A DNA stretch of 41,254 bases, taken from NCBI GenBank assembly GCA_017548505.1, contig JAFYZX010000034.1, positions 1 to 41,254 on the forward strand, given 5' to 3'. The translations under genes and the position numbers were made by a program. Each line of letters begins with the position of its first letter. Positions within the stretch are counted from its first letter, which is position 1. Source of the stretch: Bacteroidales bacterium (GTDB taxonomy: Bacteria > Bacteroidota > Bacteroidia > Bacteroidales > UBA932). The notes under the pieces are model-generated. The model saw only the letters and a list, made by a program, of their open reading frames with translations. It was not told the DNA's origin and did no database searches. Positions 1 through 41,254 of the stretch are shown here, in pieces.

Positions 1-1
1 A

Positions 2-1033
2 AGCATTCAGCTGGGAATCGGAGGTTACCAGCCTTTTCCGGCATCAACTGTAGCCAAGACGGGATTTGGAGACTGCAAGGCTCTGTCCAACTATTTGAAG
101 ACAATGCTGGCGGCAGTAGGGGTTGAGTCAGAGTATTTCATACTTAATACTAACCGGCCTGATCTGGAGAACGGCTATTCTTCCGTAGGGAGTATGAATC
201 ATGCAATGCTGGCCGTTCCGCTAAAGGACGGAGGGGTTATGCAGGGAGATACACTGTGGGTGGAATGCACGAATCCGACCATCCCTCTAGGATACAGGCA
301 CGAGGACGTGGCTGGCCGCCAGGTGCTGCTGGTAAAGAAGGGCGGCGGCGAATTTGTCCGCTGCTCCGGTTATCCGGACAGCCTCTCGAGGGTGGAGAAC
401 AAGGTTACGATTTATCTCGCTTCTACAGGAGACGCTACCGTAAATGTCTGCCAGACAGCCTATCTTGATTTTATTGAATCACGGATGAGCTTGTATGAAA
501 TGGACGAAAAAGACAAGTCCGAGAAGATGGCCAAGGAGATTATCGTTACCAGCAACAATCCTAAGATTAATTCCATAACGGACAATTTCAACGATTACCC
601 AAAATGGGGGAAGGCATACCTTCCGTGGATCCGGACGGAGTATTCATTCGAAAGCCGGAACTATGCAGAATCCAACACAGACCGCCTGTTCATACCTCTG
701 ACTCCACTCCGAAGCGGTGTTAACTGGCAGAGAGGAGAGCGCAAGAACGATCTTTTCCTCAGCACGGGGGTTACATACCTGGATACCATTGAGATAAACG
801 TTCCGGTAACTTACGAGTGCGAAGGCTTGCCAAAACCTGTTAACGCGGATTGCAGTTTTGCAAGTTTTTCTTCCTCCATAAAGGCTGATGGAGGTAAGGT
901 AACGGTAGTTCTCAAAACGGTATTCAAGGCTGGAAACTATCCCAAGGAAGACTATGCGGCCTTCAAGACAGCCGCGCGCAAGTTCAGCAACCTGTGCACT
1001 TCCAAGATTGTGTTCAGAAGAAAACAGAATTAG
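2..1033 (+). CDS. Transglutaminase-fold (DUF3857-type) protein, 5' truncated
   Basis: The reading frame is open from base 2, so the gene begins upstream of the window; the first ATG at 95 is internal. The first codons read through a GFGDCKALSNYLKTML segment, the catalytic-cysteine motif of bacterial transglutaminase-like domains found after a DUF3857 domain. A following NHAML (candidate catalytic His) and LWVECTNPT (candidate acidic residue) fit the rest of the triad. The remaining roughly 230 residues are a beta-rich C-terminal part with no motif I recognise. Such proteins are usually exported, cell-envelope proteins of unknown substrate in Bacteroidota. The stop overlaps the end of convergent ispG by four bases, and no terminator is visible between them. 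Family assignment is from motif memory; the N-terminal half cannot be checked. Confidence 0.8.
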   Translation, partial: SIQLGIGGYQPFPASTVAKTGFGDCKALSNYLKTMLAAVGVESEYFILNTNRPDLENGYSSVGSMNHAMLAVPLKDGGVMQGDTLWVECTNPTIPLGYRHEDVAGRQVLLVKKGGGEFVRCSGYPDSLSRVENKVTIYLASTGDATVNVCQTAYLDFIESRMSLYEMDEKDKSEKMAKEIIVTSNNPKINSITDNFNDYPKWGKAYLPWIRTEYSFESRNYAESNTDRLFIPLTPLRSGVNWQRGERKNDLFLSTGVTYLDTIEINVPVTYECEGLPKPVNADCSFASFSSSIKADGGKVTVVLKTVFKAGNYPKEDYAAFKTAARKFSNLCTSKIVFRRKQN

Positions 1034-2361
1034 ACCTTTAGGTCTTTTTCAATGATTTCCAACAGCTTGTCTATGGCTTCAGTATCAGGAACTGACTTTA
1101 GGACAGGCTGTTTTCCTTTGTAGATGGTAACCATTCCTCCGCCCTGGCCGACATACCCGTAGTCTGCGTCCGCCATTTCTCCCGGGCCGTTTACAATGCA
1201 GCCCATAACGGCGATTCTGACTCCCTTCAGATGGGAAGTCTTCTCCTTGACCTTGTTGAAGGTTTCCTCCAGATTATACTGGGTCCTTCCGCATCCCGGG
1301 CAGGCAATGTATTCAGGATGGTAGAAGACTCTTCTGGCGCCCTGCTGTATGTTTTCCTTGAGGGCTTCCATCTCATTATTGGAATATGGAGCATCGGCGA
1401 TGGTGAAATCATCGATTTCCTTTTCTAGAAGCATAACGCCGAATAGAGATGCCGCCCTTATAATGAAGCGGTTCCATTCTTCTTTATCGCACTCGAAAGC
1501 TTTGAAAGGGAGTTCCGGAGTGCGGCTGTTCTGCTGCTGGACAAGCGCTTTCAGTTTTGATTCCAGGCCGCTCTCGAAGAATTCCGCGATCTGCATTCCG
1601 GCAGGAATCTCGTTGACAGGATTTTCAGTCAGTGATACCCTGATAGTGTCTCCGATGCCCTTGTCCAGAAGGGCTCCGATGCCTATGGCGGACTTGATTC
1701 TGCCCTGGTCTGCATTGCCGGCCTCGGTGACCCCGAGATGGACTGGGAAGATGGTTCCGCTCTCTTCCATAGCCTTGTAGAGCAGAAGGTAAGCCTGGCT
1801 CATCACGATGGTGTTGCTGGCCTTCAGGGATACGACAACATTGTCGAAATTCTCGTCTATGCACATCGCAAGCCACTGCATTGCAGCCTGTTTCATGCCT
1901 TCAGGGGTATTCCCGTACCTGTTGACGATGTCTTCTCCAAGAGAGCCGTGGTTAAGGCCGATCCTGACGGCTGTTTTATATTTCCGGCAGACTTCTATGA
2001 AGCGGGAGAACTGGCTCTGTGCATCCTTATGGACCTGAGAGAAGTTTCCCGGGTTAATCCTGACCTTGTCTGCAACCTGTGCGGCAGCGATGGCAACCTC
2101 GGAATTGAAATGGACATCGGCGACAAGAGGGGTGATTACTCCCTGGTTCCTGAGTATGTCCTTGATTTTGGCGAGGGCTTCCACTTCCTTGAAACCCTGG
2201 GTGGTGAGCCTTATCAGCTTTGCTCCCGCCTGGGCCATTTCAAGGCACTGGGCAACGCTTTTTTCAACATCCTGAGTGTGGGTGTTGCACATAGTCTGGA
2301 CGGCGATAGGGGCGCCGCCACCGATAATCAGGCCAGCGGCCTTGGCTTGTATCCTTCTCAT
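1030..2361 (-). CDS. ispG: 4-hydroxy-3-methylbut-2-enyl diphosphate synthase IspG (GcpE)
   Basis: Penultimate enzyme of the MEP isoprenoid pathway, converting MEcPP to HMBPP with a [4Fe-4S] cluster. The N-terminal TIM barrel is intact (VQTMCNTHT, ADVHFN, KVRINPGN, GLNHGSL). The C-terminal cluster domain shows CPGCGR and GCIVNGPGE, giving the three Cys and the Glu ligand. At 443 residues it is longer than the 372-residue E. coli type, but from memory shorter than the 600-odd-residue plant-like form usual in Bacteroidota: only about 100 residues lie between NPVNEIP and CPGCGR, so the inserted middle domain seems much reduced. The C-terminal wording (MADADYGYVGQGGG) is nevertheless of the Bacteroidota type. 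Last gene of the seven-gene minus-strand run; its start overlaps the upstream gene's stop by four bases. Confidence 0.95.
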   Translation of the reverse strand: MRRIQAKAAGLIIGGGAPIAVQTMCNTHTQDVEKSVAQCLEMAQAGAKLIRLTTQGFKEVEALAKIKDILRNQGVITPLVADVHFNSEVAIAAAQVADKVRINPGNFSQVHKDAQSQFSRFIEVCRKYKTAVRIGLNHGSLGEDIVNRYGNTPEGMKQAAMQWLAMCIDENFDNVVVSLKASNTIVMSQAYLLLYKAMEESGTIFPVHLGVTEAGNADQGRIKSAIGIGALLDKGIGDTIRVSLTENPVNEIPAGMQIAEFFESGLESKLKALVQQQNSRTPELPFKAFECDKEEWNRFIIRAASLFGVMLLEKEIDDFTIADAPYSNNEMEALKENIQQGARRVFYHPEYIACPGCGRTQYNLEETFNKVKEKTSHLKGVRIAVMGCIVNGPGEMADADYGYVGQGGGMVTIYKGKQPVLKSVPDTEAIDKLLEIIEKDLKV

Positions 2362-3143
2362 CTCTTGGGCGCGTTTGCAGGGTTTTTGTAAGAGCTTCCC
2401 CCGAATCTGTAGAACAGGCCTACTGAGATGATAATCTGGCTGGTATGTGTGGAAACCCAGTATTCGTCCCCATAGAACGAGGTCTTGCTGTAGAGGTTGC
2501 TCAGGTTGTATTTGTAGTTGGCTTCTGCGTGGATCTCAAATGGCCTGAAGACGTATGCCAGGCCGCCACCCGCTATGAAGCCGTAACCCCATTTCTTCCA
2601 GGTGGAGCTGACGGTTTCCGGAAGAAGACCGGAGAAGCTGGCGCTCTGCCTCTTAGCCACAAAGACACCGGCGTTTGCCAGAATTCTCATATTCCAGAAA
2701 TCTATCCTGAACTGGGAAACAAACGGAAAAGTAAGGTTGCGGAAAGTCTCGTTCCCTTGCTGGACCACCTTGCCGCTCTCGTCCAGAATCTGGGTTTTGT
2801 AGCCTTCCTCGTTCATCTGGAGACCAGTTTCTATGCCAAACAGGGAAATCGAGTTCCACAGGGAGTGGTAGTAGGTGTAGTAAACTCCGAAGTTCATCGG
2901 GCTAGTAATCGGTTTCTTGTCATAGTCCACACTAACTGTCAGGGAGTTGATGCCCATTCCCCACTTGACTCCGAACAGATGTTCCCTCAGGCGGGTTGAA
3001 TCCTTGACCTGGCCCGTGACTTTGGCATCGCGGAAGGAGTATTCGTCAAACTCCTTCATAATGTCCACGGTGTCCACTATCTGCGAGTAGCCCTGAAAGC
3101 AGACAAATGTCAGCAATATGGCAACAAATACTCTTTTCATCAT
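2358..3143 (-). CDS. Outer-membrane beta-barrel protein, PorT-like
   Basis: A 261-residue protein with a Sec signal peptide at residues 1-20 (hydrophobic core, probable cleavage after GYS). The mature part alternates aromatic and glycine-rich strands (GVYYTYYHSLW, WGYGFIAGGGLAYVF, EANYKYNLS) and ends in IIISVGLFYRFGG, the pattern of an eight-to-ten-stranded porin-family barrel. No specific family is recognised and no function can be read from the motifs. It sits between the Ig-like lipoprotein gene and ispG with four-base ATGA overlaps on both sides, so translation is probably coupled; pairing with an envelope lipoprotein suggests the two may act together at the outer membrane, but this is inference. 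Confidence 0.75.
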   Translation of the reverse strand: MMKRVFVAILLTFVCFQGYSQIVDTVDIMKEFDEYSFRDAKVTGQVKDSTRLREHLFGVKWGMGINSLTVSVDYDKKPITSPMNFGVYYTYYHSLWNSISLFGIETGLQMNEEGYKTQILDESGKVVQQGNETFRNLTFPFVSQFRIDFWNMRILANAGVFVAKRQSASFSGLLPETVSSTWKKWGYGFIAGGGLAYVFRPFEIHAEANYKYNLSNLYSKTSFYGDEYWVSTHTSQIIISVGLFYRFGGSSYKNPANAPKR

Positions 3144-5080
3144 TCAAACAGTTTTGTCAGGTCGACGGACTGGGTAAGGTCTGTCTGTTCCTTTAGATTT
3201 ATAATCGTTTTTCCGTCAGGCAGTTTCAGCAGTCTTGCCTTCTCCGGAGGTATTTTCTTTATAATGTCTCCAACGTCCAGTTTTCCGTTGCGGTTGATGT
3301 CCTGGGTAATCCTGAATGAATAGACTCCGGCGTTAAGATAAGGGAAACGGAGTTCTCCGTCCTGAGAAACATCGTATTTGAGATAAACCCTGTCCCGCTT
3401 TTCGGTCACAAGTTCAACAATGTATCTGTTGCCCTTGGTTCCGCTGATTTCCAGAGTGATGGAGCTCAGCTTGTCGTCGGTAGGCAGGTTGAAAGTCTTG
3501 ACCAGGGAGTCGTTGGTGAATCCGTTCACGTCCCTGAACAGAGCCTGCGGAATTTTTATCTTGTAATCGTTGCCCACCTTGTAAGGGTCATCAGCCTTGA
3601 GTATATAGTGGAGAATATTGGCGGAATCCCTTTCCACATGGAAGCGGACATCGGAAACGATCTTCCTAGGTGTTGATGTAGTGAAGGTTATGGAGTCGAA
3701 GTCTGTCTTGACCAGAGGAGCCGGGAAGGTTATTTCTATGCCCATGTTCTCCACGGTCTTTCCGTCAACCTTCACGTCCATCTTTAGAAGGTCTTTCCTT
3801 TGCTCGGGGGTCTTGCCCTTGTCCGGCTTGTCTAAAGACTTCTCTCCTTTTTCGTTGTTCTTGTACGGGTCGTTGCGGTCGTTCCTTCCGGTTTTTCCAA
3901 GGTTGCTCAGATAGTCGTTTGTAAGGCCGGATTTTGAGGGATCCTGCTTTCCGGTATCCTTTATCTTGCTCTTGTCGAACGGCTTTACGAGTTTGATGGT
4001 TTCTCCGTAAGGCTTGAGAGTTCCGGTGGAATCAGTCTTCATGTAGTTGATTCTGAGAAGCAGGGTGTCCTGTGTGGCTTTAGGATCGTTGATCCAGAAA
4101 GTCAGAGAATCTCCCTTAGGGTCAAACTGGCGGATGATGCGGTCGTCGTAGATTCCCTTGATGCGGAAGGTGTCTATCTGGGGATTCTCTGCCCTGAATT
4201 TTATGTAACATTCTCTTTCCGAGATTCTTCCGGAACTTTCGATATACTGGTTGGAAAGCTTCTCCTTAAACAGATAGATGTCTGTCTGGCTCGGTCTTGA
4301 AAGGCAGGCAAGCGTGTCTTTCATGTTCATCATCGCAATCTGCGGCATTCCTTTCTTTGCGGCGATGGATGGGGTAATGGTGGAGTCGCAGAAACCGGCC
4401 AGTTCTCCGCCCCTGTCGTAGAGCTGGTTATTGTTCTTGTCTTCCCAGGCGTAGATCGTGTATGGCACGTCTTTAAGGCCTCTGAAGCAGAAATACCCCC
4501 AGTCGTCGCTTCTGGTTGCGGCATCCGCAAGATCTTTCACCACACAGGAGTCCGTAGGGTTCTTGTACAGGGCTACATATACTCCCTTGAGTGGAAGCAG
4601 GGTGGCGTAGTCCATCACCGTTCCGCTGAGAATCAGCGAGTCTATGCTCTCTCCGGTAGAAAAATCTATTACGTATCCGTTGAATGGATTACCCTCGTTC
4701 ACGTCTGAAATGGAGTTGCCGAAAGAAATGGAATAGGTCTGGTCTGCCCTTAGAGTATCGTCGAAAGAAACGACCACGCTCTTTTTCTTGATTTTTGCCA
4801 CAGGCCTTTTCTTGGAAGGAGGGGAGAGTACGATTTCCTGGTACTGGTTTTTCAACTGGACATATTCGTTGAAAGTAAGGTAGATTTTTCCTTTCTGGAC
4901 CGGGAATTTCAGCATCGGAGGCTCCGGGTTAATTCCCACTATTACAGGAGGAATCGTGTCCTTAGGTCCTCCCACGGGGCCCTGTTTGGTATTGGCGCAG
5001 CTCTGCGATGCGGCCACTACCAGCAAGGCGGCCAGTGGAGCCGCCAGCGCTCCAGTCAAAAATCTATGCAATCTAGTCAT
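3140..5080 (-). CDS. Ig-like (SbsA-type) domain lipoprotein
   Basis: A 646-residue envelope protein. The N-terminus is a lipoprotein signal with lipobox-like AASQSC, so Cys28 is the likely lipidation site. Residues about 40-140 (DTIPPVIVGINPEP, IYLTFNEYVQL, YSISFGNSISD, VIDFSTGE) match the bacterial Ig-like domain found in a conserved Bacteroidota lipoprotein family. Residues about 150-230 resemble a carboxypeptidase-regulatory beta-sandwich fold (SGTVMDYATLLPLKGVYVALY). A charged low-complexity linker (NDRNDPYKNNEKGEKSLDKP) lies near residue 400. The C-terminus has an EF-hand-like calcium loop, DINRNGKLDVGDI. Substrate and partner are unknown. It overlaps rel upstream and the barrel gene downstream by four bases each, implying one transcript and coupled translation. 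Confidence 0.75.
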   Translation of the reverse strand: MTRLHRFLTGALAAPLAALLVVAASQSCANTKQGPVGGPKDTIPPVIVGINPEPPMLKFPVQKGKIYLTFNEYVQLKNQYQEIVLSPPSKKRPVAKIKKKSVVVSFDDTLRADQTYSISFGNSISDVNEGNPFNGYVIDFSTGESIDSLILSGTVMDYATLLPLKGVYVALYKNPTDSCVVKDLADAATRSDDWGYFCFRGLKDVPYTIYAWEDKNNNQLYDRGGELAGFCDSTITPSIAAKKGMPQIAMMNMKDTLACLSRPSQTDIYLFKEKLSNQYIESSGRISERECYIKFRAENPQIDTFRIKGIYDDRIIRQFDPKGDSLTFWINDPKATQDTLLLRINYMKTDSTGTLKPYGETIKLVKPFDKSKIKDTGKQDPSKSGLTNDYLSNLGKTGRNDRNDPYKNNEKGEKSLDKPDKGKTPEQRKDLLKMDVKVDGKTVENMGIEITFPAPLVKTDFDSITFTTSTPRKIVSDVRFHVERDSANILHYILKADDPYKVGNDYKIKIPQALFRDVNGFTNDSLVKTFNLPTDDKLSSITLEISGTKGNRYIVELVTEKRDRVYLKYDVSQDGELRFPYLNAGVYSFRITQDINRNGKLDVGDIIKKIPPEKARLLKLPDGKTIINLKEQTDLTQSVDLTKLFE

Positions 5081-7356
5081 ACTCGGTTCTCCTCTTTAAT
5101 GTCCACTCTGGTGGCCGTATCAATTCCCTTGATCTCCTCTATGTGGTTTATAATGGTTTCAAGATCCTTGGTGTTGTGCACATAAAGGTCTATGTATCCG
5201 TGGAATACGCCGTCGTGAGTTTCAAAGAACAACTTGCGTATGTTCACGGAAAGCTGTAGGGTTATGTATTTTGTAATGTCGTTTACGATACCCAGGCGGT
5301 CTATTCCCTTGAGTTCTATCCTGGCAAGGAAAGACAGGATGGTGTGCTTGGTCCACTTGGCGTTGATGATTTTACCGCCTTCGCGGGCTGCCCGGGCAAT
5401 GGCCTCCGGGCAGACCTTCTTGTGGATAACAACCTGCCCGTCCTCGTCTATGAAGCCGATGATAGGGTCTCCCGGGATAGGGTTGCAGCAGTCTGCTACC
5501 TTGTAGGACAGGGTTTTGTCAACAGGATTCTCTTTCAGCAGATAGTCCTTGTGCTTGTCTATCTTCATGTCTGAAGGAGAATCTTTCGGATCCGGCTCCT
5601 TGTCTTTGGAAGAAGACCAGAACTGCAGATTCCAGAACTGAACGAGCTTGTTCTCCTTGTTCTTTTTCAGGATGGCCTCCAGGTTGGAAAGGTCAATGAG
5701 GCCGCTTCCTATCTTGCTGTAGAGCTCGTCCTTGTTGCTTACCTTGAATTCGTCGATGAGCTTCTTGAGCACCCTTATGTGGAGCTTGACTCCATATTTG
5801 TCAAGTTCTTTCTCCAGTTTCTCCTGGCCGTTCTTGATGGTGCTCTTTATGTCTCCCTTGATACTGTCAAGGATTATGTTGCGGGCCTTGGTTGTCTTTA
5901 CAAACTTAAGCCACTGGCGTTCAGGTTTCTGGGAGTCTGCCGTGATAATTTCCACCTGGTCTCCGTTCCTGAGTTCGTATGAAATCGGGACAAGTTTCAG
6001 GTTCACCTTTGCGGCAATGGCCCTGTTTCCGATTTCGGAGTGGATGGCGTATGCAAAGTCCAGGACGGTGGCTCCCTTTTCCAGCCTCTTTGCCTCTCCC
6101 TTAGGAGTGAAGACATATATCTCCTTGGTCATCAGGCCGCTGTGGAAATTGTCCAGGAACTCCAGGGCATTCACGTCCGGATTCTCCAGAACCTCCCTTA
6201 CCATATTCAGCCATGAGTCCATATCGTTCTCAGGATTCTGGATCTTCTCTCCCTTGTAGTTCCAGTGGGCGGCCACACCTTTCTCAGCGATGGCATTCAT
6301 CCTCACCGTCCTTATCTGGACTTCCACCCATCCGCCCTGAGGGCTCATAAGCGTACAGTGGAGTGCCTCATAACCATTTGACTTAGGCGTGCTTACCCAG
6401 TCTCTGATACGGTCTGTGTTGGAAAGGTAATCCTCTGAAATCAGGGAGTATATATCCCAGCACTGCTTCCTTTCCGAACTTCCTTTCTTAGGGGTGAAGA
6501 CAATCCTTACGGCAAACAGGTCGTAGATCTCCTCGAAAGGAATCCCCTTGGTCTGCATCTTGTTCCAGATGGAGTAAGGGGTCTTGATTCTCTTGGTTAT
6601 GGTGAACTTGTAGTGAGCCTGTTCCAGCAGCTTGGAGATCGGTTCGATGAAGTTGTCTATGGAACCTCCCTTTTCCTTTGAATAATCTTCGATGCGGCGG
6701 GAAATTTCGTTATACTGCTCTGGCTGACGGAATTTCAGCCAGATGTTCTCCATCTCGCTCTTGATGCTGTAGAGTCCGAGCCTGTGAGCCAGTGGAATGA
6801 AGATGTACATGGTCTCGCTGAGGATCTTGTCCTGCTTCCTTTCCGGCATAGACTCTATGGTACGCAGGTTGTGGAGCCTGTCAGCGAGCTTTATAAGGAT
6901 TACCCTTACATCATCGTTGAGTGTAAGTAGGATTCTCTTGAAGTTTTCCGCCTGGATGGACTTCTCGTTGAGCTGACCGTCCATCTTGCTGTCCATTGCG
7001 GACTTGATTTTGGTGAGGCCGTCTACCAGTGAGGCAATCTTTGCCCCGAAGAGTCTTTCAATGTCTTCCACGGTGTATTCCGTGTCCTCCACAACATCGT
7101 GAAGCAGAGCGGTTACTATGGACTTGTAGCCCAGGCCGATCTCCTGAACCACGATTTTGGCCACAGCGATAGGGTGGAGGATGTAAGGCTCTCCGGAGCG
7201 CCTTCTGACACCCTTGTGCGCCTCGTTTGCAAACTCGAAAGCCTTGATCACGCCCTCGTACTCCTCCTGGGAGGCGCACCTGCGCAGGGCGGCAAGTCTC
7301 AGCTGCTCGAATTCCCGCTGGATCAGTTCGTTGTCTTCTTTGGTAAACTCGCTCAT
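5077..7356 (-). CDS. rel: Bifunctional (p)ppGpp synthetase/hydrolase Rel/SpoT
   Basis: Makes and degrades the stringent-response alarmone. All domains of a long RSH protein are present in 759 residues: an HD hydrolase domain with intact LLHDVVEDT near residues 84-92, a synthetase domain (RIKTPYSIWNKMQ, IYDLFAVRIVF, GYEALHCTL, WVEVQIRT), a TGS domain starting about residue 412 (IYVFTPKGEAKRLEKGATVLDFAYAIHS), a Cys-containing segment VADCCNPIPGD, and a C-terminal ACT domain. The intact HD and ED residues argue for a bifunctional enzyme. It lies nine bases after hydG and overlaps the Ig-like lipoprotein by four bases. Nothing looks damaged. Confidence 0.95.
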   Translation of the reverse strand: MSEFTKEDNELIQREFEQLRLAALRRCASQEEYEGVIKAFEFANEAHKGVRRRSGEPYILHPIAVAKIVVQEIGLGYKSIVTALLHDVVEDTEYTVEDIERLFGAKIASLVDGLTKIKSAMDSKMDGQLNEKSIQAENFKRILLTLNDDVRVILIKLADRLHNLRTIESMPERKQDKILSETMYIFIPLAHRLGLYSIKSEMENIWLKFRQPEQYNEISRRIEDYSKEKGGSIDNFIEPISKLLEQAHYKFTITKRIKTPYSIWNKMQTKGIPFEEIYDLFAVRIVFTPKKGSSERKQCWDIYSLISEDYLSNTDRIRDWVSTPKSNGYEALHCTLMSPQGGWVEVQIRTVRMNAIAEKGVAAHWNYKGEKIQNPENDMDSWLNMVREVLENPDVNALEFLDNFHSGLMTKEIYVFTPKGEAKRLEKGATVLDFAYAIHSEIGNRAIAAKVNLKLVPISYELRNGDQVEIITADSQKPERQWLKFVKTTKARNIILDSIKGDIKSTIKNGQEKLEKELDKYGVKLHIRVLKKLIDEFKVSNKDELYSKIGSGLIDLSNLEAILKKNKENKLVQFWNLQFWSSSKDKEPDPKDSPSDMKIDKHKDYLLKENPVDKTLSYKVADCCNPIPGDPIIGFIDEDGQVVIHKKVCPEAIARAAREGGKIINAKWTKHTILSFLARIELKGIDRLGIVNDITKYITLQLSVNIRKLFFETHDGVFHGYIDLYVHNTKDLETIINHIEEIKGIDTATRVDIKEENRV

Positions 7357-7365
7357 ATCTTCACG

Positions 7366-8787
7366 TTAAACTCTGAGGTCTCTTTGTCCTGTTTGAATCT
7401 TTCTGAGGTTATCCTTAATCCTTTCTTTCCAGGCATCGTCCGGCATCTTCTGCAGTTCCTTTTCTATCAGCGCATCGCCTAGTTCCTTTGTGGCCGCCGA
7501 AGCATAATCCTGAAGATATTCAGCAAGCGTCAGAAGGGCGTTAGGGGTGCAGAACTTGTTAATCAGACCCTTCTCCGCAAATTCCATAAAGCGGTCTCCG
7601 GTCCTTCCGGCCCTGTAGCAGGAAGTGCAGAAACTCGGTATGAAACCTTCTCCCAGTAGCCAGCCGGTTACCTGGTCCAGCCCTCTGGTGTCTCCCACCT
7701 GGAACTGCTCCCTTTCCAGAGCCTGCTTCTCGGAATGTGAACTGTAGCCACCGATCTCCAGATGCGTTCCGGCATCTATCTGGCTCACACCCAGATGCAT
7801 AACCTCGTTTCTTATTTCAGGGGATTCTCTTGCGGTCATAATCATTCCGGTATATGGAACAGCAAGGCGGAGCACTGCAACAAGGTGCTTGAAATCCTCG
7901 TCTGAGCATTTGTAAGGTAGAGGAAGGTTCATGCCCTCAGCCGGCTGGATTCTCGGGAAGCTGATCGTATGAGGGCCAACCCCGAACTTTTCCTTCAGGT
8001 GAAGGGCGTGGCTAACCAGTCCCAGAACCTCGAACCTCCAGTCATACAGGCCGATGAGGGCTCCGATGCCGAGGTCGTCTATGCCTGCTTCAAAAGCCCT
8101 GTCCAGGCTGTCCAGCCTCCACATAAAGTCTCCCTTGACGGTGTTTGCCGGGTGGTATTGGGAATATGTTTCCCTATGGTAAGTCTCCTGGAAAATCTGG
8201 TATGTTCCAATGCCTTCCGCCTTGACTATCTTGTATCCCGCCACGTCCAGAGGAGCGGCGTTGATGTTCACCCTGCGGATGGAACCGTTGCCGCTGTGGA
8301 CTCCGTAAACCGTTTTGACACAGTTTGCTATGAAATCCGGACCGTAAACCGGGGACTCTCCGAACACCAGGATCAGACGCTTCTGTCCTTCATCCTGAAG
8401 GGCTTTAACCTCAGCGACGATTTCATCCTGAGTCAAGGTCTTGCGAATGGTTCCGCCGGAAGACCTCCTGAAGCCGCAGTAGAGGCAGTCGTTGATGCAT
8501 AGATTGCCTATGTAAAGAGGGGCGAAAAGTACTATTCGGTTACCGTAAATGGCTTTTTTCAAAGTCTTTGCGGCTTCGAACAATTCTTGTTTACCCTCCT
8601 CGCTCCTTATCGCCAGCAAGGCTGCGGTTTCTTCCAGGGTCAGCGGATTCTTCTCCATAGACTTGGCAAAGATCTCCTTCAGGCGGACCTTGTCTTCCCC
8701 CTGGCGGGATAAAAGTCCGGCTATCTTTTCAGAATTAACGAAGTCAAATGCTCCGTCGCTCAGTTTCCTGTCCATTTTATATGCCAT
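7366..8787 (-). CDS. hydG: [FeFe]-hydrogenase maturase HydG (radical SAM tyrosine lyase)
   Basis: HydG cleaves tyrosine to supply the CO and CN ligands of the [FeFe]-hydrogenase H-cluster. At 473 residues it has the radical-SAM CX3CX2C motif (CINDCLYC, Cys97, 101 and 104) and, decisively, the C-terminal auxiliary-cluster motif CX2CX22C (CTSC followed by 22 residues and Cys in KFCTPNA), which separates HydG from the shorter tyrosine lyase ThiH. The conserved YRAGRTGDRFMEFA segment is also present. HydE, HydF and the hydrogenase are not in the window, so they must lie elsewhere if the pathway is complete. The gene starts six bases after the flavodiiron gene and ends nine bases before rel, in the same minus-strand run. 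Confidence 0.95.
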   Translation of the reverse strand: MAYKMDRKLSDGAFDFVNSEKIAGLLSRQGEDKVRLKEIFAKSMEKNPLTLEETAALLAIRSEEGKQELFEAAKTLKKAIYGNRIVLFAPLYIGNLCINDCLYCGFRRSSGGTIRKTLTQDEIVAEVKALQDEGQKRLILVFGESPVYGPDFIANCVKTVYGVHSGNGSIRRVNINAAPLDVAGYKIVKAEGIGTYQIFQETYHRETYSQYHPANTVKGDFMWRLDSLDRAFEAGIDDLGIGALIGLYDWRFEVLGLVSHALHLKEKFGVGPHTISFPRIQPAEGMNLPLPYKCSDEDFKHLVAVLRLAVPYTGMIMTARESPEIRNEVMHLGVSQIDAGTHLEIGGYSSHSEKQALEREQFQVGDTRGLDQVTGWLLGEGFIPSFCTSCYRAGRTGDRFMEFAEKGLINKFCTPNALLTLAEYLQDYASAATKELGDALIEKELQKMPDDAWKERIKDNLRKIQTGQRDLRV

Positions 8788-8793
8788 AGCCGC

Positions 8794-9990
8794 TTATACT
8801 TCAATAGCCTTAACAAAGTTTGCGGCAAATTCCTCCAGAGAAGGATTTACCTTTTCAGCAGTCGGTGCTCCAAATGCCTCGACACTCGGGGCGACAACCT
8901 CCAGCTTGGCCTCCTCAGCGAATTTTGCCAAAGCCTTTGCGCCGGCTCCGTTCCATCCGCTGGTTCCGAAGATTCCCATCTTCTTCCCCTTAGGGGACAT
9001 TATCCTGATTTCATTGCAAAGATGCTCCATCATCGGGTGCATGAAGGTGTTGTAGGCGCAGGTTCCGAGTATGAAGCCGTTGTAGCGCATTATGTCGCTG
9101 AGGATATAAGATACATTTGTGCGGGAAACGTCGTATGTGCGTATGTTCTTGATTCCCAGCGTAGAGAGTTTTGCTCCAATCTGGTCTGCCAGGGATGCGG
9201 TGTTGCCGTACATCGAGGCGTAGGCTATCACCACGCCCTTCTCTGACTTTGAAGCTGCCCAGTCTGCATAAAGGCCTATGACCTTTGCCGGATTCTCCTT
9301 CCATACTACTCCGTGAGACGGGGCGATCATCTTTGCAGGAACATCTGCAAGCTTGGTTATAGCTCTGGTAACCATCTGGTTGTACTTGGCAACTATATTG
9401 GAGTAGTAGCGTCTCATTTCCGGAAGGAACATCTCGTCCATATTGTAGTCCGAGTCAAAGATTCCGCCGTCCAGGCTGCCGTATCCGCCGAAGGCGTCGC
9501 AGCTGAAAAGCACTCCGTCTGCAAGGTCCAGGGTAACCATGGTCTCAGGCCAGTGAACCCAAGGGATGAAGGCGAACTTGAGGGACGTGCTCCCAATTTC
9601 AAGTTCCTGACCGTCTGCAACCTGCATGAAAGATTCCTGCGGTATGCCATAGTATTTCTGCATCAGCTCGAAGGTCTTTGCGTTGCCGATAATCTTGAGG
9701 TCCGGATAATATGCAAGAACGCTGCGGATCATTCCGGAATGGTCAGGCTCCATGTGGTTAACAACCAGATAGTCCAGCTTTCCGCCTTCAAGCAGGGCTT
9801 CGATCTTGCAGAGGAAATCTCCGTCAGACCCGTATTCAACGGTGTCTATCAGCACATTCTTTTGGTCCTTGATAAGATAGGAGTTGTATGATACTCCGTA
9901 AGGAATCGGCCAGTTGTTCTCGAAGAGAGCTGTGCGGCGGTCATTTACGCCTATGTAGCTTATCCTTTCAGTTACTTTTGCAATTCTCAT
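8794..9990 (-). CDS. Flavodiiron protein (A-type flavoprotein, O2/NO reductase)
   Basis: A 398-residue cytoplasmic enzyme that reduces O2 to water and/or NO to N2O. The N-terminal metallo-beta-lactamase-like domain holds the diiron site: His79, Glu81, Asp83 and His84 in HMEPDH, His146 in PWVHWP, Asp165 in SCDAFG and His226 in PSHG; I counted these and they coincide with the positions known for the Desulfovibrio enzyme. The C-terminal flavodoxin domain begins near residue 254 with YASMYGNTASLAD, the FMN phosphate loop, and has FGTSGWNGAGAK. No rubredoxin or flavin reductase domain is fused, so an external electron donor is needed. Twelve bases follow ligA and six precede hydG. The gene is often called fprA or roo; I leave the symbol open. 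Confidence 0.95.
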   Translation of the reverse strand: MRIAKVTERISYIGVNDRRTALFENNWPIPYGVSYNSYLIKDQKNVLIDTVEYGSDGDFLCKIEALLEGGKLDYLVVNHMEPDHSGMIRSVLAYYPDLKIIGNAKTFELMQKYYGIPQESFMQVADGQELEIGSTSLKFAFIPWVHWPETMVTLDLADGVLFSCDAFGGYGSLDGGIFDSDYNMDEMFLPEMRRYYSNIVAKYNQMVTRAITKLADVPAKMIAPSHGVVWKENPAKVIGLYADWAASKSEKGVVIAYASMYGNTASLADQIGAKLSTLGIKNIRTYDVSRTNVSYILSDIMRYNGFILGTCAYNTFMHPMMEHLCNEIRIMSPKGKKMGIFGTSGWNGAGAKALAKFAEEAKLEVVAPSVEAFGAPTAEKVNPSLEEFAANFVKAIEV

Positions 9991-10002
9991 ATAATTAGTT
10001 AT

Positions 10003-12048
10003 TTAAAACAATGTGTCCATATCTTTTTCCTTTTCTTCTCCCGGTGCGGCAATCTTGTAGAATTCTTCCTCGGAGATGATAGGGATTCCCAGCTTGCGGG
10101 CTTTCTCCAATTTGGAGGCTCCGGCTTTGCTTCCGGCCAGAAGGTATGTGGTTGAGGCTGTTACGCTGCTTCCTACCTTACCGCTATGGGCCTCTATGTA
10201 ATATTTCATTGTTTCTCTCGGGATGGAATAGTTGCCGGTAATCATTATGGTCATTCCCTTCAGTGTGTCCGATACCGGGGCCTGTTCCTCCAGGCTGAAC
10301 TTAAGCCCGGCTTTCTTGAGCTCTTCAACTGTCTTAAGATGCCTTGGCTCTTCAAACCAACTTCTTATGGAATCCACGATTATCCCGCCTATGTCTTCCA
10401 CCTCCAGAAGTTCTTCCCTTGAAGCCGCCGCCAGGGCGTCAATATTCTTGAAACGGGAAGCCAGAGTCTTGGCTGTTGTCTCGCCGATATTCCTGATTCC
10501 CAGAGCATACAGAACTCTGTGAAACGGTACGGACTTGGATTTTTCCAGTGAGGCGCGGAAGTTCTCCACGCTCTTTCCCTTCCATTTGTCAAGGCTCAGG
10601 AGCTGGAGGTCATCCAGAGAGTAAAGGTCCTGAAGTTCACGCACATATTCCCTCTCGCACAGCTGGTGCACTGCAACTTCTCCGATATTGATATCCATTG
10701 CCTTGCGGGATGCGAAGTGGAGGAATTTACCCTCAATCTGAGGAGGGCAGAAGTCTGAATTCGGGCAGAAGAACTTGGATTGCTCCGGATCTCTGACAAG
10801 CGATGCGCCGCAGGCAGGGCAAACCTTAGGGAATACTTCCGGAGCGCTGCCTGGATTTCTCTTCGAGAGTTCCACTCTGGTAATCTTAGGGATGATTTCC
10901 CCGCCCTTTTCCACATATACGCTGTCTCCCACGCGGATATCCAGAATCTCCATCTGGTCCGCATTGTGGAGGGTGGCACGCTTAACTGTAGTGCCGCTTA
11001 GCTGTACCGGGGTAAGGTTGGCCACAGGGGTTACGGCTCCGGTTCTTCCAACCTGATAATCTATGGATTCTATTTTTGTCAGGGCTTCCTCAGGCTTGAA
11101 CTTATAGGCTACTGCCCATTTAGGAGTCTTGGCCGTAAAGCCCAGAGCTGTCTGAACGGCGTACTGGTCCACCTTAACAACCACTCCGTCAGTAGGGTAA
11201 GGCAGGGAATGGCGCCTGTTATCCCATTCTTTAATGTATTCTATAACTTCTTCTATGCCAGAACATCTCCTTGAAAGGGAGGAAATAGGAAGCCCCCAGC
11301 TTGCGGCATCCTCCAGAGATTTGCTGTGCAGGGAATTTTCGTATCCCGGTGCAATCAGATGATAGAGCACACAGTCCAGTCCTCTTTCAGATACGGCCTT
11401 GCTGGAAAGCATTTTCAGGGAACCGGCCGCGGCGTTTCTCGGATTGGCGAACAGCGGTTCTTCGTCCAGTTCTCTCTGGATATTCAGTTTGTCGAAGGAG
11501 GCAAACGGCATATAGACCTCTCCCCGGATTTCAAACTCTCTCGGATAGTTGCTTCCTTCCTTGAGTTGCAGAGGCACGGACTTGATTGTCTTGATGTTGC
11601 GGGTAACATCATCTCCTACGCTTCCGTCTCCGCGGGTCAGGGCCCTTACCAGAATTCCGCCCCTGTAAAGCAGATTAATGCCCGTACCGTCGAACTTAAG
11701 CTCGCAATTGTAGGTGAATGGAGAATCCGTGCCCTTCCTTACCCTGGCGTCAAAATCGCGGAGCTCCTCGATGCTGTAAGTGTTTGCAAGAGAGAGCATA
11801 GGATGCTTGTGGGCATATTGGGAGAAAGGAGCGTTTTCCGTTTCAAGGTCGCTTCCCACCTTGGCGGTAGGGGAATCGGGGCTCTTGAACTCCGGATACA
11901 GCTCTTCCAACTGAATAAGTTCCTTGAGCAGGAGATCGAACTCGTAATCCGAAATGGTCGGGGAGTTCTCCAGATAATAATGCCTGTTGTGGGCATTTAT
12001 CTCCTCTGTCAGGGCGTCTATCCTCCGTTTTGCTTCGTTTTTGTCCAT
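10003..12048 (-). CDS. ligA: NAD+-dependent DNA ligase LigA
   Basis: Seals nicks during DNA replication and repair. The 681-residue length and domain order are normal: domain Ia (HYYLENSPTISDYEFD), the adenylation domain with the nucleophilic lysine in CELKFDG (about residue 118), an OB fold, the four-cysteine zinc finger (CPACGA then FFCPNSDFCPP), helix-hairpin-helix repeats (LYALGIRNIGETTAKTLA), and a C-terminal BRCT domain (LKGMTIMITGNYSIPRE). It is the first gene of the seven-gene minus-strand run; a candidate -7 element lies about 20 bases upstream at 12068-12075. Confidence 0.97.
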   Translation of the reverse strand: MDKNEAKRRIDALTEEINAHNRHYYLENSPTISDYEFDLLLKELIQLEELYPEFKSPDSPTAKVGSDLETENAPFSQYAHKHPMLSLANTYSIEELRDFDARVRKGTDSPFTYNCELKFDGTGINLLYRGGILVRALTRGDGSVGDDVTRNIKTIKSVPLQLKEGSNYPREFEIRGEVYMPFASFDKLNIQRELDEEPLFANPRNAAAGSLKMLSSKAVSERGLDCVLYHLIAPGYENSLHSKSLEDAASWGLPISSLSRRCSGIEEVIEYIKEWDNRRHSLPYPTDGVVVKVDQYAVQTALGFTAKTPKWAVAYKFKPEEALTKIESIDYQVGRTGAVTPVANLTPVQLSGTTVKRATLHNADQMEILDIRVGDSVYVEKGGEIIPKITRVELSKRNPGSAPEVFPKVCPACGASLVRDPEQSKFFCPNSDFCPPQIEGKFLHFASRKAMDINIGEVAVHQLCEREYVRELQDLYSLDDLQLLSLDKWKGKSVENFRASLEKSKSVPFHRVLYALGIRNIGETTAKTLASRFKNIDALAAASREELLEVEDIGGIIVDSIRSWFEEPRHLKTVEELKKAGLKFSLEEQAPVSDTLKGMTIMITGNYSIPRETMKYYIEAHSGKVGSSVTASTTYLLAGSKAGASKLEKARKLGIPIISEEEFYKIAAPGEEKEKDMDTLF

Positions 12049-12067
12049 ACAAACACTTACAATCTGC

Positions 12068-12075
12068 CAAATTTA
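12068..12075 (-). promoter_or_regulatory. Candidate -7 element for the ligA operon
   Basis: Read on the minus strand this is TAAATTTG, a match to the Bacteroidota -7 consensus TAnnTTTG, 20 bases before the ligA start. No clear -33 TTTG is found at the usual spacing, only a T-rich stretch, so confidence is moderate. Confidence 0.5.
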
Positions 12076-12097
12076 GCGATTATTTTAATAAAAATGG

Positions 12098-12105
12098 TAC
12101 ATTTG
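12098..12105 (+). promoter_or_regulatory. Candidate -7 element for pfp
   Basis: TACATTTG matches TAnnTTTG and lies 24 bases before the pfp ATG. It is back-to-back with the ligA -7 element in the 81-base divergent spacer. The -33 region is only T/A-rich, without TTTG. Confidence 0.5.
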
Positions 12106-12129
12106 CCCCCGATTTAGAGTCATCGAATT

Positions 12130-13362
12130 ATGCAAAAATCTATCGTAATCCTGACAGGCGGCGGTCCCGCCCCGGGAATGAATACTGTTGTAGGCAGTAT
12201 AACAAAAACTTTCTTAAGCAACGGATACCGTGTTCTGGGCCTTCACGGAGGTTACAAAGGCCTTTTCTCCGAGAATCCGAATTATGTGGAGCTTGATTTC
12301 TTCAAGGCGGACGATATCTTCAATCGCGGAGGATCCTTCCTCGTGATGAGCCGCTTCAAGCCGACACAGGAGGATTTTGACAAGAACTTCAACCTGAAAT
12401 TCTTCCAGGACAACAACATAGAACTGCTGGTCACCATCGGTGGAGACGATACCGCTTCTACTGCAAACCGCATTGCCAAGTTCCTGAAGGCAAAGAATTT
12501 CCCTATAAGCAACATTCACGTTCCAAAGACCATAGACAACGACCTTCCTCTGCCTCAGAACATCCCTACGTTCGGATACCAGAGCGCAAAGGGAGAGGGC
12601 TCCAGGATTGCCGCTACCGTTTACGAGGATGCGCGCACCAGTCACAACTGGTTTGTGATTTCCGCTATGGGACGCAGCGCAGGACACCTTGCCCTGGCTA
12701 TCGGCTACACCAACCATTTCCCTATGATCGTGATTCCGGAGATGTTCAACAAGAGCGACATTTCAGTGGAGAAGATTCTCAACATGGCAGTTTCCGCCAT
12801 TATCAAGAGAAAGATACTGGGAATCGACTACGGCGCGATTATCATTTCCGAGGGCGTTTTCGAGGGCTTCTCTCCGGAGGAACTCAAGAACTACGGTGTA
12901 AGGTTCTCATACGACGAGCACGGACATCCGGAACTTGGCAAGATTTCCAAAGCCCAGATGTTCAACGATATACTTGACGTGAAGCTCAACCAGCTGGGCC
13001 TGAAGGTGAAGATACGTCCTGTGGAGATCGGATACGAGATCCGCTGCATCACCCCTCACGCTTACGACCTGGTTTACTGTACCGAGCTGGGTATGGGAGT
13101 TTACAAGCTCTTCAAGCAGGGCATAACCGGATGTATGGTTTACCTGGATTTGAACGGAAATATCAAGAGCCTGTACCTGAAGGATATGCAGGATCCAACA
13201 ACCGGAAAGATTCCTCCAAGAGGAGTGAATATCCACCAGGACAAGGTGAACATGATTTTCGAGTACATAATGCACTACATCACGCCTGCAGACTATGAGG
13301 CGGCCAAAAAGTACGTTCCGGATCCCCAGACTTACGACTTCAAGAAAATCTTGAACTGGTAG
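12130..13362 (+). CDS. pfp: 6-phosphofructokinase, probably pyrophosphate-dependent
   Basis: Phosphorylates fructose 6-phosphate in glycolysis. The 410-residue protein begins with the P-loop-like GGGPAPGMN and has GGDDT at residues 104-108 and PKTIDND further on. In this family Asp in the second position of GGD-D, rather than Gly as in GGDGS, together with the Lys of PKTIDND, is the signature of PPi as phosphoryl donor, so the reversible PPi enzyme is favoured. MGRSAGHLA is the usual substrate-binding segment. It is transcribed alone, divergent from ligA, and ends 12 bases before a convergent tRNA gene. Biochemical donor preference is inferred from two residues. Confidence 0.9.
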   Translation: MQKSIVILTGGGPAPGMNTVVGSITKTFLSNGYRVLGLHGGYKGLFSENPNYVELDFFKADDIFNRGGSFLVMSRFKPTQEDFDKNFNLKFFQDNNIELLVTIGGDDTASTANRIAKFLKAKNFPISNIHVPKTIDNDLPLPQNIPTFGYQSAKGEGSRIAATVYEDARTSHNWFVISAMGRSAGHLALAIGYTNHFPMIVIPEMFNKSDISVEKILNMAVSAIIKRKILGIDYGAIIISEGVFEGFSPEELKNYGVRFSYDEHGHPELGKISKAQMFNDILDVKLNQLGLKVKIRPVEIGYEIRCITPHAYDLVYCTELGMGVYKLFKQGITGCMVYLDLNGNIKSLYLKDMQDPTTGKIPPRGVNIHQDKVNMIFEYIMHYITPADYEAAKKYVPDPQTYDFKKILNW

Positions 13363-13374
13363 AAAAAAAGAAGA

Positions 13375-13446
13375 GCCATCTTGGAGGTTCGAACTCCAGA
13401 CCTACGCGTTACGAATGCGTTGCTCTACCTGCTGAGCTAAGATGGC
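13375..13446 (-). tRNA. tRNA-Thr (anticodon CGT)
   Basis: The minus strand folds into a full cloverleaf of 72 bases: 7-bp acceptor stem GCCATCT/AGATGGC, D arm GCTC/GAGC, anticodon loop TTCGTAA giving anticodon CGT (reads ACG, Thr), variable loop AGGTC, and T arm TGGAG/CTCCA around TTCGAAC. The closing pair of the anticodon stem is an A-C mismatch (positions 31-39). CCA is not encoded and the discriminator is T. A -7 element lies at 13459-13466 and a T-run follows at 13369-13362. Confidence 0.95.
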
Positions 13447-13458
13447 TTGTTGCGGGTG

Positions 13459-13466
13459 CAAAAGTA
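13459..13466 (-). promoter_or_regulatory. Candidate -7 element for tRNA-Thr
   Basis: On the minus strand this reads TACTTTTG, matching TAnnTTTG, 12 bases before the mature tRNA 5' end, a suitable distance for a start point at or just before the tRNA. No clear -33 element is seen. It overlaps the leader of the divergent MATE gene. Confidence 0.55.
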
Positions 13467-13477
13467 ATAAAAATTTT

Positions 13478-14839
13478 ATGGCTGTAGTAATCCCTACCGA
13501 ACTTGGAACCGAGAAAATCTCCAAGCTGCTGAGGCAATATGCTGTGCCGGCGATAATTGCGATGACTGCATCGTCGCTCTACAACATGTGCGACAGCATT
13601 TTCATCGGTCAGGGAGTAGGATCCCTTGCACTCGCCGGACTGGCTCTGACGTTCCCTATAATGAACCTCAGCGCCGCAGTTGGAACACTTGTGGGAGTTG
13701 GTGCAGCCACCCTTATCAGCGTGCTGCTAGGGCAGAAAAACTACGATACTGCCAACAAGGTTCTAGGCAACTCGATAGTACTGAACATTATCACCGGCGT
13801 TATCTTTGCCGCCCTGGTAATCGCTTTCCTGGATCCTATCCTGTATTTCTTCGGCGCCAGCGAGAACACCATATCCTACGCCAGGGAATATATGTTCATC
13901 ATCCTTCTTGGAAACGTGGTAACTCATCTTTATTTCGGCCTCAACGCCGTTGTAAGGGTTATGGGACTCCCAAAGAAGGCAATGGGAGCCACTATTTTCA
14001 CCGTCGCGATAAACTTTGTCCTGGACTACGTTTTCATCTTCGTTTTCAAGTGGGGAATCAGGGGAGCGGCCATTGCAACCGTGCTTTCACAGTTTCTGGC
14101 GATGATTTACGTGTTCAGCCTGGTCTCCGACAAAAGCCGCGTGATTCATCTGCAGAGAGGAATCTATCGCCTGAAGAAGAAAATCATTTCCCAGACTTTC
14201 TCCATAGGAATGGCTCCTTTCCTGATGAATGCCTGTGCCTGCATCATAGTGATAGTGATAAACAAGCAACTGTACAAATACGGCGGGGATATGGCCATCG
14301 GAGCATACGGAATCCAGAACCGCCTGGCATTCATAGCCGTAATGATTGTGATGGGTATTAACCAGGGAATGCAGCCGATTGCAGGATACAACTATGGTGC
14401 ACAGAAGCACGACAGGGTTTCACGCGTTCTGAAAATTTCTATCATCTGGGCTACTGTGGTGACCACGCTGTTCTTCATCGTTGCAGAACTGTTCCCGAGG
14501 CAGCTTGCTGAGATATTCACTGATGACGAGGAGCTTCTGGCCCATACTACAAGGGGCATGAGAATCAACTTTGTGGCCTTTGCCATAATAGGTTTCCAGA
14601 TGGTGACCACCAACTTCTTCCAGAGCATAGGAAAGGCCAAGAAAGCTATCTTTCTGAGTCTCAGCCGACAGGCTATATGCCTTCTGCCTCTGCTTCTGGT
14701 GCTTCCGCCAATACTTGGCGTGGACGGAGTATGGTGGAGTCTTCCGATTTCGGATCTTATCGCCAGCATACTTACATTGTGGCTGCTTCTGAAGCAGAGG
14801 AACGAATTCCGCAGAAACATCAATCTTAACGCTTCATAG
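13478..14839 (+). CDS. MATE family multidrug/sodium antiporter
   Basis: A 453-residue inner-membrane exporter with about twelve hydrophobic segments in two related halves. TELGTEKISKLLRQYAVPAIIAM at the N-terminus (given here in full as the start-defining segment is TELGTEKISKLL) and SLYNMCDSIFIGQGVG are typical of the NorM/MepA-like branch. I place the start at ATG 13478 and not at the in-frame ATG 13442: the earlier start would lie inside the antisense tRNA gene and add a Cys/Lys-rich 12-residue tail (CCGCKSNK) unlike the family. The cytidylate-kinase-like gene follows directly with its ATG at the base after the stop codon, so the two are co-transcribed. Substrate cannot be told. Confidence 0.9.
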   Translation: MAVVIPTELGTEKISKLLRQYAVPAIIAMTASSLYNMCDSIFIGQGVGSLALAGLALTFPIMNLSAAVGTLVGVGAATLISVLLGQKNYDTANKVLGNSIVLNIITGVIFAALVIAFLDPILYFFGASENTISYAREYMFIILLGNVVTHLYFGLNAVVRVMGLPKKAMGATIFTVAINFVLDYVFIFVFKWGIRGAAIATVLSQFLAMIYVFSLVSDKSRVIHLQRGIYRLKKKIISQTFSIGMAPFLMNACACIIVIVINKQLYKYGGDMAIGAYGIQNRLAFIAVMIVMGINQGMQPIAGYNYGAQKHDRVSRVLKISIIWATVVTTLFFIVAELFPRQLAEIFTDDEELLAHTTRGMRINFVAFAIIGFQMVTTNFFQSIGKAKKAIFLSLSRQAICLLPLLLVLPPILGVDGVWWSLPISDLIASILTLWLLLKQRNEFRRNINLNAS

Positions 14840-15481
14840 ATGGAAAAGAGTATTCACATAAACATTGGAAGACAGATAGGGGCCGGCGGTCTTGACGTTG
14901 CCAGGGAACTCGGCAAGCGTTTCGGCATCAAGGTTTACGACAAGGAACTCCTGACTTTGGCTGCAAAGGAAAGCGGCCTGGACCATTCCGTATTTGCCAG
15001 GGAGGACGAGAAGGACAACCTTTCCCTTAACACGGGTTTCAGCCTTTCCTCTTTTACCGAAGTTATTACAAACGCTTTCAAGCCAAGCGTTTACAATAGC
15101 AATACAATATTCACCATCCAGAGCGAAGTAATCCGTAAACTGGCCTCTGAGGGCTCAACGATATTTGTCGGAAGATGTGCGGATTATATTCTGAGGGATG
15201 TTCCGGGATGCTTAAACGTTTTCATAACAGCCTCTATGCCGGACCGTATCAACAGGGTGCGCACTGTAAACAAATACGGGGATTCCGTAGGTATTTCCGA
15301 TGAAAAACTTGCGGATCTTCTCCAGAAAGGGGACCGAAAGAGAGCTTCATACTACGGAGACTACTCCTTCAAGACATGGGGAGCCGCTGAAAGCTATGAT
15401 ATGTGCTTGAATTCCAGTCTTCTGGGAATAGATGGCTGCGCAGACCTCATCGAAGAGACGATAAAGCGTCGTCTGCTTTAA
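14840..15481 (+). CDS. Cytidylate kinase-like family protein
   Basis: A 213-residue P-loop protein of the cytidylate-kinase-like family: the N-terminal NIGRQIGAGGLDVARELGKR is a glycine-rich nucleotide-binding loop followed by VYDKELLTLAAKESGL, and the middle has STIFVGRCADYILRD, the usual nucleotide-binding strand of the group. It is a paralogue of Cmk rather than Cmk itself, and its true substrate is unknown. It abuts the MATE gene stop, so probably shares its transcript. Its last 35 bases overlap the convergent HAD hydrolase gene; both frames look genuine, because each protein keeps a normal C-terminus. Confidence 0.85.
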   Translation: MEKSIHINIGRQIGAGGLDVARELGKRFGIKVYDKELLTLAAKESGLDHSVFAREDEKDNLSLNTGFSLSSFTEVITNAFKPSVYNSNTIFTIQSEVIRKLASEGSTIFVGRCADYILRDVPGCLNVFITASMPDRINRVRTVNKYGDSVGISDEKLADLLQKGDRKRASYYGDYSFKTWGAAESYDMCLNSSLLGIDGCADLIEETIKRRLL

Positions 15482-16283
15482 TCTTCCTGATAAGCTTTGT
15501 GACTATTTCCTCAACGAGGCTTCCCTTGCTGTAGTCAGCTGGGCAGGTGAAGCTTACCCTGTGCTGCTCGAACAGCCTCTGCGCCACCTCCTTGGAGGCG
15601 GGAGAAGAGTTGTATACGGCAATGGAGGTTCCCCCCAGCTGGCGGGTGAGCTTCATGCAAGGAACGTCCGTTTCCCCGTCGCCGAAATAAATCATATTGG
15701 AGAAAGATACCCTCTTTTCCTCTTCCGGCACGGAAGAGTTGATCTTTTCGCTGTCGTGAATATTGAGGATTCCCTTGTTTATCTTGAAGAGGAACTGGGT
15801 CTTGTTTGTGTAGTTAACGGCTGAAGCCGGCCAGATTGCGCATCCGTCCTTGCCATAATAGAAGGAACTCGCAAAGATTGCCTTGAATTCCCTGGCGATG
15901 CTGGTGCCCTGCATAATCTCCAGAAGACCGGAGGAATTAATGTAATGCTCAACGATTACGCCCTCTCTCCTGCCAATCTCCTTTATCCTTGAAAACCAGG
16001 TTTCAACGCCTTTGAAATAGGTAATGTCCCTGCCGAATGAACGCAGGCGGTTTCTTGTCAGTCGGATGCCTTTGCGCCGCGCTTCCTCCAGCATCAGCAG
16101 CATGTAGATCAGCACTCCGTCCGCATCCTGCTTCTGGGACATTACGTGTGTTTCTCCCCAGAACTCGTCCTTGCTTCTGCCCACGGCGTTAATAAAGGAA
16201 TATTCCTGCATGTTGCCCGGGGCAAGTGTCCCGTCAAAGTCGTATATAAGAGCCACTATCGGCTTCTCTTTCTTCTTGTTCAT
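15447..16283 (-). CDS. HAD-superfamily hydrolase
   Basis: A 278-residue haloacid-dehalogenase-fold phosphatase. Motif I is YDFDGTLAPG (nucleophile Asp and general acid Asp, residues about 14-23), motif II is the Ser in YINSSG, and motif IV is YFGDGETDVPCM with the metal-binding Asp pair. The helical segment SFINAVGRSKDEFWGE behind motif I is a cap domain. Substrate is unknown. It begins 11 bases after the WYL regulator gene stops, so it is likely co-transcribed from the promoter at 17461-17491, and it overlaps the convergent cytidylate-kinase-like gene by 35 bases at its 3' end. Confidence 0.85.
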   Translation of the reverse strand: MNKKKEKPIVALIYDFDGTLAPGNMQEYSFINAVGRSKDEFWGETHVMSQKQDADGVLIYMLLMLEEARRKGIRLTRNRLRSFGRDITYFKGVETWFSRIKEIGRREGVIVEHYINSSGLLEIMQGTSIAREFKAIFASSFYYGKDGCAIWPASAVNYTNKTQFLFKINKGILNIHDSEKINSSVPEEEKRVSFSNMIYFGDGETDVPCMKLTRQLGGTSIAVYNSSPASKEVAQRLFEQHRVSFTCPADYSKGSLVEEIVTKLIRKIKADDALSSLR

Positions 16284-16294
16284 GGCAAATCTGT

Positions 16295-17419
16295 CTATCC
16301 GAAAAGGGATGAGAAAAGGTCTTCCTCCGGTTTATCCTGCTGTTTTTTCTTTTTCTTTGTTTCCTTCTCCTTCCTGGCCTTGACTTCAGCTGCAGGCATA
16401 GGATTCGGCAGGTCTGAAACCACATTGCGTATGAAGTCATTTATATTGTTTTCCAGATACTTAGGGCTCTGGATGGTAATATATGGATGGTTTTCGTAAA
16501 CCCATCTGAAGAATTCGTCGTTAGGGATGATGCTCAGGCGGAAGGTGCAGCTTCCGTCCTCGTCCTTGAGGGAAAGTTTCTGGGAAGGGTGCAGAGGGTT
16601 CTGGATCAGATACCTTGAAACACATCCATCTGCCTTGAATACAATGTCTTCCTTCTTTTCCGCAGGGCGGCTGATGCCTATAATGTCTGCAAAGTACTCG
16701 TCGGCATTGAACCTGTAGTTTGGCGGGAACGGCAGGATTGCGTATGAATAGCTTGTCACGCAATCTGTCTGCACTGCCTGCACTCCTTCCTTGCCGTCCA
16801 CATATCCCAGACAGAACCACTTGTCCTTCCAGGTGGTCAGATGGAGAGGGTAGAATATTACCTCGCGGGAAAATCCTCTTTCGTCTGTGAAGCTGAGGCT
16901 CAATACTCTGCGATGTATGACAGCATCCTTGATTATGTCCAGGAACGCTCCTCCCGACGGCTTTGCGGCTTTCTGCCTGCGTATCTTCTGGAACGCTCCG
17001 TTAACCTTTACCTCCAGGCATTCCCTGATAAGGTCCACGGCTCCTTCCAGAGACTCCATTCCAGCCATCCTGGAATATCTTTCCAGTGTTTCGGCTATCT
17101 CTGAAAGAGGGGTCAGGGTTGTTTGCTTGACATTTGCATTGCCGATGGAATAATCCGGATCTGAATACTTGTAGTATTTCTGCTCATAGACCACGATAGG
17201 GGCGTTATAGCCCTTTTTCTTGTCCCTCATCATCTGAAGGTCAAGCTGTACGGTTCTGGTGGACACCGCGAAATTATCCTTGAGCTTGCCTTTGCTGTTC
17301 TCCTTTATCGCTCTGGTACAGGCGGCAATAAGATCCTGGAGAGAATACTTGTGAGCGGTATCTCTCAGGCAGGCGTCTATGGTTATGTGCCTCAGAAGTG
17401 CGTTGGAGGTTACAGACAT
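16295..17419 (-). CDS. WYL-domain transcriptional regulator
   Basis: A 374-residue regulator. The N-terminal part (RHITIDACLRDTAHKYSLQDLIAACTRAI, here shortened to RHITIDACLRD and YSLQDLIAAC) is a winged-helix-like DNA-binding region. The middle and C-terminal parts carry a WYL domain (RRVLSLSFTDERG, FYPLHLTTWKDKWFCLGYV) followed by the usual WYL C-terminal extension. WYL domains sense nucleotide-like or nucleic acid ligands and often control defence or DNA-damage genes, though no such gene is next to it. The very C-terminus is a lysine-rich tail (KARKEKETKKKKKQQDK). It heads a two-gene unit with the HAD hydrolase. Two palindromes sharing the half-site TTTGC/GCAAA lie in its promoter and leader, suggesting autoregulation. 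Confidence 0.85.
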   Translation of the reverse strand: MSVTSNALLRHITIDACLRDTAHKYSLQDLIAACTRAIKENSKGKLKDNFAVSTRTVQLDLQMMRDKKKGYNAPIVVYEQKYYKYSDPDYSIGNANVKQTTLTPLSEIAETLERYSRMAGMESLEGAVDLIRECLEVKVNGAFQKIRRQKAAKPSGGAFLDIIKDAVIHRRVLSLSFTDERGFSREVIFYPLHLTTWKDKWFCLGYVDGKEGVQAVQTDCVTSYSYAILPFPPNYRFNADEYFADIIGISRPAEKKEDIVFKADGCVSRYLIQNPLHPSQKLSLKDEDGSCTFRLSIIPNDEFFRWVYENHPYITIQSPKYLENNINDFIRNVVSDLPNPMPAAEVKARKEKETKKKKKQQDKPEEDLFSSLFG

Positions 17420-17433
17420 ATCAAATACTTGAG

Positions 17434-17464
17434 TGCAAATACGTTTGCATCTTCTTTGCGCAAA
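17434..17464 (-). promoter_or_regulatory. Paired palindromes in the WYL regulator leader
   Basis: Two dyads share the half-site TTTGC/GCAAA: TGCAAATACGTTTGCA at 17434-17449 (6-bp arms, 4-base spacer) and TTTGCGCAAA at 17455-17464 (perfect 10-base palindrome overlapping the end of the -7 element). Position over the start point and leader is what an autorepressor site would have; this is inference. Confidence 0.5.
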
Positions 17465-17491
17465 AGTATAAAAAATCTCTAATATTTACAA
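17461..17491 (-). promoter_or_regulatory. Promoter of WYL regulator / HAD operon
   Basis: On the minus strand, TTG at 17491-17489, a 20-base spacer, and TACTTTTG at 17468-17461 match the Bacteroidota -33/-7 promoter. It lies in the 95-base gap between the LtaS-like gene stop and the WYL start, so the downstream pair has its own promoter; no terminator is visible after the LtaS-like gene. Confidence 0.65.
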
Positions 17492-17514
17492 CTTTACACC
17501 AGAAATACGCAATT

Positions 17515-19341
17515 TTAATGCGTTAGAGCTCCGAGTTTGTCGTAAAGGCTCTGGAGAAGAGCCTTGCCAGCTGTCTCTTTCTCCCCCAAACCCGTATCCG
17601 GCATCTTGTCCAGATCACAGGTAATTGCTGAGAGGGTGTCGGCGACAATAAAGCCGTTGTTGTAGCAGCAGAAGGCGCTCGGGGCCGTGTATGACGGGGA
17701 GAGGATATTGCGGCTGAGCGGGAAGTCCTCTATGCTCATTCCCAGCTGGGCCAGGAGTGTTGATGCCACATCGCTCTGGTTCATGATCGTGCTGATTTCC
17801 GTTCCCGGAGCAGATATGGCTCCTCCCGTCCAAATCATACGGTTTTTGAAGTATTCCGGGCCGTAAGATTGCCTGTAGAGCATATTGTGGTCCGGAAGGA
17901 TCACAACAAGGAGATTATCCCAGACAGGGCTGTTTCTGAGGCTGTCTATGAGCCTTCCAAGGCATCTGTCCGTATAAGCAGCTGAATTCAGGACCTTGTC
18001 TTCCAGCAGTTTTTCCGGCACGTCGAATGGCTCGTGGCTGGATAGGGTGAGGAAGCCGTAGAACCACGGGCTTTCAAGGTCTTTTATGCTGTTTTCAAGG
18101 TATTTGAATGTTATGGCATCATCCACTCCCCATTTGTTGGTCTTCTGCTCTGAGGATGAGAAATCCGTATCGGCGACAAGATTCCTGAATCCGTTTGTTA
18201 TGAGGTAACCCTTTGTGTTGGTGAAGTTTATGTCACCTCCATATAGGAAGTGGGTTGAATAGCCTTCATTCAGGAACGCCTCGGCAAGTCTTGGCAGTTT
18301 CTCCACAACTTTCGGCTGCTTCATAAGGGAGGTTTTCGGGAAGGCCGGAAATCCGCTGAAAATGCAGACGGTGCCCCTGTCTGTGCGGTAGCTGTTGCAC
18401 CAGAGGTTGCTGAACAGTATGCCTTCTCCGGCGATTCTCCACCAGTTAGGGGCCACGGTTTCCCTGGAGTATCCCGGAATCTGCGGATCAGTGTATGTGG
18501 AGCCGAAACTCTCCATCTCAATTATGAGAACGTTAGGCCTTCGGGTGTTCAATAGCCTTATGCTCAGCGATGTATCCCTTCCCTGATTATAGAACGAGTC
18601 GAAATAAACTTCGGCCTTTTCCTTGCTCATAAACCTGTACTGCTTATTGAAATCCTTGCTTTTTCCGATTGATGAAAAAATGCTGAAGGCCGGGTTAACG
18701 GCACTGTGGTTAAGGAACTGCCTGTCGCAGAAATAAGCCCTTCCCACGTTCATCACAGATTCCTTGACTCCGCCCCTGAGGGCAAGAAACAGCAGTCCTC
18801 CGGCAAGGATCAGGGCAATAAGAGGAGCGGTAATCTTCCTGCGTCTTTCTTCTTGAATCTCAAACGATTTAGGAGTTGTGCGGTTAAGCAGGGCGTATAT
18901 TATGACTGCATAGGCAGCAATGACCAATATCCTGATTATCAGATAACCGGCAGAGACGCTTGCGGTGGCTTCACCAGGGCTGTCAAGATAGAGGAATACG
19001 GATGCGTCCAGCTTAAACTGCCAGAATGGGTAGAGGGAAATATCGGCGACAAAGATCAGGCTGAGAGCAATGGCCGCTATAATGTGATAAGGTCTGAGTA
19101 CCTTTCTAGGGTTGAGTTTTCTGATGAAGAGACTTGCAAGAACAATTATCCACGGTATAATGGATACATAAGCCGCAGTGGAGAGGTCCATACTCAGGCC
19201 TTGATACATAACCCTCGCACAGTCAGACAGGGAGAAACTCTGCCCTTCTCCGGCGAAAAGCATGAAAAGAGGCTTCTGGAGGATGAAAATCACCACCAGA
19301 AGCAAAAAATATCTGAATATGAAAGTCAGTCTGCTTCTCAT
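17515..19341 (-). CDS. LtaS/MdoB-like sulfatase-fold phosphoglycerol transferase
   Basis: A 608-residue inner-membrane protein with about five N-terminal membrane segments (first near residues 8-28, last near 170-188) and a large periplasmic sulfatase-fold domain from about residue 255. The catalytic signatures of lipoteichoic-acid-synthase-like enzymes are present: IIEMESFGS with the metal-binding Glu near residue 267, NSYRTDRGT with the candidate nucleophile Thr, and VVILPDHNMLY with metal-binding Asp-His. Bacteroidota have no lipoteichoic acid, so the likely job is transfer of a phosphoglycerol or phosphoethanolamine-type group to an envelope glycan; this is inference. It is the last gene of the nitroreductase/WYL/LtaS-like operon, three bases after the regulator. 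Confidence 0.88.
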   Translation of the reverse strand: MRSRLTFIFRYFLLLVVIFILQKPLFMLFAGEGQSFSLSDCARVMYQGLSMDLSTAAYVSIIPWIIVLASLFIRKLNPRKVLRPYHIIAAIALSLIFVADISLYPFWQFKLDASVFLYLDSPGEATASVSAGYLIIRILVIAAYAVIIYALLNRTTPKSFEIQEERRRKITAPLIALILAGGLLFLALRGGVKESVMNVGRAYFCDRQFLNHSAVNPAFSIFSSIGKSKDFNKQYRFMSKEKAEVYFDSFYNQGRDTSLSIRLLNTRRPNVLIIEMESFGSTYTDPQIPGYSRETVAPNWWRIAGEGILFSNLWCNSYRTDRGTVCIFSGFPAFPKTSLMKQPKVVEKLPRLAEAFLNEGYSTHFLYGGDINFTNTKGYLITNGFRNLVADTDFSSSEQKTNKWGVDDAITFKYLENSIKDLESPWFYGFLTLSSHEPFDVPEKLLEDKVLNSAAYTDRCLGRLIDSLRNSPVWDNLLVVILPDHNMLYRQSYGPEYFKNRMIWTGGAISAPGTEISTIMNQSDVASTLLAQLGMSIEDFPLSRNILSPSYTAPSAFCCYNNGFIVADTLSAITCDLDKMPDTGLGEKETAGKALLQSLYDKLGALTH

Positions 19342-19344
19342 ATT

Positions 19345-20244
19345 CTATACTTTGGCAAGGGCCTTGGCGTAATCGCGGAGACATTTCTTGAGATTGGTTC
19401 CCTTGAGCACCTGAATATCCTCAGGAAGCCCGGCCACAAACCTGGCGGCTCCAAATGACGAGCAGATAGTGGTTTTCAGAAGCCAGTGGCCATCGTCTTC
19501 CCTGGTTATGAACTTGCCGCTGAGCGGATATTCCTCTTCTATGAGGTTTTTGGCCCTCAGGCTGAGGCGGAGTTCAATCTCCTCGGTTTCGGCGCTGCTG
19601 TAGCGGAAGATGTCCATGTATTCGGCCCTGTGGTCTTTCTCGTGGGCCCAGTCCCTGTCCGTAACCTGGACGGAAGCTATCCTCTCGGTCTTGAAGAGTT
19701 TGTTCTTTCCGTCTGCAAGATCATAGCACCATACTGATATATAGTTGGTTGTGAACTTGTAAGGTTCTACCTTGCGGTCAGCCACCTTGCCGGTGTGTGA
19801 GCTTGCGTAGTCTTTCAGTACCACCTGTTTCTTCTCCTGTATAGCCTCAATAAGGGAGTTCACGTTGCCGGCATTCTCGCTTTTTACCACTACGTCCGCA
19901 ATGGAGGAGATGCTGTATATGGTGGCCAGCTTGCGCCTCAGGTTCTGCTTTATGACATTGGTGTCGTCTATGCCGTCTATCAGGCGGTTTACCATATAGG
20001 CCTCCTCGTCGGTAAAATGCACAAGCTGGGAAATGTCCTTGAAGAAAGGGCTTTCCTTGGCAATGTGGTAATACTCTCCGCTTTTGTGCACAACGAATCC
20101 GGCTTCCTTGAACGTGTCTAAATAGCGGTAAATGGACCTGTAGGAGGTCTCCAGCTTGTCTGCAAGGTCGTTTATCGTGTAATTGCGGCCAGATGCCAGA
20201 AGCATCATCAGGCGCAGCATCCTTTCTACTTTTGGCTGATCCAT
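19345..20244 (-). CDS. HTH/WYL-domain transcriptional regulator
   Basis: A 299-residue regulator of the HTH-plus-WYL type. Residues 7-60 form a winged helix (RMLRLMMLLASGRNYTINDL; recognition segment SYRSIYRYLDTFKEAGF). Residues about 145-220 are the WYL core (KKQVVLKDYASSH, VEPYKFTTNYISVWCYDL), followed by the C-terminal extension. It is not closely similar by eye to the other WYL regulator at 16295-17419, so the pair is not a recent duplication. Position between the nitroreductase and LtaS-like genes, with 11- and 3-base gaps, suggests it controls this operon, perhaps through the dyad at 20948-20960. Confidence 0.85.
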   Translation of the reverse strand: MDQPKVERMLRLMMLLASGRNYTINDLADKLETSYRSIYRYLDTFKEAGFVVHKSGEYYHIAKESPFFKDISQLVHFTDEEAYMVNRLIDGIDDTNVIKQNLRRKLATIYSISSIADVVVKSENAGNVNSLIEAIQEKKQVVLKDYASSHTGKVADRKVEPYKFTTNYISVWCYDLADGKNKLFKTERIASVQVTDRDWAHEKDHRAEYMDIFRYSSAETEEIELRLSLRAKNLIEEEYPLSGKFITREDDGHWLLKTTICSSFGAARFVAGLPEDIQVLKGTNLKKCLRDYAKALAKV

Positions 20245-20255
20245 ATTGCTGTATG

Positions 20256-20894
20256 CTAGTCTATTATCAAATCCTCGATCCTAACCTTCGGGATATAGTG
20301 TATTCCATTCTCCCTGAAGTAGTTATGGTTTTCATTCTCCGCGATGTGGAGTATCTGGTACTTTTCCGCGCTCTTTCCCAGGGCAATTACAAGTACCGGT
20401 TCCAGGCCTTCCGGAACAAGTTTCTGGGCCTCGGCTTTGTTGAACGCGCCTATGCAGATTCCTGTAAATCCCATCTCCACGGCCTTCAGAAGCATGCTCT
20501 GGGCCGCAATGCCCAGGTCCATGTCCACCCACTTGTTCTCCGGAATGTTTGAACATATAATAATGAAGGCAGAAGGCTCCATTCCCTTTGGAGGCAATGT
20601 AAGCTCCGGTAGAAGGGCTCCCAGCTTTATGAACTTGCAGAAATCATAGGCCTTTTTCCCTGTCAGGAACTTGAACCGCAGCACCTGCTGGTTCTTGGCT
20701 GATGGAATCATCGTGTTGACTGCCACAATCTTGCGCAAGTCATCAACGGAAACCTTTACAGAAGGATCCCATCCCCTGCAGCTTCTGTTACGCAGCAATA
20801 AAGTGTCCAGGCTCTTAACGCTGCTTTTCGCCCTTACGACCTTTTTCCTGCTTTCCAGGTCTTCCATTTTCTTCCCAAGATAATTGTCTGCCAT
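20256..20894 (-). CDS. Nitroreductase family protein
   Basis: A 212-residue FMN-dependent oxidoreductase of the nitroreductase fold. It shows LLLRNRSCRGWDPS (FMN-binding Arg/Ser segment), the helix MIPSAKNQQVLRFKFL, the segment DLGIAAQSMLLKAVEMGFTG typical of the dimer core, and PVLVIALGKSAEKYQI near the C-terminus. Substrate is unknown. I choose ATG 20894: the longer frame would start at a TTG (20918) that is itself the end of the -7 promoter element TATATTTG, so it cannot be translated from this promoter. This makes the transcript leader short. First gene of the operon with the WYL regulator and the LtaS-like protein. Confidence 0.9.
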   Translation of the reverse strand: MADNYLGKKMEDLESRKKVVRAKSSVKSLDTLLLRNRSCRGWDPSVKVSVDDLRKIVAVNTMIPSAKNQQVLRFKFLTGKKAYDFCKFIKLGALLPELTLPPKGMEPSAFIIICSNIPENKWVDMDLGIAAQSMLLKAVEMGFTGICIGAFNKAEAQKLVPEGLEPVLVIALGKSAEKYQILHIAENENHNYFRENGIHYIPKVRIEDLIID

Positions 20895-20915
20895 AATCGT
20901 TGAAATGTATCTATG

Positions 20916-20947
20916 CAAATATAATCATCTCCCACCTCATTGACAAA
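20916..20947 (-). promoter_or_regulatory. Promoter of nitroreductase operon
   Basis: On the minus strand TTTG at 20947-20944, a 20-base spacer, and TATATTTG at 20923-20916 are a full match to the Bacteroidota promoter consensus. It decides the nitroreductase start at 20894. Confidence 0.8.
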
Positions 20948-20960
20948 TCCTGTCACAGGA
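20948..20960. promoter_or_regulatory. Candidate operator dyad beside nitroreductase promoter
   Basis: TCCTGTCACAGGA is a perfect 6-1-6 palindrome that touches the upstream edge of the -33 element. Position and symmetry fit a dimeric regulator site, possibly for the operon's own WYL protein; the regulator is not identified. Confidence 0.45.
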
Positions 20961-20970
20961 AAGGATTCTT

Positions 20971-21098
20971 TAAGGGCAGGCAACCTCTTCTTGCTAGACT
21001 GTGGCCGCCCATGGCCACATGAACGGGAGGGGCCCACAAGCGTAGCGAAGTGGGAGGGATGAGCGAAGCGAAGTCTATAGAAGAGGTTGATGCCCTTA
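20971..21098 (+). repeat. Structured repeat, copy 1
   Basis: A 75-base core (20999-21073) that recurs almost unchanged at 22112-22178 is enclosed by long inverted arms. Outer arm: TAAGGGCA (20971-20978) pairs with 21091-21098, and CAACCTCTTCT (20981-20991) with 21079-21089, 19 pairs in all, then TAGA (20995-20998) with TCTA (21074-21077) directly against the core. Inside the core: GTGGCC/GGCCAC around loop GCCCAT; a second hairpin CCCAC/GTGGG with loop AAGCGTAGCGAA; and a 3' GAGCGAAGCGAAG stretch containing GCGAAGC, known as an unusually stable mini-hairpin sequence. It lies between two divergent promoters, so it does not terminate either flanking gene. Could be a small RNA or a short mobile palindromic element. 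Confidence 0.8.
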
Positions 21099-21113
21099 GG
21101 TTCATTTTTGTGG

Positions 21114-21121
21114 TATATTTG
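21114..21121 (+). promoter_or_regulatory. Candidate -7 element
   Basis: TATATTTG matches TAnnTTTG, 14 bases before the ATG at 21136. No TTTG is found at the normal -33 spacing; that position is occupied by the right edge of repeat copy 1. Confidence 0.5.
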
Positions 21122-21135
21122 CACTTGTTATCGCG

Positions 21136-21486
21136 ATGAAAAGAATAGGGAAGACACGGAGATATGCCTGGATTCTGCTGACAGTGATGCTGTTGGCAGG
21201 ATTATTCTTTGATGGGGGCGGAGAAACGGCCCCTCCTTCTGAAGACGGTTTATCTCCTTGTGTCCTTGGGCAGGGGCAGAGACCTGTCAGCGATGCACAC
21301 CAGACATATCTGGTTACCGTTCCTTCCGTTGTGGAGGCATCCCTTTCTTCCCGAATCAGTACCGCTGAGCTGAATTGCGCCTTTGAAGGTGGGATTCGCA
21401 TCCTCTGCAAGGTTTTCAGCATTAAGCTTCCGGTTCCTTCAGATTGCGTAAGGAGACTTACTTTCATAAAGGTTCTGAGGATCTGA
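21136..21486 (+). CDS. Small secreted or membrane-anchored protein, unknown
   Basis: I do not recognise this 116-residue protein. Residues 1-11 are basic (MKRIGKTRR) and residues 11-25 are a hydrophobic stretch (YAWILLTVMLLAGLFF), giving a signal peptide or single anchor. The remainder has four cysteines (SPCVLGQG, LNCAFEGG, ILCKV, SDCVRR) and no known motif. A -7 element lies just upstream and supports transcription in this direction. A competing minus-strand frame of 152 codons (21102-21560) covers the same bases but has no promoter or plausible protein character, so I prefer this one. The gene sits between the two structured repeats. Confidence 0.5.
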   Translation: MKRIGKTRRYAWILLTVMLLAGLFFDGGGETAPPSEDGLSPCVLGQGQRPVSDAHQTYLVTVPSVVEASLSSRISTAELNCAFEGGIRILCKVFSIKLPVPSDCVRRLTFIKVLRI

Positions 21487-21665
21487 TTTCTTTTCCATAC
21501 AGAGAGGTTATGGTGTTTATTATCGGCGATGGTGCGCTGTAACTGTCTCATTTTCAACATCTCCCTAAATAAGACCTTTCTTAAACGAACTCTTGTTTTG
21601 GGGTGCGCTGAGTATCAGGTATTTACAAGATACCATCGCCGTTCACTACCTCACAATAAAACATT
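21487..21665. other. Non-coding stretch between the two small genes
   Basis: No convincing gene. It holds an inverted repeat CGGCGATGGT (21524-21533) / ACCATCGCCG (21632-21641), a direct repeat GGTGCGCTG (21531-21539 and 21602-21610), and a small hairpin GGTAT/ATACC near 21618-21634. A possible promoter for the next gene is TTTTG near 21597-21601 followed about 18 bases later by TATTTACA, a weak -7. Confidence 0.4.
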
Positions 21666-22082
21666 ATGGAAAAGAAAATTTCAAAGGTCCGCACAACTGT
21701 GGACATTATCGTAGTTTTAGTATTACTTCTTGGAGGAGCGGCTTGCTTTGCTGCCCCCTCTACAGGGATGATGATTCTGGGCGGAACGCTGATTCTTGCC
21801 GGAATCATTGTGTTTTTCATTATGAAGAGCGGATATAAGCTTGAAGGAGAGGATGGCGTGTTCAAGAAAGAGGAACACTTCTTCCCGGATGCAAGATTTG
21901 ACGTGATTTACTCCGAGATTTCCGCCGGAAGGATGATTTCTTCCTTCAAGGACGAGGACAAGGCAATTGTCGTCAGACTGGATCTTTACCGCAATAAGGC
22001 AAACGGTAAAGTCTTCGGGCATCTGTTCAAATACGTTCCGTACGACTATGTTGAGAAGGTACCTCTGATTCAGTTACAATAG
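21666..22082 (+). CDS. Small membrane protein, unknown function
   Basis: A 138-residue protein that I do not recognise. Two hydrophobic segments are plain: residues about 13-31 (VDIIVVLVLLLGGAACFAA) and 34-53 (GMMILGGTLILAGIIVFFIM), separated by a short turn, so the protein is a hairpin in the inner membrane with a soluble C-terminal domain of about 80 residues. That domain is mixed charged/aromatic (FFPDARFDVIYSEI, AIVVRLDLYRNKANGKVFG, FKYVPYDYVEKVPLIQL), suggestive of a small beta domain. Repeat copy 2 begins four bases after its stop codon. No link to the neighbouring ABC exporter can be shown. Confidence 0.75.
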   Translation: MEKKISKVRTTVDIIVVLVLLLGGAACFAAPSTGMMILGGTLILAGIIVFFIMKSGYKLEGEDGVFKKEEHFFPDARFDVIYSEISAGRMISSFKDEDKAIVVRLDLYRNKANGKVFGHLFKYVPYDYVEKVPLIQLQ

Positions 22083-22086
22083 CGTT

Positions 22087-22203
22087 AAAGACAGGCAGTT
22101 TTCTTCAGAGCCTGTGGCCGCCCGTGGCCACATGAACGGGAGGGGCCCGGCTTGCCGGGAGGGATGAGCGAAGCGAAGGCAAAAAGAAAAGCTGCCTGTC
22201 TTT
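22087..22203 (+). repeat. Structured repeat, copy 2 (also a likely terminator)
   Basis: The 67-base core (22112-22178) matches copy 1 except for one loop base and the second hairpin, which here is CCCGGC/GCCGGG with loop TT. The outer arms are unrelated in sequence to those of copy 1 but again pair: AAAGACAGGCAG (22087-22098) with 22192-22203, and TTTTCTT (22099-22105) with AAGAAAA (22184-22190), 19 pairs with one bulged base, then GC with GC against the core. The first-hairpin loop GCCCGT can also pair with ACGGG at 22136-22140 as a pseudoknot. The 3' arm runs into TTTTT, so the structure can end transcription of the small membrane gene. Confidence 0.8.
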
Positions 22204-22213
22204 TTAGGAATTC

Positions 22214-22244
22214 TTGAAAAATTGGGGTAATCTGCGTAACTTTG
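22214..22244 (+). promoter_or_regulatory. Promoter of the ABC exporter operon
   Basis: TTG at 22214-22216, a 20-base spacer and TAACTTTG at 22237-22244 match the Bacteroidota promoter. An inverted repeat GGGGTAA (22224-22230) / TTACCCC (22252-22258) brackets the -7 element and start point and could be an operator or a leader hairpin. Confidence 0.7.
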
Positions 22245-22264
22245 AAACAGGTTACCCCTTTGTT

Positions 22265-24007
22265 ATGTACAGAACCATTTTCAGACAGTTCAAGCAGTAC
22301 AAGACGGCGGCTTTCCTGACTCCGGTCTGGACGGCTGCTGAAGTAGTTCTGGGGGTACTCATTCCGTATGTAACAGCCTCAATCATAGACAAGGGAATCA
22401 ATGCCGGAAGCATGCCGAATGTCTATAAATACGGGCTTTATATGGTTCTGATGGCGTTTCTGAGCCTTATGTTCGGTTATCTGGCCGGAAGGTTTGCAGC
22501 ATATTCCTCGACAGGAATCGCGGCCAATCTCAGGGATGCAATGTACAAGAATATCCAGAGGTTTTCATTTTCGGACATTGACAAGTTCTCTACAGCAGGA
22601 CTTGTAACCAGGATGACAACGGACGTTTCCAACATCCAGAACGCCATCCAGATGCTTCTGAGAGTATCTTTCAGAGCTCCTTTGAACCTGATTTCCAGCG
22701 TGGTGATGTGCTTTTTCATCAATCCGAGGCTAAGTCTGATCTTCCTTGTGGCCATCGTTATACTGGCAACTCTTCTTACACTTATTATAGTGAGGGCCAG
22801 CAAACTTTTCCAGCAGATTTTCCGCAGGTACGACAGCCTGAACGCGGTGGTGCAGGAAAATGTATCGGCGATCAGGGTGGTGAAGGCATACGTCAGGGAG
22901 CATCACGAACTGAGCAAGCTGGACAGGGCGGCGCTTTCACTGTTTAAGCTTAATGTCAAGGCCGAGGCGATTATGGCCCTGAATGGTCCGGTGATGAACC
23001 TGGTGGTTTACGGATGCATCATTTCACTTTCCTGGTTTGGAGCGCATTACATTGTGGAAGGAAGCCTTACCACAGGACAGCTGACATCCCTGTTCTCATA
23101 CGTTATGATGGTGCTCCAGTCTCTGATGATGCTCTCGATGATATTCGTGCAGCTCACCCAGAGTGCAGCTAGTGTCAAGAGAATTGCACAGGTGATTGAC
23201 GAGGAGCCGGATATGACGGAGATTGATTCTCCTGTGGAGAAGGTCAGGGATGGCAGCATAGAGTTTGACCACGTATGCTTCTCCTACAAGGAAGGTGGCG
23301 GATATGCCCTTGAAGACATAAACCTCTCTATTGAAGCCGGCCAGACAATTGGAATAATAGGAGGAACAGGCAGCGGAAAGAGTACGCTCGGATCACTTAT
23401 CAGCCGTCTTTATGACGTCAGCAAGGGTGCTATAAAGATAGGTGGAATAGATGTCAGGAACTATGCCCTGAAGCCTCTGAGGAACGAGGTGGCCGTTGTG
23501 CTTCAGAACAATACGCTCTTCAGCGGGACCCTTCTGGATAACCTCAGATGGGGAAAGGAAGACGCCACGGAGGAGGAATGCCGCCAGGCCTGCATCGCTG
23601 CCTGCGCGGATGAGTTCATCTCAACACTTCCGGAAGGATATAACACAATGGTTGAGCAGGGAGGAACCAACTTCTCCGGCGGCCAGAAGCAGAGGCTCTG
23701 CATTGCAAGGGCTCTTCTCAAATCGCCTAAGATTCTTATCCTGGATGACTCCACATCGGCGGTGGATACCGCCACGGACGGAAAGATAAGGGACACTTTT
23801 GCCCAGAAGATTCCGGGCACAACCAAGATTATCATATCCCACAGGATACTCAGCATCCGGCACGCGGATAAGATAATCGTGATGGACGACGGCCGCGTAA
23901 AGGGATTTGACAGCCACGACAACTTGTTGAAAAATAACGATATATATCGGGATATCTACACTATGCAGACATCCGGAGGAGAAGGAGATTTCGATGAGAA
24001 TGGGTAG
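22265..24007 (+). CDS. ABC exporter half-transporter, degenerate-site subunit
   Basis: A 580-residue protein with an N-terminal six-helix exporter domain (first helices near residues 17-35 and 55-75) and a C-terminal ATPase domain. Walker A is GGTGSGKST near residue 366, the signature FSGGQKQRL is canonical, and Walker B reads ILILDDST near residue 490: the catalytic Glu is replaced by Asp. That is the pattern of the non-catalytic partner in heterodimeric exporters such as TM287/288. The frame extends upstream to a TTG at 22214, but that codon is the -33 promoter element, so I start at ATG 22265. It overlaps the next subunit gene by 14 bases. Exported substrate unknown (drug or lipid likely). 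Confidence 0.93.
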   Translation: MYRTIFRQFKQYKTAAFLTPVWTAAEVVLGVLIPYVTASIIDKGINAGSMPNVYKYGLYMVLMAFLSLMFGYLAGRFAAYSSTGIAANLRDAMYKNIQRFSFSDIDKFSTAGLVTRMTTDVSNIQNAIQMLLRVSFRAPLNLISSVVMCFFINPRLSLIFLVAIVILATLLTLIIVRASKLFQQIFRRYDSLNAVVQENVSAIRVVKAYVREHHELSKLDRAALSLFKLNVKAEAIMALNGPVMNLVVYGCIISLSWFGAHYIVEGSLTTGQLTSLFSYVMMVLQSLMMLSMIFVQLTQSAASVKRIAQVIDEEPDMTEIDSPVEKVRDGSIEFDHVCFSYKEGGGYALEDINLSIEAGQTIGIIGGTGSGKSTLGSLISRLYDVSKGAIKIGGIDVRNYALKPLRNEVAVVLQNNTLFSGTLLDNLRWGKEDATEEECRQACIAACADEFISTLPEGYNTMVEQGGTNFSGGQKQRLCIARALLKSPKILILDDSTSAVDTATDGKIRDTFAQKIPGTTKIIISHRILSIRHADKIIVMDDGRVKGFDSHDNLLKNNDIYRDIYTMQTSGGEGDFDENG

Positions 24008-25880
24008 TCCAAATATGAAAGAAAGGGGATATGTGCCTGCGCAGGGAAAGCTTAAGCTCTCCACTGTGGCCAGGCTATTTGGACTCATCCTCAAGAATAA
24101 CAAATGGAAGATCGCCATTGTCTTGCTGTGCATCCTCGTATCCACTCTTGCAACTCTGGCTTCAACCCTGTTTACCAAGACCTTGCTGGACGACTATGTA
24201 GTGCCGATGATAGGGCAGGCAAGTCCGGACTATTCTCCTCTGGCGATAGCGCTGGTTAAACTGGCTGCGGTTCTCATAATAGGAATGGGGGCCTCATATC
24301 TGCACAGCATACTTACTGTTTATATCAGCCAGGGAACTCTCAAGACGCTGAGGCACAACCTCTTTGAGCACATGGAGAGGCTGCCGCTAAGTTTCTTTGA
24401 CTCCCGTAGTCACGGAGACATTATGAGTGTCTATACCAACGATGTGGATACTCTCCGTCAGGTAATTGGCCAGACGATTCCGCGTCTGTTCCAGAGCCTG
24501 GTTACGATAATCTCCACCTTTGTTAGCATGCTGGTTCTGAGCCTTCCGCTTAGTGCGATCTCGGTGGTTATGGCATTCCTGATGTACTATGTGACAAGGA
24601 AACTTGGCGGCCTGTCCAAGAAATACTTCAAGAAGAGGCAGGAGATGCTGGGCAAGGTAAACGGCTTCATTGAGGAGATGGTTTCCGGTCAGAGAGTTGT
24701 AAAGGTTTACTGCCACGAAGACAAGGCAATAGAGCAGTTCTCGGAGCTTAACGAGGAGCTCCGCAAAAGTGTTTACAATGCAAACAAGATAGGAAACATA
24801 GTGATGCCTGTAAACGGAAACCTGGGCAACCTGGGCTATGTGTTCATCGCCATCGCCGGAGCGGCCATCGCTCTGGCTTCCCTTGGCGGATGGTTCTTCT
24901 GCGGCCTTAACGGCTCCGTTCTCACTCTTGGAACTCTGGTGGCCTTCCTGACCCTTCACAAGAACTTTACAAGGCCTGTAACCCAGATAAGCAACGAGAT
25001 CAACAGCATCGTGATGGCAAGTGCCGGAAGCGACAGGGTTTACGATTTGATGGACCAGAAAGAGGAAGAAAACAGCGGAAAGGTTACACTGGAGAAAACC
25101 GGAGAGTGCCAGTGGTGCTGGAAAACCCAGGAAGGAGAGTCTATTCCGCTCAAGGGGGAGGTCAGCCTCAGCGATGTAGACTTCAGCTATGTGGAGGGAA
25201 AGCAGGTGCTCTACGATATCAATCTCACGGCTTATCCCGGCCAGAAGATTGCCTTTGTTGGAGGTACTGGCGCGGGCAAGACCACCATTACCAACCTCAT
25301 AAACCGATTCTATGAGATTCAAGACGGAAAGATTACATACGATGGTCTGGATATCAGGGATATAGAAAAAGACTCGCTGAGAAAAAGCCTTGGTATCGTG
25401 CTTCAGGAAACCCATCTTTTCACGGGAAGGATCATAGACAATATCCGCTATGGCAGGCTGGATGCCACTGACGCGGAATGCATCGAGGCCGCCAAACTGG
25501 TTTGCGCCCACAGCTTCATTCACCGTCTTCCGTTCGGCTACGATACTGTGATAACAGGAGACGGCGGCAACCTCTCACAGGGAGAAAGGCAGCTGCTTGC
25601 AATCGCCAGAGCCGCAGTGGCCGCTCCTCCTGTGCTGATTCTTGACGAGGCTACATCTTCCATCGATACACGCACGGAAAAGCTCATCCAGCAGGGAATG
25701 GACGAACTTATGAAGGGCCGCACAACATTTGTTATAGCCCACAGGCTTTCCACCATCCTCAATGCGGATTACATTATGGTAATGGATCACGGAAGGATAA
25801 TCGAACGTGGAAAGCATAACGAGCTCCTTGCCCTCAAAGGCAAATACTATCAACTATTTACAGGCAACCAGATTCTGTAA
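23994..25880 (+). CDS. ABC exporter half-transporter, catalytic subunit
   Basis: A 628-residue exporter with six membrane helices in residues about 35-340 and an ATPase domain. Walker A is GGTGAGKTT near residue 422 and Walker B is VLILDEAT near residue 549 with the catalytic Glu intact, but the signature is LSQGERQLL instead of LSGGQ. Taken with the partner (intact signature, Asp at Walker B), one composite ATP site is canonical and the other degenerate, as in heterodimeric multidrug exporters. A charged insertion EEENSGKVTLEKTGECQWCW precedes the ATPase domain. The 14-base overlap with the first subunit supports fixed stoichiometry. The SpvB-like gene starts 22 bases after its stop without a clear promoter. 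Confidence 0.93.
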   Translation: MRMGSPNMKERGYVPAQGKLKLSTVARLFGLILKNNKWKIAIVLLCILVSTLATLASTLFTKTLLDDYVVPMIGQASPDYSPLAIALVKLAAVLIIGMGASYLHSILTVYISQGTLKTLRHNLFEHMERLPLSFFDSRSHGDIMSVYTNDVDTLRQVIGQTIPRLFQSLVTIISTFVSMLVLSLPLSAISVVMAFLMYYVTRKLGGLSKKYFKKRQEMLGKVNGFIEEMVSGQRVVKVYCHEDKAIEQFSELNEELRKSVYNANKIGNIVMPVNGNLGNLGYVFIAIAGAAIALASLGGWFFCGLNGSVLTLGTLVAFLTLHKNFTRPVTQISNEINSIVMASAGSDRVYDLMDQKEEENSGKVTLEKTGECQWCWKTQEGESIPLKGEVSLSDVDFSYVEGKQVLYDINLTAYPGQKIAFVGGTGAGKTTITNLINRFYEIQDGKITYDGLDIRDIEKDSLRKSLGIVLQETHLFTGRIIDNIRYGRLDATDAECIEAAKLVCAHSFIHRLPFGYDTVITGDGGNLSQGERQLLAIARAAVAAPPVLILDEATSSIDTRTEKLIQQGMDELMKGRTTFVIAHRLSTILNADYIMVMDHGRIIERGKHNELLALKGKYYQLFTGNQIL

Positions 25881-25902
25881 GTACAGAAATAACATACATT
25901 TT

Positions 25903-28900
25903 ATGAAAAACGAAACGGTCTTAAAACTCTTATTCTTACTATTGGGAGTTTTTCCTGTAACAGTTGTAGAGTCTTACGCCCAACTCGCTTTGGTCAACGA
26001 GCCGGACAAGCCGTCTGTCCAGGCTGCGGAGATGACAAAGTACGGAAAACTGAATGCTCAACTCTATACAGGAAAAGTATCCGTTTCCATACCAATCTAT
26101 GTTTATCGCGACAGCCGCTTCTCCATCCCCATCTCTCTGGACTACAGCTATAACGGACTTGTAGCCAACCGCCAGGCCGGCATCGCGGGACTGGGCTGGA
26201 GCCTGAGCTGCGGAGGAGTTATTACACGTGAAGTCAGAGGAATACCAGATGAGCTCTTGGGATCTTTTAACAAACATACTTCTTCCGATGTCATTACCCT
26301 TAACCTCCTGGGCTTTGACTACATCCCTTCCGGAAGCCAGCTTCAGATGCCCGAATATGAAGTCATAACAAGACCATCCTCATCCAATGTCCTTAAGACC
26401 GCATACAGCATCAACGGCACGCTATATGAAACCTGTTCAGACATTTACCACTTCTCTTTCCCCGGTCACAGCGGCTCGTTCTACCGAAACCCTGACGGCA
26501 GTTTCACTGTTTTCCATACCGGCACGTTTGACGGAGACTACAGGATAAAGAAGACAAACATTACACTTAATGACGAGAACCATAATGTCGCTACAGAATT
26601 CGTGATTACCACTTCTGACGGATACAGGTATTATTTCGGGTCTCTGCAAAGCGAAGGCGATTCCGGTCTTTTCAGGTACATTGAACGCAGCGTCTATCAG
26701 GGATATGACAAGGGCAATCCCGACGCCACTCCCAAACCCTACAGGGCCATATCTTTTCTGCTGAGAAGGATAGAAAGCCAGGACGGCTCTGCCGTTACCT
26801 TCAACTACAATGAAAACGACAGCCACTCGGACATAGTCAACTATTCTTCCACGCTCTGGCTCTGTAGCCAGAGTTCCGATGATGCATTCAGTATGCTCCA
26901 GTACGGAGAAGACCTCAACACGGCAAGCTATCTCTCCTCCATTGAGCTTCCCGGAGGAACCTCCCTGGACTTTAGCTATCTGGCCAAACCTACCGGCAAG
27001 CAGGGATCCTACCTTCAGGGCACAGACCGACTGAACATCCGCTTAGACCAGTCATATCTACTTCTGGACAGCATCTCGACTCCGGCTGGAGGAGTGAGAC
27101 TCTCCTACATTTATAACTCCCAGGGCAACCCATACCCCTTCCTTTCCGAGATACATCAGGAGGGCATAGGAAGCTACAGGTTTGACTATGAAGGCCTCTA
27201 CGACCGGTTCTTCCCGGCCTTCGGCACCACGGCGACGGACCACTGGGGCTACATCTGCAAAAGCGACTCGTCTCACATGAACAGGAATTCCGTAGATCTG
27301 GACTATCTCAGCAACACATCCTCCAGCACCTTTGACGAGACTGTGAGCACCAGCCGCAACGCCAACACAACAGCATCGTCCATAGGCCTCATGACCAGAA
27401 TCACCTATCCCACCGGAGGTAGCAGCATACTCCAGTACGAGGACAATACCGTATGGAGAAACCTGAGGAAATTATCCTCCAACGGCTATTCGCCAGCAAT
27501 GTACTCTTCCGGAGGCGGATTTCTGGACAAGGGACCGGGAAGCCGAATATCCAAGGTCATCAATGTGGATGAAAACGGTGTTCCCACAGACACCACAAGT
27601 TATGTTTACAGACGAGAGAACTATGCCACCAGCGGAAGCCTGCTTGTCTATCCACGCTACCGGCTGGATTACACGGGAGTTATGGGAAATACGGACGTGG
27701 TTCATGTAAACATAGCGTCCTCTTCCGGCATAGCAAATTACGAGGCCACGCCGGTGGAATACAGCAGGGTGGAGGAAATCCATCCGGACGGTTCAAAGAC
27801 CGTGCACCACTTTTCCGGCTGGGATGACTGTCCTGACGAATTCTCTTCGGAGGCATACGAACTCTTCAGAGCACACTCCGGAGAACACGGCAACAGCGTT
27901 TCGCCGATGTTCATCTCCGGCAAAACGACACTTACAAGCAGCGGAGCCGATGCAGTCCACAACATCCTCCGGCCAGCCACCAGCCACCAGAGCCGAAGGG
28001 GAAAAGAAAAGATGACCGAGACCTATTCCGCGGAAGGACAGCTTCTCAGGAAAACGGAGACAGATTATCTTGTCATGGAAGAGCAGAACGCATTCTATGA
28101 AAACATCTATATCGGAGAGGCCGTATGTCCCCTGATGCGCTACACCTATGACACGAAAACTCAGAAGGTAAAGGGCACGGACTTTTTCCAGAACAATTCT
28201 TCCGTCTCGTCACAGGTACAGTACACATACAACAGCCTGGGACAAAAGTCTTCAGAGGTTAAGACTCTTTCCAACGGGGATATAATCACAACCAACTACA
28301 CATATATTCCGGACATAGCGGACAATCATCGTACCGCTGTACAGAAGAAAATGTACAGCAAGGGACTCATAGGAAATCCCGTGAAGGTAACTGTTAAATG
28401 CCGACTGCACGGAACAACAATTGACAGGGTTATGTCTTCCGACTCCTTGACCTTCGACTCTCTCGCCAGAACAGGAGCGACCACACTGTTCCTCCCAAAG
28501 AAATGGCAGAAAAGGGATGTGGAGACAGGCACGTGGAAAGACTACGCCTCCTACGTCCACGACAGCAAGGGAAACATCATCCAGAAGACAGACGCCAACG
28601 GAATTTCCACCACTTTCATCTGGTATTCCGACAACCTGGGAGTGGCTCTACGGATAGACAACGCCACGGCCGCACAGGTGACCGCGGCCCTGGGAAGCTC
28701 GCCGTTTGGAGGCATGGCGGAGGCAAACACGGAATCTATTGCAACCACACTACGCAGCGCGCTTCCACACAGCGAAGTCTCCTGGTACAAGTGGTGGTCT
28801 TACGGACTGCCGTCAAAGGTATGCGACCCCACTGGAAGGATTACGCACTACACCTATGACACGGCACAGAGGCTGAACATCATCCGCGATGACAGCCTTG

Positions 28901-28941
28901 ACCCTGTGGAGAGGTATGACAACCAGACACTGACAAGATAG
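25903..28941 (+). CDS. SpvB/Rhs-type secreted protein (upstream partner)
   Basis: A 1012-residue exported protein. The start is ATG 25903, which gives a normal Sec signal peptide (LKLLFLLLGVFPVTVV, cleavage near SYA); the frame runs open further upstream into the ABC gene but that part is not signal-like. Near the N-terminus, PISLDYSYNGL and AGIAGLGWSLSCGGVITREV are the SpvB/TcB-like opening seen in many Bacteroidota Rhs systems. Scattered YD-type repeats follow (SEGDSGLFRYIERS region, YTYNSLGQKSSEVKTL, RITHYTYDTAQRLNIIRD). It has no Rhs core and stops shortly after a YD repeat. Together with the next gene it likely forms the beta-propeller and cocoon shell that encloses a toxin; this is inference from Tc/Rhs families. 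Confidence 0.8.
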   Translation: MKNETVLKLLFLLLGVFPVTVVESYAQLALVNEPDKPSVQAAEMTKYGKLNAQLYTGKVSVSIPIYVYRDSRFSIPISLDYSYNGLVANRQAGIAGLGWSLSCGGVITREVRGIPDELLGSFNKHTSSDVITLNLLGFDYIPSGSQLQMPEYEVITRPSSSNVLKTAYSINGTLYETCSDIYHFSFPGHSGSFYRNPDGSFTVFHTGTFDGDYRIKKTNITLNDENHNVATEFVITTSDGYRYYFGSLQSEGDSGLFRYIERSVYQGYDKGNPDATPKPYRAISFLLRRIESQDGSAVTFNYNENDSHSDIVNYSSTLWLCSQSSDDAFSMLQYGEDLNTASYLSSIELPGGTSLDFSYLAKPTGKQGSYLQGTDRLNIRLDQSYLLLDSISTPAGGVRLSYIYNSQGNPYPFLSEIHQEGIGSYRFDYEGLYDRFFPAFGTTATDHWGYICKSDSSHMNRNSVDLDYLSNTSSSTFDETVSTSRNANTTASSIGLMTRITYPTGGSSILQYEDNTVWRNLRKLSSNGYSPAMYSSGGGFLDKGPGSRISKVINVDENGVPTDTTSYVYRRENYATSGSLLVYPRYRLDYTGVMGNTDVVHVNIASSSGIANYEATPVEYSRVEEIHPDGSKTVHHFSGWDDCPDEFSSEAYELFRAHSGEHGNSVSPMFISGKTTLTSSGADAVHNILRPATSHQSRRGKEKMTETYSAEGQLLRKTETDYLVMEEQNAFYENIYIGEAVCPLMRYTYDTKTQKVKGTDFFQNNSSVSSQVQYTYNSLGQKSSEVKTLSNGDIITTNYTYIPDIADNHRTAVQKKMYSKGLIGNPVKVTVKCRLHGTTIDRVMSSDSLTFDSLARTGATTLFLPKKWQKRDVETGTWKDYASYVHDSKGNIIQKTDANGISTTFIWYSDNLGVALRIDNATAAQVTAALGSSPFGGMAEANTESIATTLRSALPHSEVSWYKWWSYGLPSKVCDPTGRITHYTYDTAQRLNIIRDDSLDPVERYDNQTLTR

Positions 28942-28952
28942 GAGGACAGACT

Positions 28953-31900
28953 ATGAAAAAGATTTTCAGCAAAACGGCTTCAATCATCCTGCTGGCAGCG
29001 GCAGGCCTCCTTCTCCCCAACCCTCTCCTGGCACAGACGGAACAGGTGGAGATAGACCTGGGGATTGACTACATCCAGCCAGACCAGGAAATAGGCATTA
29101 ATCCGGGTGGCGGAACGGCGGTAATACACATAACCAGCTACGGAGGATTCAACGAGGCCTCTCTCATGGCAAACATAGAGAACCAGATTTCGGACCTGGG
29201 CATAGACTGGATTACGGACGTGTTCCTGACAAACAAGGACGGAATCTACGAGGCGGACCTCAACCTCGTGTTCGGGCCAAACTCCGGATACAGCGAGAGG
29301 GAAGTGACACTGGTGGCGGCAAACACAACGGCGCTCATAACTCAGGGCATAAACATGCCTAACGTCTATGACCTCCTGCCAAACACTTCGCCAATCTATC
29401 TGCTGCACGGGGGAAAGAACGCGCTTACCCTGAGCAGCTCGGACGCCTTCGCCTCCTACCGCCTGCTCAAGGACACGGCGAACAACGTGACACTCACCGT
29501 CGCGGACGTGAACGGAAAGGGCGAGGGAGACAGGTCGCTGAAGTTCATAATCAATTCGCCTGGCACATACCGCTGCATCGCTTACTACCCGACGGAAGTG
29601 CAGATGAACGGGACAAAAAACGTGGACTGGCATCCGTTCTATGACATCACAAGAAACTGCAGCCTGAATCCAAATCCATTCTCCTTTCCAAAGAACGGGG
29701 GAAGCGTCTCCTTCACTTATAATGTAGCCACCACGCAGGACAGCATACTGCAGAGGATTGTAAACTTCTATAACAGCGGCAACTGCACCGTCTGGGACAC
29801 CACGATGGTCATTTCATACACAAGAAGTCCGCAGACAGCCAACACGGTCACAATGATTGTTGAAGCCGGGCCGAACCTGAAGAAATCGCAGGTCTATCCG
29901 CCGCAGCCGAACACAATAACAAACAACACATATTTCAAGATATCCCCATCGGGAAATGAAATCATCTTCACACAGCCTGCAGACGGAGAAATAAAAGCAT
30001 ACAGAGTCTCTTTCCCGGGAAACCTTGGATCCGTACCTCCTTACCTCATCCTGGATAGCACCCAGCACAGGGTAAGATACGCGCTCTTTAAGGACGGAGT
30101 CCAGTACGGCCCTGCAAGGACAGGACACGGAGACAGCCTCCATCTGGCAATTCCTGCGGATTCGGGAAAGTTCACCGTGATGGCCTTCTACGGGGGACAG
30201 GAGAAAAAGATGAAGGGGACGCTCACTGTCACGGGAAACATGAAAGCCGTGTGGGGAGAAAACTGGATCCTAAAGCAGACATTCACAGCAGAAGACGGAG
30301 CATCCTCCAATCTCGACATAACATATTATGACGGGCTGGGATATCCTACTCAAGTAATCAGCGTGGGGGCTTCACCTTCCGGCAAAAACATCGTAACTCC
30401 TCTCTGGTATGACCCTATGCGCAGGGAGGATGCAAAGGCTTATCTGCCATACGCCTCCCAAGCCAGCAGCACACCTCAGCCCGAGACAGAGCCGTTTGCA
30501 GCCCAGGAAGCTTTTTACACAAGCCTTTACGGACAGAGTGACGCTCAATTTGCCTATACGGAAAAAGTCTATGAAAACTCACCGCTGAACCGGGTGCAGA
30601 GACAGTTCACTCCGGGACAGGCCTTAAGGGCTACAGGGACAGACTCCGGGGGTAACGACCACTACACGTCTTTCACCTACGAAGCAAATGCGACTAACGA
30701 GGTACTGGACATGTACTGCAATGACGACGGAGCCTTGACAGTAAGGGGTTACATCGCCGCAGCAAAACTTTTCAGGACAACCGTCACCTCTCCGGACGGA
30801 AGGGCAACGACGGAGTTCAAGGATTCCGAGGGGACGCTCGTCCTCCAGAGAAGCGGAACGGGTAACTCCATCCAGGAGACTTACTACGCATACGACTCCA
30901 GAAGAAGGCTAAGGTGGGTAATTCAGCCGGAAGGCTCCGTGAGGGTAAAAAGCCTTGCGGCAAATTCGTCTAGTGCAAATCCTTATACGTTCAGCCAGAC
31001 AGACTCCACCGCCCAGAAGTTCTGCTTTATCTATAACTATAATGGAAAAAGCCAGATGACGGAGAAACGGATTCCGGGAAAGGGTTTCGAGTATATGGTA
31101 TATGACCCGGCGGGAAGGCTGGTGGCAACGCAGGACAGCGTCCTCAGAAGCCAGGACAGCAAGTGGATTCTGACTCGTTACGACAGCCTCTCAAGGGTGA
31201 CGCACACCTACCGCAGCCCTTCCGTTGAAAGGAACACGATGGAGACAGCGTTCACAACGTCACCATACCCGGCAATATATAGCAATTCAAACAATGTACT
31301 GCTAACCTCGGCCACTTTCGGCGAGACGGGGAACACCTTCTCCACTGGAAACCTTTACAGCGCGGACATACCTTCTTATCTGGCATTCTCTCCGGTTAGC
31401 GGAGTGGCGGAAACAGCAGACATAGACAGCAGGACAGCATCCCTTCTGCTTTATGACAAGACGCTAAGCCTCAACACCATAAATTCCTCTGCAGCCCAGA
31501 GAAAATACCGGGAGAGGGCTTATTACTATGATGCCAAGGGAAGAGTCATCCAGACAGTGGAGAGGAATCCGGACGGAGAAACTCTCAGGACAAGCGTGAA
31601 GTATGACTTTACAGGAAATCCTCTCACCACGGTCCAGACCTGCTCAAGGCAGGGAAACCAGACGCTCAAGCAGACTTTCGAATACGATTCCAGGGGAAGG
31701 AAGCTCTCTTCTTCCGCACGGTTGAACACTTCCGCAAATCCTGCAACCAATCCAGTTGTAAAGACATTCTCTGCTGTAAACTACACTTACGACGAACTGG
31801 GAAGGCTCACAGGCTCGGAGCGGGGAAAAACCTCAGCAGACGGCTCCTTTGTGCTTTCGCCATCTTCAACCACACCGGTCCTCTCCACATCTCTGAACTA

Positions 31901-33752
31901 CAACATCCAGGGATGGATGACAACCCAGGCAGATGTGCTGAAAAAAAGCACTGCCCAGTCTGACATTGTAAACCTATATTCCCAGACTCTGAGATATCAC
32001 GATGCACAGAAAGCTTCCACAGCAAAATCATACGACGGCCTGATTACAGAATGGGAGACCACCCAGTACTCTAACGGGACGGACTTCACCCTTCCGGGAA
32101 GCACGGCAGACAGATACACATACTCCTATTCTTACGACAACTTTGGAAGGCTCACATCTTCCGAGAGGTTTGAAGGAACATCTAGCTCGGCCACAAACGC
32201 CTTCACGGAAAGGAACCTCTCCTTTGACGGGAACGGGAACATCCTTTCTCTCACAAGATACGGAAACGGAAACTCGGCGATAAGGGACAGCTTGACTTAT
32301 TCATATTCGGGGAACAGGATTGAAAGACTCTACGGCGCATACAACGGACAGACAATATCGCATATAGTTCAAAACAACCCGGTAACAGGAACGGCATACT
32401 ACATCTACGACGGCAACGGGAACATGACGCTAGATGCCCTGAGAAACATTACCCTGACATACGATATCAACAATCTTGTAAGCACCATCTCCAGAAACGA
32501 CACTCTGCTTTCAACATACTTCTATCTGGCAGACGGAACAAAGTACAAGGCTATAGACAAAGACAACAAGGGAAGGGCGTACATAGGGCCGTTCTCTTAT
32601 GCTCTGGAAAAGATTGGAAACACAGTGTTCTCATACCTGGAGGGCATAGACACAGACAGCGGAAGGATAATGATCGTCAGGAAGCAAAGCGGAAACCAGA
32701 CTACGGCGGACTACACCACAGCCTTTTTTGTCAAAGACCATCTCGGAAGCACAAGGGTAATGCTGAACGCTCAGGGAGACATCCTGGAGAGAAACGCATA
32801 CTATCCGTTCGGGCTCCAGATGAACCAGGGAAAGGCATATCCTATGCTAACGGAGAGGCTGCCGCAGCTCTACATAGGATACATCTCCCCAACCCCTGCA
32901 AGGCGAGACATCTACAACGGAAAGGAAATACAGGCCACAGCAGGCACAGACTATCTGGACTACGGCTTCAGGCAATATGATCCAACACTTGCAAGATGGT
33001 TCAACATCGATCCGAAGGCGGGGAAATACCTGTCTATGTCGCCGTATAATTATTGTATGGGAAGTCCGCTCTACTTTGTAGATCCAGAAGGCAGAACAGG
33101 AGATGTTAAATATTATGAAGATGGAACAGCAGTAGTTACAGCAAAATTATATTTCTATGGCAATCATGCATCTTCGGAATTGTCTAAAAAGATAGCAGAC
33201 AACATTGCCTCTTATTGGAATGGAGCAAATGCTATTATTACTTACAAGGGGAAAGAGTATTCTGTGAAATTTAAAATCTATTATGAAACCGTATCGGAGG
33301 AAGATGCAATTAATATCGCAAAAAACAATAAAAGCGCTAGAAACAATTTTATAAGAATTGGAGAACAAAAGGGAAAATCAAGTTTCGCATCAACCCCTAG
33401 GTTTACTGATGACGGAGGAAACTCATTTTGGTTTAACATTGAAGATGATTTAGAAACATCTACAACTCCAAGTCATGAATTTGGTCATGGTCTTGGACTA
33501 AAACATGATGAAAGGAACTTTGCTAATAGTACAAATAAACCTAATATTATGATTCCTCGCGAAACTAGATATGGCCCTAAGTGGTCCTTTATTAATCAAG
33601 ATGGAGAGAGAGTTGTAGATCCTAAGTATAGGCGTGTAACTTCTAAAAACGTGAAAGATGCATTTTATCATAATTGGGGTAATTTTTACAAGATTCCAAG
33701 AATATCGTTAAATAAGATATTTAATGAAAATGGTGGTGAAATAAAATATTAA
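28953..33752 (+). CDS. Rhs polymorphic toxin with C-terminal metzincin-type metalloprotease
   Basis: A 1599-residue exported protein: Sec signal peptide (residues 1-27), two BACON-like beta domains (FPKNGGSVSFTY in the second), a DUF6443-type segment (ITYYDGLGYPTQVIS), many YD repeats (YDSRRRLRW, YDAKGRVIQ, YDELGRLTG), and an Rhs core (DHLGSTRVMLN, YDPTLARWFNIDP) ending in YFVDPEGR near residue 1381. The last 218 residues are a different domain with HEFGHGLGLKHDE (from residue 1508; zinc motif HExxHxxGxxH) and NIMIP, a candidate Met-turn: a metzincin-type protease. Composition falls at the join: 37 of 60 G+C in the row at 29461 against 20 of 60 at 33181. The tip looks swapped in, as in polymorphic toxins. 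Confidence 0.88.
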   Translation: MKKIFSKTASIILLAAAGLLLPNPLLAQTEQVEIDLGIDYIQPDQEIGINPGGGTAVIHITSYGGFNEASLMANIENQISDLGIDWITDVFLTNKDGIYEADLNLVFGPNSGYSEREVTLVAANTTALITQGINMPNVYDLLPNTSPIYLLHGGKNALTLSSSDAFASYRLLKDTANNVTLTVADVNGKGEGDRSLKFIINSPGTYRCIAYYPTEVQMNGTKNVDWHPFYDITRNCSLNPNPFSFPKNGGSVSFTYNVATTQDSILQRIVNFYNSGNCTVWDTTMVISYTRSPQTANTVTMIVEAGPNLKKSQVYPPQPNTITNNTYFKISPSGNEIIFTQPADGEIKAYRVSFPGNLGSVPPYLILDSTQHRVRYALFKDGVQYGPARTGHGDSLHLAIPADSGKFTVMAFYGGQEKKMKGTLTVTGNMKAVWGENWILKQTFTAEDGASSNLDITYYDGLGYPTQVISVGASPSGKNIVTPLWYDPMRREDAKAYLPYASQASSTPQPETEPFAAQEAFYTSLYGQSDAQFAYTEKVYENSPLNRVQRQFTPGQALRATGTDSGGNDHYTSFTYEANATNEVLDMYCNDDGALTVRGYIAAAKLFRTTVTSPDGRATTEFKDSEGTLVLQRSGTGNSIQETYYAYDSRRRLRWVIQPEGSVRVKSLAANSSSANPYTFSQTDSTAQKFCFIYNYNGKSQMTEKRIPGKGFEYMVYDPAGRLVATQDSVLRSQDSKWILTRYDSLSRVTHTYRSPSVERNTMETAFTTSPYPAIYSNSNNVLLTSATFGETGNTFSTGNLYSADIPSYLAFSPVSGVAETADIDSRTASLLLYDKTLSLNTINSSAAQRKYRERAYYYDAKGRVIQTVERNPDGETLRTSVKYDFTGNPLTTVQTCSRQGNQTLKQTFEYDSRGRKLSSSARLNTSANPATNPVVKTFSAVNYTYDELGRLTGSERGKTSADGSFVLSPSSTTPVLSTSLNYNIQGWMTTQADVLKKSTAQSDIVNLYSQTLRYHDAQKASTAKSYDGLITEWETTQYSNGTDFTLPGSTADRYTYSYSYDNFGRLTSSERFEGTSSSATNAFTERNLSFDGNGNILSLTRYGNGNSAIRDSLTYSYSGNRIERLYGAYNGQTISHIVQNNPVTGTAYYIYDGNGNMTLDALRNITLTYDINNLVSTISRNDTLLSTYFYLADGTKYKAIDKDNKGRAYIGPFSYALEKIGNTVFSYLEGIDTDSGRIMIVRKQSGNQTTADYTTAFFVKDHLGSTRVMLNAQGDILERNAYYPFGLQMNQGKAYPMLTERLPQLYIGYISPTPARRDIYNGKEIQATAGTDYLDYGFRQYDPTLARWFNIDPKAGKYLSMSPYNYCMGSPLYFVDPEGRTGDVKYYEDGTAVVTAKLYFYGNHASSELSKKIADNIASYWNGANAIITYKGKEYSVKFKIYYETVSEEDAINIAKNNKSARNNFIRIGEQKGKSSFASTPRFTDDGGNSFWFNIEDDLETSTTPSHEFGHGLGLKHDERNFANSTNKPNIMIPRETRYGPKWSFINQDGERVVDPKYRRVTSKNVKDAFYHNWGNFYKIPRISLNKIFNENGGEIKY

Positions 33753-33764
33753 TAGTACTTTAAA

Positions 33765-34172
33765 ATGAGATATTTAGCAATTATACTCTTTATCACTATT
33801 GAGATATTAGCTCTGTCATGTAAAAATAATACCGGAAATAGCCATATAAAACACCCCGGTATATTAAGAGATAGTATAGAAATTAATTGGATTAAAGACT
33901 CTTGTGCTTGTTATGGCTTTAGAACTGTAACTGTTGCTGATCGAATAATCCAAAATAGATCTTTAGAGGGGAAAGACACTAGTCTATTTATAAATTATTT
34001 AGGGAAGTATTATGAGATGCATATTTCGGGAGATTATATATTCTTAACATACATATTAAAGAATGGTTGCAGAGAAGGTCGCCCGGTTGATGGTTACGAC
34101 AAAACATATATTGTTTTCGTGTTTTATAATAATAGATTATCAAGCGAAGCATCTTATCTTAAACAAGAATAA
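33765..34172 (+). CDS. Putative immunity lipoprotein for the Rhs metalloprotease
   Basis: A 135-residue protein with no family I recognise. Its N-terminus is a lipoprotein signal (YLAIILFITIEILALSC), placing it in the periplasm or outer membrane. The mature part has three cysteines (DSCACYG and NGCREG) and alternating beta-type residues. It starts 12 bases after the toxin stop and has the same A+T-rich composition (18 of 60 G+C in the row at 33841), unlike the genes on either side, so toxin tip and this gene probably arrived together. Placement right after a toxin tip and periplasmic location, where an exported protease would act, make immunity the best guess; no experiment-like evidence is available. 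Confidence 0.65.
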   Translation: MRYLAIILFITIEILALSCKNNTGNSHIKHPGILRDSIEINWIKDSCACYGFRTVTVADRIIQNRSLEGKDTSLFINYLGKYYEMHISGDYIFLTYILKNGCREGRPVDGYDKTYIVFVFYNNRLSSEASYLKQE

Positions 34173-34301
34173 GGTAGTGTTTCAAAAAGTGTGTCCATCT
34201 GAATAATGGCCTATTATCCTGTAAATTACAGTTATCTTGAATTGTTCATGTTTGCGGGAATAACAAACAGCCATCAGATTTTTCAAATTCAAAAACTGAA
34301 C
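34173..34301. other. Spacer after the toxin module with IS-end-like and palindromic sequence
   Basis: A 129-base gap between two convergent genes. It begins with GGTAGTGTTTCAAAAAGTGT (34172-34191 region), which resembles, from memory, the terminal repeat of some insertion sequences, but no transposase fragment is present. Palindromes follow: an imperfect one at 34201-34219 and a perfect CTGTAAATTACAG at 34219-34231. No clear terminator. Confidence 0.3.
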
Positions 34302-35648
34302 CTAGGCCCAGATCAGAAGGCCGGCGCAGATCATCGCTCCGGATACCACAAGGTCTATAAGGCAGAATCCCATTATGTCCCTGGCGTTAAGCTTGGCTAT
34401 GGCCAGTGCAGGCAGTGCCCAGAACGGCTGGATAAGGTTGGTCCAGGCGTCTCCCCAGGCAATTGCCATTCCCGTAAGGCCCGGATCAACATTCAGATGG
34501 GAACCGGCCGTGAACATGATAGGGGCCTGGATTGCCCAGTGGCCGCCTCCGGAAGGAACAAACATGTTCAGTATGGCGGCGCAGAGGAAGGTCAGAAGCG
34601 GGTATGTAGTGTGGTTGGAAATAGAAATGCAGGCGTTGCTGACCTCAGTTCCGAGGCAGATGCCGCTTTCTCCAACGCCCATAATGATACCCATAATACC
34701 TGCATAGAACGGGAACTGGAGAAGGATACCGGCGGCTCCGGTAGCGCTCTTTCCGAAAGCCCTTACGTATGACAGAGGGTTGCCGTGCAGGATGATTCCC
34801 GCAAACAGGAAGAGCATAATCACAAAGTTAAGGTCTATGCTTCCTCCTTTTACGAGCTTGATAACCAGGAAGGAAAGTCCCATTAGGGAAATGATCCAGC
34901 TCAGAAGCCTGCTGTTTTCCAGATGCTCGGCAGGTGAGGAAGGCTTTGCCTTTTCTGTTTGGGTTTCCTCCTGAAGAAGGGCCGGATCTATCGCGATAAC
35001 ATTCTCTCCCTTCGGGTGCATCAGGGAATTTACCAGCACCAGGGCGGCAATTATCAGTACAACCATCACTAGGTTGTGAGGGTCCAGAATGGTTTGTGAA
35101 ATAGGTATAGGGTTCTCGACAGCACCCCTTGTGATTTCCTTGAGTCCCGCGCCCGGAGTAGCCATTGTAAGTGGAATGGATCCGGAAAGGCCGGCATGCC
35201 AGACAACAAAGCCGCTGTAGGCGGAGGCTATCAGAAGGCGGTAGTCCACTCCACGGAGTTTCCTGGCTATTTCCTTGGCGAAAATCACTCCCACAATCAG
35301 TCCGAAACCCCAGTTGAGCCAGCAGGCCACTGCGGATATGCCTGTAACAAGGGCAATTGCACCGGCAGGGGATTTTGGCAGGGAAGCCAGGGCGGAGATT
35401 CCTCTCTTTACCAGCGGGGCAGCGGCCAGGGTTGAGCCGCAGACCAGAACCAGAGCCATCTGCATCGCGAAGGCCAGGAGACTCCACACACCGTTACCCC
35501 AGTGTTCAATGACTTCCACAGGGGTCTGGTGGCAAACCGGGATGGCGATGGCGACCGCGATAAGGGTGAGGATAATTGCAAAAATGAACGGGTCCGGGAG
35601 ATATTTCTGGACCACTTTGACACACGCCTTGATTATTCTCTGAAACAT
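34302..35648 (-). CDS. atoE: Short-chain fatty acid transporter, AtoE family
   Basis: A 448-residue inner-membrane transporter with about twelve hydrophobic segments. Family landmarks are YLPDPFIFAIILTLIA near the N-terminus, FAMQMALVLVCGSTLA, WGFGLIVGVIFAKEIARKL, SGSIPLTMATPG and, near the end, MFVPSGGGHWAIQAPI and TGMAIAWGDAWTNLIQPFW. AtoE-type proteins move short-chain fatty acids. The frame stays open 55 codons further upstream, but that extension is Lys/Asn-rich, A+T-rich and crosses the -7 element, so ATG 35648 is chosen. Divergent from the ilvE/oxidoreductase operon; together they suggest export of branched short-chain acids, an inference from context. Confidence 0.92.
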   Translation of the reverse strand: MFQRIIKACVKVVQKYLPDPFIFAIILTLIAVAIAIPVCHQTPVEVIEHWGNGVWSLLAFAMQMALVLVCGSTLAAAPLVKRGISALASLPKSPAGAIALVTGISAVACWLNWGFGLIVGVIFAKEIARKLRGVDYRLLIASAYSGFVVWHAGLSGSIPLTMATPGAGLKEITRGAVENPIPISQTILDPHNLVMVVLIIAALVLVNSLMHPKGENVIAIDPALLQEETQTEKAKPSSPAEHLENSRLLSWIISLMGLSFLVIKLVKGGSIDLNFVIMLFLFAGIILHGNPLSYVRAFGKSATGAAGILLQFPFYAGIMGIIMGVGESGICLGTEVSNACISISNHTTYPLLTFLCAAILNMFVPSGGGHWAIQAPIMFTAGSHLNVDPGLTGMAIAWGDAWTNLIQPFWALPALAIAKLNARDIMGFCLIDLVVSGAMICAGLLIWA

Positions 35649-35668
35649 AGGACTTTGTTTTGACGCGG

Positions 35669-35676
35669 CAAATATA
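35669..35676 (-). promoter_or_regulatory. Candidate -7 element for atoE
   Basis: On the minus strand this reads TATATTTG, a full match to TAnnTTTG, 20 bases before the atoE ATG. No clear TTTG at -33. It fixes the start at 35648 rather than further upstream. Confidence 0.6.
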
Positions 35677-35754
35677 CTTAAAAAGAGGGGAAGGTGTAAT
35701 TGGTGGAAAAAAATCTTGTTTCTGGCATTTTTGCTTATAATTTTTTTCATTTTT

Positions 35755-35785
35755 TTTGTGTTGGGTTGAAAATTTGTTATATTTG
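35755..35785 (+). promoter_or_regulatory. Promoter of the ilvE/oxidoreductase operon
   Basis: TTTG at 35755-35758, a 19-base spacer and TATATTTG at 35778-35785 match the Bacteroidota promoter, leaving a leader of about 35 bases before ilvE. The rest of the 178-base divergent spacer is T-rich with no other feature seen. Confidence 0.75.
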
Positions 35786-35826
35786 TCAATGCAATAAAAC
35801 TATTGGCAAACATTATTTAAAAGAAT

Positions 35827-36864
35827 ATGAAGAATATTGATTGGGGAAAGTTATCTTTCTCTTACACTAAGACAGATTACATTGCTTACAGTACATTCAA
35901 GGATGGCAAATGGTCTCCTGCCAAACTGATACCTGATGCCGATATTCCGGTCAGTCCGTACGCAGGAGCATTTCATTATGCATCCGGATGCTTCGAGGGA
36001 ATGAAGGCATTCAGGGGAGCAGACGGCAAGGTTCGTCTTTTCCGTCCTGAGGAAAATGCAAAGAGAATGATCCGCAGCGCCGGCTACCTGGATCTTGCAT
36101 GCCCTTCCATAGAGCAGTTCATTGATATGTGCGTTATGGTTGTAAAGGCAAATGCTGAGTATATCCCTCCATTTGAGACAACCGCTTCCTTATATCTGAG
36201 GCCGCTTCTTGTCGGCACCAACCCTCAGCTTGGAATTCGTTCCTCTTCAGAGTCCACTTTCATGGTAATGGCTTCTCCTGTAGGAACTTACTCAGGAGAC
36301 AAGATTCTGGTACCAGGTACTGCAGTTATCAGCAGGAATCACGACAGGGCCGCTCCTAACGGCAGCGGAAGCTACAAGGTTGGGGCAAACTATGCTCAGA
36401 GCCTCCATCCATACAACCTCGCGCACAAGCAGGGTTACAGGGAGCTTTTGTTCACCGATGCCTTGACACATCAGTACATCGAGGAGTTCGGATCTTCCAA
36501 CTTCTTTGCAGTAAAGGGCAATACTTATATTACTCCGGACAGCAACAGCGTACTTCCTTCCATTACCAACGCCAGCTTGAGAACCATAGCCGAGAGCCTT
36601 GGAATGAAAGTGGAAATGAGGCCGATACCTGTTACGGAGCTCGCTGAGATGGATGAGGCCAACTCTTGCGGAACAGCAGTGGTAATCACTCCTATTTGCC
36701 GGATTGACGACAAGATCCGCCTCGAGGACGAGACTCCAAGCCATGTCTACAAGTTCGGCGACGAGTGCGGTCCTAAGTCCCGCGCCCTGTACGAGAAGAT
36801 GATAGCTATCCAGAAGGGTATCATCGACGATCCTTTCGGATGGATAATGTTTGTTGATTGCTAA
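35827..36864 (+). CDS. ilvE: Branched-chain amino acid aminotransferase
   Basis: PLP-dependent class IV aminotransferase that interconverts valine, leucine and isoleucine with their 2-oxo acids. The 345-residue protein has GAFHYASGCFEGMKAFRG near residue 40, RLFRPEENAKRM, the PLP lysine in GSYKVGANYA, and YIEEFGSSNFFAV, all standard for the long IlvE branch. It leads an operon in which the TPR protein follows after 20 bases and the 2-oxoacid:ferredoxin oxidoreductase after that, so here it more likely works in the catabolic direction, feeding branched 2-oxo acids to the oxidoreductase; it can also serve synthesis. Confidence 0.95.
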   Translation: MKNIDWGKLSFSYTKTDYIAYSTFKDGKWSPAKLIPDADIPVSPYAGAFHYASGCFEGMKAFRGADGKVRLFRPEENAKRMIRSAGYLDLACPSIEQFIDMCVMVVKANAEYIPPFETTASLYLRPLLVGTNPQLGIRSSSESTFMVMASPVGTYSGDKILVPGTAVISRNHDRAAPNGSGSYKVGANYAQSLHPYNLAHKQGYRELLFTDALTHQYIEEFGSSNFFAVKGNTYITPDSNSVLPSITNASLRTIAESLGMKVEMRPIPVTELAEMDEANSCGTAVVITPICRIDDKIRLEDETPSHVYKFGDECGPKSRALYEKMIAIQKGIIDDPFGWIMFVDC

Positions 36865-36884
36865 ATCCCGGCCGAAGAAGACAG

Positions 36885-37157
36885 ATGACAGCTCAGGATC
36901 TGGAGGTTATCCTCCGCGACGAAGGGGCGGACAGGGCTATCGCAGAGGCGAAGAATTACATTTCTTCCCAAAAAGAAGACCTCGATTTCGCATACTACAT
37001 CCTGGGCAATGCCTACAGGAAAAAGGGGGACTGGCAGGGAGCCATAAACAATTACCTTGAGGCAATGGCAATTAACCCCGATTCTCCCGCCAAGCAGGCT
37101 TACGAGATGGCAAACGACATACTGGACTTCTTCAACAAGGATATGTATAACCAATAG
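36885..37157 (+). CDS. Small TPR protein of the oxidoreductase operon
   Basis: A 90-residue cytosolic protein. Residues about 36-70 form one clear tetratricopeptide repeat (AYYILGNAYRKKGDWQGAIN then NYLEAMAINPDS); residues 1-30 could be a second, degenerate helix pair. I start at ATG 36885; a longer frame from TTG 36858 would overlap the ilvE stop. It stands between ilvE and the ferredoxin subunit and, from memory, a similar small TPR gene precedes this oxidoreductase in other Bacteroidales, which suggests a role in assembly or partner binding of the complex. That role is unproven. Confidence 0.85.
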   Translation: MTAQDLEVILRDEGADRAIAEAKNYISSQKEDLDFAYYILGNAYRKKGDWQGAINNYLEAMAINPDSPAKQAYEMANDILDFFNKDMYNQ

Positions 37158-37186
37158 AAATTCAAACCAATACTAATTATAACACT

Positions 37187-37417
37187 ATGGCTAAGATGAA
37201 AGGTGCGACCGTAATCAACACCGAGCGCTGCAAGGGATGCGGCTTGTGTGTGGTTGCGTGTCCATTCCAGGTTCTCGCCCTTTCCGACAAGAGCGTGAAC
37301 CGTAAGGGGTACAACTACGCCGTCACCGTTAAGGAAGACACTTGCACCGGTTGTACTTCTTGTGCTGTAGTTTGTCCTGACGGATGTATAACCGTCTACC
37401 GTAAAAAGGAGGAATAA
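37187..37417 (+). CDS. 2-oxoacid:ferredoxin oxidoreductase, 4Fe-4S (delta) subunit
   Basis: A 76-residue ferredoxin-like subunit with two CxxCxxCxxxCP motifs: CKGCGLCVVACP at residues 15-26 and CTGCTSCAVVCP from about residue 53. It binds two [4Fe-4S] clusters and carries electrons from the thiamine site to external ferredoxin. Usually named VorD or KorD. The alpha subunit starts three bases after its stop. Confidence 0.93.
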   Translation: MAKMKGATVINTERCKGCGLCVVACPFQVLALSDKSVNRKGYNYAVTVKEDTCTGCTSCAVVCPDGCITVYRKKEE

Positions 37418-37420
37418 ATT

Positions 37421-38500
37421 ATGGCAGATCAGGAAATTACTTTGATGAAAGGCAACGAGGCCATTGCCCATGCGGCAATCCGTTGCGGCTGTGACGGATA
37501 CTTCGGGTATCCTATCACCCCTCAGAGCGAAGTGCTCGAGACCCTTGCCGAGCAGAAACCTTGGGAAACCACCGGAATGGTAGTTCTCCAGGCTGAGAGT
37601 GAGACTTCTTCTATCAACATGGTTTACGGCGGAGCAGGCTGCGGAAAGAAGGTAATGACCTCTTCTTCCAGCCCTGGCATCAGCCTTATGCAGGAAGGCT
37701 TGTCCTATATGGCTGGCTGCGAGATTCCTTGCCTTGTAGTAAACGTAAGCCGCGGCGGCCCTGGTCTTGGAACTATCCAGCCGAGCCAGGCAGACTACTT
37801 CCAGAGCTGCAAGGGCGGTGGACACGGAGACTATCACCTGATCGTGCTGGCTCCTTCTTCAGTTCAGGAGACCGCTGATTTCGTGGATCTTGCGTTTGAA
37901 CTTGCATTCAAGTACAGAAACCCTGCAATGATCCTTTCAGACGGTGTTATCGGCCAGATGATGGAGAAGGTTGTACTTCCTCCGTTCAAGCCGAGAAGGA
38001 CCGAGGAGCAGATTCTCAAGGAGTGCCCTTGGGCTGCAACCGGAAGGCCTAAGACAAGAAAGCCAAACGTAATTACTTCCCTGGAGCTGGATCCTGCAAA
38101 GATGGAGGAAATCAACATCCGTATCCAGAAGAAATACGCTGAGATTCAGGAGAAGGAAGTAAGATTCGAGGAGTTCATGCTGGAGGATGCCGAGTATGCA
38201 ATCTGCGCATTCGGTTCAGCCGCCAGAATCGCAAAGAAGGCTATCGAGGATGCCAGAAAGGAAGGCATCAAGGTCGGCCTGCTTCGTCCTATCACGCTGT
38301 GGCCTTTCCCATACAAGGAAATCGAGGCCCTCAGCCACAAGGTAAAGGGCATCCTTTCTCTTGAAATCAACGCCGGCCAGATGGTTGAGGATATCCGCCT
38401 CGCCGTTAACGGCAGAATACCTGTAAACCACTACGGCAGACTGGGTGGAATCATCCCAGCTCCGGACGAGGTTGTTAACGAACTTAAGAAAATGATGTAG
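37421..38500 (+). CDS. vorB: 2-oxoacid:ferredoxin oxidoreductase, alpha subunit (VorB-like)
   Basis: A 359-residue subunit with the pyrimidine-binding and core domains of the 2-oxoacid:ferredoxin oxidoreductase family. Landmarks: MKGNEAIAHAAIRCGCDGYF, GYPITPQSEVLE, ETSSINMVYGGAGCGKKVMT, SSSPGISLMQEGLSYM, and the C-terminal VGLLRPITLWPFP. The subunit arrangement with a separate small ferredoxin, alpha, beta and gamma is that of the 2-oxoisovalerate or 2-oxoglutarate enzymes, not of pyruvate synthase, which is a single long chain in this phylum. Linkage to ilvE favours 2-oxoisovalerate (branched 2-oxo acids) as the substrate, yielding acyl-CoA, CO2 and reduced ferredoxin. Confidence 0.92.
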   Translation: MADQEITLMKGNEAIAHAAIRCGCDGYFGYPITPQSEVLETLAEQKPWETTGMVVLQAESETSSINMVYGGAGCGKKVMTSSSSPGISLMQEGLSYMAGCEIPCLVVNVSRGGPGLGTIQPSQADYFQSCKGGGHGDYHLIVLAPSSVQETADFVDLAFELAFKYRNPAMILSDGVIGQMMEKVVLPPFKPRRTEEQILKECPWAATGRPKTRKPNVITSLELDPAKMEEINIRIQKKYAEIQEKEVRFEEFMLEDAEYAICAFGSAARIAKKAIEDARKEGIKVGLLRPITLWPFPYKEIEALSHKVKGILSLEINAGQMVEDIRLAVNGRIPVNHYGRLGGIIPAPDEVVNELKKMM

Positions 38501-38511
38501 GAGGTATTGCT

Positions 38512-39279
38512 ATGGATATTAAAGAGATAATTCAACCCGAGAATCTGGTTTACCGCAAACCTGAACTTCTGAACGATACGCCTATGCATTACTGCCCTGG
38601 CTGCAGCCACGGAGTTGTACATAAACTTGTTGCCGAGGTAATTGCAGATATGGGTATGGAAGAGAAAACCGTTGGCGTTTCTCCTGTAGGCTGCGCCGTT
38701 TTCGCTTACAAGTACATCGATATCGACTGGCAGGAAGCCGCTCACGGAAGGGCACCTGCATTGGCAACCGCCATCAAGAGGCTGTGGCCGGACCGTATGG
38801 TATTCACTTACCAGGGAGACGGAGACCTTGCCTGCATCGGTACTGCAGAGACTATCCACGCACTAAACCGCGGAGAGAACATTACCATTATCTTCATCAA
38901 CAACGCTATCTACGGTATGACCGGCGGACAGATGGCTCCTACAACCCTGCTGGGTATGAAGACCGCTACCTGCCCTTACGGTAGGGATGCAAAGCTTCAC
39001 GGCTATCCTCTCAAGATTGCCGATATCGCAGCTCAGCTTGAGGGAACCTGCTATGTTACAAGGCAGAGCGTTCACAACGTTGCCTCCATCAACAGGGCAA
39101 AGAGAGCCATCCGCAAGGCTTTCGAGTACAATATGGCCGGCAAGGGAGCTTGCCTGGTAGAGATGGTTTCAACCTGCAACTCAGGATGGAAGAAGACTCC
39201 TGCCAACGCCAACAAGTGGATGGAAGAGAACATGTTCCCGTTCTACAAGATCGGCGATCTCAAAGACATGAACCAATAA
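38512..39279 (+). CDS. vorA: 2-oxoacid:ferredoxin oxidoreductase, beta (thiamine diphosphate) subunit
   Basis: A 255-residue subunit that binds thiamine diphosphate. [13 protein letters not shown] near residue 27 is the family's N-terminal motif and the TPP signature is GDGDLACIG (about residue 103) running to [19 protein letters not shown]. The short length and separate chain fit the four-subunit VOR/KOR type. Eleven bases follow the alpha gene and 12 precede gamma, so a single transcript is likely. KorB would be an equally defensible name; substrate choice rests on context. Confidence 0.92.
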
Positions 39280-39291
39280 AAGGATTGTAAG

Positions 39292-39828
39292 ATGAAACAG
39301 GAAATTATCATTGCCGGATTCGGTGGACAGGGAGTTCTGTCCATGGGAAAGATCCTTGCTTATTCCGGACTTATAGAAGGCAAGGAAGTTACTTGGATGC
39401 CAGCTTACGGTCCTGAGCAGAGGGGCGGTACCGCCAACGTGACTGTAATTGTAAGCGATGAGGAGATTTCTTCTCCGATTCTCTCCACTTACGACACTGC
39501 CATCATTCTCAACCAGCCTTCAATGGAGAAGTTCGAGAAGACGGTAAAGCCAGGCGGAACCCTCATCTACGACGGTTACGGTATCAACATCCCTCCGACA
39601 CGTACTGATATCAATATCTACCGTGTTGACGCAATGGATGTTGCAGCCAAGATGAACCTCATCAAGATCTTCAACATGATCCTTCTGGGAAGCTACCTTA
39701 AGCTTCATCCGATCGTTCAGATAGAGAGCGTCCTGAAGGCTCTGAAGAAGACTCTTCCTGAAAGGCACCACCACCTGATTCCTCAGAACGAAGAGGCAAT
39801 CAAGACAGGTATGGACCTGGTTAAGTAA
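39292..39828 (+). CDS. vorC: 2-oxoacid:ferredoxin oxidoreductase, gamma subunit
   Basis: A 178-residue subunit of the POR gamma family, thought to bind coenzyme A. It opens with IIIAGFGGQGVLSMGKILAY, the family's glycine-rich segment, followed by EVTWMPAYGPEQRGGTANV and the SSPILSTYD stretch; the C-terminal IESVLKALKKTLPERHHHLI is also usual. It is the last gene of the operon: a strong hairpin terminator follows 22 bases after the stop. Confidence 0.92.
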   Translation: MKQEIIIAGFGGQGVLSMGKILAYSGLIEGKEVTWMPAYGPEQRGGTANVTVIVSDEEISSPILSTYDTAIILNQPSMEKFEKTVKPGGTLIYDGYGINIPPTRTDINIYRVDAMDVAAKMNLIKIFNMILLGSYLKLHPIVQIESVLKALKKTLPERHHHLIPQNEEAIKTGMDLVK

Positions 39829-39850
39829 TTAGCCACTATGGCAAAAATCA

Positions 39851-39881
39851 AACGGCAGCCCGATGGACTGCCGTTTTTTTA
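39851..39881 (+). terminator. Rho-independent terminator of the oxidoreductase operon
   Basis: AACGGCAG (39851-39858) pairs with CTGCCGTT (39868-39875) around a nine-base loop, and the 3' arm continues into a T-run. Clear intrinsic terminator, a useful comparison for repeat copy 2. Confidence 0.92.
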
Positions 39882-39932
39882 TTTCATTTAATTCGTATAT
39901 TTATAGTCTGAAACCATTTAAATATTCACGAT

Positions 39933-40370
39933 ATGGCAATGTGGCAAGTTTGGCTGATTGTGGCCCTGGCTTTCTTTATTCTTGAACTGTTCACGACAGG
40001 TATTGCGGTAATCTGCTTTTCCTTTGGAGCGATTGCGGCCTGCATAGCCGCTCCGCTTGGAGCCAATTTCTATTGGCAGGTAATAGTATTTGCACTGGTT
40101 ACCCTTTTGAGTTTCATTTTCATAAGGCCTCTGCTGATAAAGCTTTTCTACAAGAAAGGCAAGGATGATGTTAAGACCAACGCGGATGCGCTTATCGGGC
40201 GCAAGGGCATTGTGTCAGAGGCAATCGATCCGGCAACCGGAGCCGGCAGGGTGAAGGTTGACGGAGACGACTGGAAAGCCGTATCCGTGGATGACCAGCC
40301 GATTGAACTGGGGGCAAGGGTGGAAATCCTAAAGCTGGACAGTGTGATCGTGACGGTAAAGAAAATCTAG
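39933..40370 (+). CDS. NfeD-like membrane protein
   Basis: A 145-residue short NfeD-family protein. Residues 4-26, 29-48 and 50-68 are hydrophobic (WLIVALAFFILELFTTGIAV; FWQVIVFALVTLLSFIF for the third), and residues about 80-145 are the OB-fold NfeD domain (LIGRKGIVSEAIDP, GRVKVDGDDWKAVS). NfeD proteins work beside SPFH/stomatin proteins in membrane microdomains; the SPFH gene follows 33 bases downstream, as expected. A weak -7-like TATATTTA lies at 39896-39903, after the upstream terminator, so this pair has its own transcript. Confidence 0.88.
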   Translation: MAMWQVWLIVALAFFILELFTTGIAVICFSFGAIAACIAAPLGANFYWQVIVFALVTLLSFIFIRPLLIKLFYKKGKDDVKTNADALIGRKGIVSEAIDPATGAGRVKVDGDDWKAVSVDDQPIELGARVEILKLDSVIVTVKKI

Positions 40371-40403
40371 ATAATAAAATAATAATCTATAAAACAAGAA
40401 GTT

Positions 40404-41254
40404 ATGTTTGGAATGGAACCTGGAATGCTAATACTTGTCGCGATTATCGTGATAGTAGTATTGATTGTACTGTCTGGAATCAAGGTTATCCAGCAGTCTG
40501 AGACCAAGATTGTTGAAAGGCTTGGTAAGTACCATGCAACACTTCCTTCCGGTATAAACATCATCTGGCCTATAATCGACAAGCCAAGAAAGGTTTATAT
40601 CAGGAAAGTGGTAGAAGGATATGACGGAACCGCTCACGTTATCATGCGCCAGAGCGACAAGATAGACCTCAGGGAGCAGGTGTTCGACTTCCCTAAGCAG
40701 AGCGTGATTACAAAGGATAACGTAACCACCACCATCAACGCGCTGCTGTATTTCCAGATCACGGATCCTATGAAGTCTGTTTACGAGATTGACAATCTGC
40801 CATACGCAATTGAGAAACTGACGCAGACAACCCTGCGTAACGTGATCGGAGAGCTGGAACTCGACCAGACCCTTACTTCAAGAGACACCATCAACTCCAA
40901 GCTGCGCGCTGTGCTGGACGAGGCCACCAACAAGTGGGGCGTAAAGGTTAACCGCGTTGAGCTTCAGGACATCACTCCTCCAAGCAGCGTCCGTGATGCC
41001 ATGGAGCAGCAGATGCAGGCAGAGCGTGAAAGGCGTGCAAAGGTCCTCAAGGCTTCCGGAGACACGGAGAAGGCCATCCTCGAGTCAGAGGGTTTGAAAG
41101 AAGCCCAGATCAACCGTGCAGAGGCTGAAAAGCAGACCAAGATCCTCCAGGCCCAGGGTATCGCCGAGGCAAAGGTGCTTCAGGCAAACGCCGAGGCTGA
41201 GGCTATCCGCAGAATCGCCGAGGCAGTTAAGGAAAGCAACATGTCTCCTGCCAG
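40404..41254 (+). CDS. SPFH/band-7 (stomatin/QmcA-like) protein, 3' truncated
   Basis: Translating from ATG 40404 gives an open frame to the window end (283 codons). One membrane segment spans residues about 8-27 (MLILVAIIVIVVLIVLSG), followed by an SPFH domain (VIQQSETKIVERLGKYHATL, SVITKDNVTTTINALLYFQI, LRNVIGELELDQTLTSRD, PPSSVRDAMEQQMQAERERR). The last part is the Glu/Ala-rich coiled coil of the family (AEAEKQTKILQAQGIAEAKV). It oligomerises in membrane microdomains and pairs with NfeD. The C-terminus lies beyond the window. Confidence 0.92.
   Translation, partial: MFGMEPGMLILVAIIVIVVLIVLSGIKVIQQSETKIVERLGKYHATLPSGINIIWPIIDKPRKVYIRKVVEGYDGTAHVIMRQSDKIDLREQVFDFPKQSVITKDNVTTTINALLYFQITDPMKSVYEIDNLPYAIEKLTQTTLRNVIGELELDQTLTSRDTINSKLRAVLDEATNKWGVKVNRVELQDITPPSSVRDAMEQQMQAERERRAKVLKASGDTEKAILESEGLKEAQINRAEAEKQTKILQAQGIAEAKVLQANAEAEAIRRIAEAVKESNMSPA

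What the first reader, a model, noticed from the sequence alone, without database searches (positions are those of the whole stretch)
20971..22203. Two copies of a structured repeat with a fixed core and arms that differ but always pair
Copies at 20971-21098 and 22087-22203 share a core (75 and 67 bases) that is identical apart from one loop base and one hairpin. The outer arms have unrelated sequences, yet each copy's arms form about 19 base pairs, with a short helix (TAGA/TCTA or GC/GC) set directly against the core. The inner second hairpin is CCCAC/GTGGG in one copy and CCCGGC/GCCGGG in the other: different bases, same pairing. This compensatory pattern points to selection on RNA or single-stranded DNA structure rather than simple duplication. 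I do not recognise the family.
Basis: partly seen in the sequence, partly recalled or inferred. Interest (0 to 1): 0.85.

Follow-up and report, generated by a model that had tools for sequence, protein, structure and literature searches.

The report
Mobile hairpin element with pseudoknotted core
The two copies belong to a family of short mobile DNA elements in gut Bacteroidales that settle at gene ends and carry a conserved folded core between arms that change in sequence but keep pairing.

Summary
The window's genome has 10. A covariance model finds the core in 20 of 39 genus genomes and in three further families of the order. No Rfam family reaches its cut-off.

The core is a 7-bp hairpin whose loop pairs with sequence just downstream (an H-type pseudoknot), a second hairpin and an optional third. 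Covariation is strong: the one pseudoknot pair left free by the search pattern reads GC 57, AU 25, AC 1 of 83. Wobble pairs in hairpin 2 (37 G·T, 1 A·C) say the + strand folds.

The element is mobile: at one site two genomes have 140 bp between convergent stop codons, and six relatives have 0-6 bp, without core or arms. One genome holds a recent burst with inverted ends and likely 8-bp target duplications. It sits at gene 3' ends, mostly between convergent genes.

The mobilising enzyme and the core's job remain unknown.

The parts
20972..20999 (+). copy 1, 5' arm (outer helix, bulge, inner helix, TAGAC closing helix)
21000..21019 (+). copy 1, hairpin 1 (21000-21006 with 21013-21019; loop GCCCAT 21007-21012)
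   Evidence: covariation
21008..21027 (+). copy 1, pseudoknot: loop bases 21008-21012 with 21023-21027; A21011 opposite C21024 is a mismatch
   Evidence: the G014 orthologue has G
21033..21054 (+). copy 1, hairpin 2 (CCCAC 21033-21037 with GTGGG 21050-21054)
21055..21073 (+). copy 1, AGGGAT and optional hairpin 3 region (GAGCGAAGCGAAG)
   Evidence: alignment A1
21073..21097 (+). copy 1, 3' arm
22087..22112 (+). copy 2, 5' arm
22113..22132 (+). copy 2, hairpin 1 (22113-22119 with 22126-22132; loop GCCCGT)
22121..22140 (+). copy 2, pseudoknot: 22121-22125 with 22136-22140, fully paired
22146..22159 (+). copy 2, hairpin 2 (CCCGGC with GCCGGG)
22160..22178 (+). copy 2, AGGGAT and optional hairpin 3 region
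22178..22203 (+). copy 2, 3' arm, followed by two more T

Best explanation
The two copies are insertions of a non-autonomous, MITE-like mobile element known so far only from Bacteroidales. The unit is outer inverted repeats or arms, an inner helix, and a conserved core of about 65-80 nt that folds as a single + strand into an H-type pseudoknot, a second hairpin and an optional third. Shown: insertion of core plus arms at sites that are empty in relatives; a burst of near-identical units with inverted ends in one genome, with target duplications supported statistically; placement at gene 3' ends; covariation of the core. Inferred: a DDE-type transposase encoded elsewhere acts on the ends (the target duplications point that way), and the core is kept because it works as a folded single strand, as RNA or as extruded ssDNA. 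My best guess is that the core serves the element itself, by making the inserted hairpin tolerable at transcript ends or by aiding its mobilisation. Arms can drift because only their pairing, or their fit to the transposase of the day, matters; strand switching may help restore pairing.
For: Empty sites: at copy c7 (L007), G000 and G014 have 140 bp between two convergent stop codons, G012 has 6 and G003, G023, G029, G009 and G030 have 0. G012 lacks both window copies with their arms. Burst: in G071, 12 of 15 copies in 14 fetched stretches share the inner arm; the end motif occurs 93 times there with up to 3 mismatches; flanking 8-mers match at 7 or 8 positions in 10 of 27 units, against 5.3% for swapped flanks (best of nine registers tried). 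Patchy spread: 46 of 249 family genomes and 8 of 25 genera by exact pattern. Covariation; further pseudoknot types CCCTC/GAGGG, CCCAC/GTGGG and CCCGC/GCGGG in hits not chosen by the pattern. One-strand wobble. Context: 35 convergent, 32 tandem, 4 divergent of 71 classified, against 21% convergent and 26% divergent of background intergenic length.
Against: No transposase was tied to the element: no unit with a transposase-like ORF was seen among the G071 stretches read. Inverted ends with target duplications were examined in one genome only, where the same ends also bound core-less units (12 of 27), so the core may be a passenger. In the window's genus the ends are not sharply defined. Arms of the c7 insertion match no other sampled non-orthologous copy better than 65%, which plain copying does not explain. 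Copies persist at orthologous sites, as a host function would predict. Hairpin 1 has 3 A·C and no G·T, and the pseudoknot 1 A·C, so the strand signal rests on hairpin 2 and, more weakly, on the arms.
Confidence: 0.66

Rival explanations
1. A host-serving structured RNA or bidirectional 3'-end element (terminator or mRNA-end stabiliser) that is spread by transposition and kept where it helps to end transcripts.
For: Median 11 nt to the adjacent gene 3' end (18 and 2 nt); convergent enrichment; one-strand folding of the core; orthologous copies kept across 7% (c7) and 13% (c4) divergence; copy 2 is followed by T's.
Against: Both orientations occur next to single gene ends (++ 8 and -- 24; 13 and 21); by reading, 7 of the 10 own copies (c1, c3, c5-c8, c10) have no T run right after the 3' arm; 19 of 39 genus genomes, drafts, have no match at all.
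Confidence: 0.2
2. The arms stay paired mainly by mutation (template switching between inverted repeats), not by selection; only the core is selected.
For: G014 holds at the copy-2 site a core-less palindrome whose inner 3' arm is, but for a base, the reverse complement of the window's 5' arm. The mechanism is documented (PMC8794818, abstract; PMC8604942, listing only). In six usable orthologous comparisons 4 arm pairs changed on both sides with pairing kept, 5 on one side with pairing kept, and 10 were mispaired in one genome (a seventh, c10, misaligned: 1, 4 and 14).
Against: A bulge at a similar place in many arms is not 'corrected'; G·T outnumbers A·C in arms 173 to 91 (hits not independent), which switching alone does not obviously predict.
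Confidence: 0.35
3. A REP-like element moved by a Y1 (RAYT / IS200-IS605) transposase acting on folded ssDNA.
For: One-strand folding, 3'-end location, Y1_Tnp matches in 27 of 39 genus genomes. In G014 one element (C15:149213-149307) lies about 0.5 kb from a Y1_Tnp match below the family cut-off (C15:149821).
Against: 4 of 11 element-bearing genomes (G042, G677, G823, G853; 96-99% complete) have no Y1_Tnp match; none of 49 Y1 loci fetched, of 81 places found, carries the element; Y1 elements leave no target duplication (recalled), G071 units appear to.
Confidence: 0.05
4. The core inserted into the loop of existing terminator hairpins, so the arms are old host sequence.
For: Arms look like long terminator stems and differ at most sites.
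Against: Arms are absent with the core at the three sites compared in relatives.
Confidence: 0.03

Closest known systems
[quoted passage not shown]
   Same: Short, no ORF, inverted ends, likely target duplications and a burst of copies in G071, empty sites in relatives
   Different: The conserved part is the centre, not the ends; that centre is a pseudoknotted structure shared by units with unlike ends across families of an order
REP elements (GTAG and CGTC families; PMC3733652, passages read)
   Same: Intergenic palindromes, patchy copy number; gene 3' ends (recalled)
   Different: REPs are 20-40 bp in that paper; here 120 nt or more with a pseudoknot and no Y1 link found. The GTAG/CGTC tags were not tested
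ERIC/RUP/RPE-type intergenic palindromes (recalled)
   Same: About 100-150 nt imperfect palindromes dispersed between genes
   Different: As recalled, those keep sequence along their length; here arms diverge while the core is kept
Integron attC sites (recalled)
   Same: Folded single strand with conserved shape, variable sequence and extrahelical bases
   Different: Here the conserved sequence is central and the variable part outside
Candidate palindromic structured RNAs of human microbiomes (PMC8040213, passages read)
   Same: Some Bacteroidetes candidates of about 100 nt, some palindromic
   Different: Their sequences could not be read here, so identity with one of them is neither shown nor excluded

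Membership tests
MITE | short non-coding unit bounded by terminal inverted repeats | tested here: met
   G071 units of about 174 bp; in the window's genus only arms, ends not sharply defined
MITE | target-site duplication | tested here: met
   G071 only: 10 of 27 units against 5.3% in control, best of nine registers; not shown for the window copies
MITE | ends shared with an autonomous element coding a transposase | tested here: inconclusive
   none seen in the part of the 93 end hits of G071 that was read; draft assembly
MITE | insertion polymorphism with empty sites | tested here: met
REP/RAYT | linked to a Y1 tyrosine transposase gene | tested here: not met
   4 of 11 element-bearing genomes without Y1_Tnp; 0 of 49 fetched Y1 loci carry the element; one sub-cut-off Y1 hit lies about 0.5 kb from an element in G014
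Rfam families (4227) | match at or above gathering score | tested here: not met
   only a tRNA in the window; a scan of 7 loci at E up to 5 gave on an element only mir-33, 28.1 bits against a cut-off of 50, E 0.0097
intrinsic terminator | stem followed by a T run in the reading direction | tested here: inconclusive
   copy 2 yes; 7 of 10 own copies no, by reading; no termination assay
self-cleaving ribozyme | cleavage activity | not testable with these tools
   no Rfam ribozyme match on the element

The most novel reading that the evidence does not exclude
The pseudoknotted core is the working, heritable part of a mobile element, and the arms are remade or rapidly rewritten at or after each move, for instance by fold-back copying or template switching, so that each copy ends up with unrelated yet pairing arms: a mobile element whose ends are not its identity.
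Probability: 0.15. Interest if true: 0.88.

Novelty: new variant of a known kind. Interest (0 to 1): 0.64.

Why it matters
It gives a covarying, pseudoknotted structure that travels in miniature transposons through Bacteroidales and settles at gene ends. It makes two open questions testable: what a conserved non-coding core does for an element that codes for nothing, and how far the pairing of inverted repeats is kept by selection or by strand switching.

Tried and rejected
Rfam at gathering score and at E up to 5 on 7 loci: the one match on an element, mir-33 at E 0.0097 and far below its cut-off, was taken as a chance long-hairpin match. Insertion into existing terminators: rejected at three sites. 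RAYT/IS200 mobilisation: not supported, with the one near neighbour in G014 noted. An autonomous relative sought by its ends in G071: only core-bearing and core-less units without a transposase among those read. Phage carriage: the two viral-contig hits look like chance in GC-rich coding DNA, by reading. A d(GCGNAGC) mini-hairpin idea for the 3' core was dropped because hairpin 3 varies or is missing. Papers (open-licence PubMed Central only, no preprints): searches found none; the listed papers (15 of 30; 10 of 630; 10 of 65) do not name this element in title or abstract start.

Limits and dropped rows. The core pattern fixes four of the five pseudoknot pairs and one pair of hairpin 1, so only the free positions, and hits found without it, count as covariation. 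In 'further pair types' (22) did not exceed shuffles (23.7), the pair 17-33 of hairpin 1 is unpaired in 42 of 83, and class II cores are out of register in hairpin 2. Searches count 156 pattern hits with a few non-Bacteroidales ones (for example L164, L169, L254) that are surely chance; one search used 142 of them. Alignment A1 used 83 of the 97 references; 14 were dropped by hand, L254 among them. Context: one search classified 77 of 156 (48 inside an ORF call, 31 unclear); one search classified 71 of 182 (33 inside an ORF call, 37 unclear, 41 on loci under 2.5 kb skipped), with a home-made ORF caller; orthologues and bursts are not independent. The right-hand neighbour of copy 1 is uncertain (a 152-aa - ORF or a 116-aa + ORF).

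Full report
What is there. The window holds two + strand copies of one structured element, at 20972-21097 and 22087-22203. Each has arms of about 20 bp, a closing helix, hairpin 1 (7 bp), a UGA linker, hairpin 2, AGGGAY and an optional hairpin 3. Copy 2 pairs fully; copy 1 has one A·C mismatch, and the G014 orthologue of copy 1 keeps the pair.

How many. The genome (1.99 Mb draft, 86% complete) holds 10 copies, each with pairing arms. A core pattern matched 119 stretches of GTDB genomes before the scan stopped at its limit; of the 80 listed, 78 bear Bacteroidales-type names and two (Pseudomonas, Hyphomicrobiales) look like chance; Candidatus Cryptobacteroides is among the named genera. By exact pattern 46 of 249 genomes and 8 of 25 genera of the family have it; in a sample of 395 genomes of the phylum only the window's own does. 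The covariance model R1 is more sensitive: 20 of 39 genus genomes at E up to 0.001, two of them with weak matches only, and 6 of 393 of the order under stricter filters, in families f1, f83, f128 and f161 plus one weak hit in f126. So absence by pattern is not absence, and outside the order only the pattern was tried. In the window R1 finds the two copies and one chance-level hit.

The fold. On 83 aligned cores, hairpin 1 has four pairs with changes on both sides, hairpin 2 five and the pseudoknot one (GC 57, AU 25, A·C 1); there are 152 double-change cells, against 34 on average in shuffles and 10-58 when partners are slid. Not all measures agree: further pair types (22) do not exceed shuffles (23.7), and pair 17-33 of hairpin 1 is unpaired in 42 of 83. 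The search pattern fixes the other four pseudoknot pairs, so the free R/Y pair is the fair test: over 182 hits it reads GC 119, AT 58, AC 4, GT 1. Hits found without the pattern add CCCTC/GAGGG, CCCAC/GTGGG and CCCGC/GCGGG. In 69 class I cores hairpin 2 has 37 G·T, 36 of them at one position, and 1 A·C, which pair only if the + strand folds; hairpin 1 has 3 A·C and no G·T. Arms lean the same way as hairpin 2, 173 G·T to 91 A·C in 142 of 156 hits that are not independent. This fits + strand RNA or extruded ssDNA and does not tell them apart.

It moves. At c7, G000 and G014 have 140 bp between two convergent stop codons; G012 has 6 bp and G003, G023, G029, G009 and G030 have 0, with neither core nor arms. 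G022 and G027 hold other DNA there, without a model match on those contigs. Both window copies are missing, arms included, from G012. G014 has at the copy-2 site a core-less palindrome that looks like a strand-switch or deletion product. In G071, 12 of 15 copies in 14 fetched stretches share the inner arm, in units about 174 bp long with ends like TAYGATTATCCGCAAAATTAC. That end occurs 93 times with up to 3 mismatches. Of 27 complete units, 15 carry a core and 12 do not; the script gave the same totals but mislabelled two, L371 (core-less) and L343 (diverged core). Flanking 8-mers match at 7 or 8 positions in 10 of 27, against 5.3% for swapped flanks, in the best of nine registers. So there the core rides in a MITE family whose ends also bound core-less units.

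Where it sits. Of 71 copies that could be classified, 35 lie between convergent, 32 between tandem and 4 between divergent genes, against 21% convergent and 26% divergent of intergenic length in the same loci; the median distance to the neighbouring 3' end is 11 nt. A looser count gave 37, 34 and 6 of 77. Next to single 3' ends both orientations occur, 8 and 24, 13 and 21.

Arms. Among 45 copies of the genus, arms are barely more alike than shuffled ones (median 0.50 against 0.42) while cores are at 0.83; 90 of 990 pairs exceed the shuffled 99% level, orthologues included, so some arms are related. Orthologous arms are much closer (c7: 31 of 31 pairs the same). In six usable orthologous comparisons 4 pairs changed on both sides with pairing kept, 5 on one side, and 10 were mispaired in one genome; c10 is misaligned because one copy is truncated. 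So I claim no selection on arms from orthologues. Strand switching can keep inverted repeats paired (PMC8794818, abstract). The arms of c7, inserted within the genus's history, have no close match among sampled copies (best 0.65); the donor may be lost or unsampled.

What it works like, and what it is. It works like a non-autonomous transposon with a structured centre. Of the MITE features it meets inverted ends and target duplication (in G071 only) and empty sites; the autonomous partner is not found. It does not look like a RAYT-linked REP: Y1_Tnp is absent from 4 of 11 element-bearing genomes and none of 49 fetched Y1 loci, of 81 places found, carries the element, although in G014 one element lies about 0.5 kb from a Y1 match below the cut-off. 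No Rfam family fits. I file it as a new variant of a known kind; what the core does is the open point.

Noticed in passing
window 21523-21641: A second repeat of about 119 bp with inverted ends (GGCGATGGTG / CACCATCGCC, by reading) lies between the two copies. It matches on both strands in several genus genomes; in G014 it sits at the copy-2 site and beside RNase P RNA, where G000 has a copy of the element instead.
   Followed up: partly
L004 1101-1600; L008 1343-1595: One copy starts about 35 nt downstream of the RNase P RNA gene and another about 60 nt downstream of a tRNA gene.
   Followed up: no
L385-L392 (G823): A genome of another family of the order has 10 model matches; about half of those printed share one arm (GGCAGGTTGCCCCGGGCAAAC), which suggests a second burst.
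   Followed up: partly
L299-L311 (G248): Eleven of 13 copies printed are near-identical and most are followed by a conserved CTGCGAGCAGC block, some preceded by a related repeat, as if inserted beside or together with another repeat family.
   Followed up: no
window 25807-33752: Two long adjacent ORFs read like YD/RHS-type repeat proteins (my reading of the translations, not searched).
   Followed up: no
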